From positions 62,001 through 126,000 of the forward strand of contig JAVYTR010000003.1 of NCBI GenBank assembly GCA_038728585.1: 64,000 bases of DNA, written 5' to 3'. The notes under the pieces were generated by a model, which saw only the letters and a list, made by a program, of their open reading frames with translations, was not told where the DNA came from and searched no databases. This DNA comes from Conexivisphaerales archaeon (GTDB taxonomy: Archaea; Thermoproteota; Nitrososphaeria; Conexivisphaerales; DTJL01). Shown piece by piece: positions 1 through 64,000 of the stretch (position 1 is the stretch's first letter; each line of letters begins with the position of its first letter). The position numbers and the translations under genes were made by a program.

Positions 1-107
1 AAGTCAAGCATCTGGAACTCGAATCCGTTTTCCCTTACCAGTCTGGCTAGCACAGGGTCTCTTTCCATCAGGTACTGCAGTCCTATTTTGATACTGCTGC
101 GCTGCAT
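1..107 (-). CDS. DNA-3-methyladenine glycosylase-like protein, N-terminal fragment
   Basis: Only the first 35 codons lie in the window; the gene runs off the left edge. The peptide begins MQRSSIKIGLQYLMERDP and continues with VLARLVRENG. A DPVLARLV-type stretch near the N-terminus is characteristic of HhH-GPD base-excision glycosylases of the AlkA type, which remove alkylated bases from DNA. No catalytic residue or helix-hairpin-helix is inside the window, so the call rests on this short N-terminal similarity alone. It is divergent from the CBS-domain gene at 226, with about 118 bp between the two starts. Confidence 0.45.
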   Translation of the reverse strand, partial: MQRSSIKIGLQYLMERDPVLARLVRENGFEFQMLD

Positions 108-225
108 TACAAGCCTGCCTTGATGAGTACCTGATTTAAGTATGATACGTCTGATGCCTAAGCAATCTGCTTTCCGAACCAAGGAAAGAGATAATTAGCA
201 GTGCGAGGTAGATTTAGGCTTAAGC

Positions 226-657
226 ATGGTGCTGTATGCGAAGGACATAGTCGACAAGGACTTCATAACTATGACTGCTGACTCTACTGCCCTTCAGGCA
301 GCAAAAGTGATGAAGGAGAAGAGGCATGGATTCGTGGTGATAGTCGGCGAGGACCAGAAGCCGCTTGGCATAGTTACAGAATGGGATTATGTTGCAAAGG
401 TCGTTGCGGATGAGAAGGACCCTTCGAAGACAATGCTGTCGGAAATAATGACCCCCAACGTGATAACAGTAAACGCAAACGATGGTATTGATAAGGTGGC
501 TGAGGTGATGAGTCAGAAGATGATCAGGAGGGTTCTGGTGCTTGACAATGGCAGGGTTCTTGGAGTTATCACTTCACGAACGATCATAGGCTCGATAAAG
601 GAGTATGTGGATAGGGTATCCGCCCAGATAGCTAGACTTCAGGCTCCGCCCTTCTGA
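226..657 (+). CDS. Two-CBS-domain protein
   Basis: A 143-residue protein made almost entirely of a tandem CBS pair. The first CBS covers roughly residues 5-65 (DIVDKDFITM, then GFVVIV and PLGIVTEWDY) and the second residues 70-130 (EIMTPNVITV, then RRVLVL and VLGVITSRTI). Such Bateman modules bind adenine nucleotides and usually regulate a partner enzyme or transporter. There is no fused catalytic or DNA-binding domain, so the target is unknown. The last 19 nt overlap the convergent NTF2-like gene. Confidence 0.9.
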   Translation: MVLYAKDIVDKDFITMTADSTALQAAKVMKEKRHGFVVIVGEDQKPLGIVTEWDYVAKVVADEKDPSKTMLSEIMTPNVITVNANDGIDKVAEVMSQKMIRRVLVLDNGRVLGVITSRTIIGSIKEYVDRVSAQIARLQAPPF

Positions 658-1091
658 TTTCTTGGCCAGTCAGGGAAGGGACTGAAATGCTCATGAACTA
701 TCTTCCAGCCGTCGTCAGTCTTCGCAAACACCATGGTCACCCTGGACCTTGAGCTTACACTTTTACCCTCGAACGAATAATCGTTGATGAAAACTCCGCT
801 GTAATTGAGGTAGAATGTAGCGATAGCAACGTTGTCTACAAAATCAACCCTGAGCTCTTCTATGTTGTACTGATAATCAGACAGATTGACGAATGCGGCC
901 TGTTCATAGACAAGAGCTTGCTCAGCATCCTGCCTAGAGTATGGAGGAAATTCGTCGAATTTGCTGAAGATTTTGCTCTGCAGATGGAAAGATGAAAGTG
1001 AAGACAGGTCTTTGTTTTTGCCAGCTTCAAATACTGCGTAGACCAGAGCGATGATTTCTTTTTTCTCCCTTTCCCTGGCATCAGATAACAT
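639..1091 (-). CDS. NTF2/SnoaL-like fold protein (DUF4440/SnoaL_3 type)
   Basis: A 150-residue protein with the profile of a SnoaL_3/NTF2-like cone fold: an N-terminal helix pair (AREREKKEIIALVYAVFEAG) then strands, ending in SRVTMVFAKTDDGWKIVHEH. The closing pattern of an R-x-T strand, a hydrophobic strand, DGWKIVHEHFS and a proline is typical of the ketosteroid-isomerase-like SnoaL_3 group. The substrate cannot be inferred; many members are non-enzymatic or unassigned. It converges with the CBS gene and the 3' ends overlap by 19 nt. Confidence 0.75.
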   Translation of the reverse strand: MLSDAREREKKEIIALVYAVFEAGKNKDLSSLSSFHLQSKIFSKFDEFPPYSRQDAEQALVYEQAAFVNLSDYQYNIEELRVDFVDNVAIATFYLNYSGVFINDYSFEGKSVSSRSRVTMVFAKTDDGWKIVHEHFSPFPDWPRNQKGGA

Positions 1092-1194
1092 GCTGCTTTT
1101 GTGACTTACTTGCTAGGTAATTAACGTTTTTTGCTGGTAGAAATATGCATACTCTTTCATAAAGGCTTAAAATTGCTCTATCCCACGCCACTTC

Positions 1195-1288
1195 GGGCCC
1201 GTAGCGCAGAAGAGCAAGCTCTGCGCAGTATGGATAGCGCGACTGCCTCCTAAGCAGTAGGTCATGGGTTCAAATCCCATCGGGCCCG
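1195..1288 (+). tRNA. tRNA-Arg: tRNA-Arg (anticodon CCU) with a 19-nt insertion in the D arm
   Basis: The acceptor strands GGGCCCG (1195-1201) and CGGGCCC (1281-1287) pair perfectly, followed by G1288 as discriminator. The anticodon stem ACTGC/GCAGT encloses CTCCTAA, anticodon CCT, so it reads AGG arginine codons. The T arm is ATGGG-TTCAAAT-CCCAT. Between acceptor and anticodon stem there are 19 nt too many: GCGCAG occurs twice (1204-1209 and 1223-1228), and removing one 19-nt unit restores a normal D arm (GCGC-AGTATGGATA-GCGC) and a 75-nt tRNA. The extra segment folds (GCGCA/TGCGC with inner GAGC/GCTC), which fits a non-canonical archaeal tRNA intron. No CCA is encoded. The exact splice sites are ambiguous because of the repeat. 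Confidence 0.93.
1264..1288 (+). repeat. attachment-site repeat within tRNA-Arg 3' end (att core, left copy)
   Basis: This 25-nt T-arm and acceptor segment of the tRNA is repeated at 2612-2636 with two mismatches. Integrating archaeal elements that carry tyrosine recombinases typically use the 3' half of a tRNA as attB, and integration regenerates the tRNA at one end. The intact tRNA here is therefore read as the regenerated copy. Confidence 0.7.
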
Positions 1289-1333
1289 CTCCTATTTAGG
1301 TTCTTAAATAGGGTTCCATTTATATCGTTGATA

Positions 1334-1919
1334 TGCTAGCCATAGACCCAGTAAAGGAGTTCCTTGATGTCATACACTCCCCCTATAACAAGGGATAGGT
1401 ATTAAAAGAGACTTGACTTATTCCTTAAGCATATAGGCGTCTCTGGCGAAACGTTTGAAGAAAGAGCAGTCAACTTTGTTGCGAAAGCCAGGCAGGATCT
1501 TAGCTGGGCTACGTATACAATAAACGAATATATGAGATACCAAAAACAAAGAGCAGAGAAGGGTGAAATTTGAGTCTACTGTCCCCAACTATTATAAGCC
1601 TATAAAGCTGATTCTTGAGATGAACGATATAATTCTCAACTGGAAGAAGATAACAAGGAGGATACCTAGAGGAAGGGAATTTGCAAACGATAGAGCACCT
1701 ACAAAGGATGAGATAAGAAGGCTGATTCAGTATCCTGACAGAAGAGTTAAGCCTGTAGCTCTTATAATGAGCTCAAGCGGTATAAGAGTTGGTGCATGGG
1801 ATTATCTTAGGCTTGGTGATATACAGCCCATAGAGAGAAATGGTAGCATTATAGCAGCGAAGATGATAATGCGTAGAGGCACTAGAGATGAATATTTTAC
1901 GTCCATAGCTATGGTGTAG
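1334..1919 (+). pseudogene. Thaumarchaeal-type tyrosine recombinase (integrase) relic
   Basis: Reading across frames recovers an integrase remnant. MLAIDPVKEFLDVIHS starts at 1334 and meets a stop near 1399. A core-binding (SAM-like) segment, GVSGETFEERAVNFVAKA then RYQKQRAEKGE, runs to a stop near 1570. After a one-base frame change the sequence resumes as ESTVPNYYKPIKLILEMND, then ANDRAPTKDEIRRLIQYPDR and SSGIRVGAWDYLRLGDI. GIRVGAWDYL carries the first catalytic Arg of the tyrosine-recombinase active site, and this wording closely resembles integrases I know from thaumarchaeal genomes. The protein stops at 1919, before the HxxR and Tyr motifs, so it is truncated and inactive. It sits just inside the tRNA-derived attachment repeat. 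Confidence 0.8.
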
Positions 1920-1985
1920 ATCGGCAAGACAGGCCTCAGAGGAGCTAATTGATTACCATCGATTCATGCAACAAACCACAAACAG

Positions 1986-2000
1986 CAACAAACTTTTAAG
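1986..2000 (+). promoter_or_regulatory. BRE/TATA promoter of the hemerythrin-like gene
   Basis: The stretch CAACAAACTTTTAAG matches an archaeal purine-rich BRE followed by a TATA box. Its end lies 24 nt before the ATG at 2024, the spacing expected for a leaderless transcript. This supports the 2024 start over the upstream in-frame alternative at 2000, which would begin on top of the promoter. Confidence 0.6.
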
Positions 2001-2023
2001 TGGCCTCTGCGGTTTTTTTATAT

Positions 2024-2476
2024 ATGAGTTATACGCTTGATTATGATGAACCAATACCCAAGGTTGTTGAGAGACTCAGGTTAGAACACAAGAATTTTGC
2101 AGAACATCTTTCTTCCATTTATAAGATGAGTAAAGAGGCTGGACTTAAAGATATAATGAACGAGCTTGATAAAATGAAGCAAAATGTCTTGAGGCATGAA
2201 GTAGAGGAAGAAGCTAGGTTGATGAGGGTAATTATGTGGGAACTTTCATCTAGGGCTGAGAAGTCAATAAGTATAATGAGGCAGCATAGGAATATAGCGT
2301 ACTTCCTCAAATACACAGCTCCAAGACTTTTAGAATTGCCAGAATCAGTAGCAAGAAGAGAAGTCCGCATATTCGTAAATGATATGAGAAAACATCATGC
2401 TGAAGAAGAGAAAATAGTCTTCCCTCTAGCCCTTAGGGCAGATAAACTAGCAGAAAAACATCAAAAGACTGTTTGA
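2024..2476 (+). CDS. Hemerythrin HHE cation-binding domain protein
   Basis: A 150-residue all-helical protein with the HHE pattern: LRLEHKNFAEHL, LRHEVEEEARLMRVI, MRQHRNIAYFL and MRKHHAEEEKIVFPLALRA. The spaced His and Glu residues (EHxxF, HEVEEE, QH, HHAEEE) are those used by hemerythrin-like proteins to bind a di-iron centre, which can sense or buffer O2, NO or iron. The gene lies inside the relic integrative element between the tRNA-derived repeats. It is visibly more AT-rich in codon use than the flanking genes, which suggests it arrived as cargo. The start was chosen by the TATA box 24-38 nt upstream. Confidence 0.85.
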   Translation: MSYTLDYDEPIPKVVERLRLEHKNFAEHLSSIYKMSKEAGLKDIMNELDKMKQNVLRHEVEEEARLMRVIMWELSSRAEKSISIMRQHRNIAYFLKYTAPRLLELPESVARREVRIFVNDMRKHHAEEEKIVFPLALRADKLAEKHQKTV

Positions 2477-2572
2477 TAGCTTGGAACTCTTCTTGCTTCT
2501 AACCAATTAAACATATTCGCTAAGAAGAGTAGATAAATATTAGGTATACATTCATGTCCAACCCCCGGGTGA

Positions 2573-2585
2573 CGGCGAGTCGCCG
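2573..2585. repeat. Short inverted repeat near the right element end
   Basis: CGGCGA-G-TCGCCG is a 6-bp inverted repeat with a one-base centre, in a GC-rich patch within otherwise AT-rich DNA, 26 bp before the right attachment repeat. It could be a recombinase-binding or terminator relic. No function is demonstrated by the sequence. Confidence 0.35.
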
Positions 2586-2611
2586 ATAAACAAAATAGAT
2601 TTCGAACTCAA

Positions 2612-2636
2612 ATGGGTTCAAATCCCATTGGGCCAG
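2612..2636 (+). repeat. Right copy of the tRNA-Arg-derived attachment repeat
   Basis: ATGGGTTCAAATCCCAT followed by TGGGCCAG matches tRNA positions 1264-1288 at 23 of 25 bases. The upstream half of a tRNA is absent, so this is not a second tRNA gene. It marks the far end of an integrated element about 1.35 kb long, now reduced to the integrase relic and the hemerythrin gene. Confidence 0.72.
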
Positions 2637-3201
2637 ATATCATTATGCCCATATGAACTCACACGGGTTTCTGAAGTTAATTATCAAAAGTGAAAAACCA
2701 GCAAAAGCGATGGATAAACAACCCCTGCTTAACAAGAAAGGGGCTTATAATCATACAGCAGTAGGACAGCCGAGCAAAAATTGTACTGAATAAGATGGTA
2801 AAAGAAGTGCACGACTACGGTACGAACCGGTTCGTAAATCTGCTGTGTGATGTTGTCATAATTTAAAGTCGAGCTTTATTATAACTGCAAACGGGGTAAT
2901 TATTTTTGCATCTTGAATCATAAATGGATTAGCTTTTTGCTCGAACTATTCAAAGACCAACCAGAAACAGCCTTTTCAGTTTCCTTCATATTAGACTGTG
3001 CGCAACGAGCTACCTTAGTCCATAGAGCAAAGGTAGCACATAGCTACCTTGACAGTAACTAAGTAACGCTTCTTGACCTGCTCTACAGACGGCTTATGGG
3101 TAAAGGTACTGCTGAAGATCGACGCATAATCTAAATGACGTTTGATAACGAAAAGCGATTGGACGCAAGGAAAGGATAGTGCAAGAGGACAGCTCCATAC
3201 G
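2637..3201. other. Gene-poor AT-rich interval right of the relic element
   Basis: No convincing gene is seen. Short open frames lack domain-like sequence or start signals. The only structure is a perfect 16-bp palindrome at 2821-2836 (TACGAACCGGTTCGTA). The stretch may be further decayed element DNA; nothing in it identifies a family. Confidence 0.5.
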
Positions 3202-3227
3202 AAAAGGCCCACCAATTGTTGGTGGCC
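3202..3227 (-). terminator. Hairpin terminator after the STAND ATPase gene
   Basis: GGCC(C)ACCAA-TTG-TTGGTGGCC forms a stable stem with a single bulged C. Read on the minus strand it is followed by TTTT. It lies about 27 nt beyond the stop codon of the minus-strand ATPase gene at 3254, the expected position for a terminator. Confidence 0.5.
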
Positions 3228-3253
3228 AAATCATTCCATGCTCCTGAAAGCAG

Positions 3254-5698
3254 CTATAACCATAGTCCAGCCAACGATTCCGAGCTACCGTTCTTAAATT
3301 GTGAAATGTAATTTCCAAACCTCTCAGCAAGAGCGCCACATTTCTTCTCAACGAGTCTTTCAAGCACCTGTTTAAAGTACTCATCTGCTTTTTCCGTGTT
3401 TTTGTTGCAGAATTCATAAACACCTTTCCACAGATTCAGCAGGTTCCTACTGAACCAGTTTGACCCAGCTAGCTTCTCACAGTTATCCAGATGTTTCCTG
3501 GCCTCCTCCAGATTTCCAGCAACGATTGAAAATACGGACTTTGACAGTTCAACACCCTTTAGGACTTCTGCGTCTTCTACCGATGCAATTAACTTGTTCA
3601 CCTCATCTATATCTCCTTCAACCTCGTTTAACTTCTTAGCACAACTTTTTGCTATAACCATATCTGCCTGTACAAAAAGTTCAGCGTACTTGTATCCGGC
3701 GTCGTGAAATAATTGCTTCGACAATTCAAAATATTGAATAGCTTTCTCGATATCAAGGCTCTCGTTAAGCGAGATACCTGCCAGTGTGTAGTAGCAATAC
3801 GCTAACAATGACTTGAGCCCAAATCGATCCAGTTCTCTGGCCAGCTCAAGAAGTTCTTTCTTAGCTTTAACCGTGTCCCCCAACAGAAACTTAATGTAGT
3901 TTGCATTGTATTTGCTCACAAAGTAGCCTCTCATATCCTTGTTTTTCAAGTCTAACATCATGCTCCTTTCTATTCCTTGCAATGCTTCCTGCAAGTTGCC
4001 TTCCTGAAGGTCTACTTCTGCCAGATTGTATATAACCCTAGACATTACCTTTGGGTCAAGATTGTTGACTTCAAGTGCATCACTGTAATGCTTCTTAGCT
4101 AATTGATAGTCCCCCATTTGTCTGTAAACTATACCAAGATTGTTGAGCGCCATTGCCCTAGCTACGTCATCTCCAGATTCTTCTGCATACTTTGTTGCCT
4201 TGAGCAATCTTTCCCTTGCCCTGTCAAAGCCCAAGCTTAGAGACCTAATTGCGTTACCTTCAACAAGAAGCAACCAGCTGTTAAGCCTATTGCTGCCAGT
4301 ATCTGGGAGGTCTTCTATCAGATTGAGCAGCACTTCACCATACCCTTCATCAAGCAGAAATGCATGCTCTTGCAGCACCCTAACTGCTCCTTGTTCGTCT
4401 TTGCCCATTACAAAATGATACAATGCCTCGAGCATATCTTGCGGAGTGCCTCTCTGCATGAAGAAATTTCCAGCCATTCTGTGATACTCATCAGGAGAAT
4501 GTAACAGGTTATAGGCTACCCTTCTAACAAGGGGATGAAGTTCGAATTCATTACCTGTTCGAGTTATTATCCCGACCTTTTCCATCGATATCAGAAACTT
4601 GACTATAGTCCCGATTCTTTTGTCACCAGTTACAGCACGTACAGCGGGAAGTGTAATTCTGCCTCTGTAAACTGATATGGGGAGTAGTAGGGAAAACTCT
4701 TCTTCGCTCAAACCAGAAAGTATCGCATCCCTGACATAGTCATCCGAGGAAGAATTTAGCCTGCAGGCTAGTTCGACCATCAGAGGATGACCTTTGGTAG
4801 TTTCGAAAACCTTGTTGGATGGCTCCCTTCCATGCAACTTCATAAGGTTTGATGATTCCTCAAACGATAGTCCTTCAACCTTCAGTTCTTTGACTCCGTA
4901 TGAAAATTCCCTGTTCCTTGAAATCAGTACGCTCAAGACTTCTTTATCAACCATGGATAGCAACAGCTCCTTTACTGCGCTATCCATGCACCTGTGCAAA
5001 TCGTCAAAGACGAACAAAGCGTCTATCTCTTTCATCTCGTTTACAGCAGTATCGATCAGCAATCTCGTATCCGCAACCCTTTTGTTAAGGAGAAGCAGAA
5101 GTGAATCCCTGCCCAGCATGTTTAGAAAGATGGAAAGCTTTGTTATAACGTAAAGAAGGCTGTCAACCTGCTTTACCTGATGCCAGAAGACTGGCAGACC
5201 TGTCTCCGAAGCATACTTTGCAACCAAAGTGGTCTTACCAATTCCAGCCAGACCCCAGACCAGCCTCACTCCGTTTGTATTCCTCAAGAAGTTCAGTTCA
5301 GCAACTCTTCCAACAAAATACCTTACTGAAGGTATATCCGACTTGTAAAGGGGAGCTGAGATTTCAACCTGCTTTGTCCTTCTCCCCTGCACAGTAACCT
5401 CTATGGTCTGAGGAGTAAACCTAAGGACTATGGTGTCGCTCTTAAGCTGATACTGCTTTACATTCTTGTAGCCATGCTCGTCGATTATTCTATGCCATCT
5501 GCTCTCTAGAAAGCCTGCCTTTTCCAGCTGCTTCAGCTTTTCGGATATATGGCTCTCTTTTATCCCCAGCAGATTAGATAGTCTTCTGGGATAGTATGGT
5601 TCGGACCTCAGCAAGGATAGCATTGTGAGGTTCAACTTATTTGTAAGAATGGATAGGTCAGGTCTGTCGGCCTCACTTGCGTAGGAGCTACCCAACAT
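3254..5698 (-). CDS. STAND-type regulatory ATPase: ArsR-like HTH, NB-ARC-like NTPase, TPR repeats
   Basis: An 814-residue multidomain protein. Residues 20-75 form an ArsR-type winged helix (RSEPYYPRRLSNLLGIKESH then ISEKLKQLEKAGFLESRW). A P-loop, GLAGIGKTTLV, lies at 149-159 and a Walker B, FVFDDLHR, at 229-236. SVLISRNREF resembles the sensor-1 Arg region of STAND proteins. From about residue 470 to the end there are TPR-like helices (ARAMALNNLGIVYRQMGDY, KKHYSDALEV). MalT/NB-ARC-like proteins oligomerise on ligand binding; here the N-terminal HTH suggests a DNA-binding output, though archaeal relatives are largely uncharacterised. A TATA-like CTTATAGA lies about 21-28 nt before the ATG. The gene is divergent from the beta-helix gene (135 bp apart) and sits beside the relic integrative element. 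Confidence 0.85.
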   Translation of the reverse strand: MLGSSYASEADRPDLSILTNKLNLTMLSLLRSEPYYPRRLSNLLGIKESHISEKLKQLEKAGFLESRWHRIIDEHGYKNVKQYQLKSDTIVLRFTPQTIEVTVQGRRTKQVEISAPLYKSDIPSVRYFVGRVAELNFLRNTNGVRLVWGLAGIGKTTLVAKYASETGLPVFWHQVKQVDSLLYVITKLSIFLNMLGRDSLLLLLNKRVADTRLLIDTAVNEMKEIDALFVFDDLHRCMDSAVKELLLSMVDKEVLSVLISRNREFSYGVKELKVEGLSFEESSNLMKLHGREPSNKVFETTKGHPLMVELACRLNSSSDDYVRDAILSGLSEEEFSLLLPISVYRGRITLPAVRAVTGDKRIGTIVKFLISMEKVGIITRTGNEFELHPLVRRVAYNLLHSPDEYHRMAGNFFMQRGTPQDMLEALYHFVMGKDEQGAVRVLQEHAFLLDEGYGEVLLNLIEDLPDTGSNRLNSWLLLVEGNAIRSLSLGFDRARERLLKATKYAEESGDDVARAMALNNLGIVYRQMGDYQLAKKHYSDALEVNNLDPKVMSRVIYNLAEVDLQEGNLQEALQGIERSMMLDLKNKDMRGYFVSKYNANYIKFLLGDTVKAKKELLELARELDRFGLKSLLAYCYYTLAGISLNESLDIEKAIQYFELSKQLFHDAGYKYAELFVQADMVIAKSCAKKLNEVEGDIDEVNKLIASVEDAEVLKGVELSKSVFSIVAGNLEEARKHLDNCEKLAGSNWFSRNLLNLWKGVYEFCNKNTEKADEYFKQVLERLVEKKCGALAERFGNYISQFKNGSSESLAGLWL

Positions 5699-5833
5699 TT
5701 TGCATGTTTAAGCAGGTATCTATAAGCTTAACGAACTAAATATGAAATATCACAATGCTGCTGAAGGTTTCCTGATTGACAGTAAACCCAACGTTTAACT
5801 TGGCTTTTCAAATGCTGGGGACAGCGATAGATT

Positions 5834-7264
5834 ATGCGAGACAAGAGTCATATGAAACTGATACTTCTGTTGCTGCTTGTTGGCTTGACGTTCAGCAGCC
5901 TAGCAGCAACCCATGCTCAACAGGGACCTCCACTAATCTACGTGAGCACATCAGGAAGCAACACTTCAGGGGACGGAAGCCTAGCTAAACCGTATGCTAC
6001 AATACAATATGCAGTCAACGTAGCACCACCACATGCTGTAATAGTCGTTGAGCCAGGCACCTATCACGAAATGGTTAACATAACAAAGACAGTAACTTTA
6101 GAATCTGCTTCTCTCCAGCCCTCCAATACCATCATCGATGCCTTCGGTCAAGTCTACGGAATAGAGATAATAGGATTGGCTGCCAGTGGAACAACGATAA
6201 ACGGCCTGACTATTGAACATGCCAACAACCATGGTATTTTTGTACAGAACGCATGGAACGTTACCATAGAAAACAATTACGTAATATACAATGGGCTAAA
6301 CTCATCTAAGGCAATAATAGAAAACAAGGGGATACAGCTGAGTGGTACAGCCTACACAACTGTGATAAACAATTACGTCTCTAACAACATGGCAGACGGA
6401 GGAATAGGGGTGAGCGACGAAGGTCAGATAAACCCAGGAGGAATGGCTCCTGGCATCCCTGCTCCCGCTCTTGGCAATGTCATAGCGGATAACGTAGTTA
6501 CTGGGAACGTTGGTGGCTGTGGCATAGTTGTAGCAGCATACAATCCAGGAGAAGGGGTTCTTGACAACGTAGTCAGCAATAACATGGTCTTCAACGGACT
6601 ACCAGGAGGGATAGTCGTAGCAGCTGATGTACCCAACACAGTAGCTGTGAACAATACAGTTGCCTACAACGTAGCTATGAATAACCTCATTCCAGGCATA
6701 ATAGTTCACAGCAATACACCTGGCGACGTGGTAGCAAATACAAAGATAGTCGGAAATGTGGTGAGCGGTAATGCCGGGTTCGGTCCAAAGACAACAGGAA
6801 TAACCGTACTTGCAAACATAAACGGGTCGACACAGGCAATCAATACGCTCATCTCCGGCAATATAATCCACAACGAATACTTCGGTGTGCTGGCTGCCAA
6901 TGCTTCGAGCACAGAGGTTTTGGCAGACAACAATTTTGACAGCACAGTAAGCGTTCCTGTTGTAGGCGCTTCTGCTTCAAGTACGACTTTGGGTAGTCTT
7001 TCTTCACAGGAGAGCCAGCTAACTTCCGAAGTCAACTCTCTTCAGGCAATTCTTTCAACCCTTCAGAACAATTCAAGCCAGACAATGACTCAGCTTGCAT
7101 CGCTACAGGCAAATGTCAACTCCTTGCAATCTAATTTTGCCACAAAGCAAACTGTAGATTCCTTGTCAGCTAACATGAGTTCTACAGCAGACGTCGCATA
7201 TGCAGCCCTTGCTTTAGCTGTGATTCTTGGCATAGCGGGAATAGCACTGGCGCTGAGAAAGTGA
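5834..7264 (+). CDS. Secreted, membrane-anchored right-handed beta-helix protein
   Basis: A 476-residue extracytoplasmic protein. It has a signal peptide at about residues 7-28 (MKLILLLLLVGLTFSSLAA, cleavage near THAQ). Residues 33-360 are parallel beta-helix repeats rich in N-x-V/I-x-x-N turns (NNHGIFVQNAWNVTIENNYV; VVSNNMVFNGLPGGIVVAA), as in NosD/DUF1565 carbohydrate-binding or lyase proteins. Residues 390-450 are a Ser/Gln-rich coiled coil (SQESQLTSEVNSLQAILSTL). The C-terminal helix (VAYAALALAVILGIAGIALA) anchors it to the membrane. The start may be the ATG at 5834 or 5852. No catalytic acid cluster is evident, so a structural or glycan-binding surface role is as likely as an enzymatic one. 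Confidence 0.82.
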   Translation: MRDKSHMKLILLLLLVGLTFSSLAATHAQQGPPLIYVSTSGSNTSGDGSLAKPYATIQYAVNVAPPHAVIVVEPGTYHEMVNITKTVTLESASLQPSNTIIDAFGQVYGIEIIGLAASGTTINGLTIEHANNHGIFVQNAWNVTIENNYVIYNGLNSSKAIIENKGIQLSGTAYTTVINNYVSNNMADGGIGVSDEGQINPGGMAPGIPAPALGNVIADNVVTGNVGGCGIVVAAYNPGEGVLDNVVSNNMVFNGLPGGIVVAADVPNTVAVNNTVAYNVAMNNLIPGIIVHSNTPGDVVANTKIVGNVVSGNAGFGPKTTGITVLANINGSTQAINTLISGNIIHNEYFGVLAANASSTEVLADNNFDSTVSVPVVGASASSTTLGSLSSQESQLTSEVNSLQAILSTLQNNSSQTMTQLASLQANVNSLQSNFATKQTVDSLSANMSSTADVAYAALALAVILGIAGIALALRK

Positions 7265-7697
7265 AGACAAAGCGATAAGACCAAGACCAAGAGCAAAGTC
7301 AAAGTCAAAGACAAAGTCGAAGTCAAAGTCAATATCACCATATTTCTTGAAAGTTTATTTTTCTGGTTTGCAGATCTGGATTTTTTATCATCGGTCTCTG
7401 GTTTTGTATTTAATCTGGTCTTTATCGAATCAGGCAGTTAAGCTCATAGCTTCTATCAACGCTCAAGCGAGTGTCGTTTTAGCTTCTGCTCTCAGGGCAT
7501 GGGACAAAACAAAACTACAGTCATAATGAATGGAGACTCTTGGTATGTTATTCCGGCTTGCAGTAAAGCCCGTATGAATTCATCCTGAACCCGATGTTAA
7601 TCATATGAAGATTCTATATCTGCCCAACTTTTGACTTGCTACGGATATCTTTGAAAGTCTTGCAGCTTTCTCATCTGCAGCTACGTTTACCTTTCTT
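7265..7697. other. Intergenic interval with a 6-nt tandem repeat tract
   Basis: From 7269 to 7332 the DNA is a degenerate run of CAAAGT/CAAGAC-like hexamers, including CAAAGTCAAAGTCAAAGACA, directly after the beta-helix gene's stop. The rest holds no gene that I can support. The tract is probably replication slippage or a 3' untranslated element. Confidence 0.6.
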
Positions 7698-8444
7698 TTA
7701 CTTCCATCTGGTAAGTATTTCTTCTCTCTTGAAGGTTGCTTTTGAAATGAAGAACATCACTAAGTCGAGGACTGCCAGGGCTGCTACTATAATGGTCAGG
7801 TTTGTATCGCTCAAAGTGAAGAAGCTGAGTTCAGAAGCGAGAAAGATTCCTAGGAAAGGAAGCATAAGAAGAGAACCGAGCTGCTGTGCTGCCCTGACGT
7901 CTGTAAGCCTTGATGAAATCAAAACGTTCAGTTCTACGCTGAGCAGAGAGGCAAAAGGAATTGTCAGGAGTATTAAGCCCATGTGCTGATTGGGGTAGTA
8001 ATTGTAGCCAAGAACCTTGCTTGTAAAGTAATCTGTAAGCGTCATGTAGATTACCGAGCCAAGGTATAAGGCAGCCAAAGGGATAAGTAGAGCCGAAATT
8101 GTTTTACCGAGCAGAATCTCTCCATCAGTAAGTGGAGTTGCAAGCAGAGGTTCAAGGCTCTTCTGCACCTTTTCACCAACAAGGCTGTATGAAGCTATAG
8201 CTGTTGGAATTATCACGGCTCCAATGATGAACCATATTGAAAACGCATCCATCAACGTTGGGAGCGTAGCTGCACCGACTGGGCGGTTAGCCCTGTGCAT
8301 GGCATAATTCAGGATAAGTGGGAAACCTATGCTTATGATAACTGGCAGGGCTACAGTGGCATAGATGACTGAGCTCTTCTTGAGGTATATCTTAAAATCC
8401 TTCTGCGCCACAACCCAAGCACTGTGCAGGTCCAATCTGCTCAC
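7698..8444 (-). CDS. ABC-2 type transporter permease
   Basis: A 248-residue membrane protein with six hydrophobic segments, starting with an amphipathic stretch (AWVVAQKDFKIYLKKSSVIY) and TM1 (ATVALPVIISIGFPLIL). The loop SLVGEKVQKSLEPLLATPLT is the hallmark of ABC-2 permeases of the NatB/YhaP type (E-K-x-x-x-S-L-E-P-L-L-A-T-P). Together with the ATPase encoded immediately upstream it would form an exporter. Its start overlaps the ATPase stop by 4 nt (ATGA), so translation is probably coupled. The substrate is unknown: Na+, drugs, lipids or peptides are all possible. Confidence 0.9.
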   Translation of the reverse strand: MSRLDLHSAWVVAQKDFKIYLKKSSVIYATVALPVIISIGFPLILNYAMHRANRPVGAATLPTLMDAFSIWFIIGAVIIPTAIASYSLVGEKVQKSLEPLLATPLTDGEILLGKTISALLIPLAALYLGSVIYMTLTDYFTSKVLGYNYYPNQHMGLILLTIPFASLLSVELNVLISSRLTDVRAAQQLGSLLMLPFLGIFLASELSFFTLSDTNLTIIVAALAVLDLVMFFISKATFKREEILTRWK

Positions 8445-9358
8445 CCATCCTTGACCAGTCTGAGGTAAACATCTTCAAGCGACAGACTTGTCTCTGTCAG
8501 GAACTCGACCTTGCCTCCTGCTGATTCTATAGCCTTCAGTATGGTAGGGTTATCCTCTGCGAAATCGTTTACACTGATTATAAGTGAATTAGCATTTACT
8601 TCGTCAACTTTGTAGCCTGAGTTGATCACGGCAGAAATTATTGCATCGTTTACCTGCTGCACCTGAACCCTTACCTTTTTCCCTGACAAGGACCTGCTCA
8701 GCTCCTGTGGAGTGCCCAAGGCTACAAGTCTAGTTTTTACTATTGCAACCCTGTCGCAGATCCTTTCAGCTTCATCCAGGAGGTGAGTGTTGAGAAAGAT
8801 TGTTCTCTTCTCTTTCTTCAACTCAAGGATGAAATCTCTGACTGTCTTTGATGCTTCAGGGTCAAGGTTTGCAGTTGGCTCATCAAGCAGCAATATTTGT
8901 GGGTCGTGTATCAATGCACGTGCAATCGCAAGTTTTTGTTTCATCCCCTTCGACAGAGTTGCTACAGGAATATTTCTCTTCTCCCAGAGTTCAAGCATCT
9001 TCAAGAAGAACTCTATATTCTCTCTTCTTCTCTGTTCGCTCAGCTTGTAAAACCTGCCATAGAAATCCAAGTTGTCATAGGCACTCAGCTCTTCGTAAAG
9101 CCCTACATTTTCAGGTAGAAGGCCTACAATCCTTCTCACCTTTTCCTGGTCCTCCTTATTAGATATATCAAAACCGCCTACTCTGGCAGTGCCAGAAGTC
9201 TTTGAAATCAAGCAGGCTACAATCCTCACAAACGTGGTCTTCCCTGCACCGTTTGGACCCAAGAAACCAAAGACTTCTCCTTCTTTCACTTTCAGGGAAA
9301 TGGAATCCAAAGCTGTCAGGTCACCAAACTTCTTCGTCAGCGCTTCTGTCTCAATCAT
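8441..9358 (-). CDS. ABC transporter ATP-binding protein
   Basis: A 305-residue ATPase. The order is A-loop region (LTALDSISLKVKEGEVFGFL), Walker A GPNGAGKTT (about 34-42), Q-loop GLLPENVGLYEELSAYDNL, signature LSKGMKQKLAIARAL (the usual LSGGQ is LSKGM), Walker B ILLLDEPTANLDPEA and switch NTHLLDEAERICDR. The C-terminal 80 residues (KVRVQVQQVNDAI and onward) are the regulatory tail of NatA/DrrA-like exporters. It is the first gene of a two-gene operon with the ABC-2 permease. A TATA-like TTAATAAC lies about 28 nt before the ATG. Confidence 0.93.
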   Translation of the reverse strand: MIETEALTKKFGDLTALDSISLKVKEGEVFGFLGPNGAGKTTFVRIVACLISKTSGTARVGGFDISNKEDQEKVRRIVGLLPENVGLYEELSAYDNLDFYGRFYKLSEQRRRENIEFFLKMLELWEKRNIPVATLSKGMKQKLAIARALIHDPQILLLDEPTANLDPEASKTVRDFILELKKEKRTIFLNTHLLDEAERICDRVAIVKTRLVALGTPQELSRSLSGKKVRVQVQQVNDAIISAVINSGYKVDEVNANSLIISVNDFAEDNPTILKAIESAGGKVEFLTETSLSLEDVYLRLVKDG

Positions 9359-9569
9359 TGTTTGAAAAGAAGGCTTATGTACGGTTATTAAGTCTATTTG
9401 TATTTATGCTATGTTCTTTGCATTACCATTGTAAAGGTTAGATAAATTGTGAAACAGAATGAGGATATATGAATGATCAGACTTCGCAGTATTAATGCAT
9501 GAGAATCTTTCAGAAGATTGAAATGAGTGGGAAACATACCATGACATCTCAGAAAGAGTTCAGATCGAT

Positions 9570-10877
9570 TCAGATCACCCATTCTTCCTTCTCTACTCTT
9601 CGCCGTTCGAAACCTATCCTTTCTGTGTCGTAAACTTTGCCATTATACAGTTCAGCATATCTCTCCTCTCTGTATACCGCGTCGGTTATTCTTCCGAGAG
9701 AATCACCTTTCATTATACCGCTGCCGCTGTCACCACCTACAGCTATCACGTTGTTCACCCTGAAGACGAATGGCAAATAGTCAGCCGTGTTATAGGCATA
9801 AAGCCCGGCCCACATAGCCTTGGGAATTGCGGAAGCAAAGGAAGGGAAGTAAGAGCGAAGTATCGGAAGTATGCCTTTCTCATAGTATTCTGGTTCTGCC
9901 CTGTAGCTATCTACATTCTTGTCAGGCAGGTAAATGTATTCTCTGTTTATCTCGTCTTCACAGGCGACCCAAAAGGCTTCCTCCTCCGCTACGGGCTTGA
10001 AGTGCACCCCAGACTTTGGAAGAATCACCATCGGCAGAAGGCCAAGAGCGTTAAACCCGGATGTCTTCATCAGCGACCTTAATTCATCGTTGCTCGCAGG
10101 CAGGCTGAACAACTGCCTCTTCTTGGCCTTGACATGGCCATCGATTCCGATCGGGTCCAGTAGCTGGTTCATCCAAGCGCCGCAGGCAAGAACAACAGTC
10201 TTAGCATATACCTCACCCGAGACGGCGCCCTTGAGCCTGACAGACCTGACTTCCTTCTCCTGCCAAACAAAAGGCTCCCCATCGATACCCAGCTCTTTTT
10301 TTGGCTTGACGTTCAACCTTTCTGCTTCAGTGTTGTAATAGATTAACCCACCAAGTCGTCTGAACTCTTCTGAATAGAACCTTACCAGCTTGTCAGGGTC
10401 AAGTCTTCCACATTTAGGGCCGAACAAAGCACCAGAGATATCAGGAAGCCCTATTATCTGACCCTCTTCCGTGTCCCCGCAGCGAGAAACCAGCGAAGGT
10501 AATTTTCTTTTCAGTTCTTCCTCGTAGATGATTTTAACCTCTATTCCGTTTCTGCGCATAGAACTGACGTAATTCTTGGTTCTTGACAACTGCTTCTTGC
10601 TAAGCAACCATAGATACCCTATCTTCTGGAGGCCTATGTCTACCGTTTTGTTCAGCTGCAGGTAAAAATCGATTGATGCATCCGCAAGTATCTGGTTGTC
10701 TGCGGATGTGAAGGTATTTCTGAACATCGCATTGCTTCTTCCCGTGTTTCCTTGACCTGCTGATGAATACCTCTCAGCATGAATGATGTGTTTGTTCGGG
10801 TTATTTTTCTTTATGTAATAGGCAGAAGAGACGCCAAGGATGCCAGCCCCTATCACCAAGACATCACATTCTTTCAA
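9570..10877 (-). CDS. FAD-dependent oxidoreductase, DAO (glycine/D-amino acid oxidase) family
   Basis: A 435-residue flavoprotein. The N-terminal VLVIGAGILGVSSAYYIKK is a GxGxxG dinucleotide-binding fold. TVVLACGAWMNQLLDPIG and the C-terminal NVIAVGGDSGSGIMKGDSLG are the DAO-family FAD contacts. Relatives oxidise amino acids, sarcosine, glycerol-3-phosphate or 2-hydroxyglutarate; the residues visible do not settle the substrate. The best start is TTG at 10877, since it gives the usual short lead before the FAD motif. It is monocistronic, flanked by gaps of about 210 bp on each side. Confidence 0.87.
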   Translation of the reverse strand: MKECDVLVIGAGILGVSSAYYIKKNNPNKHIIHAERYSSAGQGNTGRSNAMFRNTFTSADNQILADASIDFYLQLNKTVDIGLQKIGYLWLLSKKQLSRTKNYVSSMRRNGIEVKIIYEEELKRKLPSLVSRCGDTEEGQIIGLPDISGALFGPKCGRLDPDKLVRFYSEEFRRLGGLIYYNTEAERLNVKPKKELGIDGEPFVWQEKEVRSVRLKGAVSGEVYAKTVVLACGAWMNQLLDPIGIDGHVKAKKRQLFSLPASNDELRSLMKTSGFNALGLLPMVILPKSGVHFKPVAEEEAFWVACEDEINREYIYLPDKNVDSYRAEPEYYEKGILPILRSYFPSFASAIPKAMWAGLYAYNTADYLPFVFRVNNVIAVGGDSGSGIMKGDSLGRITDAVYREERYAELYNGKVYDTERIGFERRRVEKEEWVI

Positions 10878-11089
10878 TTATGACAGGAGATGGCTCGTTA
10901 GTGCTTCTTAACGCTTTTCTGGCCTGATACTCGTTCGTTCAGACATTTGGTTATCAGCCTGCAACCCCTAGATTACATGAGCATCGTAATTTGAAGTCAA
11001 TTCGAAGAGGCTTTCAACCTTAACAAATCTGCTAGAGCATTGGCTTAGAAAAGAAAGGCGAATAAAGAAGCAATCTGAATGGATCAGGT

Positions 11090-11650
11090 ATGAGTGCAGA
11101 TGTTAAGGAATTAATAAGGAGGGAGAACAGTGCTCTGGTTGTCTGGGATGTGCAGGACGGCCTTGTAGCTAACATCTTTAACAGAGACGAATTTTTTAAA
11201 GGCCTTACACAACTTCTCTCTGAAGCCAGACAAAGAAAAGTTGCAGTGTTTTACACGAAGATAGTTCCCTTGCCAGAGAGGTTCCAGAATAAGGTGCTGG
11301 CAAGGCTGAGAAGAGTCGGGTTCAATCCTGGCGAGATTGCAAAGGAGGTAGCCCCTGCTCCTGACGAAGTAGTGATCAGCAAGAATACAGCAAGCATATC
11401 CGTAGGAACAAACTTTGAACTCATGGTCAGAAATGCGGGATTGAGCACTCTGGTCTTCACGGGCATAGCTACTAACTTCGGCATAGAAACATCAGCAAGG
11501 CATGCTCAGACGCTGGGCTTCTTACCTGTCATCGCCAGAGAAGCTGTGTCTTCATACGACAGGTTTGCCCACGAGAGGTCTCTCGAGAATATGAAGCTGT
11601 TGTTTCCTGTATTGACCAACAGGGAGATAATAGAAACCTGGTCCCGTTGA
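11090..11650 (+). CDS. Isochorismatase-like hydrolase fold protein lacking the catalytic Cys
   Basis: A 186-residue isochorismatase-fold protein. The first triad residue is present as Asp in [12 protein letters not shown] and the Lys as in [10 protein letters not shown]. At the nucleophile position, where cysteine hydrolases read a pattern such as TNVCVE, it has [13 protein letters not shown], so Gly replaces Cys. The cis-peptide turn (TGIATN) is retained. Typical nicotinamidases and ureidoacrylate hydrolases need that Cys, so a classical amidohydrolase reaction is unlikely. PhzD-type isochorismatases also work without Cys, and Gly-bearing homologues exist, so an altered chemistry or binding role is possible. 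Confidence 0.82.
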
Positions 11651-11688
11651 TGTTCGATGCTATTCGTAGATGCCTAAACCGAATGGTG

Positions 11689-12381
11689 TCAGCATGGCCC
11701 AGGAGAGCCGTACTGACCTGAAAATACCTCGTTCCTTGGCACAGGGTTCTGTTTGGGAAACATCTGAACCGTTTCAACCTGATATGGATTCGGAGGGGGT
11801 ATTACCCTGAAGCCTGTCTGTCTTTCGTACTGACTAACTGCATCCTGGTTATAATGGACACAGTAAATGCCAGGATCTGCCAGAGAAACGGTGAAGGCAT
11901 GTAGGTCGTAAGCCTTTGTCGCGTCAGCTATGCCGCCTTCATACGCACTCAGGCTTGACTTGGCAGGGACAGCAAACACAAAACAATTCAGTAGCATGGA
12001 GGAACCTGTGTTCAACTCTGCGAGGTAATAGAGACCCTGCGGGTCTGAAGGTAATGGGGCAGCGGGTTCTGTTGTATGCAGGTACCTTGCTGCCTGCTCA
12101 CTTGTGCCGTTCGACTGAATGGTGCCGTAATAAACGGCATAAAAAGCATTGCCAAAGTAATAAGGAGGAGCCAATCCTCTGACGCCCCTGTAGAGCACAC
12201 AGCTCTGGTCAATGCTGGTATCGTTTGTCATTATCCATTCGACTATGTCACTTCCCAAGTCTGGTCTGGCTCTGACCGATAGCTTTAGTTCACCAGCCGT
12301 AGCGGCATGGAGTTGATAGGACAGACCTGCATCCCTTCCCAGAATTTTTGCTACATACTCAACTTCCCTAATTATTCTCAT
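11689..12381 (-). CDS. Uncharacterised protein, 230 aa
   Basis: I do not recognise a family. The protein begins MRIIREVEYVAKILGRDAG, has no signal peptide or membrane segment, and is rich in Tyr, Pro and small residues. It has four Cys: three internal (QSCVLYRG, LLNCFVFAV, GIYCVHYNQD) and a terminal Cys in GSPGPC. ADPGIYCVHYNQD recalls the closing strand of a cupredoxin or beta-sandwich, but the Cu ligand pattern C-x-x-H-x-x-x-x-M is incomplete. Its 3' end faces the isochorismatase gene with a 38-nt gap. Codon use looks like the neighbours, so it is probably a real but lineage-restricted gene. Confidence 0.6.
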   Translation of the reverse strand: MRIIREVEYVAKILGRDAGLSYQLHAATAGELKLSVRARPDLGSDIVEWIMTNDTSIDQSCVLYRGVRGLAPPYYFGNAFYAVYYGTIQSNGTSEQAARYLHTTEPAAPLPSDPQGLYYLAELNTGSSMLLNCFVFAVPAKSSLSAYEGGIADATKAYDLHAFTVSLADPGIYCVHYNQDAVSQYERQTGFRVIPPPNPYQVETVQMFPKQNPVPRNEVFSGQYGSPGPC

Positions 12382-12462
12382 ACGAATTTGTTGCCCTCTT
12401 GTCTATTTAGATTTTGCATTCTAGAAAGAACAAGTGATGATTCTGCAAAACAACTCTTTACT

Positions 12463-13089
12463 CTATTCTGTATAGTCTTCTATCGGAAGCCAGTTGACGC
12501 ACTTTACCCTGACCCTTGAGCCATCATAGGAAACTATGGATAAAGATGCATTATCCAGCCTTATCTCCCTAGCATGCATCCCGTCATCGTTCATGCCTGA
12601 AGCCACAACAGCTCTTATCGGTTCCAGATGTGATACTGCAAGTACCTTTGCGTGACCTGCTGAATATACGCTGTGGACAAATGAAATCATTCTCTCCATA
12701 GCATGGGAGAATTTTTCCAACCCATATTTTGTGTAAGGCTTGAACATCTCCTCATACCATCTGGGGTCATCTTCACTGACCTTCAGGTAATTCTTGCCTG
12801 CTAAGGTGCCAAGTCCAAGCTCCCTTAGCCTTTCGTCAATTTCGACATGCAGCCTCATAGTTTCTGAAACGTAGGCAGCAGTTTCAACAGCTCTCTTCAT
12901 AGGGCTGCTGTATATCGCTTCCATTCCAATATCTGCCAGAAAACTACCGACCTTCTTCGCCTGGGTTATGCCCTTGCCTGTAAGCCGGGGCGGAGTTGTT
13001 TCATCATCCGGCAGCATTTTTGCCACGTTTGCAGTGGATTCCGCATGTCTCATAAAATAAATCAGCAAGACAACAGCTGGCAAAAACAT
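12463..13089 (-). CDS. Histidine phosphatase superfamily protein (phosphoglycerate-mutase-like)
   Basis: A 208-residue protein with the RHG-type signature YFMRHAESTANVAKM (catalytic His in RHAE), the second Arg region YSSPMKRAVETA, the Glu-containing RLRELGLGTLAG, and the C-terminal catalytic His in VLAVSHLEPIRAVVA. These are the four positions of the phosphohistidine pocket. Members dephosphorylate sugar phosphates, adenosylcobalamin precursors (CobC) or phosphoproteins. The hydrophobic residues before RHA may mean the true start is a later codon. It lies 74 bp downstream of the membrane-protein gene of the HerA-like/RadB-like operon, and may be read through from it. Confidence 0.87.
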   Translation of the reverse strand: MFLPAVVLLIYFMRHAESTANVAKMLPDDETTPPRLTGKGITQAKKVGSFLADIGMEAIYSSPMKRAVETAAYVSETMRLHVEIDERLRELGLGTLAGKNYLKVSEDDPRWYEEMFKPYTKYGLEKFSHAMERMISFVHSVYSAGHAKVLAVSHLEPIRAVVASGMNDDGMHAREIRLDNASLSIVSYDGSRVRVKCVNWLPIEDYTE

Positions 13090-13163
13090 GGGATATTTTA
13101 CTTTTCATCAGGCTTTCACAGAATTGACTCGTTGCCTGGTTTACTCTGTTCAGAGAGGCCAGA

Positions 13164-13961
13164 TTAATCTGAAGCGACAAATCTGTATATGCTCTTCATC
13201 AGAATAAGTTCGCTGTCCGAAAGAATGAGGGGTTCGCAACCAAGCACAGATAGCGAAAGGCCTGAAGAGTCGCGTTCTATCACAGCATCTACATAGCCTG
13301 TGTATGCAGCATTTGCAGAGGTCACATAGCTGACAGGCCTGTCTGCAAAGAAAGAAAGAGAGCGTATCATTTCCAAGTTCTCGAAGAACTTTAGCGGCAT
13401 GTTTCTGAATCTCTTATCCAAGAGGGGTAAGACAACCTTGTCATTTCTGACCAGATTTCTCGCCTTGGCCGAAGCTATTCTGCTAGCCATGCCAACAGAG
13501 AAACCCAAGCCCCATGAATAGAAATCATCTTCAATCCTGACATCTCCATCGCCATCGAAGTTTGCAATGACAAACCTTGGCCTGAGCAGATAAAGATGAG
13601 GTAACCTTATGCTGAAAGAACGAACCTTTAATCTGAAATTTAAAACGGATGGAAATGCAACTAGAAGAGCAGATGCCAGAAGAGCAGGCAAAGGTCCAGA
13701 TGCCACATAACTGAAGGGCAGAAAGGAAACCAACGTCAGGTCTATCAGGAGAATAGAGAATTTTCTCCGTTTTAGTAGCTTGACCAGATCCTTCGACACT
13801 ATGGCAAAGGGCATAGAGCTGAGCAGAATAGAAAGGAAGAACTGAGAAATTCTGGAGACTGGATTTGGGTCACCTGAAGTCAGGGAAAGAGAGAGCATGA
13901 AGATATAGGTAAAGAAGGAGAGGAGGACTGCGAAGAAGAAGCTACCCACTCTTCCCAGCAA
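13164..13961 (-). CDS. Membrane protein of the pseudo-HerA/RadB-like operon
   Basis: A 265-residue protein with about four N-terminal membrane helices (VGSFFFAVLLSFFTYIFML, FFLSILLSSMPFAIV, FSILLIDLTLVSFLPFSYV, LPALLASALLVAFPSVL). A soluble C-terminal domain of roughly 150 residues follows (RFVIANFDGDGDVRIEDDFY through VLGCEPLILSDSELILM). The C-terminal half recalls the region after the membrane helices of archaeal DUF2070-type proteins, but I cannot confirm this. It begins 9 nt after the RadB-like gene, so it is almost certainly co-transcribed and may anchor that ATPase or its partner to the membrane. Confidence 0.72.
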   Translation of the reverse strand: MLGRVGSFFFAVLLSFFTYIFMLSLSLTSGDPNPVSRISQFFLSILLSSMPFAIVSKDLVKLLKRRKFSILLIDLTLVSFLPFSYVASGPLPALLASALLVAFPSVLNFRLKVRSFSIRLPHLYLLRPRFVIANFDGDGDVRIEDDFYSWGLGFSVGMASRIASAKARNLVRNDKVVLPLLDKRFRNMPLKFFENLEMIRSLSFFADRPVSYVTSANAAYTGYVDAVIERDSSGLSLSVLGCEPLILSDSELILMKSIYRFVASD

Positions 13962-13970
13962 GCCAGACCA

Positions 13971-14981
13971 CTAGTGAAATCCTGTGTCATCGAGCAGGAG
14001 AAGTGCAGCCAATCCATACTCCTCAATCCTCGGATGTCTGTATGCCCATATCAGTCTGTTGTGCTGCTGCATCCTATCCCTGTTGCTGATCGGATAGTCA
14101 GACAACTTGGAAGTGGCAGGCTCCTTCTCGAGATGGAAGACGTATTTGAAATCGTATCCTACAATCAACCCTCCATATGGGTGAGTCCAAGCTGGATTGT
14201 GCGGGTGCACACTTATATGATTCACTGCAAGTATTGGTATCGAGAATCTGCTCGATAGCTTCTGCGCCTGTCCAAGAAGGAAGGCAAACGATGAGGACCT
14301 GGCAGGAAGGTCCTGAGTTCCGATGAAGGTTGCCTTTGCAGGGGCTGAAATGCTGTCATAGATCACAAGCCCTATACCGTTTTCCCTGACAAAATTACCG
14401 ATAGGGGAAAATTCCGGCTCTTTAACGCCTCCCATTCTCAGCCTGAACTCTACCCTTCCCCCTTCAGTGACGTATGTCTCCCCATCTATTCCATGCAGGT
14501 GCATCAGGTCAACGAGACCAGGCTCTTCCAGAAGGTAAATCGAACTGTCATTCTTTTCTGCCACAAGACCGAAAGAGGGGGCTGCAATGCCCACCATCTG
14601 ACTCAACTGAATATCCGAGACCTGTATCTGATACTGAGAAAGCAGATTCCTGAATGCTTCCTTGAGAAGAGCTTCGTTGGCCTTTCTTTTTTTACTGTCG
14701 TCAAACTTCTTTTGAACAGTTACTCTCTGGGTTGAAACCTTCCTTCCGAATCTTCTTGAAAGAGGCTCCGTCCAGTACGGAATGAGACTCTTCTCGTAGC
14801 CCAGTTCTGTATCTACAATTAAAACGTTTGTTGACGTGGCTGCTGAAAGGGCTATCTGATAGCACAGAATACTCTTACCGACAGCCTTTTCACCAAATAT
14901 TTCCACGAGTCCTCCGTCAGGAAGCCCACCGTCAAGAAGCTCGTCCAGTCCAGAAGCTCCAGTCTGCAGCCTTTCTTTCAT
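13971..14981 (-). CDS. RadB/KaiC-like RecA-fold ATPase
   Basis: A 336-residue RecA-family ATPase. The start is typical of RadB/KaiC (TGASGLDELLDGGLPDGGLVEIFG), the Walker A is GEKAVGKS at 30-37, and the Walker B is GLVIYDS at 204-210. PARSSSFAFLLGQAQKLSSR followed by SIPILAVNH is the loop-L2 and following strand region of archaeal recombinases, and PAWTHPYGGLIVGYDFKY matches the ATP-cap region. About 100 residues (80-190) are inserted between the nucleotide fold and Walker B. There is no HhH DNA-binding N-terminus, so it is not RadA. Its ATG overlaps the stop of the upstream pseudo-HerA gene by 4 nt, which implies coupled translation and a shared complex. Confidence 0.82.
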   Translation of the reverse strand: MKERLQTGASGLDELLDGGLPDGGLVEIFGEKAVGKSILCYQIALSAATSTNVLIVDTELGYEKSLIPYWTEPLSRRFGRKVSTQRVTVQKKFDDSKKRKANEALLKEAFRNLLSQYQIQVSDIQLSQMVGIAAPSFGLVAEKNDSSIYLLEEPGLVDLMHLHGIDGETYVTEGGRVEFRLRMGGVKEPEFSPIGNFVRENGIGLVIYDSISAPAKATFIGTQDLPARSSSFAFLLGQAQKLSSRFSIPILAVNHISVHPHNPAWTHPYGGLIVGYDFKYVFHLEKEPATSKLSDYPISNRDRMQQHNRLIWAYRHPRIEEYGLAALLLLDDTGFH

Positions 14982-16090
14982 TCCTCACCACCGCTCATCC
15001 GATTCAGGAATTCTTTGCCATTCTCGGTCAGCTCCAGAACCTTTGACAGATTTTCACCGTTTGAAACAATGGCAAGCCGCCTGAACAGTGCTGTCTCAAG
15101 CGCCAGCTTCAGCTCATCTTCACTGAGCTGACCTGTCAGGTAGGTCATCAGACCTGTTATCGTTGCTCCCTTGTATGACTCGATTGTTTTCAGCAGTGTT
15201 GAAAGTGCAGCATCGCTCACTCTGCTGGGATTTGTTTGCTGGGTATCATGAGAATGAAGAAGCAAGCGAGGACTGGTGACGAGTTCAGGAGCTGCAAATA
15301 CGGTCTTTGAGTTGTAGATGTAGAGAGGCCCTGCTTCTGTAATCTCTGCACCAAAGTTGGGGGAGCCTTCTCCTTGGTTCTGCAGAGCGATTATGGTAGA
15401 ACGACTCATTATTTCAGAGAGTAATTGATTGAATCTGGTTCTCTCCTTCTTCTCCAGATAACTGATCGCTTCCCAGCCAACGATGAAAACGAAACAATCT
15501 TGACTCATAACCATCTTTGACATGCAGGCTAGAGCCAAGGCTATCCTGGCTTCGGCCGAAGGGACCTTCCAGAAGTCAGTGATGAATGAGTGTTCAAGTT
15601 CATTTCTGCGTGAGAAGGGAATCGAAAAAAGTTCCTGGAGCCTCTTCTTGGCCGTTTCCACCCCTTTAGCCTGCTGGCCTTCCATCATGCTTACGATCGC
15701 GAAGGCTCCTCCGGCTCCTTCTGCAGAGGCCAGAGACCTTATTGCTTCTTTCATTGTGTATTCTGTTTCCCTCTCAAGGTCGAAACCAAGAGTGAGGGAA
15801 ACTGCTAGAAGATGCTGGTAAAATTCATCCTCTGAACCATAGGTGAAGATACAGCCTATGACTGATTGCAGGTCAGCCTGTGGCAAGAAGCCATAGAAAT
15901 GAGAAGAACCTCCCATAAGCAGAGATATGACGATCACCTTTTTGCCTCTTCTGAAGAGCTCCCACGCCAGGTTTCTTGCTATTCGTATGCAACGTCTGCC
16001 CCTCAACAGCAGGCCTGAACTGAATGCTTCTTGGCTGAGATAGAGATCAGAACCAGCCTGCAGATAGCCGACAAAGATTCTGTCTTGCAT
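14978..16090 (-). CDS. HerA-like ATPase-fold protein with a degenerate P-loop and C-terminal winged helix
   Basis: A 370-residue protein not obvious from motifs, but it lines up with HerA/DUF87 ATPases. SGLLLRGRRCIRIARN (25-40) stands where a P-loop such as GxxGSGKS should be, followed by LAWELFRRGKKVIVISLL, the expected helix and strand. SFITDFWKVPSAEARIALALACMS (168-191, broken here only by my choice) matches the HerA segment after the insertion. DCFVFIVGWEAISYL (198-212) replaces the acidic Walker B, and STIIALQNQ (231-239) matches the TQRP sensor region. Walker A Lys and Walker B Asp/Glu are both missing. The last 80 residues form a winged helix (SYKGATITGLMTYLTGQLSE). It heads a three-gene operon with a RadB-like ATPase and a membrane protein. 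Confidence 0.68.
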   Translation of the reverse strand: MQDRIFVGYLQAGSDLYLSQEAFSSGLLLRGRRCIRIARNLAWELFRRGKKVIVISLLMGGSSHFYGFLPQADLQSVIGCIFTYGSEDEFYQHLLAVSLTLGFDLERETEYTMKEAIRSLASAEGAGGAFAIVSMMEGQQAKGVETAKKRLQELFSIPFSRRNELEHSFITDFWKVPSAEARIALALACMSKMVMSQDCFVFIVGWEAISYLEKKERTRFNQLLSEIMSRSTIIALQNQGEGSPNFGAEITEAGPLYIYNSKTVFAAPELVTSPRLLLHSHDTQQTNPSRVSDAALSTLLKTIESYKGATITGLMTYLTGQLSEDELKLALETALFRRLAIVSNGENLSKVLELTENGKEFLNRMSGGEE

Positions 16091-16305
16091 GAGCTGTACT
16101 GCACAATTCTCTTTTTATAATAGACCAGTTTCGAACTGTGCAAGCAGGTTTAGCTAAAGACGCAACTGGTCAGAAGAACAAACAATACATGGGGCTAAGG
16201 ATTAAGAAGGTAAGGATTTGCGTCATGATGCTGATGATGATCAGCATGAAACCCGTGCAGTTCAAACCCTTGCTGCAAGAGATAAAAGATCTCTCTGCAT
16301 GATGT

Positions 16306-17733
16306 TTAACCTGCTGGCAACTGGCTCTGCAATCCCCTGAACTCCTTACCCCTCATCGCAGAGAGAACCAGGCCTGCTGCAAGTATACCAGCTGCAACAA
16401 GCAAAGAAGTACGAATGCCCTGCATAAAAGATGCCGTGAGACCTCCAAGCACATCAGATGTGCCAAGAAACACCTGAAATGCGATATATCTTGGCACGGA
16501 CAAACTCGAGACGCTTATCGTCAGCGCATAGCTGATAAGTGTTCCAACGTTTCCGAGAGTCCTTGCCAGGCCTGATATCGAGCCATAGTGTGTAGATGGT
16601 GCGTTGGCCATGATAGCGCTGTTGTTGGCAGGGTAAAACATGGCCCCACCTGTTCCTGATATCAACGAAGCCAGAATCACAACCCAGAGGGGACTGCTGA
16701 CAGAGATAAAGACATAGACCATGACGCTCGTCAGCATAAGGAGCATACCAGAAGTTGCGAGCAGTCTTGAGCCCAGTTTGTCTGAAAGCCTGCCTGTGAA
16801 CGGAGCTATGAAACTTGACAAAACATATCCAGGCACAAGCAAGAGAGATGTATGTAAGGGGTCGATTCCCCTTATCCCCTGCAAATACATCGTGACCATA
16901 AACATAACGGAAAGGTAGCCTACACTCTGAAGGAAAGATGAGAACAGGGCGTAGGCAAGTATCCTGCTCCTGAAGGCGGAGATATCTACCATTGCATAGT
17001 CATGCTTTGATTCTACAAATATGAAAGGAGCAAGCAGGAGAAGTGACGAGAGAAGCAGGGCTGTGCTAGTGACAGATAGGCCAGATGAAGCAATCTCGGA
17101 CGAGCCAATAGTGGCCATGGCAAGTATTCCAGACAGAAGAAAGAGACCTGGCAAGTCCAGCTTAGAGGGAACCTTCAGACTTGGCTTTATCCAGAAATAG
17201 CCGAGCAGTACGGCTGCAATGCCTATAGGTATGTTGATGAAAAAGATGTACCTCCATCCAAGCAGAGTTGTTATCACTCCACCAAGAACTATTCCAGCAG
17301 TTGCACCGGAATTCCAGCCTAGAGTTGTGTAGCCGAAAGCCTTACCCCTTACATTCCTGGGGAAGTTATCCGCTATTATTGCACCGCTGTTGGCGACCAT
17401 CATAGCCCCTCCAAGAGCCTGGACTATTCTGAAGGAAATCAGCTGCGGAACAGACATCGATAACCCGCACAGAGCCGAGCCCAGCGTGAAAACGGCAAAG
17501 CCTAGGTTGTATATCGTCTTTCTGCCGAATATGTCACCAACTCTGCCCAGCTGGGTTGCAAGGATTGCGGTGACAAGAAGATAGCCCAGCAAAGCCCAAA
17601 GGGAAGAAGATAGGTCTGCGTGCAGTTCTTCTGTCATGGTCGGCAGAGCTAGTACAACTACTGTTGTGTCAATGGCTACCATCAGAGTTCCGAGAACGAC
17701 AACAAACAGTGCACCAGAAGGTGAACTACTCAT
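16306..17733 (-). CDS. MFS transporter, DHA2 (EmrB/QacA, 14-TM) family
   Basis: A 475-residue transporter with about 14 hydrophobic segments. TM1 carries the DHA2 pattern VAIDTTVVVLALPTM (motif D1). Motif A is GRVGDIFGRKTIYNLG after TM2, and GLGWNS-type motif C is seen in TTLGWNSGATAGIVLGGVIT. The helix pair with FFINIPIG is usual for this family. Such proteins export drugs, bile acids or metabolites by proton antiport. It stands alone: the gap to the operon upstream is about 215 bp and no regulator lies next to it. Confidence 0.9.
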   Translation of the reverse strand: MSSSPSGALFVVVLGTLMVAIDTTVVVLALPTMTEELHADLSSSLWALLGYLLVTAILATQLGRVGDIFGRKTIYNLGFAVFTLGSALCGLSMSVPQLISFRIVQALGGAMMVANSGAIIADNFPRNVRGKAFGYTTLGWNSGATAGIVLGGVITTLLGWRYIFFINIPIGIAAVLLGYFWIKPSLKVPSKLDLPGLFLLSGILAMATIGSSEIASSGLSVTSTALLLSSLLLLAPFIFVESKHDYAMVDISAFRSRILAYALFSSFLQSVGYLSVMFMVTMYLQGIRGIDPLHTSLLLVPGYVLSSFIAPFTGRLSDKLGSRLLATSGMLLMLTSVMVYVFISVSSPLWVVILASLISGTGGAMFYPANNSAIMANAPSTHYGSISGLARTLGNVGTLISYALTISVSSLSVPRYIAFQVFLGTSDVLGGLTASFMQGIRTSLLVAAGILAAGLVLSAMRGKEFRGLQSQLPAG

Positions 17734-17832
17734 CGGTTTCGAAGTGCAAGGGTAATCGATAGATAAGCTGTGCTGCTATTCCTTTTTTGATTTGTATAAC
17801 CTCACGAAATGCAAAGATAGCTATGACAGTCT

Positions 17833-18513
17833 TCAGCCAGCCACAGCTTCCTGAACCTTGTACAGGAAGACGTTCTCTGGCAGTGCACCCTCGAATTCTA
17901 CAGAGTCGTTGATGACTACCTTGGGAACAGCCATGACGTAGTATTTCTCTGCCAGTTCAGGAAACTCCATCGACTCTATCATCTCGGAGTCTATCATCTT
18001 GGGGTTGGCCATCGACATCTGGTGGGCAGTTCTCACAGCTCTGGGGCAGTAAGGACAGGAAGGGGTTACGAAGACCTGTATGTGCACAGGCTTATCGATA
18101 GTCTTAAGCTTCTGAATCGTTGTCTGGCTCAGGCCAGAAGGGTTACCGTATGAAGCATCCGTAATATCATCGAGCAAAGCTGCGAATTCGTAGCCTGCAG
18201 GAAGTCCATAGAACTTCAGTGCATAGTCCATCTTTTCGTTGGTGACTATTGTCACTGGAAGCCTCTTTACCTTGAACCTTTCCTGATATTCCTTTGCATC
18301 TTCGTGCAGGTTGAGCGACTTCACCTTGTTCCCAGAAAGCTCTGCCAGCTTGTTTGCAAGGTACTCTATTTCTTCGCAGTATGGACAGTTTTCTGGAGTT
18401 TGTGATGATGGTGTTATAGTTATGATTAAAGGCGGGTCCTTGGCTTCTCTTAGCCTCTCCTCAAGTATTGTCTTTATCTCTTCAGCATCTTCGTCAGATA
18501 TCAGCTGCTGCAT
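17833..18513 (-). CDS. pdo: Protein disulfide oxidoreductase (two-thioredoxin-fold, glutaredoxin-like)
   Basis: A 226-residue protein of two thioredoxin folds, each with its own redox site: PENCPYCEEIEYL in the first and TPSCPYCPRAVRTA in the second. Two CPYC motifs and this length are diagnostic of the archaeal PDO, which makes and reshuffles cytosolic disulfides in thermophiles. Each fold keeps the cis-Pro (RLPVTIV and AVPKVVI). The start at 18513 is chosen because GAGGTGA lies 6 nt before that ATG; the longer in-frame extension has no such site. It follows the small gene at 18524 by 10 nt and is probably in one transcript with it. Confidence 0.92.
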   Translation of the reverse strand: MQQLISDEDAEEIKTILEERLREAKDPPLIITITPSSQTPENCPYCEEIEYLANKLAELSGNKVKSLNLHEDAKEYQERFKVKRLPVTIVTNEKMDYALKFYGLPAGYEFAALLDDITDASYGNPSGLSQTTIQKLKTIDKPVHIQVFVTPSCPYCPRAVRTAHQMSMANPKMIDSEMIESMEFPELAEKYYVMAVPKVVINDSVEFEGALPENVFLYKVQEAVAG

Positions 18514-18523
18514 CTTGCTCACC

Positions 18524-18802
18524 TCAGATCTTGCTAAGGCCATAGATAGCCCTGTACTGGGCGACTGTGTGCCTGGTAGGGACGTTCAATTCTTTTAACA
18601 TCCCTTCGATCGTTTCTCTCCTGTCAGCCTCCCAGACGCATATCGCTTCCGGATGTGAGTAAGATAGCATTACTCCCAGCAGAGATACACCCTTGGGAAG
18701 CTGGTTGTTTCTGCTCTTCTCTATCAGCTGGCCAATAGCAGAGTTTACAACATCTGTATCATCTGCATTCCATTCGTGTCTGACCATGTAGGTAAACATC
18801 AT
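18524..18802 (-). CDS. Small uncharacterised protein, 92 aa
   Basis: The reading frame runs further upstream, but the credible start is the MM pair at 18802/18799, since earlier codons overlap the divergent HTH_10 gene. The protein (MMFTYMVRHEWNADDTDVV, then IGQLIEKSRNNQLPKGVSLL, and AICVWEADRRETIEGMLKEL) has the look of a single ferredoxin-like alpha/beta barrel: strand, helix, strand pair with GVSLLGVMLSY and CVWEADR, then a helix. That is similar to stress-responsive dimeric barrel proteins such as DUF3303/DUF4242. Its function is unknown. It is promoter-proximal in a likely operon with pdo. Confidence 0.68.
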   Translation of the reverse strand: MMFTYMVRHEWNADDTDVVNSAIGQLIEKSRNNQLPKGVSLLGVMLSYSHPEAICVWEADRRETIEGMLKELNVPTRHTVAQYRAIYGLSKI

Positions 18803-18866
18803 TGTTTCACCAGTTTGAACTCTTTTTTGGGAAAGGGATAAATCTTCTGCCGTTATTTGCCGGCTC

Positions 18867-19568
18867 ATGTACCAGTTAAGGGTAAGGCTGGAGCATGATA
18901 TGCCCTTCAGCGATTTGTCAAAGAAGATACCTGAAGCGTACATCTCCAGGTGGTGCAACCTGCAGGTAGATGTGCTGGAGATACAGGCTGATAGTATCGA
19001 GAAGGTAGAAGCGTATGTGAAGGACAGCTTAACAAATCTCTCAGCCACACCGATTCACATCGCAAGGTTTGATAATGCGATGGAGGTTGTGGTAAAATGC
19101 AAGTGCGCTATGGAGAACTCGTCGATAGCCATCGCTGAAGCGTCAGGCTGCATACCTGTGATGCCAGTTACTTACAGAGAAGGATACGAATATCTCAAGG
19201 TGGTCTCCTTCGACAGGAAGCATGTTCAAGACTTGATAGACAATCTCATGAACGTCGCCAAGGTCAAGGTTGAAGATATGGGTAGTCTGGCTGGACATTC
19301 TGCAAGAAGCGCGATGACAGTTTCTCTTGACAACATCTTTGGCTCACTCACACTTAAGCAGCTTTCCGCAGTTGTGCAGGCGCTTGAGAGAGGATACTAT
19401 AACCTGCCGAAAAGAAACGTAAGCATAGAGGAGATGGCCAGAACAGCAGGTCTTTCTACCTCGACATTCGAGGAACATCTTCGAAAGGCTGAAACAAAAC
19501 TCATGCTCGCGATGAGGCCTTACGCTAGGATCGCTTATATCTCAAGAAGCAAAGAAGAAGGTATCTAG
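18867..19568 (+). CDS. HTH_10 (Bat-type) transcriptional regulator
   Basis: A 233-residue regulator. The C-terminal 55 residues (GSLTLKQLSAVVQALERGYY, NLPKRNVSIEEMARTAGLST, STFEEHLRKAETKLM) are a textbook HTH_10 domain of the bacterio-opsin-activator family, with LT-x-x-Q and STFxEHLRxAExKL. The N-terminal 170 residues form a sensor region with CKCAMENS and CIPVMPV cysteines that could bind a metal or sense redox state; this is inference. It is divergent from the small protein/pdo pair (64 bp between starts), so it may control them. A TATA-like GGGATAAATC lies about 26 nt before the ATG, which fits a leaderless mRNA. Its 3' end overlaps the NicO-like gene by 4 nt. Confidence 0.88.
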   Translation: MYQLRVRLEHDMPFSDLSKKIPEAYISRWCNLQVDVLEIQADSIEKVEAYVKDSLTNLSATPIHIARFDNAMEVVVKCKCAMENSSIAIAEASGCIPVMPVTYREGYEYLKVVSFDRKHVQDLIDNLMNVAKVKVEDMGSLAGHSARSAMTVSLDNIFGSLTLKQLSAVVQALERGYYNLPKRNVSIEEMARTAGLSTSTFEEHLRKAETKLMLAMRPYARIAYISRSKEEGI

Positions 19569-20512
19569 CCAAGCTCGTGCCTGGCACTGGGCCTGCAGTA
19601 CTGGCCGCTGTCTATCTTTCTGATTGCGTTCAGGCCGGAGACCAAGCTTCCCAAACCAATAACACCTACAGTGCTGAGCACAAGAAAGCTTCCAAGGTCT
19701 ATGACATCCAGATTGGGTATAGAAAGGCCTGTAGAGATTCCTATGTCAGAGATGCCTGGTATGAGCGAAAGAGCTATCCCTACAATGAAGAACAGCATAC
19801 CTCCGTAATAGAGAGTTCTCCCTGCAGTCAACCTGCCAAGATAGCATATATCGTCTCTGCTCAGCTTTCTTGCTGCTAGCAATCCAGCAAAGACTGCGCC
19901 AAAAATCATCTGCATCACCATCGTTCCTAGTCCGAAGAACAACCCAGGAAGAGGTGCATACAGAACCGACTTGACCTGTGGTGCGAGTACAAATGTGAGT
20001 ATTGTGGCGTAGGCCCCAAACCCAAACCCTGCAATAAGGCCATGAACTGTTGCCATTCTGAGAGAAACGTCATGCATCGACTCTTCATGAGGCTGAACTC
20101 TTTCTGCTGATGGTGTATGGTGTTCTCTTCCCCTCAAAAGCACATCAAACGGTAAATGCAGGTATCTGCCATGGAGCACGTAAGAGCCTGCTATTATCAT
20201 CACCAAACCTACCACCGCATCAACGGGCCCTTCCAGGCCATACCTGGAATAGAACGTAGCAAGGCCGAGATAACCCAGGGTTGTAAGGATTGCCCTCTGT
20301 AGAGTGAACCCTGCAGAGAAGAAGAATCCAGAGAGCATTCCCTTCCTGCTGCTGTAGCTGCCGATGGAGTAGCTGAAAGTTATGGGCCAGGTATGCTCAT
20401 CAGGTGTTGCTCCATGAAGCAGACCCAGCATGAACGCTGTCAGGAGTATGCTGTAGAGTGTCAAAGCTCCACCTGGATTGAACAGAGAGGTAATCGCAGT
20501 CATGAATATCAC
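19565..20512 (-). CDS. NicO/RcnA-like divalent metal transporter
   Basis: A 315-residue membrane protein with about eight hydrophobic segments. TM1 holds LLHGATPDEHTWPITFSYSIG, an H-x4-D-x-H variant of the HX4DH nickel/cobalt signature. A His-rich cytosolic loop (REHHTPSAERVQPHEES) and a second helix with TVHGLIAGFGFG are also seen. This fits NicO/RcnA- or UreH-type transporters that move Ni2+, Co2+ or related ions. The start could be GTG 20512 or ATG 20503. A 22-bp palindrome over the TATA box upstream suggests control by a metal-responsive repressor. The mercuric reductase gene lies next upstream on the same strand, with a 126-bp gap that holds this palindrome, so the two are separately controlled. 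Confidence 0.78.
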   Translation of the reverse strand: MIFMTAITSLFNPGGALTLYSILLTAFMLGLLHGATPDEHTWPITFSYSIGSYSSRKGMLSGFFFSAGFTLQRAILTTLGYLGLATFYSRYGLEGPVDAVVGLVMIIAGSYVLHGRYLHLPFDVLLRGREHHTPSAERVQPHEESMHDVSLRMATVHGLIAGFGFGAYATILTFVLAPQVKSVLYAPLPGLFFGLGTMVMQMIFGAVFAGLLAARKLSRDDICYLGRLTAGRTLYYGGMLFFIVGIALSLIPGISDIGISTGLSIPNLDVIDLGSFLVLSTVGVIGLGSLVSGLNAIRKIDSGQYCRPSARHELG

Positions 20513-20547
20513 ATTTACAATCTCTTTGCCGCCTCTGTTATATGATT

Positions 20548-20569
20548 TTTACCGGTATATACCGGTAAA
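20548..20569. promoter_or_regulatory. 22-bp perfect palindromic operator over the NicO-like gene's TATA box
   Basis: Positions 20548-20569 read the same on both strands: arms TTTACCGGTAT and its complement. The centre GTATATAC doubles as the TATA box (20556-20561), about 44 nt before the GTG start of the transporter. A symmetric site covering the TATA box is what a dimeric repressor needs to block TBP. The inferred ligand is a metal, from the gene it serves. Confidence 0.72.
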
Positions 20570-20638
20570 TTAGCTGAGAGGATTAATTTTCAGGTTGGGT
20601 TCTTTCATGAAGAGAGGTAATTGCCTGGTATTGCCAGG

Positions 20639-22066
20639 CTATTCGACACAGCAGCTCATCATATCCACACTTCTGATGAAGGCCTGAGCAGACAATTTGA
20701 TGGCTTCTGCCAGTGTCGGAAAGACGTGGGTCATGTTGACTATATCCTCATAGGTCAATCCGTACTTGACCGCCATAGCTCCTTCGATTATGAATTCGGA
20801 GGCCGAAGGAGAAAGGATGTGCAGGCCCACCACTCTTCCGCTATCTGGGTCAATGATCAGCTTGGCTAATCCATCCTCACCCAGCATTTGAGCTTTTGCC
20901 ACCTTGTCGAGTGTAACTACTCTGCAGGAGCAGCTGCCTGTCAGCCTCATGAATTCCTCCTCGTTGTAGCCCACAGAAGCCAGCTGAGGATTGGTAAATA
21001 CCGCCCAAGGAACATGGCTGTAATCTAACCTGGTTCTATTTCCAAGGATGTTTTCAACAGCAACCACTCCTTCTCTTGCAGCAAGCGTCTCCAGCATCAT
21101 CCTCTTGCTTATGCAATCTCCCGCAGCGTAGATGCTCTTGTTGCTTGTCTGTAAATTCTCGTTTACAACTATGAAGCCTCTTCCATCCGTCTTGACCCCC
21201 GCTCTTTCCAGCATCAGAAGGTCGGTATTAGGTGCTCTTCCGGTCGCCACAAGTATCTCATCGGCTTCAATCTGCTGTCTTCCCTTAGAAGTGACCAACT
21301 CAAGGACCTTCTTTTCGTTCTCCCTTTTTACCCTCGCAACTCTGCTCTTCAGAAAGAAGGACATACCTTCCTCCTCAAGCCTGTTCTTCAGTAGCTGTGA
21401 TATCTCCGGCTCTGATGCAGCAACTATTCTAGGGAGAGCCTCTATCACACTGACATTGCTTCCAAAATGAAGAAAGGCCTGCCCTATTTCAAGTCCTATT
21501 GCTCCCCCTCCGATCACTGCTAGTGATTCAGGAAGTCTATCTACATTCCAGATGCTGTCGCTCGTTAAAAACCCTGCTTCCTTCAGACCATCAATATTCG
21601 GTGCTGATGGTCTCGATCCCGTAGCTATTATGATGTTTTTGGCCCTTAACAGCCTTTTCTGCTGACCATCAGCTGATTCTATCTCCACTTCCTTGCCTGA
21701 CCTGAATACAGCGGTTCCTTTGAAGACTTCCACGTTAGGATAGGAACGTATAACCTTCTCATACTTCTCTCTCCTCATCCTTGTCACAAAATCCCTCAGG
21801 CCCCTCATCACAGCTGAGAAATCCAGAGTTGACTTTGCTGATGAGATGCCTTTGAATCTCTGCAACTTTGGGTAGAAGTATGCATTAGATGCTTCAAGAA
21901 GGTATTTGGAGGGAACACAGCCTACGTTTACGCATGTGCCCCCCAGGTCGCCTTTGCCGACCATGGCGATTAAAGCTTTGCCGCTGGTCATTTCGCTCGC
22001 TTTTATGGCAGCAGAGAATGCAGCCGCCCCTCTTCCAATTATGACGATATCATATCTGCTGTTCAG
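20639..22066 (-). CDS. merA: Mercuric reductase (MerA-like flavoprotein disulfide reductase), non-standard start
   Basis: A 475-residue flavoprotein. Redox-active pair GGTCVNVGCVPSK, NAD site VIGGGAIGLEIGQAF, second FAD contact SIYAAGDCI and the MerA-specific vicinal cysteines at the tail (MMSCCVE) together indicate Hg(II) reduction to Hg(0) rather than lipoamide dehydrogenase. The first ATG, at 21991, would cut off the FAD-binding RYDIVIIGRGAAAFSAAIKA, which is present in frame just upstream. That frame offers no ATG, GTG or TTG; the candidate is CTG 22066, six nucleotides after GGTGA. A GTG at 22076 is one base out of frame, so a start-proximal frameshift is the alternative. There is no NmerA (HMA) domain and no merR neighbour. 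The next gene downstream on the same strand encodes a metal transporter. Confidence 0.85.
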   Translation of the reverse strand: MNSRYDIVIIGRGAAAFSAAIKASEMTSGKALIAMVGKGDLGGTCVNVGCVPSKYLLEASNAYFYPKLQRFKGISSAKSTLDFSAVMRGLRDFVTRMRREKYEKVIRSYPNVEVFKGTAVFRSGKEVEIESADGQQKRLLRAKNIIIATGSRPSAPNIDGLKEAGFLTSDSIWNVDRLPESLAVIGGGAIGLEIGQAFLHFGSNVSVIEALPRIVAASEPEISQLLKNRLEEEGMSFFLKSRVARVKRENEKKVLELVTSKGRQQIEADEILVATGRAPNTDLLMLERAGVKTDGRGFIVVNENLQTSNKSIYAAGDCISKRMMLETLAAREGVVAVENILGNRTRLDYSHVPWAVFTNPQLASVGYNEEEFMRLTGSCSCRVVTLDKVAKAQMLGEDGLAKLIIDPDSGRVVGLHILSPSASEFIIEGAMAVKYGLTYEDIVNMTHVFPTLAEAIKLSAQAFIRSVDMMSCCVE

Positions 22067-22306
22067 TTTCGCTCACCTGCATTTGCATATAGTGAAAGAA
22101 TAATGCAACTCATTGCTGGTGTGATGGCGCAGACACACATCTATTAAGGTGACTGTTTTAATAATTGATGCAGCATAGCCCTATGCATGCATGATTAGAG
22201 GAAAAAATTCGCAAAGGTTTAACAATTAAGGCTAATACTTGCTCTGCTTAAGAAATGCAAACATCAGTGCTTTATCAGAGATTCAACAACCAACAGGCCA
22301 ATCAAC

Positions 22307-23056
22307 CTACCTTCTTTTAGATAGGAATGAATCTATGCCTAGCCTGGCTTCTTCTGAATGTATGAACATTGCTATCTCTCTGAACGAGGAGTTGTAGTCA
22401 AGAAGATACAGCTGTCTCGCTATTATCTCCTTCGTTATCCTTATCAGAATCTCCGGAACTCTCGAGATCTCCTCTGCATATCTGTTGACTGTATCTGTGG
22501 GGTTTCCTGTGTACACCTCGTTTATCATTCCCCATTGCAGTGCCTCATCTGCTCCTACCTTCCTCCCTGTGAGAAGCATATTCAGCAGCCTCTTTCTGCC
22601 TATCACTCCCACACCCAAACTCAGCGAGAGTGCAGGACCAACCCCAACCCTTCCCTGTGAAAGCATAAAGAAAGAACTCGAATCGGCAATAGCTATATCC
22701 GATGCGAACACAAGCTCAACGGCTGCTCCAACCGCTGGTCCATTTACCACTGAGATGACAACCTTAGGACTCTTCAGTATAAGGTCGAAGACAGGCCTAA
22801 CAGAATCAAGGAAGAGGCTAACCGAAGAGTTCATTGCCTTTGCATCTTTTAGGTCGTTCAGGTCTTCACCTGCAGAGAAGTATTTCCCGTCACCCGTAAG
22901 GGCAATGACCCTTACTTCAGGATCGCTGGATGCCTTTGTCAATTCTTCCCTGAGGTTTTTCCACATATCGAGGTTTATTGCGTTCGCCTTTGTCTTTCTG
23001 CTCAGTATGATCCAGTAGACCTTTCCTTCTTTCTTCACAAGTAGATTCTGATACAT
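22307..23056 (-). CDS. Enoyl-CoA hydratase/isomerase family protein
   Basis: A 249-residue crotonase-fold protein. The oxyanion-hole segments are seen: ALTGDGKYFSAGEDLNDLK (CoA-binding and first backbone NH) and VNGPAVGAAVELVFASDIAI (second). At the position of hydratase Glu-144/164 the sequences are AVELVFASD and SQGRVGVGPALSLSLG, so one acidic residue (E in AVE) is kept while the second is replaced, a pattern more common in isomerases than hydratases. The likely role is fatty-acid or amino-acid acyl-CoA turnover, in line with the acetoacetyl-CoA synthetase elsewhere in the window. It stands alone, minus strand. Confidence 0.88.
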   Translation of the reverse strand: MYQNLLVKKEGKVYWIILSRKTKANAINLDMWKNLREELTKASSDPEVRVIALTGDGKYFSAGEDLNDLKDAKAMNSSVSLFLDSVRPVFDLILKSPKVVISVVNGPAVGAAVELVFASDIAIADSSSFFMLSQGRVGVGPALSLSLGVGVIGRKRLLNMLLTGRKVGADEALQWGMINEVYTGNPTDTVNRYAEEISRVPEILIRITKEIIARQLYLLDYNSSFREIAMFIHSEEARLGIDSFLSKRR

Positions 23057-23119
23057 TCTACCAGGTCAAGGGATGCAGGATAGACCTCTTAAGGTTAAAA
23101 CAGGATGCCATACCTTGCA

Positions 23120-23713
23120 CTAATCTGCACCTGCACTGCGAATGGTAGCTACCATCCGCCTTGTGTATGCGTATACCACAACTCCTACGAGTGAGTTCAT
23201 AAGAAGAAGCATCGTTAACCCCAGCAGGGGAAACTGAAGATTCTGATATGGTGATATGTGTATTCCCCGACTTGAGTAGTATTCAGGCGCAAGTATGAAT
23301 ATAACGGAAAGAAGATTGTCAGCAAAGACCCATAGGCCGAGAAGAATACCCTTCGTCCTCCATGTAAGTAATGGAAGACTGGCTCCAAGAAGTATGCCGG
23401 CAATTAAAAACGAAGCTTCGCTAAGTATTCTGAATGGCCAGAGTGACGCTGCAAGTGCAAACGGATAGGGCAGATGCCAGAATACGGAGAGCACAGCTGC
23501 AAGGAGAGTCAGGACCCTTGGTAGCCTGAACATTGCATAGCCAAGGAGCATGCCTGATACAAAGAGCGCATAGTGGGCTAACATGTAGGGTACAGGCTGA
23601 CTGAATTCCAATGCTTCTACGTACGGATTGACAAAAGCAAAGAACAGAATCGCTGCTGCAAGTAGGTATTTTTTTCTTTCTTTGCCTGGTATCTGCATTC
23701 CCAGCTTCCTCAT
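23120..23713 (-). CDS. DUF1404 family membrane protein (copy A)
   Basis: A 197-residue protein with about six membrane helices (KYLLAAAILFFAFVNPYVEAL, YALFVSGMLLGYAMF, LLAAVLSVFWHLPYPFALAA, LIAGILLGASLPLL, and more). The motif YYSSRGIHISPYQNLQFPLLG resembles the SPYQNQ motif of the protein at 38223, and both match archaeal DUF1404 proteins, which often lie near terminal oxidase genes. His residues in AHYALF and WHLPY could bind heme or copper. The start at ATG 23713 overlaps the upstream stop (ATGA), so it is translationally coupled to the next gene. The longer frame upstream runs over that gene and is not used. Confidence 0.75.
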   Translation of the reverse strand: MRKLGMQIPGKERKKYLLAAAILFFAFVNPYVEALEFSQPVPYMLAHYALFVSGMLLGYAMFRLPRVLTLLAAVLSVFWHLPYPFALAASLWPFRILSEASFLIAGILLGASLPLLTWRTKGILLGLWVFADNLLSVIFILAPEYYSSRGIHISPYQNLQFPLLGLTMLLLMNSLVGVVVYAYTRRMVATIRSAGAD

Positions 23714-24504
23714 CTGCAGAGAGGTCTTAATGTTCTCAGGTTTAGAGCAAGTATAACTATTACAAGGAGAGGTAGGCCATAGTAGAGAATATTCTGTATC
23801 AGTATGCCTGTCGGCAGATAGAGAAAAGCAGCAATAGATGGAGAAGCTATTGCAAGGAGTGATGGAATAGAAAGGCAGCATGAAGCTCCTCCTACAACAC
23901 CCACAGCCGGCAATACTAGGCTGCCTCCCACTCTGACCAGAGTTCTCTTCAACCTGAGTAAAAGGTTGACATTCGCAATCACAAGAATGTCTATTATGAT
24001 GGCAGAAAAGATGGCAAATGGACCTAAAGCTACGCCCAGAGCTCTGGGAAACAGGATTGAAACGCTTGGGTTGAGAGTCAGAACGAGAAAGACAGTCGCA
24101 AGGTTATGTGGAGAGAATGCATAATTTCCGGCCACAAAGACTTTGAAAAGAAACCCTTGTCCGGCTATCGGATAGATGTAGATTGTTTCAAGTATAAGCT
24201 CAAGAAAGATGCCATATATTATGAGGTGAATTGCAAGGTAGCCAGCAAAGAGGATCTTCATCGAATTCTTGCGTATACCTTCTCTGAAAAGACTAAAACT
24301 CTCTTTCAGAGGAAGAAGCAATACAAATAACAGGAGATAAAGCCAGAACAGAAGTGAAGATATGGACGCTATCAGGCCTGTTGAGAGGGTCGGGGCTAAG
24401 GAGCCAGTGGCTGAATAGAAGACAATGAAGGCAGAAATTGCTGCAACTGCGCTTATTGCTGCAGGTATGTTAGAACCTCTCTGCAGTTGGACCCTCAACA
24501 TCAT
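23710..24504 (-). CDS. Polytopic membrane protein with an intramembrane Cys pair
   Basis: A 264-residue protein with about seven hydrophobic helices and no recognised family. Near the C-terminus, GGSLVLPAVGVVGGASCCLS precedes IPSLLAIASPSIAAFLYLP. The Gly-rich turn, the adjacent cysteines, the Ser/Pro after them and the LLAIASPSIA helix resemble GFIGYTATCPSCLAP in the protein at 40806. Both proteins are linked to a DUF1404 gene. The paired cysteines within or at the edge of a helix suggest redox or metal (copper) handling at the membrane; that is inference. The gene is co-transcribed with DUF1404 copy A (4-nt overlap). Confidence 0.68.
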   Translation of the reverse strand: MMLRVQLQRGSNIPAAISAVAAISAFIVFYSATGSLAPTLSTGLIASISSLLFWLYLLLFVLLLPLKESFSLFREGIRKNSMKILFAGYLAIHLIIYGIFLELILETIYIYPIAGQGFLFKVFVAGNYAFSPHNLATVFLVLTLNPSVSILFPRALGVALGPFAIFSAIIIDILVIANVNLLLRLKRTLVRVGGSLVLPAVGVVGGASCCLSIPSLLAIASPSIAAFLYLPTGILIQNILYYGLPLLVIVILALNLRTLRPLCR

Positions 24505-24658
24505 TCCACCCTAAGTGTTACCGTCTTTTGTCAAAATCCTGCTTATATCAGATTCTCTAGATTTCGGCTGAAACGTCACATGCTTGACTTGAGTTTTCAC
24601 TGCAGTTAAGTTTAGTACCGTTAATATTTATATATTCTCCTATGCTCCTAGCTTTGAC

Positions 24659-25249
24659 TTGACAAGTATCAACTTACCAGAGAGAACAGCCGGTGTTGGG
24701 ATTCCTAACTACACAGGCTCCTTGATGAGATGGAGTTTCGTTATAGGGCTGATACCTGTTGCGGGCCTTCTGATTGCACTTGCAATTAAGAGCCTTTACT
24801 TACTTCAATATGTCCATGTTCTTACAGGAGGCACGTGGACTGGATTCGACCTATTCATGGGTCTTGTCATGACCAGAATAATGAGAAATCTGGACATAGG
24901 TGCAAGAGTCGAGGTTGCCAAGAGGCTTACCCCGACCACATTCTTCATAATGCCATCACTCGCCTCTACTGCTATAGCGTCAGGTATATATCTGGCTGAA
25001 AGAATGAACATATTCAACATCCACTCCCCATGGATTATAGCTGCAGGGATAGTTGTGATTATTCTTTCAGCTCAGGGTTTTGGTATCTTCATGCCCAACG
25101 GACTGAGAATATTTGTGGAGCTTGCCAAGCCAAGCCCTGACACTGCGAAGATCTCCAAGCTCAACATGCAGAACATAAGGCTTGCAGGAAGTCAAGCCAT
25201 ATTTCAGGTCATACTGATCCTTATCATGGCACATCTGGCGGTTTATTGA
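24659..25249 (+). CDS. Four- to five-helix membrane protein, CopD/DUF2269-like
   Basis: A 196-residue membrane protein. After a first helix (WSFVIGLIPVAGLLIALAI) comes YLLQYVHVLTGGTWTGFDLF MGLVMTRIM, where HVxxGxxWxGxxLF resembles the heme- or copper-related HxxxGxxWxG motif of CopD/DUF2269 membrane proteins. Further helices are FFIMPSLASTAIASGIYLA, WIIAAGIVVIILSAQ and IFQVILILIMAHLA. The start is TTG at 24659; TTAATATTTATATAT lies 25-38 nt before it, which suits a leaderless transcript. It is followed after 4 nt by a small membrane-protein gene. Confidence 0.68.
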   Translation: MTSINLPERTAGVGIPNYTGSLMRWSFVIGLIPVAGLLIALAIKSLYLLQYVHVLTGGTWTGFDLFMGLVMTRIMRNLDIGARVEVAKRLTPTTFFIMPSLASTAIASGIYLAERMNIFNIHSPWIIAAGIVVIILSAQGFGIFMPNGLRIFVELAKPSPDTAKISKLNMQNIRLAGSQAIFQVILILIMAHLAVY

Positions 25250-25253
25250 TGAG

Positions 25254-25460
25254 GTGAGCGAGTTGAACGTTGGTGCTCTTATAGCGATTCTGGTCTTCTT
25301 TGCAGCTCTGCTGGGAATATTTGGAGGAATCTATTATTCTGCCTCGAAGAGCGAAAAGAGGGGGGAGCTTTCCGTGGAAGGGACAAGGCTGCTCAGAATA
25401 GCGTTCCTCGGCCACGTTACCATATTCATCCTTCTTATGATTACAGCCTTCCTTACCTAA
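25254..25460 (+). CDS. Small two-helix membrane protein, 68 aa
   Basis: The protein has two membrane helices: LIAILVFFAALLGIFGGIYY (residues 9-28) and IAFLGHVTIFILLMITAFLT (48-67), joined by a charged loop. The GTG at 25254 is preceded closely by the upstream stop. The alternative TTG at 25263 is 7 nt after GAGGTGA, a strong Shine-Dalgarno site, so the true product may be 65 residues. It is surely co-transcribed with the CopD-like gene, and the pair may form one complex; no function is known. Confidence 0.65.
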   Translation: MSELNVGALIAILVFFAALLGIFGGIYYSASKSEKRGELSVEGTRLLRIAFLGHVTIFILLMITAFLT

Positions 25461-25515
25461 ATCAACGGAAAAAACATATACCATCAATTTGAGCCTATCA
25501 CTGGTAAGACAAGAC

Positions 25516-26058
25516 ATGAGTGAAAAGAGGGTATTCTGCAGGTTTACCAGGGATCAGCAGGGGGAAGTTCTAGGAATGCACGAGGTACCTCAGGGAGGGA
25601 TGTGTCTTTCAGCTTTCCTTGTCCTGACAAAGAGGAGAGGAGAAGTGCTCATGGGAAAGGTCAATCCCCAGGCTGACTGGGCAAAAATAGGTGCTCTTGA
25701 CTCCAAGAGACTGAACTGGTTCAAGGATGGATGGATGCTTCCTTCGTCTCATCTCATTCTCTATGAATCTCCGCAGGACGCAGCGAAAAGGATAGCCAGA
25801 GAGCAGCTTGGTTTAGAAGATATTAAGCTGGACCAGCTGAAAGTTGTCTCCGAAGTCTACGACAACCCTAGGTTCCCTGACAGAAAGAACCACTGGGATA
25901 TAGAGTTCATCTTCACAGGTAGCCTGGAAAGGGAGTTGCAATCTTTTCCAGATGTCTGGACTGAGTTGAGGTTCGTAGACCTGAATAAGGAGCCGAGAAG
26001 CAGCATAGTCAGGTCCCACGACGATATCATTCAGTATTCTGGCGCTTTTTCCTTCTGA
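25516..26058 (+). CDS. NUDIX-fold protein with degenerate Nudix box (copy A)
   Basis: A 180-residue NUDIX-fold protein. The strand GGMCLSAFLVLTKRRGEVLM and the helix region YESPQDAAKRIAREQLGLED correspond to the Nudix box G-x5-E-x7-REU-x-E-E-x-G-U, but the Gly is missing and RE and EE are reduced (RI, REQ). Most metal-binding glutamates are therefore lost. NHWDIEFIFTG matches HWDYCFLYRV in the second copy at 59340, so the two form a family in this genome. Start ATG 25516 is preferred over TTG 25489, since CATATACC lies about 32 nt before it. The role is probably not classical nucleoside-diphosphate hydrolysis. Confidence 0.78.
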   Translation: MSEKRVFCRFTRDQQGEVLGMHEVPQGGMCLSAFLVLTKRRGEVLMGKVNPQADWAKIGALDSKRLNWFKDGWMLPSSHLILYESPQDAAKRIAREQLGLEDIKLDQLKVVSEVYDNPRFPDRKNHWDIEFIFTGSLERELQSFPDVWTELRFVDLNKEPRSSIVRSHDDIIQYSGAFSF

Positions 26059-26072
26059 GCAGAAAGTTCGAT

Positions 26073-27917
26073 TCACTCTTCGCCTGTCAACCAGGGGGCA
26101 TATATCGGAGTCTGGACTGGCTGCTCACCCTTCTCTTCAAGCAGGTTCAGCATGTTCTGGTAGACCTCTTTTTCCCTCGGTTTTCCCTTCTTCGTTTTGA
26201 GCAGCTTCATTATTACCAGCTGAGGCGTGCTTGAGCCTACATGGTCAAAGCGGGGCTGTCTTTCTACAACCAGCTCCCCATCTTCGCTCAACCCTGTTGC
26301 TTCTATACCATCTACTCTTATGCTGAACTTTATGTGTGGAAGAGTTTCACGAGCGAGGTGTGTAACAAGCAGTAGAAGACTGCTGGTTGGCGCTATATGA
26401 TTTACAATCGATGCCAGTATCCTTCCTGCTGCTCCCGGCTCAGTAAGGGCCTCAAACTCATCCATAAGTATGAGTTTTCTCTGTCTTGAACCAAAGACAG
26501 GACTGAGGGAGCGAAGGGCATGCTCAAGGCTCCCTATCTTCCTCGTCATCTTGCGACGAAAAAGGTAGAGTGGAATCGGCGTAACTTCAGACTCTTCTGC
26601 AGGAACAGGTAGGCCCAGAGCTGTCATCAAGGCGATAGATGCTACGGTTAGAAGCAGGGTTGTCTTCCCTCCACTGTTTGCGCCTGTTAGCATAATCACG
26701 TTTCTTGGCTTGGCCTTTATCTCCAAGCTTGTCCTGCCTATCGAATAGTTGATTGCTCTGACCTTATCCTTTGTAGAGGGGTCAGCGATCAGAAAGAAAT
26801 TTCTTCCACCCCTGAAAGCTATTCCACCCTCCCTGCTGCCTATTTTTGGAAATTCCAGGGAAAGCTCCTCGCAGACCTCTGCTATTGCAAGCGACACGTC
26901 GAGCCTTGCTATTGAAACAACTATTTCGTCGATTGTATCGACTAGATTAGCCAGCGCTTGGTTAAGTCTTGCCATCCTCTGCTCCCTCTCAGCTTTCAGC
27001 CTTTCCTTCAGGCTGCGAATAAGCGAAGAGGTCTCAGCTCTGTCGAACGAGAACGGAAGGGATACCGAAGCAAACGCTGCCCTCCTTAGCATGATTTCCT
27101 CCCTTTCGTTCAACCTCAGAACATCGAGGAGGCTGGCTACATGCCTTTCGATTATGGCTCTTGCGTCATCGCCGTGAGCCCTCTTCCTCTGCAGTTCTTC
27201 TGATATCAGCATCTCTTCGTCGTTCAGAGCTGATTCTGGATCTACTGACTCACCTTTTCTTTCCTTTTCAAAAGACTCACTAACCTGCCACGCAGCCTTC
27301 TGCTGAGCAGTAGTCAGGAACTGCTTCAGTTCACCTGAAGAACGAAACAAAGTATCTATCTCTAATGCTATCCCTACAGCCTTAAGCCTCTCCGATACAT
27401 ATTCTACTGGTGTGACTTGGTCATTTCTTTTGTCAGAGATTTCAAGGCTGAAGTTGGCAAGTAGCTGTTTGGTCCTCTCTAATATGCCTGCCTCCTTGAG
27501 AAGTGTTCTGACATTTATCGCCTGTCTTACAAAAGTCTGTCTGGATATTATCTCCTGAGATGAAGTCGTAGGCAAAAGAGAAGAAATTATGTTCGCACCA
27601 ATCCTCGAAGAACACCTCAGCGAGATAGTCGTGAGAATTTCCTTCAATAGCCTATTCGCATCGTTCGTACCCAGAAATTCCCTTGGTCTCTTGACTCTGA
27701 AATTGATTAACCTTGAAAGGGATTCAGCCTTCTTCCTATCAATACCTGCAATCTTTGATACCGAGTCAAAATCACACAGAGCAACCCTAAGAAGGATGTT
27801 TCTGGCTCTGTAATCGGCTGGATTGCCAAGGTTGACGCCATACTCTTTTGAAATTTTCTGGATGATCGATTGGTCTTTAAGAAAACCCATATCACCTGAT
27901 GCGAACATCTCTATCAT
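26073..27917 (-). CDS. MutS-like ATPase (MutS2-type core, no mismatch-recognition domain)
   Basis: A 614-residue protein. Residues 1-90 include a helix-hairpin-like piece (LCDFDSVSKIAGIDRKKAE). Residues 90-360 form the lever/clamp helices with a coiled coil (KERLKAEREQRMARLNQALA). The ABC-type ATPase has Walker A MLTGANSGGKTTLL, signature-region GSLEHALRSLSPVFGS, Walker B KLILMDEFEALTEPGA and H-loop LLVTHLA. MutS domain I (mismatch binding) and the C-terminal Smr nuclease of MutS2 are both missing. It likely acts on branched or recombining DNA. The start at 27917 is preferred to one 21 codons earlier because TTTATATTA lies about 34 nt upstream. Confidence 0.86.
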   Translation of the reverse strand: MIEMFASGDMGFLKDQSIIQKISKEYGVNLGNPADYRARNILLRVALCDFDSVSKIAGIDRKKAESLSRLINFRVKRPREFLGTNDANRLLKEILTTISLRCSSRIGANIISSLLPTTSSQEIISRQTFVRQAINVRTLLKEAGILERTKQLLANFSLEISDKRNDQVTPVEYVSERLKAVGIALEIDTLFRSSGELKQFLTTAQQKAAWQVSESFEKERKGESVDPESALNDEEMLISEELQRKRAHGDDARAIIERHVASLLDVLRLNEREEIMLRRAAFASVSLPFSFDRAETSSLIRSLKERLKAEREQRMARLNQALANLVDTIDEIVVSIARLDVSLAIAEVCEELSLEFPKIGSREGGIAFRGGRNFFLIADPSTKDKVRAINYSIGRTSLEIKAKPRNVIMLTGANSGGKTTLLLTVASIALMTALGLPVPAEESEVTPIPLYLFRRKMTRKIGSLEHALRSLSPVFGSRQRKLILMDEFEALTEPGAAGRILASIVNHIAPTSSLLLLVTHLARETLPHIKFSIRVDGIEATGLSEDGELVVERQPRFDHVGSSTPQLVIMKLLKTKKGKPREKEVYQNMLNLLEEKGEQPVQTPIYAPWLTGEE

Positions 27918-28125
27918 GGTACCTAGCTGGGATTCGGGGCATTTTCTCCATAATATAAACAGAATAGAATAGCAGTCCATCTGTATTGTTAAGTTCCAAC
28001 CGTCATAGACTTTGCTGCCTCCTTCCCCGCATAAGAAAAGTTAGGCAAATTATCCTGCTTGCATTACATCTAGTTCTGCAGTCGATGATTTTGGACTGAC
28101 CTCTCTTCCACGGAAAAGAATTAAT

Positions 28126-28452
28126 ATGCCAGAAATCGGTAAAAACGTCGTGAGCACTTGGAACGAGAACGTTCAGCAGATCCGTGATTCTATAATAGCG
28201 TTGAAGGAAAGGCTGCAGAAAGAAGAACCAAAGGACAGACTTGACACGATAGGCAAAATAGTCGAGTGTATCGACTTCATCAAGCAGAGCAACATAGGAT
28301 GGATGTCAGTGCTTGCCAACCCAGCCATAGCAAGCAAGCTTGATGAAGAAGCTTTAAAGGACATATATTCAAGGTTCAAAAAGATGGCGATCGAAAGGAT
28401 AGATAATGATGTCGATTGCATAAACAGGTACATGATTGACCTTCTGTCCTGA
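28126..28452 (+). CDS. Small helical protein, possibly DUF2153
   Basis: A 108-residue, all-helical, soluble protein (STWNENVQQIRDSIIALKER, TIGKIVECIDFIKQSNIGWM, LDEEALKDIYSRFKKMAIER). The W in SNIGWM and the tail of RIDNDVDCINRYMIDLLS recall archaeal DUF2153 proteins; I am not certain. The function is unknown. It is free-standing, starting at an ATG with AAGAATTAAT upstream. Confidence 0.65.
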   Translation: MPEIGKNVVSTWNENVQQIRDSIIALKERLQKEEPKDRLDTIGKIVECIDFIKQSNIGWMSVLANPAIASKLDEEALKDIYSRFKKMAIERIDNDVDCINRYMIDLLS

Positions 28453-28611
28453 TTACACTACGTTGCATCGACAACGATTTCATACATTGTAACTTCGACA
28501 AATATGCAGATTTAGCTAGCCAGAGTTTAGTTCATGCTCCTGTTGCATCTTCGGTCTACTATTACATCTTGCTGTCCTGTCTCAAAAAAAGCGCAGAATG
28601 ATCCGATTCAG

Positions 28612-29835
28612 CTAGGGGGAAGGCCCTGACCCAGTTGCCCTTCCGTACTGAGGGTTGTAACCCTGGAAAGGTGAAAGTTTCTGGAATTCGAACGACCACC
28701 AGAAAGAGATGCTGTTATAATAGATCAGGTAAGTCTGGCTACCCCGGCCCTGTGTAACGGCGAAGGCTATGTAATAGAGTTGCTTAGAGTTGGGGTTCAT
28801 CTGAAGCTGGTAATTGCTCTCCCCATATTGTGAGATAGATGTTGTGTTCAAAGCCCTCATAAATTCAACTGTCCAAGTGTTTGTTGACGGGTCATATGCT
28901 CCCTTGGCCTGCACCATGAACGGGTTCATTGTTTTGTTAATTCCTGCTATTTCGGTAAAGTTGTTTGTGTAATAGAACGGAAGATTGATGAACGGGAATA
29001 CTGATGATCCAGGCATTCCACCGATCTGATAGAAAGAAGTTGCGTTGGTGTAACCGTCAATCGCGTATGACGCATGAGCCGGAAGGCCGAAGTTGGCTGT
29101 GTTGAGAGTTGGTCCTCCAGGATAGCTTATCCCAGGATAAGATGTGTCAAGGGAGGAATTGTCAGTCGGACTGGCAGACCAGACCCACAGTTCAGCTGCT
29201 CCTCCAGAACCAGTACCCAGAGCACCGCTTGTCCCCGGAACCATCTTCGGCTTGTATGATACAGAATACCAGCCGTTGTTCGATGCACCAGGTGATATAC
29301 CAAGCATCACTATTGCCTGTTCTGGATACACATAGTTTGGTCCTATTGCCAGAGGGAGGAAGCCAACATCCTGAGGATAAGAGCCACCATAGCATGGGTC
29401 ATATGTGTATAGGCAGGATGGGTCGTACATGGTTTGCAATTTTCCACCTGGATAGGCTGTATTGTTGACTATAGGTATCGGTACTGTGGAGGTATAGCTC
29501 GGTCCGTTTCCGTAGTTCTGGAACTGCATTTTGATTAGGAGCTGAGGCGTATTGCCCAGCATCAACCAAGCCATCTGAATGTAGACATAGTTGGTTAGAC
29601 CGGAGGGGGGATAGTTGCTCGAAGGTATGAGAGGTACCTTTTCTACAGGCACACTTGCCCAGAAAGGTTCATGCCCAGGATTACTGAAATCTGGTGTGCC
29701 TGTTACCTGTGGAACATATATGTTAAGAGTCTGGCTTGAGAGCGCGTTTATGACAAAAGACGCAGATAGCGCTACAACGATAAGGATCGCGACAAACACA
29801 ACAGCTACCCAGAAATACTTGGACTGTCTTTGCAA
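28612..29835 (-). CDS. CbsA-like membrane-anchored heme-b protein (ethylbenzene-dehydrogenase-related domain)
   Basis: A 407-residue secreted protein anchored by an N-terminal helix (YFWVAVVFVAILIVVALSA). The rest is an EB_dh-type beta sandwich: GTPDFSNPGHEPFWASVPVE (domain start), YVYIQMAWLMLGNTPQLL, then NTWTVEFMRALNTTSISQYG and YYIAFAVTQGRGSQTYLIYY with SISFWWSFEF. This is the fold of the gamma subunit of DMSO-reductase-type enzymes and of Sulfolobus cytochrome b558/566 subunit CbsA, a cell-surface mono-heme protein. Many N-x-S/T sites suggest glycosylation. A Met or His axial ligand pair is plausible but not fixed by sight. The TTG start has TATA-like CATAAATATAACC about 30 nt before it. 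It lies beside the oxidase operon, so respiratory electron transfer is likely. Confidence 0.72.
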   Translation of the reverse strand: MQRQSKYFWVAVVFVAILIVVALSASFVINALSSQTLNIYVPQVTGTPDFSNPGHEPFWASVPVEKVPLIPSSNYPPSGLTNYVYIQMAWLMLGNTPQLLIKMQFQNYGNGPSYTSTVPIPIVNNTAYPGGKLQTMYDPSCLYTYDPCYGGSYPQDVGFLPLAIGPNYVYPEQAIVMLGISPGASNNGWYSVSYKPKMVPGTSGALGTGSGGAAELWVWSASPTDNSSLDTSYPGISYPGGPTLNTANFGLPAHASYAIDGYTNATSFYQIGGMPGSSVFPFINLPFYYTNNFTEIAGINKTMNPFMVQAKGAYDPSTNTWTVEFMRALNTTSISQYGESNYQLQMNPNSKQLYYIAFAVTQGRGSQTYLIYYNSISFWWSFEFQKLSPFQGYNPQYGRATGSGPSP

Positions 29836-30238
29836 GTTCAGCCACAGTATTAGAAAAGGGGTTATATTTATGCTTCATGCTTTTGGGTGAAGAAAATAAT
29901 TGCTAGGCCCAATATCCTTTAGGATTTAGGCGAGGGATGGCATCAATAATCGCAAAGAAAGAGACATAGAATGAACGTTATGAAATCGATGAGCCTGGCG
30001 ATAAAGCACTTGAATTCGAGACATCGTAATAGTAAAACTTTCATTCAAAAGGATTCCCCTTCTGCTGCTACAGAATGATTAGGAGGCTCAAACAGGGACA
30101 AGAGTATTCATTTTGCGCCATGAAATAACCATAGCACAAATGATTTGCATTTAGCAGCGCAGATTTTAGGAGCCAATTTAGAGTTAGGCAACCACAGAAT
30201 CATAAAGCTTAAGTATATCTGTATGGTCAAACAGTGCA
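29836..30238. other. Intergenic, divergent promoter region
   Basis: This stretch separates the CbsA-like gene from the small membrane-peptide gene. It holds the TATA elements of both: near 29860 on the minus strand, and AAGCTTAAGTATATC at 30205-30219 on the plus strand. I see no other gene or clear repeat. Confidence 0.55.
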
Positions 30239-30388
30239 ATGATCGGTATAGAGGCTATCGCACCGACATTTAGTGAGTTTGGGCTCTACTACTTTATATT
30301 TGGAATGTTTGCAGTCCTCGGAATTGTAATGCTCGCGCTGATTCTTATGGCAGACCCAGACCCTCAGTACGAAGTAGAAAGCCTTTAG
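30239..30388 (+). CDS. 49-residue single-helix membrane protein
   Basis: The frame reads MIGIEAIAPTFSEFGLYYFI, then FGMFAVLGIVMLALILMADP, ending DPQYEVESL. There is one membrane helix (about 14-38) with short soluble ends. AAGTATATC centres about 25 nt before the ATG, a leaderless promoter. The gene lies between the CbsA-like gene and the oxidase cluster, and similar-sized single-helix subunits (CoxIV-like or SoxE-adjacent) occur in archaeal oxidase operons. The assignment as an accessory subunit is inference. Its downstream neighbour converges on it with a 9-nt gap. Confidence 0.6.
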   Translation: MIGIEAIAPTFSEFGLYYFIFGMFAVLGIVMLALILMADPDPQYEVESL

Positions 30389-30397
30389 ATTACTGTT

Positions 30398-31120
30398 TCA
30401 TTTACCGGATGGTTCCCTGCTGCCAGTCTTGAGCGTGTAATGTCTTCTAATGAAGAGAAACAATGCACCCATAGCTCCCCAGCTTGCAAGGACCACAATT
30501 ACATAAGGGAGTTCAGACTGAGACGGCGTAGGGGTGGAAATGGGAAAGGCTATGTTGCTGTTCACCATCTGCATCGCTGAAACACCTGAGCTCATCTCTA
30601 CCACCACGCCACTGCTCTGGTCGAACCAGTAGTAGGTGACAGTGCCGTTGCTATCCCTACCTATATACTCATACGTATGAAATGTTCCGGCTGGTACTGT
30701 GATGTTCACTTGACCAGTCAGATTGCATCTTATCCCCTGAACGCTCACCTGGCTTTCACCTAGGGCAGAAACAGGAAGTGCTGGGAAGACAGAGGGGGAA
30801 TAGGCGTTATCAAAGTAGTACTTGCTTGTTGAAACATTTGTGATGGACCCCAGCTCTCCCTGGGAAACAGTTTCGTTCAGCAAAACAATCATAGTTCCGT
30901 TTGTGAAGACCTGAGTTATTGTATAGGTTGCATCACCCGAAACACCTCCGAAGTATGGTATGAAACCACCAAGCGATGTATAGCTGATAAATGCGCCAGC
31001 TTCGGCATATGGTGGTAGGGAAGATTGTGGAACTGCTGAAGTGATTGGCACCAAAATGGACGAAATTAGTAATGTTGCTAGGAAGAAGACTGATAGTCTG
31101 CTTCTGTCAGATGAAGCCAT
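30398..31120 (-). CDS. Secreted, membrane-anchored protein of the oxidase cluster
   Basis: A 240-residue protein with a signal peptide (LSVFFLATLLISSILVPITS, cleavage near AVPQ). A soluble beta-rich domain follows, with several N-x-S/T sites (FTNGTMIVLLNETVSQ, FHTYEYIGRDSNGTVTYYWF), then a C-terminal helix (LPYVIVVLASWGAMGALFLF) with a basic tail. I do not recognise the family. The YYWFDQSSGVVVEMSSG segment resembles DUF3108/LolA-like beta sandwiches. The start at 31120 gives a normal signal peptide; longer frames upstream overlap the next gene. It is the last gene of the coxB-coxA operon. Confidence 0.68.
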   Translation of the reverse strand: MASSDRSRLSVFFLATLLISSILVPITSAVPQSSLPPYAEAGAFISYTSLGGFIPYFGGVSGDATYTITQVFTNGTMIVLLNETVSQGELGSITNVSTSKYYFDNAYSPSVFPALPVSALGESQVSVQGIRCNLTGQVNITVPAGTFHTYEYIGRDSNGTVTYYWFDQSSGVVVEMSSGVSAMQMVNSNIAFPISTPTPSQSELPYVIVVLASWGAMGALFLFIRRHYTLKTGSREPSGK

Positions 31121-31146
31121 TGCCAGAGCGTCTATTGATATGGTAT

Positions 31147-31356
31147 TTAGAATTCTTCCTTGCTCTCTCCCCATGCTCCAAGGAACAGCTGAAGAAACAG
31201 GAATCCAATTGCACCTATTATCGATATAAGGGTTGAAGTTGTTATCAGATTTCCGAACCTGTCTAGGGGGTATGCCTGGTATTCGTAGAAGAGGACGAAC
31301 ATTCCGATTGTGTAGATGACAGCGCCTATCAGCCATACGTTATCCTTCAAAGCCAA
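31147..31356 (-). CDS. Small two-helix membrane protein in the oxidase operon (69 aa)
   Basis: Two helices: VWLIGAVIYTIGMFVLFYEY (7-26) and LISIIGAIGFLFLQLFLGAW (43-62). It starts 6 nt after the stop of the preceding 66-residue gene, so it is in the same transcript as oxidase subunit I. It has the size of a subunit IV-like or assembly peptide. No sequence family is recognised. Confidence 0.68.
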   Translation of the reverse strand: MALKDNVWLIGAVIYTIGMFVLFYEYQAYPLDRFGNLITTSTLISIIGAIGFLFLQLFLGAWGESKEEF

Positions 31357-31362
31357 GCCTTT

Positions 31363-31563
31363 TCACTCCCAGAGTGCAGCAATCCCTCCAGCAACCATGC
31401 AGACCGACCCTCCAACCACCATCCACTGCAAGTCTGTCTGATCAAGGAAGAAACCGGCATTACTTGCGCCGAAAAGAGCAATGAACCACATTATGAATGA
31501 AACAGCAAGAACAGGTACAGCTGCCAATCTTCTCTTGCCTACCACTTCATTCTCCTCCGACAT
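31363..31563 (-). CDS. Small two-helix membrane protein in the oxidase operon (66 aa)
   Basis: A charged N-terminus (MSEENEVVGKRRLAAV) is followed by two helices, AVPVLAVSFIMWFIALFGAS (15-34) and LQWMVVGGSVCMVAGGIAAL (46-65). The gene overlaps the stop of the oxidase subunit I gene by 17 nt, which implies coupled translation and probably a 1:1 partner. It may be an accessory subunit; the Cys in the second helix could bind metal, but this is not shown. Confidence 0.68.
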   Translation of the reverse strand: MSEENEVVGKRRLAAVPVLAVSFIMWFIALFGASNAGFFLDQTDLQWMVVGGSVCMVAGGIAALWE

Positions 31564-33292
31564 TATACTGCTCAGACTTTCTGAAGAACCTCGTGAAAGG
31601 TCCCTTTAGTTTGCCCAAGAAGCTGACATCAGAAGCGCTTCCTGTCAACTGAGGTGCAGGAGGAGTAAGCATCTTGAGCCCGACGGGGTATGGGACTCTG
31701 GTGTATACCACATCATCCCTGTGGGTTCCCTCGTTAATCCTGGCCTGAGTCTCCAGAGCTAGACCTACAGTAACCCACTGTGGGACGAGCCTAGGAGGTA
31801 ATGGCTCGCCAATTCTCCAGGTCATAAACAGGTTGACAGCAAACGCTACAATCGAGATACCGGCAAGCCACGCACCTATCATGGCCATCTGGAACCAGGG
31901 CTCATATATTGAGGGCCAGGCTATCTCTCTTCTTACCGCTCCTATCAATCCTATGTATTTGAAAGCTGCTGAAACGGCTGCCATACCAACAGTCCAGCCT
32001 ATGAAGTGAAACATTGCAAGACCCTGTGAGTAGATCTTTTTGCCGAGAAGGTCCGGAAGGATGTAGTACATAACAGCAAAGAATAGACCCAGAGTAAATG
32101 TTGCCATCATTATATGTATATGTCCTGGTATCCACATCGTGTTGTGGACAGTAAAGTCAGTAGCTGGAACCGGTTGAAGTGGTTCTGCGGTAGCTCCTCC
32201 TACTATGTTCCCAGCTATGGCTGTTATCAGGAAAAGTAATGAAGCATCATACTTGGGTTTCGAGAACTTCAGGGTGATAAGAATGAGGGTCCATACCAGC
32301 ACGAACGGTACTGCTATCATCTCTGTTGCTACTTGTGCGAATATATCCCTAACCCATATCGGGATTGGGTCTACGGCCATATGGTGTATGTAAACGGACA
32401 TAGTCAACACAAAGAGGACTGGGATGATGTATCGGACCATCTTCTCCGAGTATATCGGACGTCTGGCATAAATTGTAGCGAACCATATTCCTAGCCCCAT
32501 CACCATGAAAGCGCCAAAATAGACAAGGGGATGACTTTCAAACCAGAATGCAGCCCTGAAGACCTCTACATTCGGAATTGCGAGCACACTTAGCCCCAAC
32601 CCTCCCAGAGGAGATAATATAGTCCATATTATAGCCATCAGGATGGTTATAATACCAAGCCCCATGGCGACACAGTTCATCAGTATGAAGGAAACTGGAA
32701 TCGTAAATTTCTCGTTCGGGAGCTTGTTATAGTAAGCCTGGGCTATCAGAGCTATTATTAGCAGCTCATCTCCTACGAACTGAATCAGCTCAGCAATGTA
32801 AAAAGATGCTGGATTCTTCAGAGGGATGAGGAAGGTAAACATGTATTGAGAGTTTGAGCCAGCCACCATAAGTAAGCCAAGTACAACAAGCCAGTGACCA
32901 AGGTTGGCTATTTTAGGCACAGCCAGATGCCTTGTACCCCTGACCGTAGGGATTGTATAATAGGCTATTGCAAAGCCTAAGGTGAATATCGTACCGAAGA
33001 ACATTATAACCGCATGATAGGTCATCGCCTGGAAGTAGCCTATCGTCGAGAATCCCAAGGCTTGCAAGGGAAGAAGAGTCCCAGTGTCAGAAAAGCCTGC
33101 CTGTGTCCTGAGGACCAGCGCAAAAGATCCGGCAAGAAAGAGCCAGAACATGCCGAATCCGAAGAGCTTCATCGCGAAGTGCTTGTAGTCATCGCTGACT
33201 ATAAAGTCCTTCAAAATACCAAAAAATGTGCTAGGAGCTGGATGCCCCTCTATACCAGAAACCTGCGAACCAGTTAAAGATCTAATTCTCAA
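31547..33292 (-). CDS. coxA: Heme-copper terminal oxidase subunit I
   Basis: A 581-residue, about 14-helix protein that reduces O2 at the membrane and pumps protons. Ligands visible: low-spin heme His in MTYHAVIMFFG; Cu-B His and the cross-linked Tyr in WFESHPLVYFG; the Cu-B His pair in VYIHHMAVDP; the high- and low-spin heme His in MWIPGHIHIMMATF. The motif reads ESHPLVY rather than the FGHPEVY of A-type oxidases, so a B-type/SoxB-like class seems likely, but I would not fix it by eye. It starts 5 nt after the subunit II stop and overlaps the next small gene by 17 nt. No subunit III is encoded nearby. Confidence 0.93.
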   Translation of the reverse strand: MRIRSLTGSQVSGIEGHPAPSTFFGILKDFIVSDDYKHFAMKLFGFGMFWLFLAGSFALVLRTQAGFSDTGTLLPLQALGFSTIGYFQAMTYHAVIMFFGTIFTLGFAIAYYTIPTVRGTRHLAVPKIANLGHWLVVLGLLMVAGSNSQYMFTFLIPLKNPASFYIAELIQFVGDELLIIALIAQAYYNKLPNEKFTIPVSFILMNCVAMGLGIITILMAIIWTILSPLGGLGLSVLAIPNVEVFRAAFWFESHPLVYFGAFMVMGLGIWFATIYARRPIYSEKMVRYIIPVLFVLTMSVYIHHMAVDPIPIWVRDIFAQVATEMIAVPFVLVWTLILITLKFSKPKYDASLLFLITAIAGNIVGGATAEPLQPVPATDFTVHNTMWIPGHIHIMMATFTLGLFFAVMYYILPDLLGKKIYSQGLAMFHFIGWTVGMAAVSAAFKYIGLIGAVRREIAWPSIYEPWFQMAMIGAWLAGISIVAFAVNLFMTWRIGEPLPPRLVPQWVTVGLALETQARINEGTHRDDVVYTRVPYPVGLKMLTPPAPQLTGSASDVSFLGKLKGPFTRFFRKSEQYNVGGE

Positions 33293-33297
33293 CTTTC

Positions 33298-33900
33298 TTA
33301 ACCTCCAGCGGTACCGTTCAGAATCGGCGGAAGATTACCTGCAAGCATCTGGTTCTGGATGGATATCCCTGTTGAGTTGTTAGGAACAACTATTATCAGA
33401 GCATCCATCCAGGGATGACCCAATCCATGAGCTGTAACCCCGCAGTATTCAGAGCACATTACATGGTATATTGATTGATAGTTTGACGAAAACACGGTTG
33501 GCTGGAAGTTCCAGACAATGTAATCAGTGTAGCCCGGAACAGCCATGCCCCCGAACTGAATGCCTTGGGTTGCAAACTGACCCTCAGTGTTGACGTAAAA
33601 ACCATGAGTGACATCTACGCTCCTGATTATGAATAGCACTGGAATGTTGGCCCTGACAACAGTAACAGTTGGAGAGCCTGCCACATGGGGGTCGAACAAA
33701 AACTGCCACTGTTCAGCAGTCACGTACACCACTTGATACTGACCCTGAATGTTGGGTCTGTCTGCCTGCGCCACGCCTTCTCCCACATTGTTAGCTTGCA
33801 AGTAGCCTGCATAGTCGTACGGTGTAAATACCAGCTCCATCGCGACTACGGTAAGGAAGAGAATCAGGGTCCAGAGCAGAAGTACCTTCCGCTTGTTCAT
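33298..33900 (-). CDS. coxB: Terminal oxidase subunit II with a Cu-A site
   Basis: A 200-residue protein with one N-terminal helix (KVLLLWTLILFLTVVAMELV) and a Cu-A cupredoxin domain. Ligands: His in SVDVTHGFYV, then VMCSEYCGVTAHGLGHPWM, giving the C-x3-C-x4-H and following Met. It takes electrons from the donor (one of the blue-copper proteins encoded nearby, by inference) and passes them to subunit I. It is the first gene of the operon, ahead of coxA. Unlike most subunits II it has one, not two, helices, as in archaeal and ba3-type oxidases. Confidence 0.93.
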   Translation of the reverse strand: MNKRKVLLLWTLILFLTVVAMELVFTPYDYAGYLQANNVGEGVAQADRPNIQGQYQVVYVTAEQWQFLFDPHVAGSPTVTVVRANIPVLFIIRSVDVTHGFYVNTEGQFATQGIQFGGMAVPGYTDYIVWNFQPTVFSSNYQSIYHVMCSEYCGVTAHGLGHPWMDALIIVVPNNSTGISIQNQMLAGNLPPILNGTAGG

Positions 33901-34213
33901 GCGGTGCCGTCATCTATGTTGAGACAAGATGTTATTAAGTCTTTCTAGCTCAGATTCTGCACATTCGAACATTATGACCAGTCTATACCATCATAAGACT
34001 ACAGACGTCTCATTCTAAACCCCCACAATCCTGACAATACCTCTCTTTCCATTGATTGACACAACTTTAACCGGAGCTTCTTCCTTGATGTGCTCCTCTG
34101 GTCGAAGCACAGTAATATATGCTCAAACGTTCTCCTGAAAAAGTACAAGTGCACTTGCCCAAACATGTCGATATCTCACTTGCGATTCGGTAAAATAGTG
34201 GCAGAAATCTAGC
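33901..34213. other. Intergenic region upstream of the oxidase operon and the first propeller gene
   Basis: This interval separates the divergent coxB and beta-propeller genes and must hold both promoters; a clear TATA is not picked out. At 34015-34110, minus strand, a short frame (MLRPEEHIKEEAPVKVVSIN, then GKRGIVRIVGV) reads like the C-terminal OB strand end of an NfeD-type protein. It is only 31 residues, so it is listed as a possible gene remnant, not as a gene. Confidence 0.4.
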
Positions 34214-35830
34214 ATGCACATGGCCAAAAGGGCATGGGTGAGCCTTCTTCTCCTTGTAATTCTGATTTTTCAGTCTGCAATCAGCACACCATTAACCAGC
34301 ACATCAGAATCATCCCGAACAATAACCTGGCAGAACGATTATAGCATAGTACAGTACGCTCTGCCAGATAATTCAAGCGTCCCTATCTCAATAGCCGTTT
34401 CCCCTAATGGTACCGTGTGGGTTCTAGAGCAGGCAGCAAACAAGCTTGTTGCCTTCAACCCTCTGAACAGAAGATTCACAACATATCCGATTCCGACGAG
34501 TAATTCATTTCCGCTTTCAGTTACAGTTGATAAATCTGGAAATGTCTGGTTTACCGAATTGAACGGAGAGAAGCTCGGATACCTGGACCCCACAAGCGGG
34601 AATATAGCAGAATACCCCATTCCTGGAATAAACGTCAGCGTCTATGGACTAAGTCAGAGAATCCCTTGTGGTCCTGCTGCAATCGCCTTTGACAAGGCTG
34701 ACAACGTCTGGCTTGCCTGCCTCTTCTCCAATCAGATAGATGAGTTTATCTCTGCTGAACATGAGTTTGTTTCGTTCAATCTGCCAGTCTTTCAGTCTGG
34801 TCCGTCAGCCTTACTTCTTACTGATTCAGGATTATGGTTTTCGGCTGCCGATGCAAACATGCTAGGCTATGCTGATTTCAATGCTCTGGTTCCGAACTCT
34901 TCAGCAGGTATCACAGAATTTTCACCGTTGAACCAGAGCTATCTCTACACCTTCTCCCACCCTACGTCCTTTCTTGGCGGGTACGAGAATCTCACCTCAA
35001 GCCTGCCAACACCTACGTCTATAGCAAGCAGCGGCAATGGTTCTGTTCTGTGGATAACAGAACACGTCGATAATTCGTTTGACAGTTATAACGTACAAAC
35101 CAAGGTGCTCGACAAGTTCTGGCTCTCCAAGACTAATGGTACCTTTGGATATGCTTATGCCTTTCCAAACTATATTCATCCAGATGCAAGCGGAAATTTG
35201 TGGATAGCCGAGCATTATGGAAACAAGATAGCTATCTTCTCTCCCTCTCAAATGAGCCTTATCGAATTGAAGGTTCCCTGTTGCTCTTCAGATATAGCAG
35301 GAGCATATACAGGAGCTCTGGACTGGCAGGGAAATTTCTGGTTTGTGGAAACTAACGCTGCTGCCATAGGGGAGGTGATAAAGGGTAACTCCTCCTCGGT
35401 CCTTACTGCTCAGGTATCAACCACAAATATAGTGATACATTATGGTGGTTATGTTAGTGTTCCTATAACATACAGCCTTCAGTCGGGTAAGAGTCTTAAC
35501 CTATTATTCGATGTCTCAGGGATAACACCTGATGGAAATCTGCAGAATATTACAGCCCAGTTCAATCAGAGCAGAATCCAGCTTGTAGCCGGCAAGGAGG
35601 CATCTCTGCAGCTGACCTTTCATGATACAGGTCTTAAACCCGGAAGATATTACCTGACTGTCAGCGCAATTTCCTCTAATGCTGTATACTCTTTCATCAT
35701 GAGCATGCAGGCAGAAGGTATGCAGACCCTCTCCCTCAGCTATTCCGTACTGCTATCAGCTGCACTCACCCTAATTTCAGTAAGCCTGGTTTACATAGCC
35801 ATAAGATTGCACAGAAGAAGGATGGTATGA
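34214..35830 (+). CDS. Vgb-like beta-propeller protein, secreted and anchored (copy 1)
   Basis: A 538-residue protein. The signal helix is WVSLLLLVILIFQSAIS, followed by blades of the virginiamycin-B-lyase/SMP type (ISIAVSPNGTVWVLEQAANK, VTVDKSGNVWFTELNGEKLG, DASGNLWIAEHYGNKIAIFS). A beta-sandwich of about 100 residues (SVLTAQVSTTNIVIHYGGYV onward) precedes a C-terminal helix (SYSVLLSAALTLISVSLVYI) with a basic tail. Vgb opens streptogramin rings, but most relatives in archaea are unlikely to do that; surface binding or electron-transfer docking is possible. It is paralogous to the next gene, which it meets tail to tail with a 65-nt overlap. Confidence 0.8.
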   Translation: MHMAKRAWVSLLLLVILIFQSAISTPLTSTSESSRTITWQNDYSIVQYALPDNSSVPISIAVSPNGTVWVLEQAANKLVAFNPLNRRFTTYPIPTSNSFPLSVTVDKSGNVWFTELNGEKLGYLDPTSGNIAEYPIPGINVSVYGLSQRIPCGPAAIAFDKADNVWLACLFSNQIDEFISAEHEFVSFNLPVFQSGPSALLLTDSGLWFSAADANMLGYADFNALVPNSSAGITEFSPLNQSYLYTFSHPTSFLGGYENLTSSLPTPTSIASSGNGSVLWITEHVDNSFDSYNVQTKVLDKFWLSKTNGTFGYAYAFPNYIHPDASGNLWIAEHYGNKIAIFSPSQMSLIELKVPCCSSDIAGAYTGALDWQGNFWFVETNAAAIGEVIKGNSSSVLTAQVSTTNIVIHYGGYVSVPITYSLQSGKSLNLLFDVSGITPDGNLQNITAQFNQSRIQLVAGKEASLQLTFHDTGLKPGRYYLTVSAISSNAVYSFIMSMQAEGMQTLSLSYSVLLSAALTLISVSLVYIAIRLHRRRMV

Positions 35831-37355
35831 AGTCCTTCCCTTTACTCACGCCGGCATCATTGGGAGTTGCTATTCTGTTCTTAGCCCTTCTCTGATAGAA
35901 GAAGTAGTAAAAAGTTATGGCAAGAAGAGCCACCACTGGAAAGACTACATAGTAGTTTGCCTGAGCCTGAGTAAAGGAATAACGTAGGTAGATGATACTG
36001 CAATAGTTGGCAAGCAACTTTGGCGAGTATGAGACAACCATATCTGGTATGCATGCAGTAAGTGTGTAATTACCGTAAGATAACGATGGACTCGAAAAAG
36101 TTATTTGGTAGACTGTACCATTTACACTAGCACTTATCTGGACACTCATGTTTGTATTAAGAACCCCTAGCCTGTTTACGCTCCCGCTGAGCAGCAAACC
36201 AGAGCTGCCAGTTGGCACGTCAACCTCGAAGTTTGTGTTGAAGGGCGAAAGAGACAGAGATTCAGGCGAGATTATGCGCACATTCTGCGAATTCTGCACA
36301 ACCTGTTCCGATATGTATCCTACTACACCAGTAGTGAATTCGGTGAACCAGACCTTTCCAGATATATCATCGACAGCAAGCTGTAAGGGAGAGGAATCGT
36401 TCTGTGGTATCAGAAACTCCGTGAGGGTTCTGCCCGTTAGGTTAAAGGCGGCTATTTTGTTTCCAAAGTGTTCGTTGAACCATACAAGACCGTCAGATGA
36501 TAGATGAACCCAGTAAGGGAGAGAAACTATAGGCAGCCCCTGGCTGAAGGTTACAGATGTTGAGTACTGAACTATGCTGTCATTTTGCAGGTTGACAAAT
36601 CCAAAAAGGCTTGATGCGTGGTTGGTAAACCAGAGGAGATTCCTTGCCGGGTCTAGACTTAAACCCACTGGCTCCGATCCTTCTGGGAGATACCAGATTC
36701 TTGCTAGGGTCATATTTGGGAAGAATTCGTCTATTGTTGAATTCAGAGATTCCGCCACGTAGACACTTCCTCCCTTTCCTAGAGCGATGCCTGCCGGTCC
36801 AGCGCCTATCCCGGAAGTACCAGAAAGCTTGATTATATTGCCGAGCTGTACGCCGCTTCTGTTCACGTCTATATAGCCTAGCGAACTCTCATCGAAAGAA
36901 GTGAACCAGAGCCTTCCTGACTCTTTGTCATAGGCTAACGAATAGGGTCTAACATCGCTTGTCGGAATCAGAGTTATATTGCCCGTTGAAATGTTAAGCC
37001 TCAAAAGGTAGGGCTGTGTTTCATCAGCAATCCAGAGAGTTCCATAGTTGTCTTGCACCATTGACCAGATCCATGCAAGGTGTTTTTGGGTTGATATGTT
37101 GTAAGTTCTGTCTACAAGACCTGACGCGTCTATGTGCACTATGCTGTCAGTGTTGGCCTCTGCAACCCATACTCCCCCGTTCAGGGCAGGCGAGATCCCA
37201 ACTGGCAGTGTATTACTACCCAGCTCTATCTGTCCGTACACTTGGGTTGGAGGTTGAAGACTTTCTGCTAAAACCATATGCTGGCTGAAGAATAAGGGTT
37301 GAAGGCTGGCAAACGCAAATATGGTCAGACAGGTAAGAAATAATTGCTTGATCAA
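35766..37355 (-). CDS. Vgb-like beta-propeller protein, secreted and anchored (copy 2)
   Basis: A 529-residue paralogue of the preceding gene in the opposite direction. The signal helix is LFLTCLTIFAFASLQPLFFS. Blades include GISPALNGGVWVAEANTDSI, VQDNYGTLWIADETQPYLLR, LSSDGLVWFNEHFGNKIAAF and VDDISGKVWFTEFTTGVVG. Then come a beta-sandwich region and a C-terminal helix (NYYVVFPVVALLAITFYYFF). Unlike copy 1, about 45 residues follow the helix (RRAKNRIATPNDAGVSKGKD onward), partly encoded in the overlap with copy 1. The overlap raises the chance that one of the two C-termini was extended by stop-codon loss. Confidence 0.8.
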   Translation of the reverse strand: MIKQLFLTCLTIFAFASLQPLFFSQHMVLAESLQPPTQVYGQIELGSNTLPVGISPALNGGVWVAEANTDSIVHIDASGLVDRTYNISTQKHLAWIWSMVQDNYGTLWIADETQPYLLRLNISTGNITLIPTSDVRPYSLAYDKESGRLWFTSFDESSLGYIDVNRSGVQLGNIIKLSGTSGIGAGPAGIALGKGGSVYVAESLNSTIDEFFPNMTLARIWYLPEGSEPVGLSLDPARNLLWFTNHASSLFGFVNLQNDSIVQYSTSVTFSQGLPIVSLPYWVHLSSDGLVWFNEHFGNKIAAFNLTGRTLTEFLIPQNDSSPLQLAVDDISGKVWFTEFTTGVVGYISEQVVQNSQNVRIISPESLSLSPFNTNFEVDVPTGSSGLLLSGSVNRLGVLNTNMSVQISASVNGTVYQITFSSPSLSYGNYTLTACIPDMVVSYSPKLLANYCSIIYLRYSFTQAQANYYVVFPVVALLAITFYYFFYQRRAKNRIATPNDAGVSKGKDFIPSFFCAILWLCKPGLLKLG

Positions 37356-37457
37356 ATCCTTCCTGAACGTGTGGCTTGCTTATCTTATGTTTAAGTCTGT
37401 TTGTGAATGTTGACTTCCAATCAGTTTAAGTAGAAGTTCTGCCTTCATTCACAGGTC

Positions 37458-38210
37458 TTGCCAAACTGGTCTGCAAGGAGGATAGGGCAGGATAGGTTCT
37501 TCCTGCTTACGCTCGTTGTAGGAGCGGCGATTCTCTCCCTTTCACTGCTGGGTATGCTGTACATACAGGCGATAATGATAGGTTGGAGCGTTCTGATGTT
37601 CTACCTCATTGTGAGGATAGAGAAGAAGAAAAGGGACTACGAAAACTCGATAGTTTCGGAGAACACAGAATGGCAGGGGCTAGTTGAAGAGTTGAATAAG
37701 ATTGACGAAGAGCTGAAGACAGCTGAAGACCCTGCAACCATAAGGGAACTTCAAGCAAAAAAGAGAGAACTAGAAAGAAGAATAAGGGAGAGCAGGTGGA
37801 ACCTGAAGGAAGAGGAGCTTTCCTCCATCTTTTCAGCAAGCAGGGGTAACCTACCCAAGCTTCAAGGCAGATACCCGAGCGATATGAATAAACTTGAGAA
37901 GATGATAAGAGGAAGGCTCGGACAGATTCGCAGAGAATGCAGAGAGATAATGAAGGAAGAAACTGATGACTCAAAGGGCCTGCTGTTTGAAAAGATAAAC
38001 AACGAACTTAAAGCAGTGTACTGGTTGGCTAAATCCAAGGATTATGATTTACCAGTTGCTTCAGACATCTGGGTCACATGGTGCATACTACAGGCTGCAA
38101 AGGAGTCGAAACCCATCTCTTCAAATTTGCTGAATTACGCAACAGACTCCTACAGAGATAAAGCACTGGAGCTGGTAACTCTTCTACAAGTTACCATAGC
38201 TGATAAGTAG
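37458..38210 (+). CDS. Membrane-anchored coiled-coil protein
   Basis: A 250-residue protein of unknown family. Two adjacent N-terminal helices (FFLLTLVVGAAILSLSLLGM and IMIGWSVLMFYLIVRI) are followed by a charged coiled coil (LVEELNKIDEELKTAEDPAT, IRELQAKKRELERRIRESRW) and a helical domain of about 100 residues (LEKMIRGRLGQIRRECREIM). The start is TTG at 37458, about 28 nt downstream of TTTAAG. Its 3' end is 12 nt before the DUF1404 copy B gene, so the two are co-transcribed. Confidence 0.68.
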   Translation: MPNWSARRIGQDRFFLLTLVVGAAILSLSLLGMLYIQAIMIGWSVLMFYLIVRIEKKKRDYENSIVSENTEWQGLVEELNKIDEELKTAEDPATIRELQAKKRELERRIRESRWNLKEEELSSIFSASRGNLPKLQGRYPSDMNKLEKMIRGRLGQIRRECREIMKEETDDSKGLLFEKINNELKAVYWLAKSKDYDLPVASDIWVTWCILQAAKESKPISSNLLNYATDSYRDKALELVTLLQVTIADK

Positions 38211-38222
38211 GTTGCTTGGCCC

Positions 38223-38879
38223 ATGAGCCAGGAGAGAAGGGCTGAAACAAAAGGCTTCGGTGACAGAAGAAGCCGTTTCCTGATGATACTGGGTATTTTG
38301 GTAACTTTCGGTATCTTTTCTTCTCCTCCATTCGATTCTCTAACCTACACAAACCTGATTGCGAACATGGTGCAGCACTTCGGTATGTTGATATTCTCAG
38401 CAGTGTTCGGTTATGGTTTTGCTTTGCTACTGAAAGCAAAATGGGGGGACTTGGCTGAAAAGAGAGCATGGAAATACTTCTACAGTCTGGAAGAGTTCAA
38501 CAGGAGAAGCAGGGGCCTTGTAATCTCTGTGGTCTTCCCAGCAATAATTCTGACATACTGGAACCTCCCCTGGAATTTTGACCTAGCTGCAACGGAGCTG
38601 CCAGCACACCTTCTTGAGCATGCTAGTTATATGTTGACAGGGTTCTTGATAGGGATATCTATCCCAGCAATACCCAGAAAGGTAAGGATAGTTCTTCTCT
38701 GGATTGCATTCATGCAGCTTGGAATGATGGGTTCTATGATGCTGGTCTGGCAGCCAGGTTTCTATACAGCTTACAGTCCATACCAGAATCAGTTGATGAA
38801 CACGATAATGATGCTGGTGGGAGCTGCTGGTGTTTCGACGACTAGTGTGTTGCTCCTGAGGGAGATGGATATAGTCTGA
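38223..38879 (+). CDS. DUF1404 family membrane protein (copy B)
   Basis: A 218-residue protein with about six helices (FLMILGILVTFGIFSSPPFD, MLIFSAVFGYGFALLLKA, GLVISVVFPAIILTYWNLPW). TAYSPYQNQLMNTIMMLVGA matches the SPYQNLQ motif of copy A at 23120. Potentially ligating His residues are in MVQHFGM and LLEHASYM. Archaeal DUF1404 proteins tend to sit near heme-copper oxidase or cupredoxin genes, as here, so a role in the respiratory chain or cofactor insertion is plausible but unproven. Confidence 0.75.
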   Translation: MSQERRAETKGFGDRRSRFLMILGILVTFGIFSSPPFDSLTYTNLIANMVQHFGMLIFSAVFGYGFALLLKAKWGDLAEKRAWKYFYSLEEFNRRSRGLVISVVFPAIILTYWNLPWNFDLAATELPAHLLEHASYMLTGFLIGISIPAIPRKVRIVLLWIAFMQLGMMGSMMLVWQPGFYTAYSPYQNQLMNTIMMLVGAAGVSTTSVLLLREMDIV

Positions 38880-38936
38880 ATGTATACGCGAGAATGGTTA
38901 TTCTATCGAGTCATCTAGTGATGATATCTGTAGAAT

Positions 38937-38980
38937 AAAAAAGCCTACTGACGGCTAGCCGTGCTGGGGCAACTCACCCC
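38937..38980 (-). terminator. Hairpin-plus-T-run terminator after the cupredoxin gene
   Basis: On the minus strand, GGGG-(TGAGTTG)-CCCC and a 12-bp palindrome ACGGCTAGCCGT (38951-38962) are followed by six T. This lies 26 nt or more beyond the stop of the minus-strand cupredoxin gene at 39006. The structure may also serve the convergent DUF1404 gene. Confidence 0.5.
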
Positions 38981-39005
38981 GACCACTTCTTGGGCGGATC
39001 AGGCT

Positions 39006-40025
39006 TCAGTGAGTCGAAGTAATACCGCATGCGGATGGGTTGGAGTTACAATAGGCGTTTGGAAGTACTATCAGATAGCCGAACATGCCGTTTGAAACGT
39101 GGTAATGGCAGATGAACTCATATATACCTGGCTGCGTTGCTTGGAAGGCGCCTATCCCCCATATTTCGACCGCTCCACTTGTCAGGTTTATGTAATCGAA
39201 GTGAACTTGGTTGTCTACAGGCAGTATCACCAGCGGCACACCGGTTGGACCTCCTGGGTTGGCTGGATTGACGTTCTGAGCGACCAAAAAGTTTCCTGCA
39301 GCTGATGGAGAAAGCAGGCTACTCCCCGAAACGCAGTAGATGTCTGATATCCCAGCAGACTCCTGGGCATAAGAACCACTGTTGGAACAGTCACCGGCTA
39401 TGGTCTGGTTGTTTAGGAAGTCCCTCATCCCAGCTGCTGATGCGTTGATCTGAAAGTTGTACGGTGATGTAAGCAGAGTGAATGTGTGGGCATCAGTATC
39501 ATTATGAATGAAGAGGAGCTGCACTATATCCCCCTGATAGACGACTATCTGGCTCGGACAAAACCTGTCCTGACCTGTAGGATCTGTATTGCACCAATCT
39601 ACCTTCACTGCAACCTTCTGTGGAGGCTGATTGTAGGCAGCGGTGCTGTTGCTTATTCCAACCAGGCTGCTGCTTATCTGATGTATCTGGGAGTTTGCAC
39701 TGTTCAGATCGCTCATTGCTGAGAGAGCAAAGCTCAGGGAAGCCCCTGCAATCACTATTGCTATAACAGCAACACCTATCGCTGCCCATAAAGTACCTGA
39801 AGAAGTCTTCACTACGGCAGGAGCTGCTCCTGTTGCTCCCTCTGGAGCTGCCAGTACGCCTCTGTACGCAACCCCGTAAAATGCGATGGCAGAGCCGACA
39901 GGGACAAGGACTATGGCAGTTATCATAGGTATGAAGCCAGGTGTTATATCCTCAAACACTCCGTAGAAGAAGAAAGCCCCGCAGAAAGCCAATATCGCAC
40001 CCAACGAAACTGCTGCTTTTTGCAT
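39006..40025 (-). CDS. Membrane-anchored blue-copper protein (cupredoxin, sulfocyanin-like)
   Basis: A 339-residue protein. Two helices at the N-terminus (VSLGAILAFCGAFFFYGVFE, MITAIVLVPVGSAIAFYGVA) and a third at about 80-105 lead to a cupredoxin domain. Copper ligands: His in NDTDAHTFTLL, then EFICHYHVSNGMFGYLIV, giving C-x2-H-x4-M, a complete type 1 site. Two extra disulfide-like Cys pairs (DWCNTD/RFCPSQ, GDCSNS/IYCVSG) decorate it. It probably carries electrons to the Cu-A subunit on the outer face. It is one of three cupredoxins in this cluster. Confidence 0.87.
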   Translation of the reverse strand: MQKAAVSLGAILAFCGAFFFYGVFEDITPGFIPMITAIVLVPVGSAIAFYGVAYRGVLAAPEGATGAAPAVVKTSSGTLWAAIGVAVIAIVIAGASLSFALSAMSDLNSANSQIHQISSSLVGISNSTAAYNQPPQKVAVKVDWCNTDPTGQDRFCPSQIVVYQGDIVQLLFIHNDTDAHTFTLLTSPYNFQINASAAGMRDFLNNQTIAGDCSNSGSYAQESAGISDIYCVSGSSLLSPSAAGNFLVAQNVNPANPGGPTGVPLVILPVDNQVHFDYINLTSGAVEIWGIGAFQATQPGIYEFICHYHVSNGMFGYLIVLPNAYCNSNPSACGITSTH

Positions 40026-40129
40026 GCCACTTGTTCCAATCTCGAGCTAGCGAAACGGTTCGATTTAAGTGTTACACTTTAGATAAATGCACAAATCTGC
40101 TTTTTGAGTCTGTTTATCTCAGCAAACCT

Positions 40130-40744
40130 TCAGCCAACCACTACTATAGTGCCCGACATAGGATGCACGTTACAGATGTAGTTGTAGACTCCAGGCTTGC
40201 TGAAGGTAAAACTGAAACTCTGGCCAGGGTTCATTATTCCACTGTCCCAGACGCCGTTGACTGAAGTTGTTGTGTGCTGAGTCGTGTCCTCGTTCTCCCA
40301 TATTACCTGAGTTCCTGCTGCCACTACAACATATCCATTACCATTCTTTACTTGGTCACCTGTTCCAAACACCGAATTCTTTATCTCTATTACGCAGGGA
40401 TTGGCGCATGTAACCTGAGAACTGCTAGCGCTTCCTCCAACAGCACCAGGAGCATTAGGCTGGGAAAGTGCGGTGGGCGAGTAAGCTGCGAGTATAGGTA
40501 TTGCGGTCAGTGTAACTAGAGCAACAGCTGCAGTGAACCACACCCATTTTGTATAGCTCCTTGCCTCCGCCTTTCCTTCTCCTCTCTCTGTTGTTACAAG
40601 CTCTCTTACAGAAAGTACCAGGCTTCCTAAGACCCCAAGACTGGCGGCGATGAGGTTAATTCCAGTAGCTATCGTTATCGCTGCTGTAAGAAGGAGACCT
40701 CCCAAAAATGCCAAGGCAGCTCTGCTGCTTCTTTCTGAAGGCAT
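40130..40744 (-). CDS. Membrane-anchored plastocyanin-like protein
   Basis: A 204-residue protein. Two N-terminal helices (ALAFLGGLLLTAAITIATGI, LIAASLGVLGSLVLSV) and one more (VWFTAAVALVTLTAIPILAA) precede a Gly/Ser-rich linker and a small cupredoxin. Ligands: His in EDTTQHTTTSV, and YNYICNVHPMSGTIVV with C-x2-H-x-M spacing, as in plastocyanin. It likely shuttles electrons within the same copper respiratory chain as the neighbouring cupredoxins. It is divergent from the CPSC protein gene (61 bp between starts). Confidence 0.88.
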   Translation of the reverse strand: MPSERSSRAALAFLGGLLLTAAITIATGINLIAASLGVLGSLVLSVRELVTTERGEGKAEARSYTKWVWFTAAVALVTLTAIPILAAYSPTALSQPNAPGAVGGSASSSQVTCANPCVIEIKNSVFGTGDQVKNGNGYVVVAAGTQVIWENEDTTQHTTTSVNGVWDSGIMNPGQSFSFTFSKPGVYNYICNVHPMSGTIVVVG

Positions 40745-40805
40745 GTCAAGTAGTTGAATGAAGTCTTATAAAAAACTTCCGTTTGCTCGACGGTTAATCA
40801 TCTGC

Positions 40806-41933
40806 ATGGAAATACCTATTAACTCGTTGGACCACGTCTATCAGAAGACAATGATGGATGCGAAGAGCGTGGAGAGGGCATACATATTTGCGGTGGCTAC
40901 AATTATATTCGGTCTCCCGCTTGGTATATCTTTCTATCCAATTCAGAATGACTGGAGGCTTGGTGTTGAGTTCACTTCGGCTTATCTCTTTGTTGCTATG
41001 GCAGTGACCATATTCTTACTGTTCAATGGCAAAGGCGGATCGAAGCCTTTTAGCAATATTGTCAAAAGAAATACGAAGAGCAGCTACCTTATGGTGTATC
41101 TTTCTCTGATCCTTGGCACCGCATCAGCTGTCTCCTTCGCGTTGATGAAATACAGCCTGGCAAAGGACTATCCCTATCCCAGCGCTGCAGCGAACTTCTT
41201 CGGAGGTATCTACATAGCATTTCTGACCGGTGCAGCAGCCTTAGGCATACCTTTTGCGGTTGGTAGAGGGATAGGGGTTGTGAGAAGGGCTCTTTCGGAA
41301 AGGGTATACTATAGGGCAGCACTGCTTGTCGGCATAGCTTACTTCATCACCTATGAGATCCTAGTGAACGAAATTGTTATCACTGGCTTTAATACACCGC
41401 CCGGGAATTATGTTCCCTCTCCGAACGGCCATTACCCATGGGTCTACGTATTCACAGGAGGTCCTTCGCCATCCAGCTTTCTTGAGAGCCTTGTTTACGT
41501 GCCTTATGTGTTGATCCAGTTGAATCCTGTCTTCAACTTCTTCTTTGTCCCGTTTGAGATGCTTTTTGCAATAACTCTTTCAACTCTCATGGGTGCAGGT
41601 ATAGCTGTTGTTCTTTATTCGATAAAGAGAAGTTCAAAGATTGGAGCTGCCTGCAGAAGAGGAGCTGCGCTGTCAGGACTTGGAGGCTTCATAGGTTACA
41701 CTGCTACCTGTCCTTCCTGCCTCGCACCCACACTTGTCTCTGCAATACTAGGAGGTTTCTCTGTCGCACAGTCGCTATACTCGAACATATATGGAATTCT
41801 CGTACCACCTGCAGTGAGCCTGATAGCGTTGACATTCAACCTGATGCTATTGAACAGGCTGATCAGAGAAGATTCGCCTGAATGGGTAAGCCTTGCAGAT
41901 GTTAACCAGAATGACCTAACCAGTAGAGTTTGA
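40806..41933 (+). CDS. Polytopic membrane protein with a CPSC motif
   Basis: A 375-residue protein with about nine helices and no recognised enzyme family. The key segment is GFIGYTATCPSCLAPTLVSA, a CPSC pair entering a helix, which resembles GGASCCLSIPSLL in the protein at 23710. CxxC pairs at a helix start suggest thiol redox or Cu+/heme binding, which would suit a copper chaperone or oxidase-assembly role next to three cupredoxins. The ATG at 40806 is preferred because TATAAAAAAC lies about 35 nt before it, inside the longer frame from 40758. The last 18 nt overlap the convergent cupredoxin gene. Confidence 0.72.
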   Translation: MEIPINSLDHVYQKTMMDAKSVERAYIFAVATIIFGLPLGISFYPIQNDWRLGVEFTSAYLFVAMAVTIFLLFNGKGGSKPFSNIVKRNTKSSYLMVYLSLILGTASAVSFALMKYSLAKDYPYPSAAANFFGGIYIAFLTGAAALGIPFAVGRGIGVVRRALSERVYYRAALLVGIAYFITYEILVNEIVITGFNTPPGNYVPSPNGHYPWVYVFTGGPSPSSFLESLVYVPYVLIQLNPVFNFFFVPFEMLFAITLSTLMGAGIAVVLYSIKRSSKIGAACRRGAALSGLGGFIGYTATCPSCLAPTLVSAILGGFSVAQSLYSNIYGILVPPAVSLIALTFNLMLLNRLIREDSPEWVSLADVNQNDLTSRV

Positions 41934-42359
41934 AGGTAAGATATTGAGCTGCCCTACCATCTGTGCATGTATAGTGCACCTGTAGTAATATGTGCCTGGC
42001 TGCAGGCTGCTTGTGTTAAGCTCAAAGTATCCTCCAGGCTCGATGAATGGGGAATTCCAGCCGTTTGAGGCCAGAGATGTAGATGTATGAGGAACACTGT
42101 CAAGGTTCACCCATTTTACTACGGCTCCTCTAACTACGTTCAAGGTTGCAGGAGAGAAGGACGAATTTTCCATATCGACTATGCATAGGGTGTAACATGT
42201 ACTCTGCGGTGGAGGAGAAGAGGCGCAGGGTATCAGAGGAGGACACGAGAAAGGATTCTTGCTCAGGTTCTTTGAGTAGATGGATGAATATATGACAGGG
42301 TAGAGAGTAAGCAAAAGCATCACAATCACTATGACGATGAAAAGGGTTCTTGTTCGCAA
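41916..42359 (-). CDS. Small membrane-anchored cupredoxin
   Basis: A 147-residue protein with one N-terminal helix (TLFIVIVIVMLLLTLYPVIY), a Cys/Pro-rich linker (FSCPPLIPCASSPPPQSTC) and a plastocyanin-like domain. Ligands: His in DSVPHTSTSL and YYYRCTIHAQMVGQLNI, C-x2-H-x2-M. It is shorter than the other two cupredoxins and may be a distinct donor. It converges with the CPSC protein gene (18-nt overlap). Confidence 0.88.
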   Translation of the reverse strand: MRTRTLFIVIVIVMLLLTLYPVIYSSIYSKNLSKNPFSCPPLIPCASSPPPQSTCYTLCIVDMENSSFSPATLNVVRGAVVKWVNLDSVPHTSTSLASNGWNSPFIEPGGYFELNTSSLQPGTYYYRCTIHAQMVGQLNILPSNSTG

Positions 42360-42579
42360 CCTTTGATGAGCGGAGCAGGTTGTTTTTAAGCTATGCTGTC
42401 ATGTATCATTTCAGGCTCTTGACTTATCCCTGCTATTGTAGCGGTCGACTGCGAACTATTATATCTTAAGCCATTCTACTTTTTGAGGTGGCTGCAACCG
42501 GAAGCTAATTTTGCTAAATCTCTGTTGTGCCTTCGATTCCCAATTTTTAAATAATCGATTTTCAGAAACTCCACAGTAA

Positions 42580-42810
42580 TTGTCACAGAAGCCAGCTCTT
42601 GAGAGCGATTTAAGGGAAGGAAAAGGAAGCGAAGGGTTTCCGTTCAGCTACTTTACACTACTGTTGAGCGTAATGATATTTGTAGCGGGGATTCTATGGT
42701 TGGCGTACAGCTATCTGCCACACGAATTCTACTTACCTATCGGTTTTTCAGTACTTTTGGTCGCAGCTGTGGTTGTCTATGTTACGATTTACAGGAAGAT
42801 ACGTCTTTAG
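42580..42810 (+). CDS. Small two-helix membrane protein (76 aa)
   Basis: Charged N-terminus, then two helices: YFTLLLSVMIFVAGILWLAY (25-44) and LPIGFSVLLVAAVVVYVTIY (51-70). The start is TTG 42580; TTTTTAAATAAT lies 25-36 nt before it, fitting a leaderless mRNA. It belongs by position to the oxidase/cupredoxin cluster, with no family recognised. Confidence 0.6.
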   Translation: MSQKPALESDLREGKGSEGFPFSYFTLLLSVMIFVAGILWLAYSYLPHEFYLPIGFSVLLVAAVVVYVTIYRKIRL

Positions 42811-42876
42811 AGTCTGAAGGTGGGGTAACCTTGCGCGCGATACACATATATATGGATAGAGATGATTAGGTGCTGC

Positions 42877-43056
42877 ATGTCTCCCGATAGTTTGGGCAAG
42901 GCTGCACTGATAGTTGCAGTAGCTCTTTTTGCTTTGATCCTGATAACAATCTTTTTGCCGTACGGATATAACCCGTATCCTGTTATAGCGGTAGGCATAA
43001 CATCCATAGTTGCTGTATTCATACTAGGATTGGGTCTGTTTTCGGCCAAAAGCTAG
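42877..43056 (+). CDS. Small two-helix membrane protein (59 aa)
   Basis: Two helices: LIVAVALFALILITIFLPYG and IAVGITSIVAVFILGLGLFS. The ATG at 42877 is chosen over 42862 because CACATATATATGG centres about 27 nt before it. It is similar in size to its neighbour at 42580 and to the small oxidase-operon genes, but has no recognised family. Confidence 0.55.
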   Translation: MSPDSLGKAALIVAVALFALILITIFLPYGYNPYPVIAVGITSIVAVFILGLGLFSAKS

Positions 43057-43147
43057 CTTGATTACCTGTCCTAGTAAGAGCCAAGTCAGGAAATCTATAT
43101 AGTTCTTGCCAAATCAATATATAATATATAAGTCTGACCTGAAGTTG

Positions 43148-44167
43148 ATGAAGAAAGCTGAAGGTACTGTAAGGAAGATTCAGTTTACTGGCAGGTCCTC
43201 TTTTTCCTTGAATCTTCCCAAATCATGGGTGGAAGAAGTTGGACTGAAACCTCAGGACTCCGTCGTTATAAGCGAGGAGGGTAATTCTTTGATAGTGACC
43301 CCTCTACGCTCAGCAGATGTCGGAGGTCACCAAGTCGACCTGCTTGTGGACTCTTCTAATGTTGATAGAGGGATAAGAAAGGTGATATCAGCCTACTTAG
43401 CTGGTTGTGAAATAATAAGGATAATCCCATCAGAAGGAAGACTTGGCCTTGAGTACAAGGACAGCCTGAAGGATGCGATAAGTAAGAGGACCATAGGCTT
43501 TGAAGTGACTGAAGACAGCCTTAAGGAGCTTACATTCCAAGCTCTAGTGGCAAGGCCGCAGGTTGACATCTTCTCGACTGTGAGAAGGATGTTCATAATC
43601 TCCTCGAATATGCTGAACGATGCAGTTGCTTCACTACTTCACAGCGACACAGAAGAAGCTGCATCGGTGGTCAAGGCAGACGACGATGTAGATAGGTTCA
43701 ATTTTTATGCAATCAGGGCATTGAACCAGGCAGTCGAAAACCCAACCTTGCTAAAGGACACTGGTCTAAAATACAGGTCTGAGGCTGTGACAGCGAAGAC
43801 TATACTCAAGAGTATCGAAAGAATTGCTGACCATGCAGTTGCAATAGCTTCGCTGGCAGGGAAGATACCTCAGCTCAGCTCAGAAGATTCAGAGTTTCTC
43901 AGGAGAGAGTCCACTCTTGTAAGCAAGGCATTCGAGGAATCCATCTCTTCATTTCTGAACCTTGACATGTACGCAGCGGAGACACTTCTGGATGAGAACA
44001 AGAGGTCTGACGAAGATAGGCTGACAGCAAAAATAAAGCTAGGTCCATCTGCAGGGCTTGTCCTTGAGCATTTGCACAGAGTTGCGGATTATTCTTCGGA
44101 TATCTGCGAAGCAGTCATAGATATAATTGTCGCGAGAGAGATGAAAAGAAAAGTCTCTCCAGGTTAG
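43148..44167 (+). CDS. PhoU-domain phosphate uptake regulator with N-terminal AbrB/SpoVT fold
   Basis: A 339-residue protein. Residues 5-45 form an AbrB-like swapped hairpin (RKIQFTGRSSFSLNLPKSWV, EEVGLKPQDSVVISEEGNSL), a DNA-binding fold. Two PhoU helical repeats follow, with acidic metal-site patterns (DDDVDRFNFYAIRALNQAVE; SIERIADHAVAIA and HRVADYSSDICEAV, each an E/H-R-I/V-A-D motif). This fusion is widespread in archaea and is thought to link phosphate status to transcription. The ATG at 43148 is chosen because TATATAATATATAAG lies about 20-33 nt before it; the earlier TTG at 43106 would put the TATA box inside the gene. No pst genes are nearby. Confidence 0.9.
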   Translation: MKKAEGTVRKIQFTGRSSFSLNLPKSWVEEVGLKPQDSVVISEEGNSLIVTPLRSADVGGHQVDLLVDSSNVDRGIRKVISAYLAGCEIIRIIPSEGRLGLEYKDSLKDAISKRTIGFEVTEDSLKELTFQALVARPQVDIFSTVRRMFIISSNMLNDAVASLLHSDTEEAASVVKADDDVDRFNFYAIRALNQAVENPTLLKDTGLKYRSEAVTAKTILKSIERIADHAVAIASLAGKIPQLSSEDSEFLRRESTLVSKAFEESISSFLNLDMYAAETLLDENKRSDEDRLTAKIKLGPSAGLVLEHLHRVADYSSDICEAVIDIIVAREMKRKVSPG

Positions 44168-44207
44168 CTGATCATTTGCATCCTTTCTATCTTATCATGC
44201 CGATGAG

Positions 44208-45371
44208 TCATTGCCTGACTACTTCTATCCCCTTTTCTTTGAGTCTGTTTAAGAAATCTTGAAAGAGTTCCCTGCTTACTGCTTCTTCTGGAGGTAGAAA
44301 TCCCTTTTCAGTGAGCTTTCTTTCGAGCAGGAATTGAACTACGATTGAGCACGGATAGCCTGTTGTACGAGCCATGGATGTTGTCTTGGTCACTTCGTCA
44401 TACCTATCTATCATCTCATATGAGGCTGAAGTTTTGTACGACTTGGCTGTGACTTTGAGCAGGGTCATATCTCTGTCATGCTCTGTCATCGATAGTTTCA
44501 ACATGAACAGCCTCTCGAGAAGTTTCCTTGGTGTTACGCTAATACCGTCGTCAATTGCCAACGTTTCCTCTGAAAGCAGACCTAGCTGAGCCAAAAGCCT
44601 GATCTTTGCAGAGTGGCCAGGCCATCTGACTGTCTTCTCTGTCATATTCATCGCTCTTGTTGTTAACGGCAGCGTCGACAGACCGTCTGTGACAAATGCT
44701 TCAAATTTATAGTTGGGGAGAGAACTGAAGCATACTTCTTCTACCTCTGAAAGCGCTGGCAGGAGAACTCTTTCTCCTTTCCTTACAACAAGAGCATCCC
44801 TGCTGTATTCCTCCAGAACACTCTCAGCCGAGAAGACAACATTATACTCAAGTGGAGGCTCGGGCCTCTGTGGTATACCACCTACGTATATAGTGAGCTC
44901 TTCTGCTTCTCCTCCAACCTCCTCTACTGCTCTCTTTGCAAGTATATTGGAAAGACCTGGGGCCAGCCCGCATGCAGGTATTATTGCAATACCTCTGCTC
45001 TTTGCCTGTTTGTTCAGCTGTTCGCTTTGCTCCTGCAGACTCCATGAATATATAAGGTCAACATAATCGACTTCGGCCTCAACCGCATTCTCTACACCGA
45101 ATCTTGCCACTGAATGAGGAAGTGCTCCCACCGCAGCATCAGACCTTCTGAGCAACCTCTGCAGAGCATCCTTCTCGTTTACTATGTCGATCACATGTGT
45201 TGAGATTTTTGAATGGTTATCGCGAAGTCTTTCCTTCGCTTTAGCGTGGAGTAACTGCAACCTTGGAGGGCTGTTGTCGACTACTGCAAGCTGGTCCACA
45301 TAAGTCTTGGAGGCAAGGTCCAGAGCAATCTCTGAACCCATCATGCCTGCCCCTAGGACAGTGACTATCAT
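44208..45371 (-). CDS. Saccharopine dehydrogenase-like oxidoreductase
   Basis: A 387-residue protein. The Rossmann motif VTVLGAGMMGSEIALDLA opens it, followed by VDNSPPRLQLL (second strand, Asp for NAD) and AVGALPHSVARFGVENAVEA. The dehydrogenase C-terminal domain has the ACGLAPGLSNILAKRAVE motif and a substrate region RTTGYPCSIVVQFLLERKL. The family includes saccharopine reductases and homospermidine/carboxynorspermidine synthases. Which reaction is used here cannot be read directly. It is a single gene between PhoU and PadR. Confidence 0.87.
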   Translation of the reverse strand: MIVTVLGAGMMGSEIALDLASKTYVDQLAVVDNSPPRLQLLHAKAKERLRDNHSKISTHVIDIVNEKDALQRLLRRSDAAVGALPHSVARFGVENAVEAEVDYVDLIYSWSLQEQSEQLNKQAKSRGIAIIPACGLAPGLSNILAKRAVEEVGGEAEELTIYVGGIPQRPEPPLEYNVVFSAESVLEEYSRDALVVRKGERVLLPALSEVEEVCFSSLPNYKFEAFVTDGLSTLPLTTRAMNMTEKTVRWPGHSAKIRLLAQLGLLSEETLAIDDGISVTPRKLLERLFMLKLSMTEHDRDMTLLKVTAKSYKTSASYEMIDRYDEVTKTTSMARTTGYPCSIVVQFLLERKLTEKGFLPPEEAVSRELFQDFLNRLKEKGIEVVRQ

Positions 45372-45416
45372 GCTCGGAGTTTGGTTTTGTTGTTATTTAT
45401 CCTGTTGGCGGAGAGA

Positions 45417-45860
45417 TCACTGAACCAGCTTGTTGAACCTGTCTGCTATCTGTTTCAGCTTCTCCATGTAAGGTTCGAGCTTCTTTGCATCCGTGGTCTT
45501 TAGGTCTTCAAAATATTGCAATTCTCCCGAAATTTCACTCAGCATCTCGTCTATGCTTGCAGCTCCAGCCTGCAGGTGATGCATCTTCGGGAATGGCCAT
45601 TCAAGCTCCTGTCTGCCTTTGTCTGTTATTTCATACCTTCCATCTTCTCTTTTCTTTACAAGGCCCTCACCAGCCATCTCTTCAAGTAGAGGGTAAACTG
45701 AACCAGGTGATGGCCTCCACCATCCCCAAGTGAATTTTTCTATTTCGTCCATTATTTCGGCCCCGTTTCTGGGTGAAGTGCTCAGTATTCTGAGGACAAG
45801 AGGTCTGAGGCCTCCTCTTCTAACCATTCTCCACGGCCTACCAAAGTATACGAAACCCAT
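45417..45860 (-). CDS. PadR family transcriptional repressor
   Basis: A 147-residue winged-helix regulator. RPLVLRILSTSPRNGAEIMD, then IEKFTWGWWRPSPGSVYPLL and EEMAGEGLVKKREDGRYEIT are the PadR hallmark (S-P-G-S-V-Y-P-x-L). The C-terminal helix (SGELQYFEDLKTTDAKKLEP) is the dimerisation arm. ATG 45860 is chosen since the longer frame would run through the operator. Inverted repeats between TATA and start suggest that it represses its own transcription; other targets are not visible. Confidence 0.9.
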   Translation of the reverse strand: MGFVYFGRPWRMVRRGGLRPLVLRILSTSPRNGAEIMDEIEKFTWGWWRPSPGSVYPLLEEMAGEGLVKKREDGRYEITDKGRQELEWPFPKMHHLQAGAASIDEMLSEISGELQYFEDLKTTDAKKLEPYMEKLKQIADRFNKLVQ

Positions 45861-45861
45861 A

Positions 45862-45900
45862 CCGATATCGCATAATCGATATCGGATAACCGATATATAA
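45862..45900 (-). promoter_or_regulatory. PadR promoter with overlapping inverted-repeat operators
   Basis: CCGATATCG (45862-45870) and CGATATCGG (45877-45885) form a perfect 9-bp inverted repeat with a 6-bp spacer. ATATCGG (45879-45885) pairs again with CCGATAT (45890-45896) across ATAA. Three half-sites overlap the TATA box (45893-45900, minus strand) and the expected transcription start about 10 nt before the ATG. Confidence 0.72.
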
Positions 45901-46127
45901 CCTTTGCCCGGAATATTGATAACGTCATGACCAAGACTAGCCTCAGGAATCTGCCAGAAAATCCCAGTAATTATGGCATGTTTTGAACAGGAAGGTCTAA
46001 TGCACAAAGGTTTAAAGAGTAATTCACAGTCTGAACACCGAAAGCACTTCAGTAAAGCGATAAATTCACCTAGTAAGAAGTCAGAGGTCAGAATTCAGGC
46101 AGCAACAACTGCTTGAAGTAATGAGGG

Positions 46128-46355
46128 CTAAGTCTGTTTTACATCAAGACTGGAAGCTGCTATGAGTATAACGAACAACCAGATCACAGAAAGGATAACT
46201 TCAGTGATCAGATTCAGGGATTGAGAAATGAGCACAAGAACCGTAAGAAGTATGGCAACAAGAATAGCTAATACAAGCCTTAGAATCTTGGCTGCTTTCA
46301 GAGACATTCCAAAAGCGCTTCCAATCTGGTCAGGCATACCGTATGATTCTAACAA
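46128..46355 (-). CDS. Small two-helix membrane protein (75 aa)
   Basis: Two hydrophobic stretches, ILRLVLAILVAILLTVLVLI and LITEVILSVIWLFVILIAAS, after a charged lead with PDQIGSAFGMSLKAAK. No family is recognised. It is divergent from the EamA gene, with 54 bp between the starts, so the two share a short promoter region. Confidence 0.5.
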   Translation of the reverse strand: MLESYGMPDQIGSAFGMSLKAAKILRLVLAILVAILLTVLVLISQSLNLITEVILSVIWLFVILIAASSLDVKQT

Positions 46356-46409
46356 CTACCATCTTGTGAAAAGAACACATATATAATCATCACTTCGAAG
46401 ACCGTTTCG

Positions 46410-47294
46410 GTGACACAGAGCGACAAGAATAAAGGCCATGTAGCCGGGATTGTCTTCGCCTTAGCTTCTGCGGTAACTTATGGCGCAGTTTCCACACTGG
46501 GAAAACTTGCCCTTTCGAATAGTTCACCAGTCTATATATCAGCTACAGCATACGTGATAGGGGCAGCAATTCTCTTTACTTTCAAACCTAAAGAGAGGCC
46601 ACAGCGCAGTCTCCTCTTGCTTATCCTTATCACAGGGATACTGGGTGCCGGAATAGCCCCCTACCTGTTCTTCAGAGGTCTTGACATGACTTCAGCAGCA
46701 GATGCAGCTCTTCTTTCTAACGGTGAAGCTCTGTTTACTACGGTTCTGGCCCTTCTGTTCTTCAAGGAAAGGCTCAACGGGCTTCAGGCCGTTGCAGCTG
46801 TAATAGTTTTCACTGGCCTGATAGCAGTTACAACCAACCTTGATGTCAGGGCAGTGCATTTTTTTGAGAGTATAGAGGGAAACATCACGGTACTTCTAGC
46901 AACGCTTGTCTGGGGCATAGATAACAACTTGAGCAGGATAGTGGGGCAGAGGATGAACCCTACTGTTTTCACAAGGTACAAGAACATAATCGGAAGTGCT
47001 TTTCTCTTGAGCATCCTCCTCGCATCTAACCAGAAGATTGTACCTTCTCAAGATTCAATCCTGTACATCATTCTGATAGGAGTATTTGCTGTGGGTCTCT
47101 CCACAGCCTTTCTGATGAACGCTTTGAGCAGGCTGGGTGCGATAAGGGCTGTAATGCTCTTTTCAACTGCGTCGATATTCGGTCTTCTTTTTGCGGTGAT
47201 AGTTCTGAAAGAAGAGGTCACCTATGTTCAAGCCGCAGGGGCAATCACTATGTTCACTGGCCTCTATCTCCTGAACAGAAGACATGCTGGCTGA
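46410..47294 (+). CDS. EamA/DMT-family transporter
   Basis: A 294-residue protein with ten hydrophobic helices arranged as two EamA repeats (GIVFALASAVTYGAVSTLGK and LATLVWGIDNNLSRIVGQRM begin them). FKERLNGLQAVAAVIVFTGL and VLKEEVTYVQAAGAITMFTG are the two family signature segments. Such proteins export amino acids, nucleobases or other metabolites. The GTG start at 46410 lies 26 nt from the centre of CATATATAATC, a leaderless promoter. Confidence 0.9.
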   Translation: MTQSDKNKGHVAGIVFALASAVTYGAVSTLGKLALSNSSPVYISATAYVIGAAILFTFKPKERPQRSLLLLILITGILGAGIAPYLFFRGLDMTSAADAALLSNGEALFTTVLALLFFKERLNGLQAVAAVIVFTGLIAVTTNLDVRAVHFFESIEGNITVLLATLVWGIDNNLSRIVGQRMNPTVFTRYKNIIGSAFLLSILLASNQKIVPSQDSILYIILIGVFAVGLSTAFLMNALSRLGAIRAVMLFSTASIFGLLFAVIVLKEEVTYVQAAGAITMFTGLYLLNRRHAG

Positions 47295-47312
47295 AACTAT
47301 AGAAAAAGAATC

Positions 47313-48233
47313 TTGTGGAAGCAAAGAGATAGGAATTGCTGGCTGAGGAAGGTTGATGAAAAACATAAATCGGATATATTGACCATGGTAAGGGAAGTGC
47401 AAGGATCGATAAGAACAGTCCTGAAAGAAGCGCTTTCCAAAGGAGAATTTAGCTGGCCGGCTGAAACATCCTTGCTTTCAGCTGGTTCCATGCTGAGTCG
47501 GGAAGAAACAGACCTGCTCAGGCTGACCAGAAAAGGTATACTGGCAGATGAAGCTTTAACAGGTTATTCTATACTGCAGTCCTTTTTGAGTTATTTCATT
47601 TATTCTAACCTCCAAGGACTCTACGACATGATGTTCGACGAATGCGGTAACGTAGCTATGACCCTAGAAACTGTGAGCGCAGAAGTAACTTTAGCCGAAT
47701 TATTGAACCTCATTACAAAAGTCAGATTCGGGCACGTTCTTGTAAGGCTGGACGGAACAAAGCATCATATAGGAATATACGATTTAATCGAGCTATATAG
47801 TAAAGAAAGAATAAGGACTGACCTGAGCTGTTCTGAAGTCGGTTCAAACATCATTTATCTGAAAGGTGATACCACTTTGCCAGAGCTTCTGTTTGAGATG
47901 ATGTCGAAAAAGGTCAGAAGGTTTTTCATAGAGAACACCAAAAGTTTTGTATCTGACAGGACTATAATAGCGTATTTGTTCAGCTCAGCTACAGTCAGCC
48001 TCCTGAGAAAGGAACCCGAGAAACTGATGAAAGTGACGGTCAGGGAAACAGGTGTGATAGATGCTTTGCCTGTTGATCCCTCCATGAAGGTGAGCGAGGC
48101 CGCGACTCTTTTGCTGAAGAAGAGGAGAGACTGTCTTGTCTATGATGAAAGAGTTATAACACCATGGGATTGTGCGATAAAACCCTTCCTCATGAAAAGG
48201 CTTGACATACAGAGCGGAGATAAAGATTTATAA
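47313..48233 (+). CDS. CBS-domain-containing protein with a divergent N-terminus
   Basis: A 306-residue protein. The central and C-terminal parts show weak CBS patterns: TLETVSAEVTLAELLNLITK with FGHVLVRLDGTKHHIGIYDL, LPELLFEMMSKKVRRFFIEN, and GVIDALPVDPSMKVSEAATL with LLKKRRDCLVYDERVITPWD. The N-terminal 90 residues are helical and unassigned. The true start is uncertain: TTG at 47313 or ATG at 47385. It is followed by the rhodanese gene 23 nt downstream, which has its own TATA box. Confidence 0.7.
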   Translation: MWKQRDRNCWLRKVDEKHKSDILTMVREVQGSIRTVLKEALSKGEFSWPAETSLLSAGSMLSREETDLLRLTRKGILADEALTGYSILQSFLSYFIYSNLQGLYDMMFDECGNVAMTLETVSAEVTLAELLNLITKVRFGHVLVRLDGTKHHIGIYDLIELYSKERIRTDLSCSEVGSNIIYLKGDTTLPELLFEMMSKKVRRFFIENTKSFVSDRTIIAYLFSSATVSLLRKEPEKLMKVTVRETGVIDALPVDPSMKVSEAATLLLKKRRDCLVYDERVITPWDCAIKPFLMKRLDIQSGDKDL

Positions 48234-48256
48234 CAGTGTTATACTATAAGTGATTT

Positions 48257-49117
48257 ATGAGTTCCGTGGGTAAAAACTACGCCAAACCTGATGTTCTTGT
48301 GGAAGTAGACTGGGTCGAAAGCCATCTCAACGACCCTGCTGTAAGGATAGCTGAAGTCGATTACGACCCGCAAGCAAACTACATGACTGGCCACATACCA
48401 GGCTCTGTTCTGATTGACTGGAGAAAGGATATGAACGACCCTGTTACAAGGGATATAGTCAGCAGAGAGCAGCTTGAGCAGGTACTGGGCAATATCGGCT
48501 TCAAGGATGACATGACTCTGATTCTTTATGGCGACTTCAACAACTGGTTTGCGGCTTTTGCCTTCTGGATAATGAAGTATTATGGACTGAGCAGCATTAA
48601 GCTGATGAACGGCGGAAGGAAGAAGTGGTTGATATCAGATAAACCGATAAGCAAAGAGATACCCAGCTATCCCAGAACAACGGTAAAGTTATCAGAACCC
48701 GACGAAACCATAAGAGTCTACAAGGATTATGTGAGAAGCATACTGAAGATGAAGGACAAAGTTCTGGTTGACGTAAGGAGCCCCAAGGAATACACAGGAG
48801 AGGTGCTTGCCCCACCAGAGTACCCAAACGAACATGCTCAGAGAGGAGGCCATATACCTGGTGCGATAAACATTCCATGGGCTCTAGCAGTGAACGACCA
48901 AGACGGAACCTTCAAGAGCAGAGAAGAACTTGAACAGCTTTACAGGTCAAAGGGTGTAACGCCTGACAAGGAAGTCATTACATACTGCAGGATAGGTGAA
49001 AGGTCATCCCACACCTGGTTTGTCCTTACATACCTGCTCGGTTATCCAAACGTAAAGAATTACGATGGCTCGTGGACGGAATGGGGGAACAGCGTCAGGT
49101 TCCCGATCGAAAAGTAG
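48257..49117 (+). CDS. Thiosulfate sulfurtransferase (tandem rhodanese)
   Basis: A 286-residue protein of two rhodanese domains. The first (residues 8-120, YMTGHIPGSVLIDWRKDMND) is inactive: its loop is LYGDFNNWFAAF with no Cys. The second has VLVDVRSPKEYTGE and the active loop ITYCRIGERSSHTWFVL with catalytic Cys (CRIGERS). It transfers sulfane sulfur from thiosulfate or 3-mercaptopyruvate to a thiol or sulfur carrier. TTTATAACA centres about 28 nt before the ATG. The convergent neighbour, 3 nt away, is a GcvH-TusA fusion, so the two may hand over sulfur. Confidence 0.92.
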   Translation: MSSVGKNYAKPDVLVEVDWVESHLNDPAVRIAEVDYDPQANYMTGHIPGSVLIDWRKDMNDPVTRDIVSREQLEQVLGNIGFKDDMTLILYGDFNNWFAAFAFWIMKYYGLSSIKLMNGGRKKWLISDKPISKEIPSYPRTTVKLSEPDETIRVYKDYVRSILKMKDKVLVDVRSPKEYTGEVLAPPEYPNEHAQRGGHIPGAINIPWALAVNDQDGTFKSREELEQLYRSKGVTPDKEVITYCRIGERSSHTWFVLTYLLGYPNVKNYDGSWTEWGNSVRFPIEK

Positions 49118-49120
49118 TTC

Positions 49121-49780
49121 TTATTCCTTCTTTTTAACTATGAAATGTCTCAGATTTCCTTCAGCTCTGGTTTCAATCAGTAAATTTCCTGTCTGGTCAG
49201 ACCATCTCACCATCTCTATCTCAGCCAAAGGGTCGTCTGTCACAACATGAACCACTATGCCTGGTCTTGATTTGCTGAGCAGGTCGTTCAGCCTGACCAG
49301 CGCAGCGGAGCATTCTACCCCAATCTCGTACAACTCTTCCTCTGGGAATTCCTTGAAGCAGTGTATCTTCATCGAGCTTATGATCTTTTCAAACTGGCCT
49401 GCAGCCTCGTTCGCCTTCTTTAGTAATCTGATTTCCTCGACTGCCGACGGCATAATTCTGACGAGCCATCCAGAATGGTATGGGTCCTTGTTCACCACAA
49501 AGGGGTCTGCTATAGCATGCTGGTTAACCTGTTGCACATATCCGCTTACAGGAGACCTCACCACGTCAAAATGTCTTGCCGATTCTACTGAGCCAAGAAT
49601 TCTGCCCTTCTGAACGAAATCCCCAGGTTTCGCTAGTCTGAGAGAACGCAGAGGCCCGGTAAGCCATACAACTATCGAATCAACACCTACCTCCACTTCT
49701 CTGTCAATGAGCCTGGCCCACACGTGGTTTTCAACGTCATAAAGCAGGTCATCCTCAAATGAGCAGCCTGAGACCTCCAT
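49121..49780 (-). CDS. GcvH-like / TusA-like fusion protein lacking the lipoyl lysine
   Basis: A 219-residue two-domain protein. Residues 12-110 match GcvH/LbpA: NHVWARLIDREVEVGVDS, KPGDFVQKGRILGSVESA and YHSGWLVRIMP. At the lipoylation site, where GcvH reads ESVK, this reads ESAR (Arg 69), so the lysine that would carry lipoate is absent. After a helical linker, residues 146-215 match TusA/SirA: YEIGVECSAALVRLNDLLSK, then GIVVHVVTDDPLAEIEMVRW and SDQTGNLLIETR. The TusA Cys (157) is kept but its CP motif is CS. LbpA and TusA proteins both occur in sulfur-oxidising sHdr systems. It faces the rhodanese gene, so a sulfur-carrier role is likely. Confidence 0.75.
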   Translation of the reverse strand: MEVSGCSFEDDLLYDVENHVWARLIDREVEVGVDSIVVWLTGPLRSLRLAKPGDFVQKGRILGSVESARHFDVVRSPVSGYVQQVNQHAIADPFVVNKDPYHSGWLVRIMPSAVEEIRLLKKANEAAGQFEKIISSMKIHCFKEFPEEELYEIGVECSAALVRLNDLLSKSRPGIVVHVVTDDPLAEIEMVRWSDQTGNLLIETRAEGNLRHFIVKKKE

Positions 49781-49952
49781 GGCACACTTGCGCAGAAAGC
49801 TTCATGATAATAATATTTTGCAGATTCATTAGGCGCCATCAGTAATACAATGGAGCTTGCTGAGAACCAATTTCTACTGAAGCTGGTTGGCTCCTGAAGG
49901 GCTAAGTTTGGGATAACCTTAAAACAAAGTAGCGTGCAGCTATAAAGTCAAG

Positions 49953-51047
49953 TTGGCAGAGATTCAACCAAGGTTGCAGAAGCCGATGGGGAAAGAGGCC
50001 AGCCTTTACAGAGTTACTCCCCAAGGAAGGATTCAGTGTACAGCCTGCGCTAGGTACTGTCAGCTGTCTGAAGGTCAGATAGGTTTCTGCGGGATAAGGG
50101 GTGTCGTCAACGGGAAGCTATGGTTGCTTGTTTATGGCAAGATTATAGCAGGCCACATAGACCCGATAGAAAAGAAGCCTGTAATGCACTACAAGCCTGG
50201 TTCAAAGATTTTCTCGATAGCAACAACAGGTTGCAGCTGGAGATGCCTGTATTGCCAGAACGCCGACATAAGCCAGAGAAGAAGAGTAGAAGGAGTTGAT
50301 GTAACTCCTGAAAAGGTTGTCGAAATGGCTGTTGAAAGAGGATGTGAGGGTATAGCCTATACCTATAATGAACCATCCATATTCATAGAGTATGCCAGAG
50401 ACGTTGGAAAACTGGCCCATAAGAAGGGTCTTTTCAACATATTCGTATCAAACGGTTATGATACACCTGATACGGTTTCAGCTATGAACGAGTTTCTCGA
50501 CTGCATCACCGTTGACTTTAAGGGAAATGGTGAAACCAATTTTGTCAGGAAATATATTTCTATTCCAAACGCTGAACCGATATTTCAAGCTCTGTTAGAA
50601 ATGAAGAACAAGACAAAGATACACATAGAGATAACGGACCTAGTGGTACCTAAGGTAGGGGATGACTTGAATGCAGCAAGAAAGCTTGCAAGATGGGTGT
50701 ATGACAACCTTGGTCCAGACACACCTATGCACTTTTTGAAATTCCACCCTGATTATAAGATGATGGACCTTCCTTCAACTCCACTTGAAACTCTCGAGAA
50801 GCATTATGAGATAGCAAAACAGGAGGGACTCAGGTATGTTTACATCGGAAATGTACCAGGTCACCCGGCTGAAAATACTTACTGCCCAGGTTGCGGCTCA
50901 ATACTGATAAGAAGGGTCGGCTACTACATTCTGGCGTACAACCTTGACGATAAGAATAGATGCAAATTCTGCGGATATCAGACACCCATAGTAGGACCTC
51001 TGAGCAAGTCTGTCTTTGAAGAAAGGTTCCAGCCGGTGATCAACTAA
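49953..51047 (+). CDS. amrS: AmmeMemoRadiSam-type radical SAM enzyme
   Basis: A 364-residue radical SAM protein. An N-terminal zinc-type cluster (CTACARYCQLSEGQIGFCGI) precedes the [4Fe-4S] motif TTGCSWRCLYCQN (C-x3-C-x2-C). GIAYTYNEPSIFIEYARDVG and VSNGYDTPDTVSAMNEFLDC follow, and two C-terminal CxxC pairs (YCPGCG, CKFCG) close it. This is the AmrS/PflA-like family often linked to Memo and AMMECR1, whose role is unclear; neither partner gene is here. The start is TTG 49953 or ATG 49986. The TATA-like CTATAAAG at about 49938-49946 favours 49986, while an earlier ATAACCTTAAAAC favours 49953. Confidence 0.88.
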   Translation: MAEIQPRLQKPMGKEASLYRVTPQGRIQCTACARYCQLSEGQIGFCGIRGVVNGKLWLLVYGKIIAGHIDPIEKKPVMHYKPGSKIFSIATTGCSWRCLYCQNADISQRRRVEGVDVTPEKVVEMAVERGCEGIAYTYNEPSIFIEYARDVGKLAHKKGLFNIFVSNGYDTPDTVSAMNEFLDCITVDFKGNGETNFVRKYISIPNAEPIFQALLEMKNKTKIHIEITDLVVPKVGDDLNAARKLARWVYDNLGPDTPMHFLKFHPDYKMMDLPSTPLETLEKHYEIAKQEGLRYVYIGNVPGHPAENTYCPGCGSILIRRVGYYILAYNLDDKNRCKFCGYQTPIVGPLSKSVFEERFQPVIN

Positions 51048-51049
51048 AG

Positions 51050-51340
51050 TCAGTATTTGAAGCATCTGAAGGCCGAATCAAGCAGATTTTTCAGGAAGTC
51101 CTTAACTTCATCGCTCGTTGAAAAGTGCTTGAATGTAAGCCTCTGGTCAGGTACCTTCAACTTCCCCTTTTGCCTGGTGCTGTAGACAGCGATTGCATAC
51201 CCTGCTCCACTTCGTGTCAAAAAGATGTAACTGTCCTGTCCTCTATACTGGGTCTCTATCCTCAGGCCTGCATCAGGGTCCAGAATATTTATCTCGTTGA
51301 ACAGTTCGTCTAATGAATTTATCTCCTCCTCGAAGACCAT
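51050..51340 (-). CDS. Uncharacterised protein, 96 aa
   Basis: A soluble, alternating alpha/beta protein (MVFEEEINSLDELFNEINIL, TQYRGQDSYIFLTRSGAGYA, FKHFSTSDEVKDFLKNLLDS). It has no membrane helix or motif I recognise. The C-terminus CFKY holds one Cys. It converges with the amrS gene with a 2-nt gap. Confidence 0.65.
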   Translation of the reverse strand: MVFEEEINSLDELFNEINILDPDAGLRIETQYRGQDSYIFLTRSGAGYAIAVYSTRQKGKLKVPDQRLTFKHFSTSDEVKDFLKNLLDSAFRCFKY

Positions 51341-51559
51341 GCGTTCATGCCAGAGATATTACAGCTATAAATCGTTCGTAGCACCGGGGGTATAACTGAC
51401 TGGCTGAGTTTTGAGCAATTACAAATGTATTGAGTTTCCCTTAAATAATGCAGTTTGAAGAGGCACCGTCATCTCCAAGGAGTGACGTAGTTCGACTTGA
51501 ATATTGCCTTCATGATTGCGCATGCTGAGTTTGTTGGATACATGGAGTGACAGCTTGTT

Positions 51560-52762
51560 ATGGGTAAGGGGCTTGAAATCTTCAACACGTTGACGATGAA
51601 GAAAGATGAGTTCTCACCTATCGCATCAGGCTCTGTAAGGATGTTCGTCTGCGGACCGACCGTGAACGACCTGATGCACATGGGAAATGCAAGGACTTAC
51701 GTGTTCTACGATACTGTAGCGAGATATCTGGATAGCCTTGGATACAGAACTAACTTCATAATGAACGTGACAGATATAGATGAAAGTATAATCTTTGCAG
51801 CCAGAAAGGCCAGGATGAGCGTGGAAACTTTCATACGTAAGTATATTTCTGAATATCTTAAAGACTTAAAGAGCCTGAAGATAAACACCATCAAGAATTT
51901 TGAGAGGGTCTCAAAGTACGTCGAAGAAATGAAAACACAGATACAGACCCTGCTGGAGAGGGGCTACGCATACAGAACCAATTCTGAAGTTTATTTTGAA
52001 GTCTCAAAGTTTCCTAGGTTTGGAGCTTTATCTCACAGCTCCCTCGACGAACTATCTCTCAGACCGACAGAACTTGCAGAAGGAAAGAAAAATCCAGTAG
52101 ATTTCGCACTTTGGAGACAACCTCCTGTCGAAGAGATCGCCTTTGAAAGCCCTTGGGGGAGGGGTTGGCCTGGCTGGCACATTCAGGACACAGCCTACAC
52201 TATTAGCAACCTGGGGGAGCAGTATGATATCCATGGTGGAGCAAGGGAGCTGATCTACCCGCATCATGAAGCAGAAATTGCACAGGCGGAGGCCTTGACC
52301 GGAAAGACTCCGTTCGTCAAATACTGGATACACTGTGGTCTTCTTACAACCGAAGGAAAGAAGATGTCAAAGTCAGAGGGAAACGTGGTCTACGCAAGGG
52401 ATATAGTTAGAAAGTACGGAAGCGATGCCACAAGGCTCTTCCTTCTCTACCAACATCATAGAGAGAGCTTTGAATTCGATGAGAGAGTACTGATGAACGT
52501 AATGGAAGAATACGTTTCTGCCAGAAAATCCCTTTCTCCCCTCGAAAAGGAGAGAAATGAACCGATCAGTAGGGCCAAGGTGAACAGCATTCTGGAAGAT
52601 TTCTTTCTGGCGATGAACGATGACTTCAACACGCCTGAAGCCCTTGACAGTCTACAAAATGTCATAATGGATGCTATGAGGGCCCATGGCTCTTCACTGG
52701 CTGACTATTATCATGCGCTGAAGTTAGCATCCCAGATACTTGGAGTGAAGTATGTTGAATAA
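51560..52762 (+). CDS. cysS: Cysteinyl-tRNA synthetase
   Basis: A 400-residue class I aminoacyl-tRNA synthetase. The HIGH motif is HMGNA, in MFVCGPTVNDLMHMGNARTY; the CysRS zinc region follows the pattern WGRGWPGWHIQDTA and DIHGGARELIYPHHEAEIAQ; the KMSKS loop is GKKMSKSEGNVV. It charges tRNA-Cys. At 400 residues it is shorter than bacterial CysRS (about 460), because the C-terminal anticodon domain is compact, as in several archaea. The 3' end overlaps the next gene by 11 nt. Confidence 0.96.
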   Translation: MGKGLEIFNTLTMKKDEFSPIASGSVRMFVCGPTVNDLMHMGNARTYVFYDTVARYLDSLGYRTNFIMNVTDIDESIIFAARKARMSVETFIRKYISEYLKDLKSLKINTIKNFERVSKYVEEMKTQIQTLLERGYAYRTNSEVYFEVSKFPRFGALSHSSLDELSLRPTELAEGKKNPVDFALWRQPPVEEIAFESPWGRGWPGWHIQDTAYTISNLGEQYDIHGGARELIYPHHEAEIAQAEALTGKTPFVKYWIHCGLLTTEGKKMSKSEGNVVYARDIVRKYGSDATRLFLLYQHHRESFEFDERVLMNVMEEYVSARKSLSPLEKERNEPISRAKVNSILEDFFLAMNDDFNTPEALDSLQNVIMDAMRAHGSSLADYYHALKLASQILGVKYVE

Positions 52763-54068
52763 CAGTGAAGTATTGAAAGAGTTCGAACTGAACGAATTCA
52801 ACTTCTGGTCTGACTGGGCAGAAACAAGATGGGTCGAAGAAGGTAGGGTCTATGCCATAAGGTCAAAGGACTTTAGGGAACCTCTTTTCAACCATGTAGG
52901 GATAGTTTCAGCACCGTCAGACCTGAGCAAAATAGTTGCTAAAAACGAAGAATACTTCAAGGAAATCAAGTCAAACCCTTCTGTGTTTGTTCCAGCGCTT
53001 GAAGATTATCAATTGCTAGCCAAAAGTCTAGTTAAAGAAGGATACAAACCATCTGACTCTCTGCTGGTGCTCGAGATGAAGGAAAGGATGATGAAACCGC
53101 GAGAAGACGTTGAAGTCAGCCTGCTCACGAGAAGAGGTGTGATGGAATGGGTGAGGGTCTATTTGCAGAGCTTCTATAACGGGGGATTTTACAGAGAGAA
53201 GGTGTACGAGGCTGTCAAAAGGTCAGCCGGCAGAGATGATGTCAAGCTTTTGCTTGCGAGGGTAAAGGGATTACCTGTCGGTTGCACAGCTCTGCATTTT
53301 GACGAGAGAGTTGTTGGAGCATATTGTGTAGGTGTCATACCCGAATACCGGAATAGGGGTGTCGCAAGTTCTATGCTGTGGTTTGCAAGCCTGCAGGAAA
53401 CCCTGCAGGGAAGAAGGCTGATACTCCAGACTTTTGAATCTGACAATCTTGAAAGCTGGTATTCCAGGTTGGGGTTCCTGAGGGTTTATCAAAAGCAGGT
53501 GCTGATGAAACAGCTCTTTGAATACCATGAGGAAGTGTATGGTGAAAACGCTATACCCCAAACAGCTGTACAGAAGGCACTTAACCTTGGTGTGTCGATA
53601 AAAAGGAGCCTTGACGTTGATAAGTACATCTTCGCTGACGTATTCAAAGGGTTCGAAAATGTACCGGCGCTGCTATCAGTCTTTGGCAAGGAGCTGCCCG
53701 AGGTGCTGAGGAGCACATACGTCGTGGTCGACCCGAGAGAAGGTTATCTGCATGTAGACAACGAAAACGGTTGGATTTACATCAGTCAGCCTTACCTGAG
53801 GGAAGCCGATGAGAGATACCTTTATCTTGACCTTGTACACGAACTTGTCCACGTAAAACAGTTTCACGAAGGTCGAGAACTGTACGACTGGGACTACTCC
53901 TACTTCGAGAGGCCAACCGAAGTTGAAGCGTATGAAGTAACAATCAGGGAAGCGAGAAGGATAGGTATGAGAGATGAAGAAATAGCAGATTACCTCAGAG
54001 TGGAATGGGTCGGCGAGGATGAGTTCAAGAGCTTCCTCAGAAAGATGAAGGTAAAGACAAAAATTTGA
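52752..54068 (+). CDS. GNAT acetyltransferase fused to an HExxH metallopeptidase-like domain
   Basis: A 438-residue two-part protein. Residues 110-255 are GNAT-like: LLLARVKGLPVGCTALHFDE and VVGAYCVGVIPEYRNRGVAS (acetyl-CoA motif R-N-R-G-V-A), then ILQTFESDNLESWYSRLGFL. Residues 1-105 may be a further, degenerate GNAT half. Residues 290-430 have a zinc-protease-like site, YLDLVHELVHVKQFHEG (HExxH at 363-367), and a downstream acidic candidate third ligand in RPTEVEAYEVTIREARRIGM. No standard acetyltransferase-peptidase fusion of this order is known to me. Its start lies inside cysS (11-nt overlap), so the two are translationally coupled. Confidence 0.78.
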   Translation: MLNNSEVLKEFELNEFNFWSDWAETRWVEEGRVYAIRSKDFREPLFNHVGIVSAPSDLSKIVAKNEEYFKEIKSNPSVFVPALEDYQLLAKSLVKEGYKPSDSLLVLEMKERMMKPREDVEVSLLTRRGVMEWVRVYLQSFYNGGFYREKVYEAVKRSAGRDDVKLLLARVKGLPVGCTALHFDERVVGAYCVGVIPEYRNRGVASSMLWFASLQETLQGRRLILQTFESDNLESWYSRLGFLRVYQKQVLMKQLFEYHEEVYGENAIPQTAVQKALNLGVSIKRSLDVDKYIFADVFKGFENVPALLSVFGKELPEVLRSTYVVVDPREGYLHVDNENGWIYISQPYLREADERYLYLDLVHELVHVKQFHEGRELYDWDYSYFERPTEVEAYEVTIREARRIGMRDEEIADYLRVEWVGEDEFKSFLRKMKVKTKI

Positions 54069-54105
54069 TAATAGTTTATTTTTTCCCTCTTAAACGGTTC
54101 AGTCC

Positions 54106-54447
54106 ATGCCGAAGCTGAAAGCTATTCACGTAGTCTATGCAGAATGGTGTCCTCACTGCGTACCTACGACGGTCGAGCCAATGAAGAAACTCGCGGAAAA
54201 GGTTAAGGTTCCAATAAATCTCTACAACATAGACACAGAAGACGTAAAGAAGGCTGACGAAATGGTCAAGAGATTCGGCGACTGGTCGGAGGACTACATA
54301 ATTCCCCAGGTGTTCTTCGAACTGGATGATGGTACGGTCAAGCATGTTTTGACCGGCTATTCAGAGGGTGTGCAGTACACAAAGAGGGCGGTCGAAAACC
54401 TTCTCAACTCGTCTCTCCTGAAGCAGATCTCTCCAAATCTGTCGTAA
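54106..54447 (+). CDS. Thioredoxin-fold protein with a WCPHC site
   Basis: A 113-residue single-domain protein. IHVVYAEWCPHCVPTTVEPM is the redox strand and helix (CPHC, the DsbA-type dipeptide); YIIPQVFFELDDGTVKHVLT contains the cis-Pro. There is no signal peptide, so it works in the cytosol, perhaps with the PDO encoded at 17833. A T-rich TTTATTTTTT lies about 25 nt before the ATG. Confidence 0.87.
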   Translation: MPKLKAIHVVYAEWCPHCVPTTVEPMKKLAEKVKVPINLYNIDTEDVKKADEMVKRFGDWSEDYIIPQVFFELDDGTVKHVLTGYSEGVQYTKRAVENLLNSSLLKQISPNLS

Positions 54448-54480
54448 GCTTAAGGCGAGAGAAAGTTAATCTAACGTCTT

Positions 54481-56094
54481 ATGCATACATCGCATACATT
54501 GCAAGCTAGGGACAGCAGCAAAGAAGCTTTTTCTGCTCTTCTTGACATTGGAAGCTGTAACGGGCAGCCGTTCAGAATAGATGCCAATTTAATCGTTACA
54601 GGCAGAACTTGCGTGATAGGTTCGAGCGGTAGCGGCAAAAGCTATGCTGTTGCTGTCATATGTGAAGAACTTTGCAAACACAACGTTCCTTTCGCCGTGG
54701 TCGATACGGAGGGCGAGTACGCTGGACTGAAGGAAAAGTACGAAGTTATACTCATTTCGGACGATGAAAACTCTGACTTGACGTGGGAAGGGATAGACCT
54801 TGCCGAGGTCGCGGACCAGGCACCTGAAATTGCTCCGCTGATACTTGACCTCTCTGAAGTTGACAATCCCAAAGATAAAGTTGGCAAATTCCTTCAGGAG
54901 CTGTACAGAAGCCTCTCGGCAAAGAGGCTTCCTTACCTCGTTATAATTGAGGAGGCTGACAGGTTCGTTCCTCAGGCAGGTGAAAGAGTTGGCATAATAG
55001 GAGAAATTGCGAGAAGGGGGAGAAAGAGAGGGATCGGTCTCATGGTGTGCACCCAGAGACCTTCCCTGGTGGACAAGAACATACTAAGCCAATGCGGAAA
55101 CCAGCTGATAGGGAAACTTGTAATTCAGAATGACCTGCAGTCTGTAGCCCAATTCTTTGGAAGCAGAGGCATACCCAGGCAGCTGACCACCCTTGCTCCT
55201 GGAAATTTCTATGCGATCGGCGGGTTTTCAACATCTCCTTCGTTAGTCACTATAAGAAAGAGAGAAACCAGGCATATCGGGGCAACACCATTGCTGAAGG
55301 AAAGAGTAGTCAAACCGTTCATGGGAAGTCTGCAATCAAACAGGGATGTTCAAAGCAAAATTAGCAAAGAGGCTCAAGCTGCAAAGGCCATGGGATTGAA
55401 ACCCACAATAGATGAAAAACAGGTTCCTTACTTGGTGAAGAAGCGGAGACAACATGTTATCTTCGGCGAGGAGGAGAAGATAACATCCATATCGCTGATA
55501 TGGAGAAGGCTCTGCCAAGCGACTGTTCTGCAGAGAAAAGGCATGCTGAGAAAGAAGTTCATAACTAGATACCTCATATTTGACGAAGCTGCTCGATGCT
55601 TGGTTGCGGGCATTGAACCTTTGAGATATGAAGATAGTTCTAGGAAGGTATGGGGCATGCCTCAGAAATTGCTGACAGTGCTGAATGCGCTTGATTCGGA
55701 TAAAAGAGAAACTTTGCTGGAGATAGATTCGAGGGTCGGATACGGTAGGAGCTCCACCAGGTCTGCTCTCAAAAGGCTGGAAGAAGCGTCTTTGGTCAGT
55801 TCTTTTGACGCCGGCAGAGTTAAGCTCTACAGGAGACTAGTTGAAATGCCTCAGTTAAAGCTAACAGAAAGACCTGTCAGGGTCGAAGAAGTAAAAATCC
55901 AACCAGCTGAAGAACAAATAGGTTCCGATAAGAGGGAGATAAGAGAGATCGTCAAGGCGCTATCGCCTGAATCGGATGTTGAAAAAGTTGATACCATGTA
56001 TTATCCTCTTTACAGAGTGGAACTTATGCTGAGAGGGTCAAGACGAGTTGTCTATGTGGACGGAAGAAAGGGAGACCAAGTTGTCATTCCCTAG
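54481..56094 (+). CDS. HerA-like (DUF87) ATPase with C-terminal winged helix
   Basis: A 537-residue protein. The ATPase core has Walker A VIGSSGSGKSYAVAVICEEL, then VPFAVVDTEGEYAGLKEKYE (HerA GEY/DxxGEY strand), Walker B LPYLVIIEEADRFVPQAG and sensor MVCTQRPSLVDKNILSQCGN. After residue 290 there is a winged helix (TVLNALDSDKRETLLEIDSR, SSTRSALKRLEEASLVSSFD) and a further C-terminal region. HerA acts with NurA in end resection; no nurA is adjacent. It is the intact counterpart of the pseudo-HerA at 14978, which makes the loss of motifs in the latter clear. Confidence 0.88.
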   Translation: MHTSHTLQARDSSKEAFSALLDIGSCNGQPFRIDANLIVTGRTCVIGSSGSGKSYAVAVICEELCKHNVPFAVVDTEGEYAGLKEKYEVILISDDENSDLTWEGIDLAEVADQAPEIAPLILDLSEVDNPKDKVGKFLQELYRSLSAKRLPYLVIIEEADRFVPQAGERVGIIGEIARRGRKRGIGLMVCTQRPSLVDKNILSQCGNQLIGKLVIQNDLQSVAQFFGSRGIPRQLTTLAPGNFYAIGGFSTSPSLVTIRKRETRHIGATPLLKERVVKPFMGSLQSNRDVQSKISKEAQAAKAMGLKPTIDEKQVPYLVKKRRQHVIFGEEEKITSISLIWRRLCQATVLQRKGMLRKKFITRYLIFDEAARCLVAGIEPLRYEDSSRKVWGMPQKLLTVLNALDSDKRETLLEIDSRVGYGRSSTRSALKRLEEASLVSSFDAGRVKLYRRLVEMPQLKLTERPVRVEEVKIQPAEEQIGSDKREIREIVKALSPESDVEKVDTMYYPLYRVELMLRGSRRVVYVDGRKGDQVVIP

Positions 56095-56109
56095 CTGTGA
56101 AAGCATTCA

Positions 56110-56568
56110 CTACGATGCCTGACATTTTTCGCAAAGTGCTCTGCTGGAGTTAAGAGGCTGAACGAAGAGCGTATTACATCTGGAGCATAGGAAAAGCGCC
56201 GGCCTAGCAGGGTTATCTTCAGTCTTCCTGTAGCTCTGCGTCCAGTAAACCTCCTTTACCACCGGGTCATCCTCAGTTTCGATGTTCATGTCCCATGGAT
56301 GCCTCGTCGCTATTCTGATATCTGAGTCCTTCGTTTCTCCAAGCTTTTCTCCATACTTGTTCAGAAGCTTTTTCAGTAAGCTCGGATCAGCTCTATCTCC
56401 TTTGAAGTAGACCACTACTCTGGAGACGTATCCTGACGGACAGACAAAGCAGGCAGTGGTCTCAGGGAATCCTTCAAGAAGTTTCAGCTCAGCTTGGTTT
56501 GCACAGTGTCTGTAGCAGTTTACCGGCAGGTTGAATTCAGATAAGACAAATTCCCTTGGCACAGGCAT
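56110..56568 (-). CDS. Uncharacterised protein with a C-terminal zinc ribbon
   Basis: A 152-residue protein. The C-terminus ALFLCSRCNTLFVQPLNSSR followed by ALCEKCQAS is a two-CxxC zinc ribbon. The N-terminal part has four Cys/His (NCYRHCANQ, TTACFVCPSGYV), possibly a second metal site. I do not recognise the family. Its 3' end is 15 nt from the HerA-like gene's stop (convergent), so no functional link is implied. Confidence 0.65.
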   Translation of the reverse strand: MPVPREFVLSEFNLPVNCYRHCANQAELKLLEGFPETTACFVCPSGYVSRVVVYFKGDRADPSLLKKLLNKYGEKLGETKDSDIRIATRHPWDMNIETEDDPVVKEVYWTQSYRKTEDNPARPALFLCSRCNTLFVQPLNSSRALCEKCQAS

Positions 56569-56644
56569 AAGGTCTAGCTGGTGACAATAGCTTATATCTA
56601 TTATTGATGTTCTAGCACTTTAGGTTGAGGAGAAATTCTTTAAG

Positions 56645-58660
56645 ATGGCCTGGACAAACATGATATGCGTGGAGGAAATACTCTGGAGGCCTGATGAAGA
56701 AGTTATCAGGAGCTCCAACATAACAGCCTTCACTGAATGGCTGAAGACCACGAGGCGGCTTGACTTTGACAATTATGAGAAGCTTTGGAGGTGGTCTGTT
56801 CAAAACGTGGAAGATTTCTGGCTCTCAATATGGCAGTATTTTGGCGTAAGACACCAGGGAAAGTTGACGAAGGTTCTCTCCTCCCATACAATGCCAGGAG
56901 TGAAGTGGTTTGAAGGTATAGAGCTGAACTATGCGGAAGTGGCGCTTGGAGCTATTGGATCGGGGGAGGTCCTACTTTTTGAAAGAGAGGATGGCCTGAA
57001 GAGAGTACTGGCTGCTGAAGAACTGAAGAGCCAAGTAAGGGCCTTGGCAGGTTATTTACAGAAGATAGGTGTGAAGAAAGGGGACAGGGTCGCTTCCGTT
57101 CTTCCCAATTGCGTTGAGGCTGTGATAGGTCTGCTGGCATCCGCAAGCATAGGGGCTGTATGGTCAAGCTGTTCTTCCGACTTTGGTATCTCAGGCATCT
57201 TTGACAGGTTCAGCCAGATACAGCCTAAGGTATTGATAACTGTCGATGGTTATCTGTATGGAGGCAGGAAGATAGACAGGATAGAGATAGCGCAAAGAGT
57301 GCACCAAGCCATAGAATCGATAAAAACTGTAATTGTGATACCCTACACAGAAGTGGGCGAAATTCCTGCGAGAGAAGGATGGGTAGCATGGGATGAAGCA
57401 CTTGAGATCGGTAAAAGCTACTCTGCAGTGATGGAGAGAGTCCCCTTTAATCACCCCCTGTGGATTCTCTACTCATCCGGTACCACAGGCCTCCCCAAGC
57501 CTCTTGTCCATTCTCATGGAGGAATAGTTCTAGAGCATCTGAAGACCCTGACAATACATAACGACATTAAGAAGTCGGACAGGTTCTTCTGGTTCACGTC
57601 AACTGGATGGATGATGTGGAACTACTTGATGGGGGGTTTACTGCTGGGAAGCAGGATAGTTCTCTACGACGGCTCCCCTTCTTTCCCTGACCTGGACAGG
57701 CTTTGGCAGCTTGCAGAGAAGCAGGAAATAACATACTTTGGTACTAGTGCGCCATACATCTCTTCGCTGGCAAAGGCAAATCTGCAGCCTGCTTCAACTC
57801 ACAACCTGAATAGGCTAAGGGGCATAGGGTCAACCGGTTCTCCACTTTCTGCAGACATGTTCAAGTGGGTGTACAGGAATGTGAAGAAGGATGTCTGGCT
57901 GGGTTCTATAAGTGGAGGAACAGACGTATGCACAGCCTTCGTAGGAAGCCTGCCGACACTGCCTGTAATCGCAGGAAGAATCCAGTGCAGGTACCTTGGA
58001 GCAGATGTGGACTGCTTTGATGAGAACGGTAAAAGTGTCATAAACCAGGTTGGAGAGCTGGTTATCAAACAACCTATGCCCTCAATGCCGATATACCTCT
58101 GGAACGACCCTGACTACAGGAGATATGAAGAGAGCTACTTCAGCTTCTACCCAGGAGTCTGGAGACATGGAGACTGGATAGAGATCAAGGATGACGGTAC
58201 CTGCGTGATCTATGGAAGGTCTGACGCAACGATAAAGAGAAAGGGTGTCAGAATAGGTACTGCAGAGGTCTACAGGGTTGTGGAATCCATACCAGAGATA
58301 CAGGAGTCGCTTGCGGTAGATGTGGAGAAGGGTTCAGGAGAATCATTCATGGTCCTGTTTCTTGTGACAAGAGAAGGGGTAGAACTTGATAAGAGCCTAG
58401 AGGCAAAGATAAGAAAGTTGATTTCTTCTGAGCTTTCACCGAGGTACGTTCCTGACCTGATTGTCAAGGCACCTGCGATACCGAAGACGCTGAACGGTAA
58501 GAAGATGGAGGTACCTGTCAAGAAGCTGCTGCTTGGGGCTGATGTAAAAAGTGTGGCTAATCCTGGGTCTATGAGCAATCCGTCTTCTCTTGAATTCTAT
58601 TCAGAATTCAGCAAGATGATGACTGATGCATTAAGCAAGGCTGGCGTTAACAGAACGTGA
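56645..58660 (+). CDS. Acetoacetyl-CoA synthetase (AMP-forming)
   Basis: A 671-residue acyl-CoA synthetase. The start ILWRPDEEVIRSSNITAFTE and WSVQNVEDFWLSIWQYFGV are typical of acetoacetate-CoA ligases. Adenylation motif LYSSGTTGLPKPLVHSHGG, then STGWMMWNYLMGGLLLGS, and hinge/ligase motif VIYGRSDATIKRKGVRIGTAE; the C-terminal catalytic Lys lies in PKTLNGKKMEVPVKKLL. It activates acetoacetate to its CoA thioester, feeding beta-ketoacyl turnover together with enoyl-CoA hydratase. Its last 30 nt overlap the convergent NifX-like gene. Confidence 0.92.
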   Translation: MAWTNMICVEEILWRPDEEVIRSSNITAFTEWLKTTRRLDFDNYEKLWRWSVQNVEDFWLSIWQYFGVRHQGKLTKVLSSHTMPGVKWFEGIELNYAEVALGAIGSGEVLLFEREDGLKRVLAAEELKSQVRALAGYLQKIGVKKGDRVASVLPNCVEAVIGLLASASIGAVWSSCSSDFGISGIFDRFSQIQPKVLITVDGYLYGGRKIDRIEIAQRVHQAIESIKTVIVIPYTEVGEIPAREGWVAWDEALEIGKSYSAVMERVPFNHPLWILYSSGTTGLPKPLVHSHGGIVLEHLKTLTIHNDIKKSDRFFWFTSTGWMMWNYLMGGLLLGSRIVLYDGSPSFPDLDRLWQLAEKQEITYFGTSAPYISSLAKANLQPASTHNLNRLRGIGSTGSPLSADMFKWVYRNVKKDVWLGSISGGTDVCTAFVGSLPTLPVIAGRIQCRYLGADVDCFDENGKSVINQVGELVIKQPMPSMPIYLWNDPDYRRYEESYFSFYPGVWRHGDWIEIKDDGTCVIYGRSDATIKRKGVRIGTAEVYRVVESIPEIQESLAVDVEKGSGESFMVLFLVTREGVELDKSLEAKIRKLISSELSPRYVPDLIVKAPAIPKTLNGKKMEVPVKKLLLGADVKSVANPGSMSNPSSLEFYSEFSKMMTDALSKAGVNRT

Positions 58661-59038
58661 GCCTTTGTGGGCATGGTGATGGTGGTTATGATGGTCTTCT
58701 TCTGCGTACATCGCAGGCTCGAGCTCCGATTTGAGCTCGATGTCACTTAGCCTGTCGACGAGTTCTTGAAGATTGTTCGCGTCTGTAAGAGCATATTTCA
58801 CCTTGCCGAACGACATTTCGTAGGAACACGGGCAAAGAAAACCTTCTTTGGCGACGACAGCATCCACCCCTTCGTTCAGAATCACCTGCATCGCCCTCTC
58901 CTTTCCGCCATGTCTGAATCCGAAACCTGGGTTGCTGAACGTGCTCTTCCCGCCTTCCCCTTCGATGAGAACTATGATTTCGCCCTGGTCCAGAGGCCTT
59001 AATTGATTATTGTTATCAATAACAGCAGCTATCTTCAT
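58631..59038 (-). CDS. NifX/NafY-family protein with His-rich tail
   Basis: A 135-residue protein with a dinitrogenase iron-molybdenum cofactor-binding fold (MKIAAVIDNNNQLRPLDQGE, LNEGVDAVVAKEGFLCPCSY). Two Cys (CPC) and a C-terminal tail EDHHNHHHHAHKGS could bind Fe-S, Mo or other metals. Nothing else of nitrogenase is present, and stand-alone members are frequent in archaea without nitrogen fixation. The His tail is encoded partly in the overlap with the acetoacetyl-CoA synthetase gene. Confidence 0.82.
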   Translation of the reverse strand: MKIAAVIDNNNQLRPLDQGEIIVLIEGEGGKSTFSNPGFGFRHGGKERAMQVILNEGVDAVVAKEGFLCPCSYEMSFGKVKYALTDANNLQELVDRLSDIELKSELEPAMYAEEDHHNHHHHAHKGSRSVNASLA

Positions 59039-59339
59039 TAGAAACAGTATAAAGGCTGCAGTTTATAAGCTTAATAGTAATAATTGCTGTAGCTGAGATT
59101 TATCGATATTGCATGTGAATGGACAGATATGCAGGGCGAGAGCCTCACTTCGCACAGAACTCTTTCTAAGCACACACGTTATGAGTTATGCTGTAGAAAA
59201 CGGAATGACTTCATAAAAGAATCTATGGTACGCTGAAAATCTGCATTGTTGCAGATTTAGCACCTAGACTTGGATCGAGGCAAAGATCTAGCAAATTTGT
59301 ACCCGGCAGGATAGGTAGGACGTTTTGAACTTCTGGCTC
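59039..59339. other. Intergenic interval without a visible gene
   Basis: No supported gene, RNA or repeat. It contains the promoter of the NifX-like gene on the minus strand (AT-rich CTTAATAG near 59070). Confidence 0.5.
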
Positions 59340-59858
59340 CTATGATAGCAATTCTGCTATTGCAACAAGTAATCCACCCTGTGCACTTCCAAAATCCTCC
59401 TCTTTCATCCGTTCTAATTCAAAATAACCGAGTTCATCGATCCATTCACTCTTCACAGGCTCTCCATCAGTTTCAACTCTGTAAAGAAAACAGTAATCCC
59501 AGTGGTATTCGCCTGGGTATCTTCTGCTGGGAGAATAGAAGCTGTATAATTTCATCCCTTCCGGGGCACTGTAGTTTCTGATACCAAGCTGGCTGAACAT
59601 TATTCTTTGAAGGGTTTCATCTGGATGTTCGCCGATGGCAACGTAAGAACTTGGAAACCTCCACCTGCTCAACTCAACGGAGATACCTGCTTCATCGTAT
59701 AATCTCCAGTTGGGAGCCCATTCTTGCCAGCGTTGATGCTGTTTCGGTCTTAGAAGCAATACCTTCCTTTCTCTTTCAATTACTGCAAATACTGATATGC
59801 AGAAACCACCTTTAGGAACAAAATGCTTTGGTGAAGGACCAAACAGTGCGTATGACAT
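59340..59858 (-). CDS. NUDIX-fold protein with degenerate Nudix box (copy B)
   Basis: A 172-residue protein. PKGGFCISVFAVIERERKVL is the first strand pair; SYVAIGEHPDETLQRIMFSQLGI occupies the Nudix box, keeping GE, but RE and EE are RI and SQ. YHWDYCFLYRVETDGEPVKS parallels NHWDIEFIFTG of copy A at 25516. The shared changes point to one family that kept the fold while losing most metal ligands. It is a single gene. Confidence 0.75.
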   Translation of the reverse strand: MSYALFGPSPKHFVPKGGFCISVFAVIERERKVLLLRPKQHQRWQEWAPNWRLYDEAGISVELSRWRFPSSYVAIGEHPDETLQRIMFSQLGIRNYSAPEGMKLYSFYSPSRRYPGEYHWDYCFLYRVETDGEPVKSEWIDELGYFELERMKEEDFGSAQGGLLVAIAELLS

Positions 59859-59985
59859 CTGCCTGGCTGCTATTTCCCTTCATTTTAATTTTTCTTTACT
59901 GTTTGCTTATTCATGCTAACAAATATGATGGCAGAAATGTGTAGACCCTAACACATATCAATAAGTCCCTTTCTTGTTACAGTTT

Positions 59986-60315
59986 ATGGTAAGATTGAGC
60001 GAAACCGAGATAGAGAGCAGGTTAAAAAAGCTGAAAGGATGGAGCTACAGAGATGGGTTTCTGGTCAAGAATTTCAGGTTCAAGACGTTCATGCAGGGTA
60101 TCAGATTCGTAAATTCTGTTGCTCAGCTCGCGGAGGAGATTCAGCATCACCCTGACATTCATGTACGCTGGACGAACGTAAGGCTTGAGATTCAGAGCCA
60201 TGATGAAGGAGGAGTTACATCCAGAGATTTCAACCTGGCAGGTAAAATAGAGAAGATGATAGGGGAGAAGGAAAAGGGCAAGTCGTCGAAGACCAAAATT
60301 GAGAAGCGTCTATAA
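59986..60315 (+). CDS. Pterin-4a-carbinolamine dehydratase
   Basis: A 109-residue protein of the PCD/DCoH family. AEEIQHHPDIHVRWTNVRLE has the active-site H-H-P-D pair and WTNV; GGVTSRDFNLAGKI holds the trailing D. It dehydrates 4a-hydroxytetrahydrobiopterin or, in prokaryotes, may act in pterin cofactor recycling or molybdopterin metabolism. The ATG at 59986 is chosen because CATATCAATAAG lies about 28 nt before it; the frame's earlier codons lack an ATG start. Its end comes close to the aconitase start. Confidence 0.9.
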   Translation: MVRLSETEIESRLKKLKGWSYRDGFLVKNFRFKTFMQGIRFVNSVAQLAEEIQHHPDIHVRWTNVRLEIQSHDEGGVTSRDFNLAGKIEKMIGEKEKGKSSKTKIEKRL

Positions 60316-60346
60316 GGATGATGGTCGAGAAGAGACAGGAGATAGC

Positions 60347-63094
60347 TTGAAGACCTCCTTCGATTTTGCTCGTGACGAAATAGCAACCCCAGCCGGTAAG
60401 GCTGGGTACTACAACCTGGTGAAGCTGAAGGAGCTTGGTGTGGACGTAGAGCAGCTACCTTTCTCGATAAGAGTTCTTCTTGAGAACTCGATTAGACATT
60501 CCTCAGTCACAGAAGGGGCCGAGGAGGCTGCACACCAGCTCTTATCCTGGCCAAAGAGCGTTGGGAAGGAGCTTCCCTTTATGCCTGGGAGAGTGTTACT
60601 GCAGGACTACACTGGAGTGCCTCTGATAGTAGATTTGGCTGCTTTGAGAGATGCTGTGAAATCGAAAGGGATGCAACCAGCATCAGTCAATTCTCGTGTC
60701 CCCGTAGACCTGATAGTGGACCATTCTGTGCAGGTTGACAGATGGGCTGTGGAAGATGCGATTTTATACAACCTTCAGAAGGAGTACGAGCGTAATTCCG
60801 AGCGATATTCTCTTCTGAAGTGGGCTCAATCATCGTTCTCGAATATGAGAATCTTTCCTCCTGGCAAAGGTATCTGTCATCAGGTGAACCTGGAATACAT
60901 CGCTACCGTGATCTCCACGATGCCTGACAGGTCTGGAAGGCTCACTGCATTTCCTGACACCGTTGTAGGTACCGATTCACATACACCTATGGTGAACGGA
61001 ATGGCAGTGCTAGGGTGGGGAGTTGGAGGAATAGAGGCTGAAGCTGTAATGCTTGGCCAGCCCTACCACATGCCGATCCCTGAGGTTGTAGGAGTTGAAA
61101 TAGTAGGAAGGCTCAGAGAAGGCTCAACCCCTACGGATGTTGTGCTGACGATAACCGAGAAGCTTAGGAAGAAGGGTGTGGTCGGTAAATTCGTAGAATT
61201 CTTCGGCGAGGGTTATGAGAGGCTTACTGTACCTGACAGAGCGACACTGGGCAACATGGCACCAGAATACGGTGCTACTGTAGGGTTCTCGCCTATAGAT
61301 GAGAACACTCTGGAGTATTTGCTTGGAACCGGAAGAGAGCCTTCGCATGTGGACTTCGTAAGGCGGTACAGCTTTGCCAACAAAATGTTCTATGAAGTTG
61401 GGTCAAGACCGAAGTATTCTGAAGTTGTTGTAATAGACCTGAGTGAAGTTGAGCCGTCAATAGCAGGGCCCAGAAACCCGGATGAGAGAATCTCTATCAG
61501 AAGTGCACCACAGGTAATACACCAGATAATATCGTCGTCAAGCAGAAAGACTGCGCATAATGCAGCACTACCATCCGGTCACATCAACGACGGCTACCAG
61601 CCAGTGGAGTTGAGGGCTAGTGAAGCCAAGTCAGTTGCAGGAAAAGTCAGCTCAGGGATAGCATTGACAGAGGGACTTTCTGACGGCTCCGTAGTGATAG
61701 CCGCAATAACCTCGTGCACAAATACATCAAACCCTACAGTGATGCTCGGAGCTGGCCTCCTTGCAAAGAAGCTGGTTCAGCTGGGGCTTAAGCCGAAGCC
61801 ATATGTTAAGACCAGCATGGCACCAGGCTCCAGAGTTGTCACTGATTACCTTGAAAATTCGGGTCTGCTTCCATACCTTGACAGGCTGGGGTTCAACGTA
61901 GTAGGCTATGGCTGCACCACATGCATAGGCAACAGCGGTCCTCTGGCTAAGGAAGTGGAGGAAGAGATAAAGTCCAGAGACCTGTATGCTGTGGCAGTTC
62001 TTAGCGGTAATAGAAACTTTGACGGTAGGATTCATCCTCTTGCCAAGGGCTCGTTCCTCACTTCGCCAATGATGGTGGTTGCATACGCAATTGCGGGAAG
62101 GATAGATTTTGACTTCGAAAGACAGCCTCTAGGCAAGACAAAGGACGGCAAGGAAGTCTATCTAAAGGACATCTGGCCAACTATGGAAGAGATTAGGGCA
62201 ACAGTTACAAGGTCTCTGAACGCAGACCTTTACAGGAAGAGATATTCAAATGCTACCGAGGGGGACGAGAAGTGGAATTCCCTCCCTTCATCAACTGGCG
62301 AGGTTTACAGCTGGCAGGAGAGTTCGACCTACATAAGGAGACCTCCATGGTTCGATATGAATGTTGAGACGATGAAGGATATACTGAATGCAAGAGTGCT
62401 ATGTCTGCTCGAAGACAAGGTAACGACAGACCATATATCTCCTGCTGGGTCGATACCTTACGACAGCCCTGCAGGCAGGTACCTAAGGGAACATGGAATC
62501 GATGTTACACAGTTCAGCACTTACGGCAGCAGAAGAGGAAACCATGAAGTCATGGTCAGAGGAGGATTCAGCAATATCAGGCTGAAGAACCTGCTTGCGC
62601 AGGGAAAGGAAGGGGGATGGACCACTCACCTGCCCTCTGGGGAGCTGATGACGATATATGATGCATCAGTCAGGTACCAAAATGAGGGAGTGCCACTGAT
62701 AGTTGTTGCAGGGAAGGAATACGGTGCAGGAAGTTCGAGAGACTGGGCTGCAAAGGCTCCATTGCTTCTCGGAGTCAGAGCTGTAATTGCTGAATCCTTC
62801 GAAAGGATACATCGCAGCAACCTGATAGCAATGGGGATTCTGCCGCTCGAATTCACAGAAGGTCAGAGCTACAGGAGCTTGGGTCTGAATGGGAAAGAGG
62901 TTTACAGTATAAGGGGACTGGCAAATATGACAAGGCCGAACGAAGTTCTAGAGGTTGAGGCAGACGACCAGAACGGAAAGAAGACAGAATTCAGGGTCAG
63001 AACTAGGATCGATAATCCTGCTGAACTGAAGTATTTCGCTGCAGGGGGAATACTTCCTTACGTAATGGCCCAGCTTATAGATGAGAAGTCTTGA
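60347..63094 (+). CDS. acnA: Aconitate hydratase (AcnA/IRP-type)
   Basis: A 915-residue enzyme that isomerises citrate and isocitrate in the TCA cycle. Cluster cysteines: ITSCTNTSNPTVML and VVGYGCTTCIGNSGPL. Active-site pieces: GVGGIEAEAVMLGQPYHMPI, MVNGMAVLGWG, and C-terminal swivel-domain motif GAGSSRDWAAKAPLLLGV. Start TTG 60347 is favoured: GGAG lies six to nine nt before it, and SFDFA is the usual start of this family. The earlier TTG at 60299 would add 16 residues and overlap the pterin dehydratase gene. Confidence 0.95.
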   Translation: MKTSFDFARDEIATPAGKAGYYNLVKLKELGVDVEQLPFSIRVLLENSIRHSSVTEGAEEAAHQLLSWPKSVGKELPFMPGRVLLQDYTGVPLIVDLAALRDAVKSKGMQPASVNSRVPVDLIVDHSVQVDRWAVEDAILYNLQKEYERNSERYSLLKWAQSSFSNMRIFPPGKGICHQVNLEYIATVISTMPDRSGRLTAFPDTVVGTDSHTPMVNGMAVLGWGVGGIEAEAVMLGQPYHMPIPEVVGVEIVGRLREGSTPTDVVLTITEKLRKKGVVGKFVEFFGEGYERLTVPDRATLGNMAPEYGATVGFSPIDENTLEYLLGTGREPSHVDFVRRYSFANKMFYEVGSRPKYSEVVVIDLSEVEPSIAGPRNPDERISIRSAPQVIHQIISSSSRKTAHNAALPSGHINDGYQPVELRASEAKSVAGKVSSGIALTEGLSDGSVVIAAITSCTNTSNPTVMLGAGLLAKKLVQLGLKPKPYVKTSMAPGSRVVTDYLENSGLLPYLDRLGFNVVGYGCTTCIGNSGPLAKEVEEEIKSRDLYAVAVLSGNRNFDGRIHPLAKGSFLTSPMMVVAYAIAGRIDFDFERQPLGKTKDGKEVYLKDIWPTMEEIRATVTRSLNADLYRKRYSNATEGDEKWNSLPSSTGEVYSWQESSTYIRRPPWFDMNVETMKDILNARVLCLLEDKVTTDHISPAGSIPYDSPAGRYLREHGIDVTQFSTYGSRRGNHEVMVRGGFSNIRLKNLLAQGKEGGWTTHLPSGELMTIYDASVRYQNEGVPLIVVAGKEYGAGSSRDWAAKAPLLLGVRAVIAESFERIHRSNLIAMGILPLEFTEGQSYRSLGLNGKEVYSIRGLANMTRPNEVLEVEADDQNGKKTEFRVRTRIDNPAELKYFAAGGILPYVMAQLIDEKS

Positions 63095-63106
63095 TAGGCT
63101 GACTAT

Positions 63107-63535
63107 TTAAGGTGAAGTTATCTTTATGCATCCTGTTGGGCAGCTGGTCTCACAGGCCATGCAGAATATGCAGTCAGCCTCCCTGATAGGGTCTGACTTG
63201 TCGCACCTGTATTTGTTCCAATCTTCTGAGCCTGGCTCCACTACTTTGTCCTTTCCTGTACCTGCCTGACCAGGATTAAGGAACCATTCAAAAACATTAA
63301 CAGGGCAGACATCCATGCACACACCGTCTGCTACGCAGTTCTCCCAGTCCACAGCTACGCTAGTCCCATGTATACCGAGTGCAGTAGGGTAAGGCTTCCC
63401 CTCAGCATCAAGCCTGACCTTTCCTTCAGCCCTAACCTTATGACCCTGATGTTCACCAGTGACCGGATATTCGTCAGGTTTCTGGAGAAATTGAGGGTCT
63501 ATTGGATGAGTCTTATAACCAACATCTCGAACCAA
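63107..63535 (-). CDS. Zinc-containing 7Fe/6Fe-type ferredoxin
   Basis: A 142-residue ferredoxin. The N-terminal extension has zinc-ligand His in TGEHQGHKVRAEG and IHGTSVA (two or three His), and the zinc Asp is probably in RCDKSD. Clusters: CVADGVCMDVCPVNVFEW and CIFCMACETSCPTGCIKI. This is the Zn-ferredoxin of Sulfolobus and Thermoplasma, found widely in aerobic archaea, where it accepts electrons from 2-oxoacid oxidoreductases. The start is a TTG at 63535. Its 3' end is 12 nt from the aconitase stop. Confidence 0.92.
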   Translation of the reverse strand: MVRDVGYKTHPIDPQFLQKPDEYPVTGEHQGHKVRAEGKVRLDAEGKPYPTALGIHGTSVAVDWENCVADGVCMDVCPVNVFEWFLNPGQAGTGKDKVVEPGSEDWNKYRCDKSDPIREADCIFCMACETSCPTGCIKITSP

Positions 63536-63677
63536 GATCTGCTTACCTAAGAAAGGGCGATTTGAATCGGTATAAAAATCTTATGTGAAGATGGTTGACT
63601 TTTTCTAATTCTCCTATTTTGAAACGTATGAGTGGGTTGATTGACAAGTTGCGCTCTGCTTAAAAAGGAGTTTATGA

Positions 63678-64000
63678 ATGAAGACAAGAAAACCCGTCAT
63701 GAATAGGCTATCTTCAGAAAAGAGTCCATATCTGCTAAAGCATGCTGACAATCCGGTAGACTGGTACCCGTGGTGCGAAGAAGCTTTTCAAAAAGCGAAG
63801 GAAGAAGATAAGCCGATCTTTCTCAGTATAGGGTATTCATCATGCCACTGGTGCAACGTAATGGAAGAAGAGTCTTTCAGAGACCCTGAAATTGCGAAAA
63901 TGCTGAACGAGACGTTTGTATGCATAAAGGTGGACAGAGAGGAGAGGCCTGACATAGATAATCTCTACATGACCTTCTGTCAGATGATGACTGGCTCCGG
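63678..64000 (+). CDS. DUF255 thioredoxin-domain protein (YyaL/SSP411 family), 5' part
   Basis: The first 107 codons lie in the window. The sequence [20 protein letters not shown], then [20 protein letters not shown] and [20 protein letters not shown] is highly characteristic: [17 protein letters not shown] and CHWCxVMExESF. It has a thioredoxin-like fold with a CxxC pair (CHWC) followed by a glycosidase-like toroid, which is outside the window. The ATG at 63678 follows AAGGAG by 7 nt. A frame starting at ATG 63674 stops after 10 codons. Confidence 0.92.

Follow-up and report, generated by a model that had tools for sequence, protein, structure and literature searches.

Introduction

The archaellum core ArlH-ArlI-ArlJ brings together a RecA/KaiC-like ATPase, a second ATPase-fold protein and a polytopic membrane protein in one operon, and pseudo-ATPase partners of RecA-fold ATPases occur in the eukaryotic Rad51 paralogue complexes and in Elongator (Elp4-6). 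To our knowledge, no HerA-clade pseudo-ATPase has been assigned to a RecA-fold ATPase as its partner. HerA itself, which together with TrwB, VirB4 and CedB represents the HerA/DUF87 proteins, is partnered by NurA, Mre11 and Rad50. For the Ced and Ted DNA import systems of Thermoproteota, published accounts present the ATPase as a motor similar to VirB4/HerA, herA-like genes occur near Ted loci, and RadA goes unmentioned (PMC9905601, PMC11868833).

We report here on an operon of three genes (A, B and C) that belongs to deep-branching Nitrososphaeria and is located in a 64,000-nucleotide stretch of archaeal DNA, in the following called the window. The composition of the operon, a HerA family without P-loop beside a Rad51-family ATPase and a transmembrane protein, is well supported, and it is in this composition that the novelty lies: a search of open-access papers returned no description of such an operon. 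Compared to the HerA/DUF87 proteins, A has the same core fold, the same order of strands and helices and, in some relatives, remnants of Walker B, but all members of the A family that were checked lack the P-loop, and A carries an additional C-terminal winged helix. Its partner is a RadA-family ATPase instead, and none of nurA, mre11 and rad50 was recognised next to the loci inspected. The trio has a HerA/VirB4-clade protein and membrane proteins in common with Ced and Ted; it differs by the absent P-loop of A, and no channel gene of the CedA/TedA type was recognised beside the loci inspected. In comparison with ArlH-ArlI-ArlJ, A is of the HerA clade and not of the GspE type, and B is closer to RadA/RadB than to ArlH.

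Layout of the operon

All three genes are located on the minus strand, with an overlap of 4 nt between A and B and a gap of 9 nt between B and C (Table 1). A check of the open reading frames found this arrangement as it had been given in a preliminary description of the window. The operon is flanked by an MFS transporter gene upstream and a histidine phosphatase gene downstream, neither of which recurs as a neighbour in the loci inspected.

Table 1. Genes of the operon and sequence features within them (positions in the window).
Feature	Position	Strand	Remarks
Gene A, HerA-clade protein lacking a P-loop, winged helix at the C-terminus	14978..16090	-	370 aa, ATG
Gene B, RadA/RadB-family ATPase without HhH domain	13971..14981	-	336 aa, ATG
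Gene C, membrane protein	13164..13961	-	265 aa, TTG start
A: degenerate P-loop position, residues 31-38, GRRCIRIA replacing GxxxxGK[ST]	15977..16000	-	
A: C-terminal winged helix, residues 293-370, acidic recognition helix	14981..15214	-	
B: Walker A GEKAVGKS, residues 30-37	14871..14894	-	
B: insertion region, residues 80-195	14397..14744	-	net ~84 aa beyond RadA paralogues
C: four-TM region, residues 9-109	13635..13937	-	
C: soluble C-terminal domain, residues 110-265	13167..13634	-	weakly conserved terminal motif

The three proteins

In a profile-profile comparison A (profile A5) matched 13 archaeal HerA-family proteins from related genomes with 90.9% (E 1e-6). The aligned segments are the strand that follows the P-loop, the helix with "ALALA", and the strands carrying Walker B and "ALQNQ". 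A second profile, A9, independently matched HerA with 96.6%. The AlphaFold model of A (pLDDT 85.7, with 29 relatives in the alignment) was compared to the PDB by Foldseek, where TrwB (E 5e-5), VirB4 (2e-4) and HerA (5e-4) rank first and the top 30 matches consist of TrwB, VirB4, HerA and type IV coupling structures, the leading chains with E 5e-5 to 3e-3. These fold matches are topological, with a TM score of about 0.4 and an rmsd of about 6 Å. Since the HerA profile match and the Foldseek ranking stand against only 0.6% for the RecA-type partner B, A is, as judged from profiles and a predicted structure, a member of the HerA clade. The idea of a degenerate RecA protein was dropped, as both control comparisons, the one with B included, were below 1%.

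The likeness to HerA/DUF87 that had been proposed for A was thereby found again in profile and fold comparison. The proposed alignment over the full length holds for the core segments; the winged helix is real but lies outside the HerA match. That A might be some other alpha/beta protein with a winged helix and unrelated to HerA is very improbable. Its core is without a Pfam match, and a sequence-profile search against the PDB returned winged-helix and chance matches only, Rossmann dehydrogenases at E 0.003-0.01 among them, and did not reach HerA. Against this stand the uniform top 30 of the fold search, the matches obtained from two profiles independently, and EAH- or DAH-like remnants of Walker B in several A relatives.

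The P-loop position of A reads GRRCIRIA in the window and is GRQAGxxAS-like in a large soil group, and the motif GxxxxGK[ST] is absent from every A relative scanned. The Walker B strand reads FIVGWEA compared to IAIEEAH in HerA, with remnants such as TEAHRVF or NDAHRLF kept in a few relatives. The loss of both the Walker A lysine and the acidic Walker B, noted before for A, is evident from these motifs. The winged helix weakly matches domains of the MarR/PadR type. As its recognition helix is acidic (mean charge -1.9), binding of an operator by A is doubtful.

B matches the Pfam families Rad51 (PF08423, E 3e-13, over the cut-off) and KaiC (E 1e-7). Like RadA and RadB it possesses an intact Walker A (GEKAVGKS), the DTE glutamate and Walker B in the order of the Rad51 family, and Walker A remains intact in B across its relatives while those of A have none. 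B is a Rad51-superfamily ATPase. Unlike RadA and RadB it stays below the curated cut-offs, reaching 50.9 bits where 259 are needed for RadA (PRK04301.1 / TIGR02236) and 50.9 bits where 172.4 are needed for RadB (TIGR02237). It is shorter by about 80-100 residues ahead of the core, where RadA has its HhH domain, and L1 reads GTQDLPARS in place of GRENL..RQ, so that the RadA L1 arginine is lost. The distance from Walker A to Walker B amounts to 170-177 aa compared to 91-92 in RadA paralogues. The insertion comprises net about 84 aa within a region of about 115 aa, with a basic N-terminal and an acidic C-terminal half in the relatives of the window's gene. The earlier view of B as an intact RadB/KaiC-like ATPase can be kept for its Walker A and its place in the Rad51 family, but the 100-residue insertion has to be corrected to this net value. 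Without HhH domain, with an altered L1 and with changed Walker A-B spacing, a role as recombinase appears unlikely from the sequence of B.

C contains hydrophobic segments at residues 9-27, 38-56, 68-86 and 91-109, which form two hairpins. The four membrane helices were already known from the preliminary description, which had overlooked the soluble C-terminal domain of about 155 residues. In the relatives of C this domain ends in a weakly conserved motif, P..LS..QL....Y. The loop joining the two hairpins is positively charged, and according to the positive-inside rule the soluble domain is presumably cytoplasmic. A Pfam search with C gave a chance-level match only, and the structure predicted for a C relative of the large soil group (pLDDT 83.7) found nothing below E 0.001 in the PDB. 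In these searches neither sequence nor fold pointed to a channel.

Conservation as a unit

A search of genome contigs with B alone returned 0 loci, and an alignment of close B relatives returned 45, drawn from the GTDB species-genome collection. The groups given for them are Thaumarchaeota, Nitrososphaeria, Nitrososphaerota and Nitrososphaerales; others are named "archaeon" and one "bacterium". The isolates AcS1-13, AcS1-27, SubAcS15-15 and SubAcS15-57 are Gagatemarchaeaceae (group I.1c) genomes (PMC10640624). With profiles trained on part of these loci, 44 of the 45 have A immediately upstream of B in the same orientation, and 42 have C immediately downstream; at the remaining three the contig ends. 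The gene order therefore holds well beyond the window's genome, a point that the preliminary description had left for checking. Overlaps between A and B are mostly 4 nt or 1 nt long.

Of 200 genomes surveyed in the class, 14 have A (E<1e-15), 15 have full-length B (E<1e-60) and 14 have both (Fisher p 1e-20, uncorrected for phylogeny). The cassette is present in three of four genomes of the window's own family and in most genomes of three families, some genomes holding two or three copies; the two largest families of the sample are without full-length B. In one family (f6) ten genomes contain a more divergent B, preceded in 6/6 inspected cases by a gene that matches A over the full length (92.9% by profile), and the third gene there is a short TM protein of 114-124 aa without soluble domain. 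The trees of A and B mirror each other with r 0.98 over 42 loci, including the in-genome paralogues of isolates that carry two cassettes. The flanks are fixed within families, with EF-2 in one group and pyrD-like and gatD/E-like genes, as identified by eye, in another. This conservation speaks for a chromosomal module that is inherited vertically and not for a defence-island set, and the fixed flanks point to a stable chromosomal function.

Some loci deviate from the common form or have additional neighbours. In L045 and L087, both from one lineage of family f3, B and C are kept and no recognisable A lies upstream of B. The third cassette of isolate REEA66 (L095:4892-8018) has A and B in several frames, which may be decay or assembly errors. 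A divergent HTH_45 winged-helix gene and a 2-TM gene lie upstream of A in about 25 soil-lineage loci (e.g. L065:3969-4763, minus strand), and this pair is absent beside the window's cassette. A HerA-like DUF87 gene with intact P-loop lies near the cassette in L065 (8390-9562, minus strand), L068 (8543-9730, minus strand) and six more loci, and in L065 and L068 it faces the cassette downstream of C.

Sister operons

P-loop-less relatives of A also occur in at least seven further Thermoproteota families (f20, f49, f51, f52, f57, f59, f63). By profile they are members of A's own family, with a full-length match of 98.7% (E 2e-16) and a second match of 98.1%. The gene order is here a TM protein (about 205 aa), A, a gene of about 105 aa and a RadA paralogue (L151-L160, L183-L196), often adjoined by a divergent ArsR-like regulator gene. 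All five RadA copies scanned exceed the RadA cut-off PRK04301.1, and the sister paralogues retain the HhH domain and the L1 arginine. In genomes where both were sought, the copy is mostly a second, more divergent one besides the main RadA. The HerA matches L161-L168 were removed as module members, since they have P-loops and no RadA neighbours and represent ordinary HerA.

What both operon forms share is a pseudo-HerA gene that neighbours genes for a Rad51-family ATPase and for a TM protein. The TM proteins showed no detectable homology between the operon forms (profile match 2.7%), and descent of B from the sister RadA paralogues is unsupported, as B groups apart in the RadA-family tree (midpoint-rooted, 228 columns after trimming; the tip L204, probably a wrong-frame artefact, was ignored). 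Because of both observations the likeness of the two forms may be convergent. The gene of about 105 aa was also considered as the origin of the insertion in B and rejected (profile match 0.1%).

Possible function

We tentatively propose, as a reading with somewhat less than an even chance, that the trio is a translationally coupled unit encoding a membrane-anchored heteromeric ATPase, with B as the sole working NTPase and A as a pseudo-ATPase scaffold. We infer that the three proteins form a physical complex, in which C with its two TM hairpins and soluble domain would be the membrane anchor. B, having lost the N-terminal domain and the L1 DNA contact of a recombinase and gained the insertion region, would be the only working NTPase. 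A, which appears to keep the HerA/FtsK-clade fold, perhaps with its ring interface, plus the winged helix, could act as scaffold or adaptor linking B and C. Binding or hydrolysis of ATP by B might then switch or remodel the assembly at the membrane. The preliminary picture, in which a dead HerA serves as scaffold and is joined by a RecA-fold ATPase at the membrane, described the parts fairly; the driving of A by B goes beyond the parts and is something we infer.

As the sister RadA paralogues keep recombinase features, our guess by analogy is that the cargo could be DNA-related housekeeping at the membrane. For the same reason the module may originally have handled DNA at the membrane, and the form in Nitrososphaeria looks rebuilt. 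Extended to the phylum, a pseudo-HerA would hold an ATPase of the RadA family at the membrane; for most lineages this would be a second RadA, dedicated to DNA located there (incoming DNA or chromosome anchoring), and in Nitrososphaeria the RadA partner would have been rebuilt into a non-recombinase switch. We regard this extended reading as doubtful. The operons suggest that ATPases of the recombinase family can, in archaea, operate in membrane complexes alongside a pseudo-ATPase, and the sister operons supply a candidate set of partners for the second RadA that several Thermoproteota lineages possess.

Other functions have to be weighed against the anchored ATPase, and their support decreases from a regulatory module over a DNA transfer device to defence. 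In a membrane-coupled regulatory or signalling module B would be a KaiC/ArlH-like ATP switch, A a winged-helix regulator and C the membrane readout. The winged helix of A, the divergent HTH_45 and 2-TM genes upstream in about 25 loci, the ArsR-like gene beside sister operons and the RadA DNA contacts that B has lost would all fit, but an acidic recognition helix is unusual in operator binding, a known sensing domain is absent, and the window's cassette is without the divergent genes; on balance we consider such a module unlikely. A Ced/Ted- or FtsK-like membrane machine for uptake, transfer or segregation of DNA, in which A would form the ring and B would be the loader or would handle ssDNA, seems less likely still. 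In its favor are the placement of A in the TrwB/VirB4/HerA clade and the sister operons, whose RadA paralogues have kept HhH domain and L1 arginine, yet A without P-loop cannot be a HerA-type motor, C gives no sign of a channel, and a TedA/CedA-like gene was not recognised beside the loci inspected. The DNA translocation suggested earlier finds no support in the window's form, in which A lacks the motor site and has a winged helix with an acidic recognition helix and B lacks both the HhH domain and the L1 arginine.

The earlier suggestion of defence, here as an anti-virus module, is disfavoured and highly improbable. It could draw on the patchy occurrence in the window's own family (three of four genomes) and on the fact that some genomes have the cassette two or three times. 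However, PADLOC models gave no match for A, B or C, no relative was found in viral contigs, housekeeping genes (EF-2; pyrD- and gatD/E-like) are fixed as flanks within families, and most genomes of three families carry the module.

Further RadA-family loci

Two observations were made on RadA-family genes outside the operons. In G000:C6:90106-91833, G002:C51:31194-33275 and G168:C1:1216576-1219017 the main RadA is split within a single frame of 596-849 aa; the split is located at profile position 115, probably near the P-loop, and is probably due to an intein. In the window's family the loci L179:5244-9412, L180:2593-6870 and L182:5499-9493 contain a further RadA paralogue, followed by a RecA-like protein of about 320-360 aa and then by a protein of about 700 aa that by eye resembles a B-family DNA polymerase.
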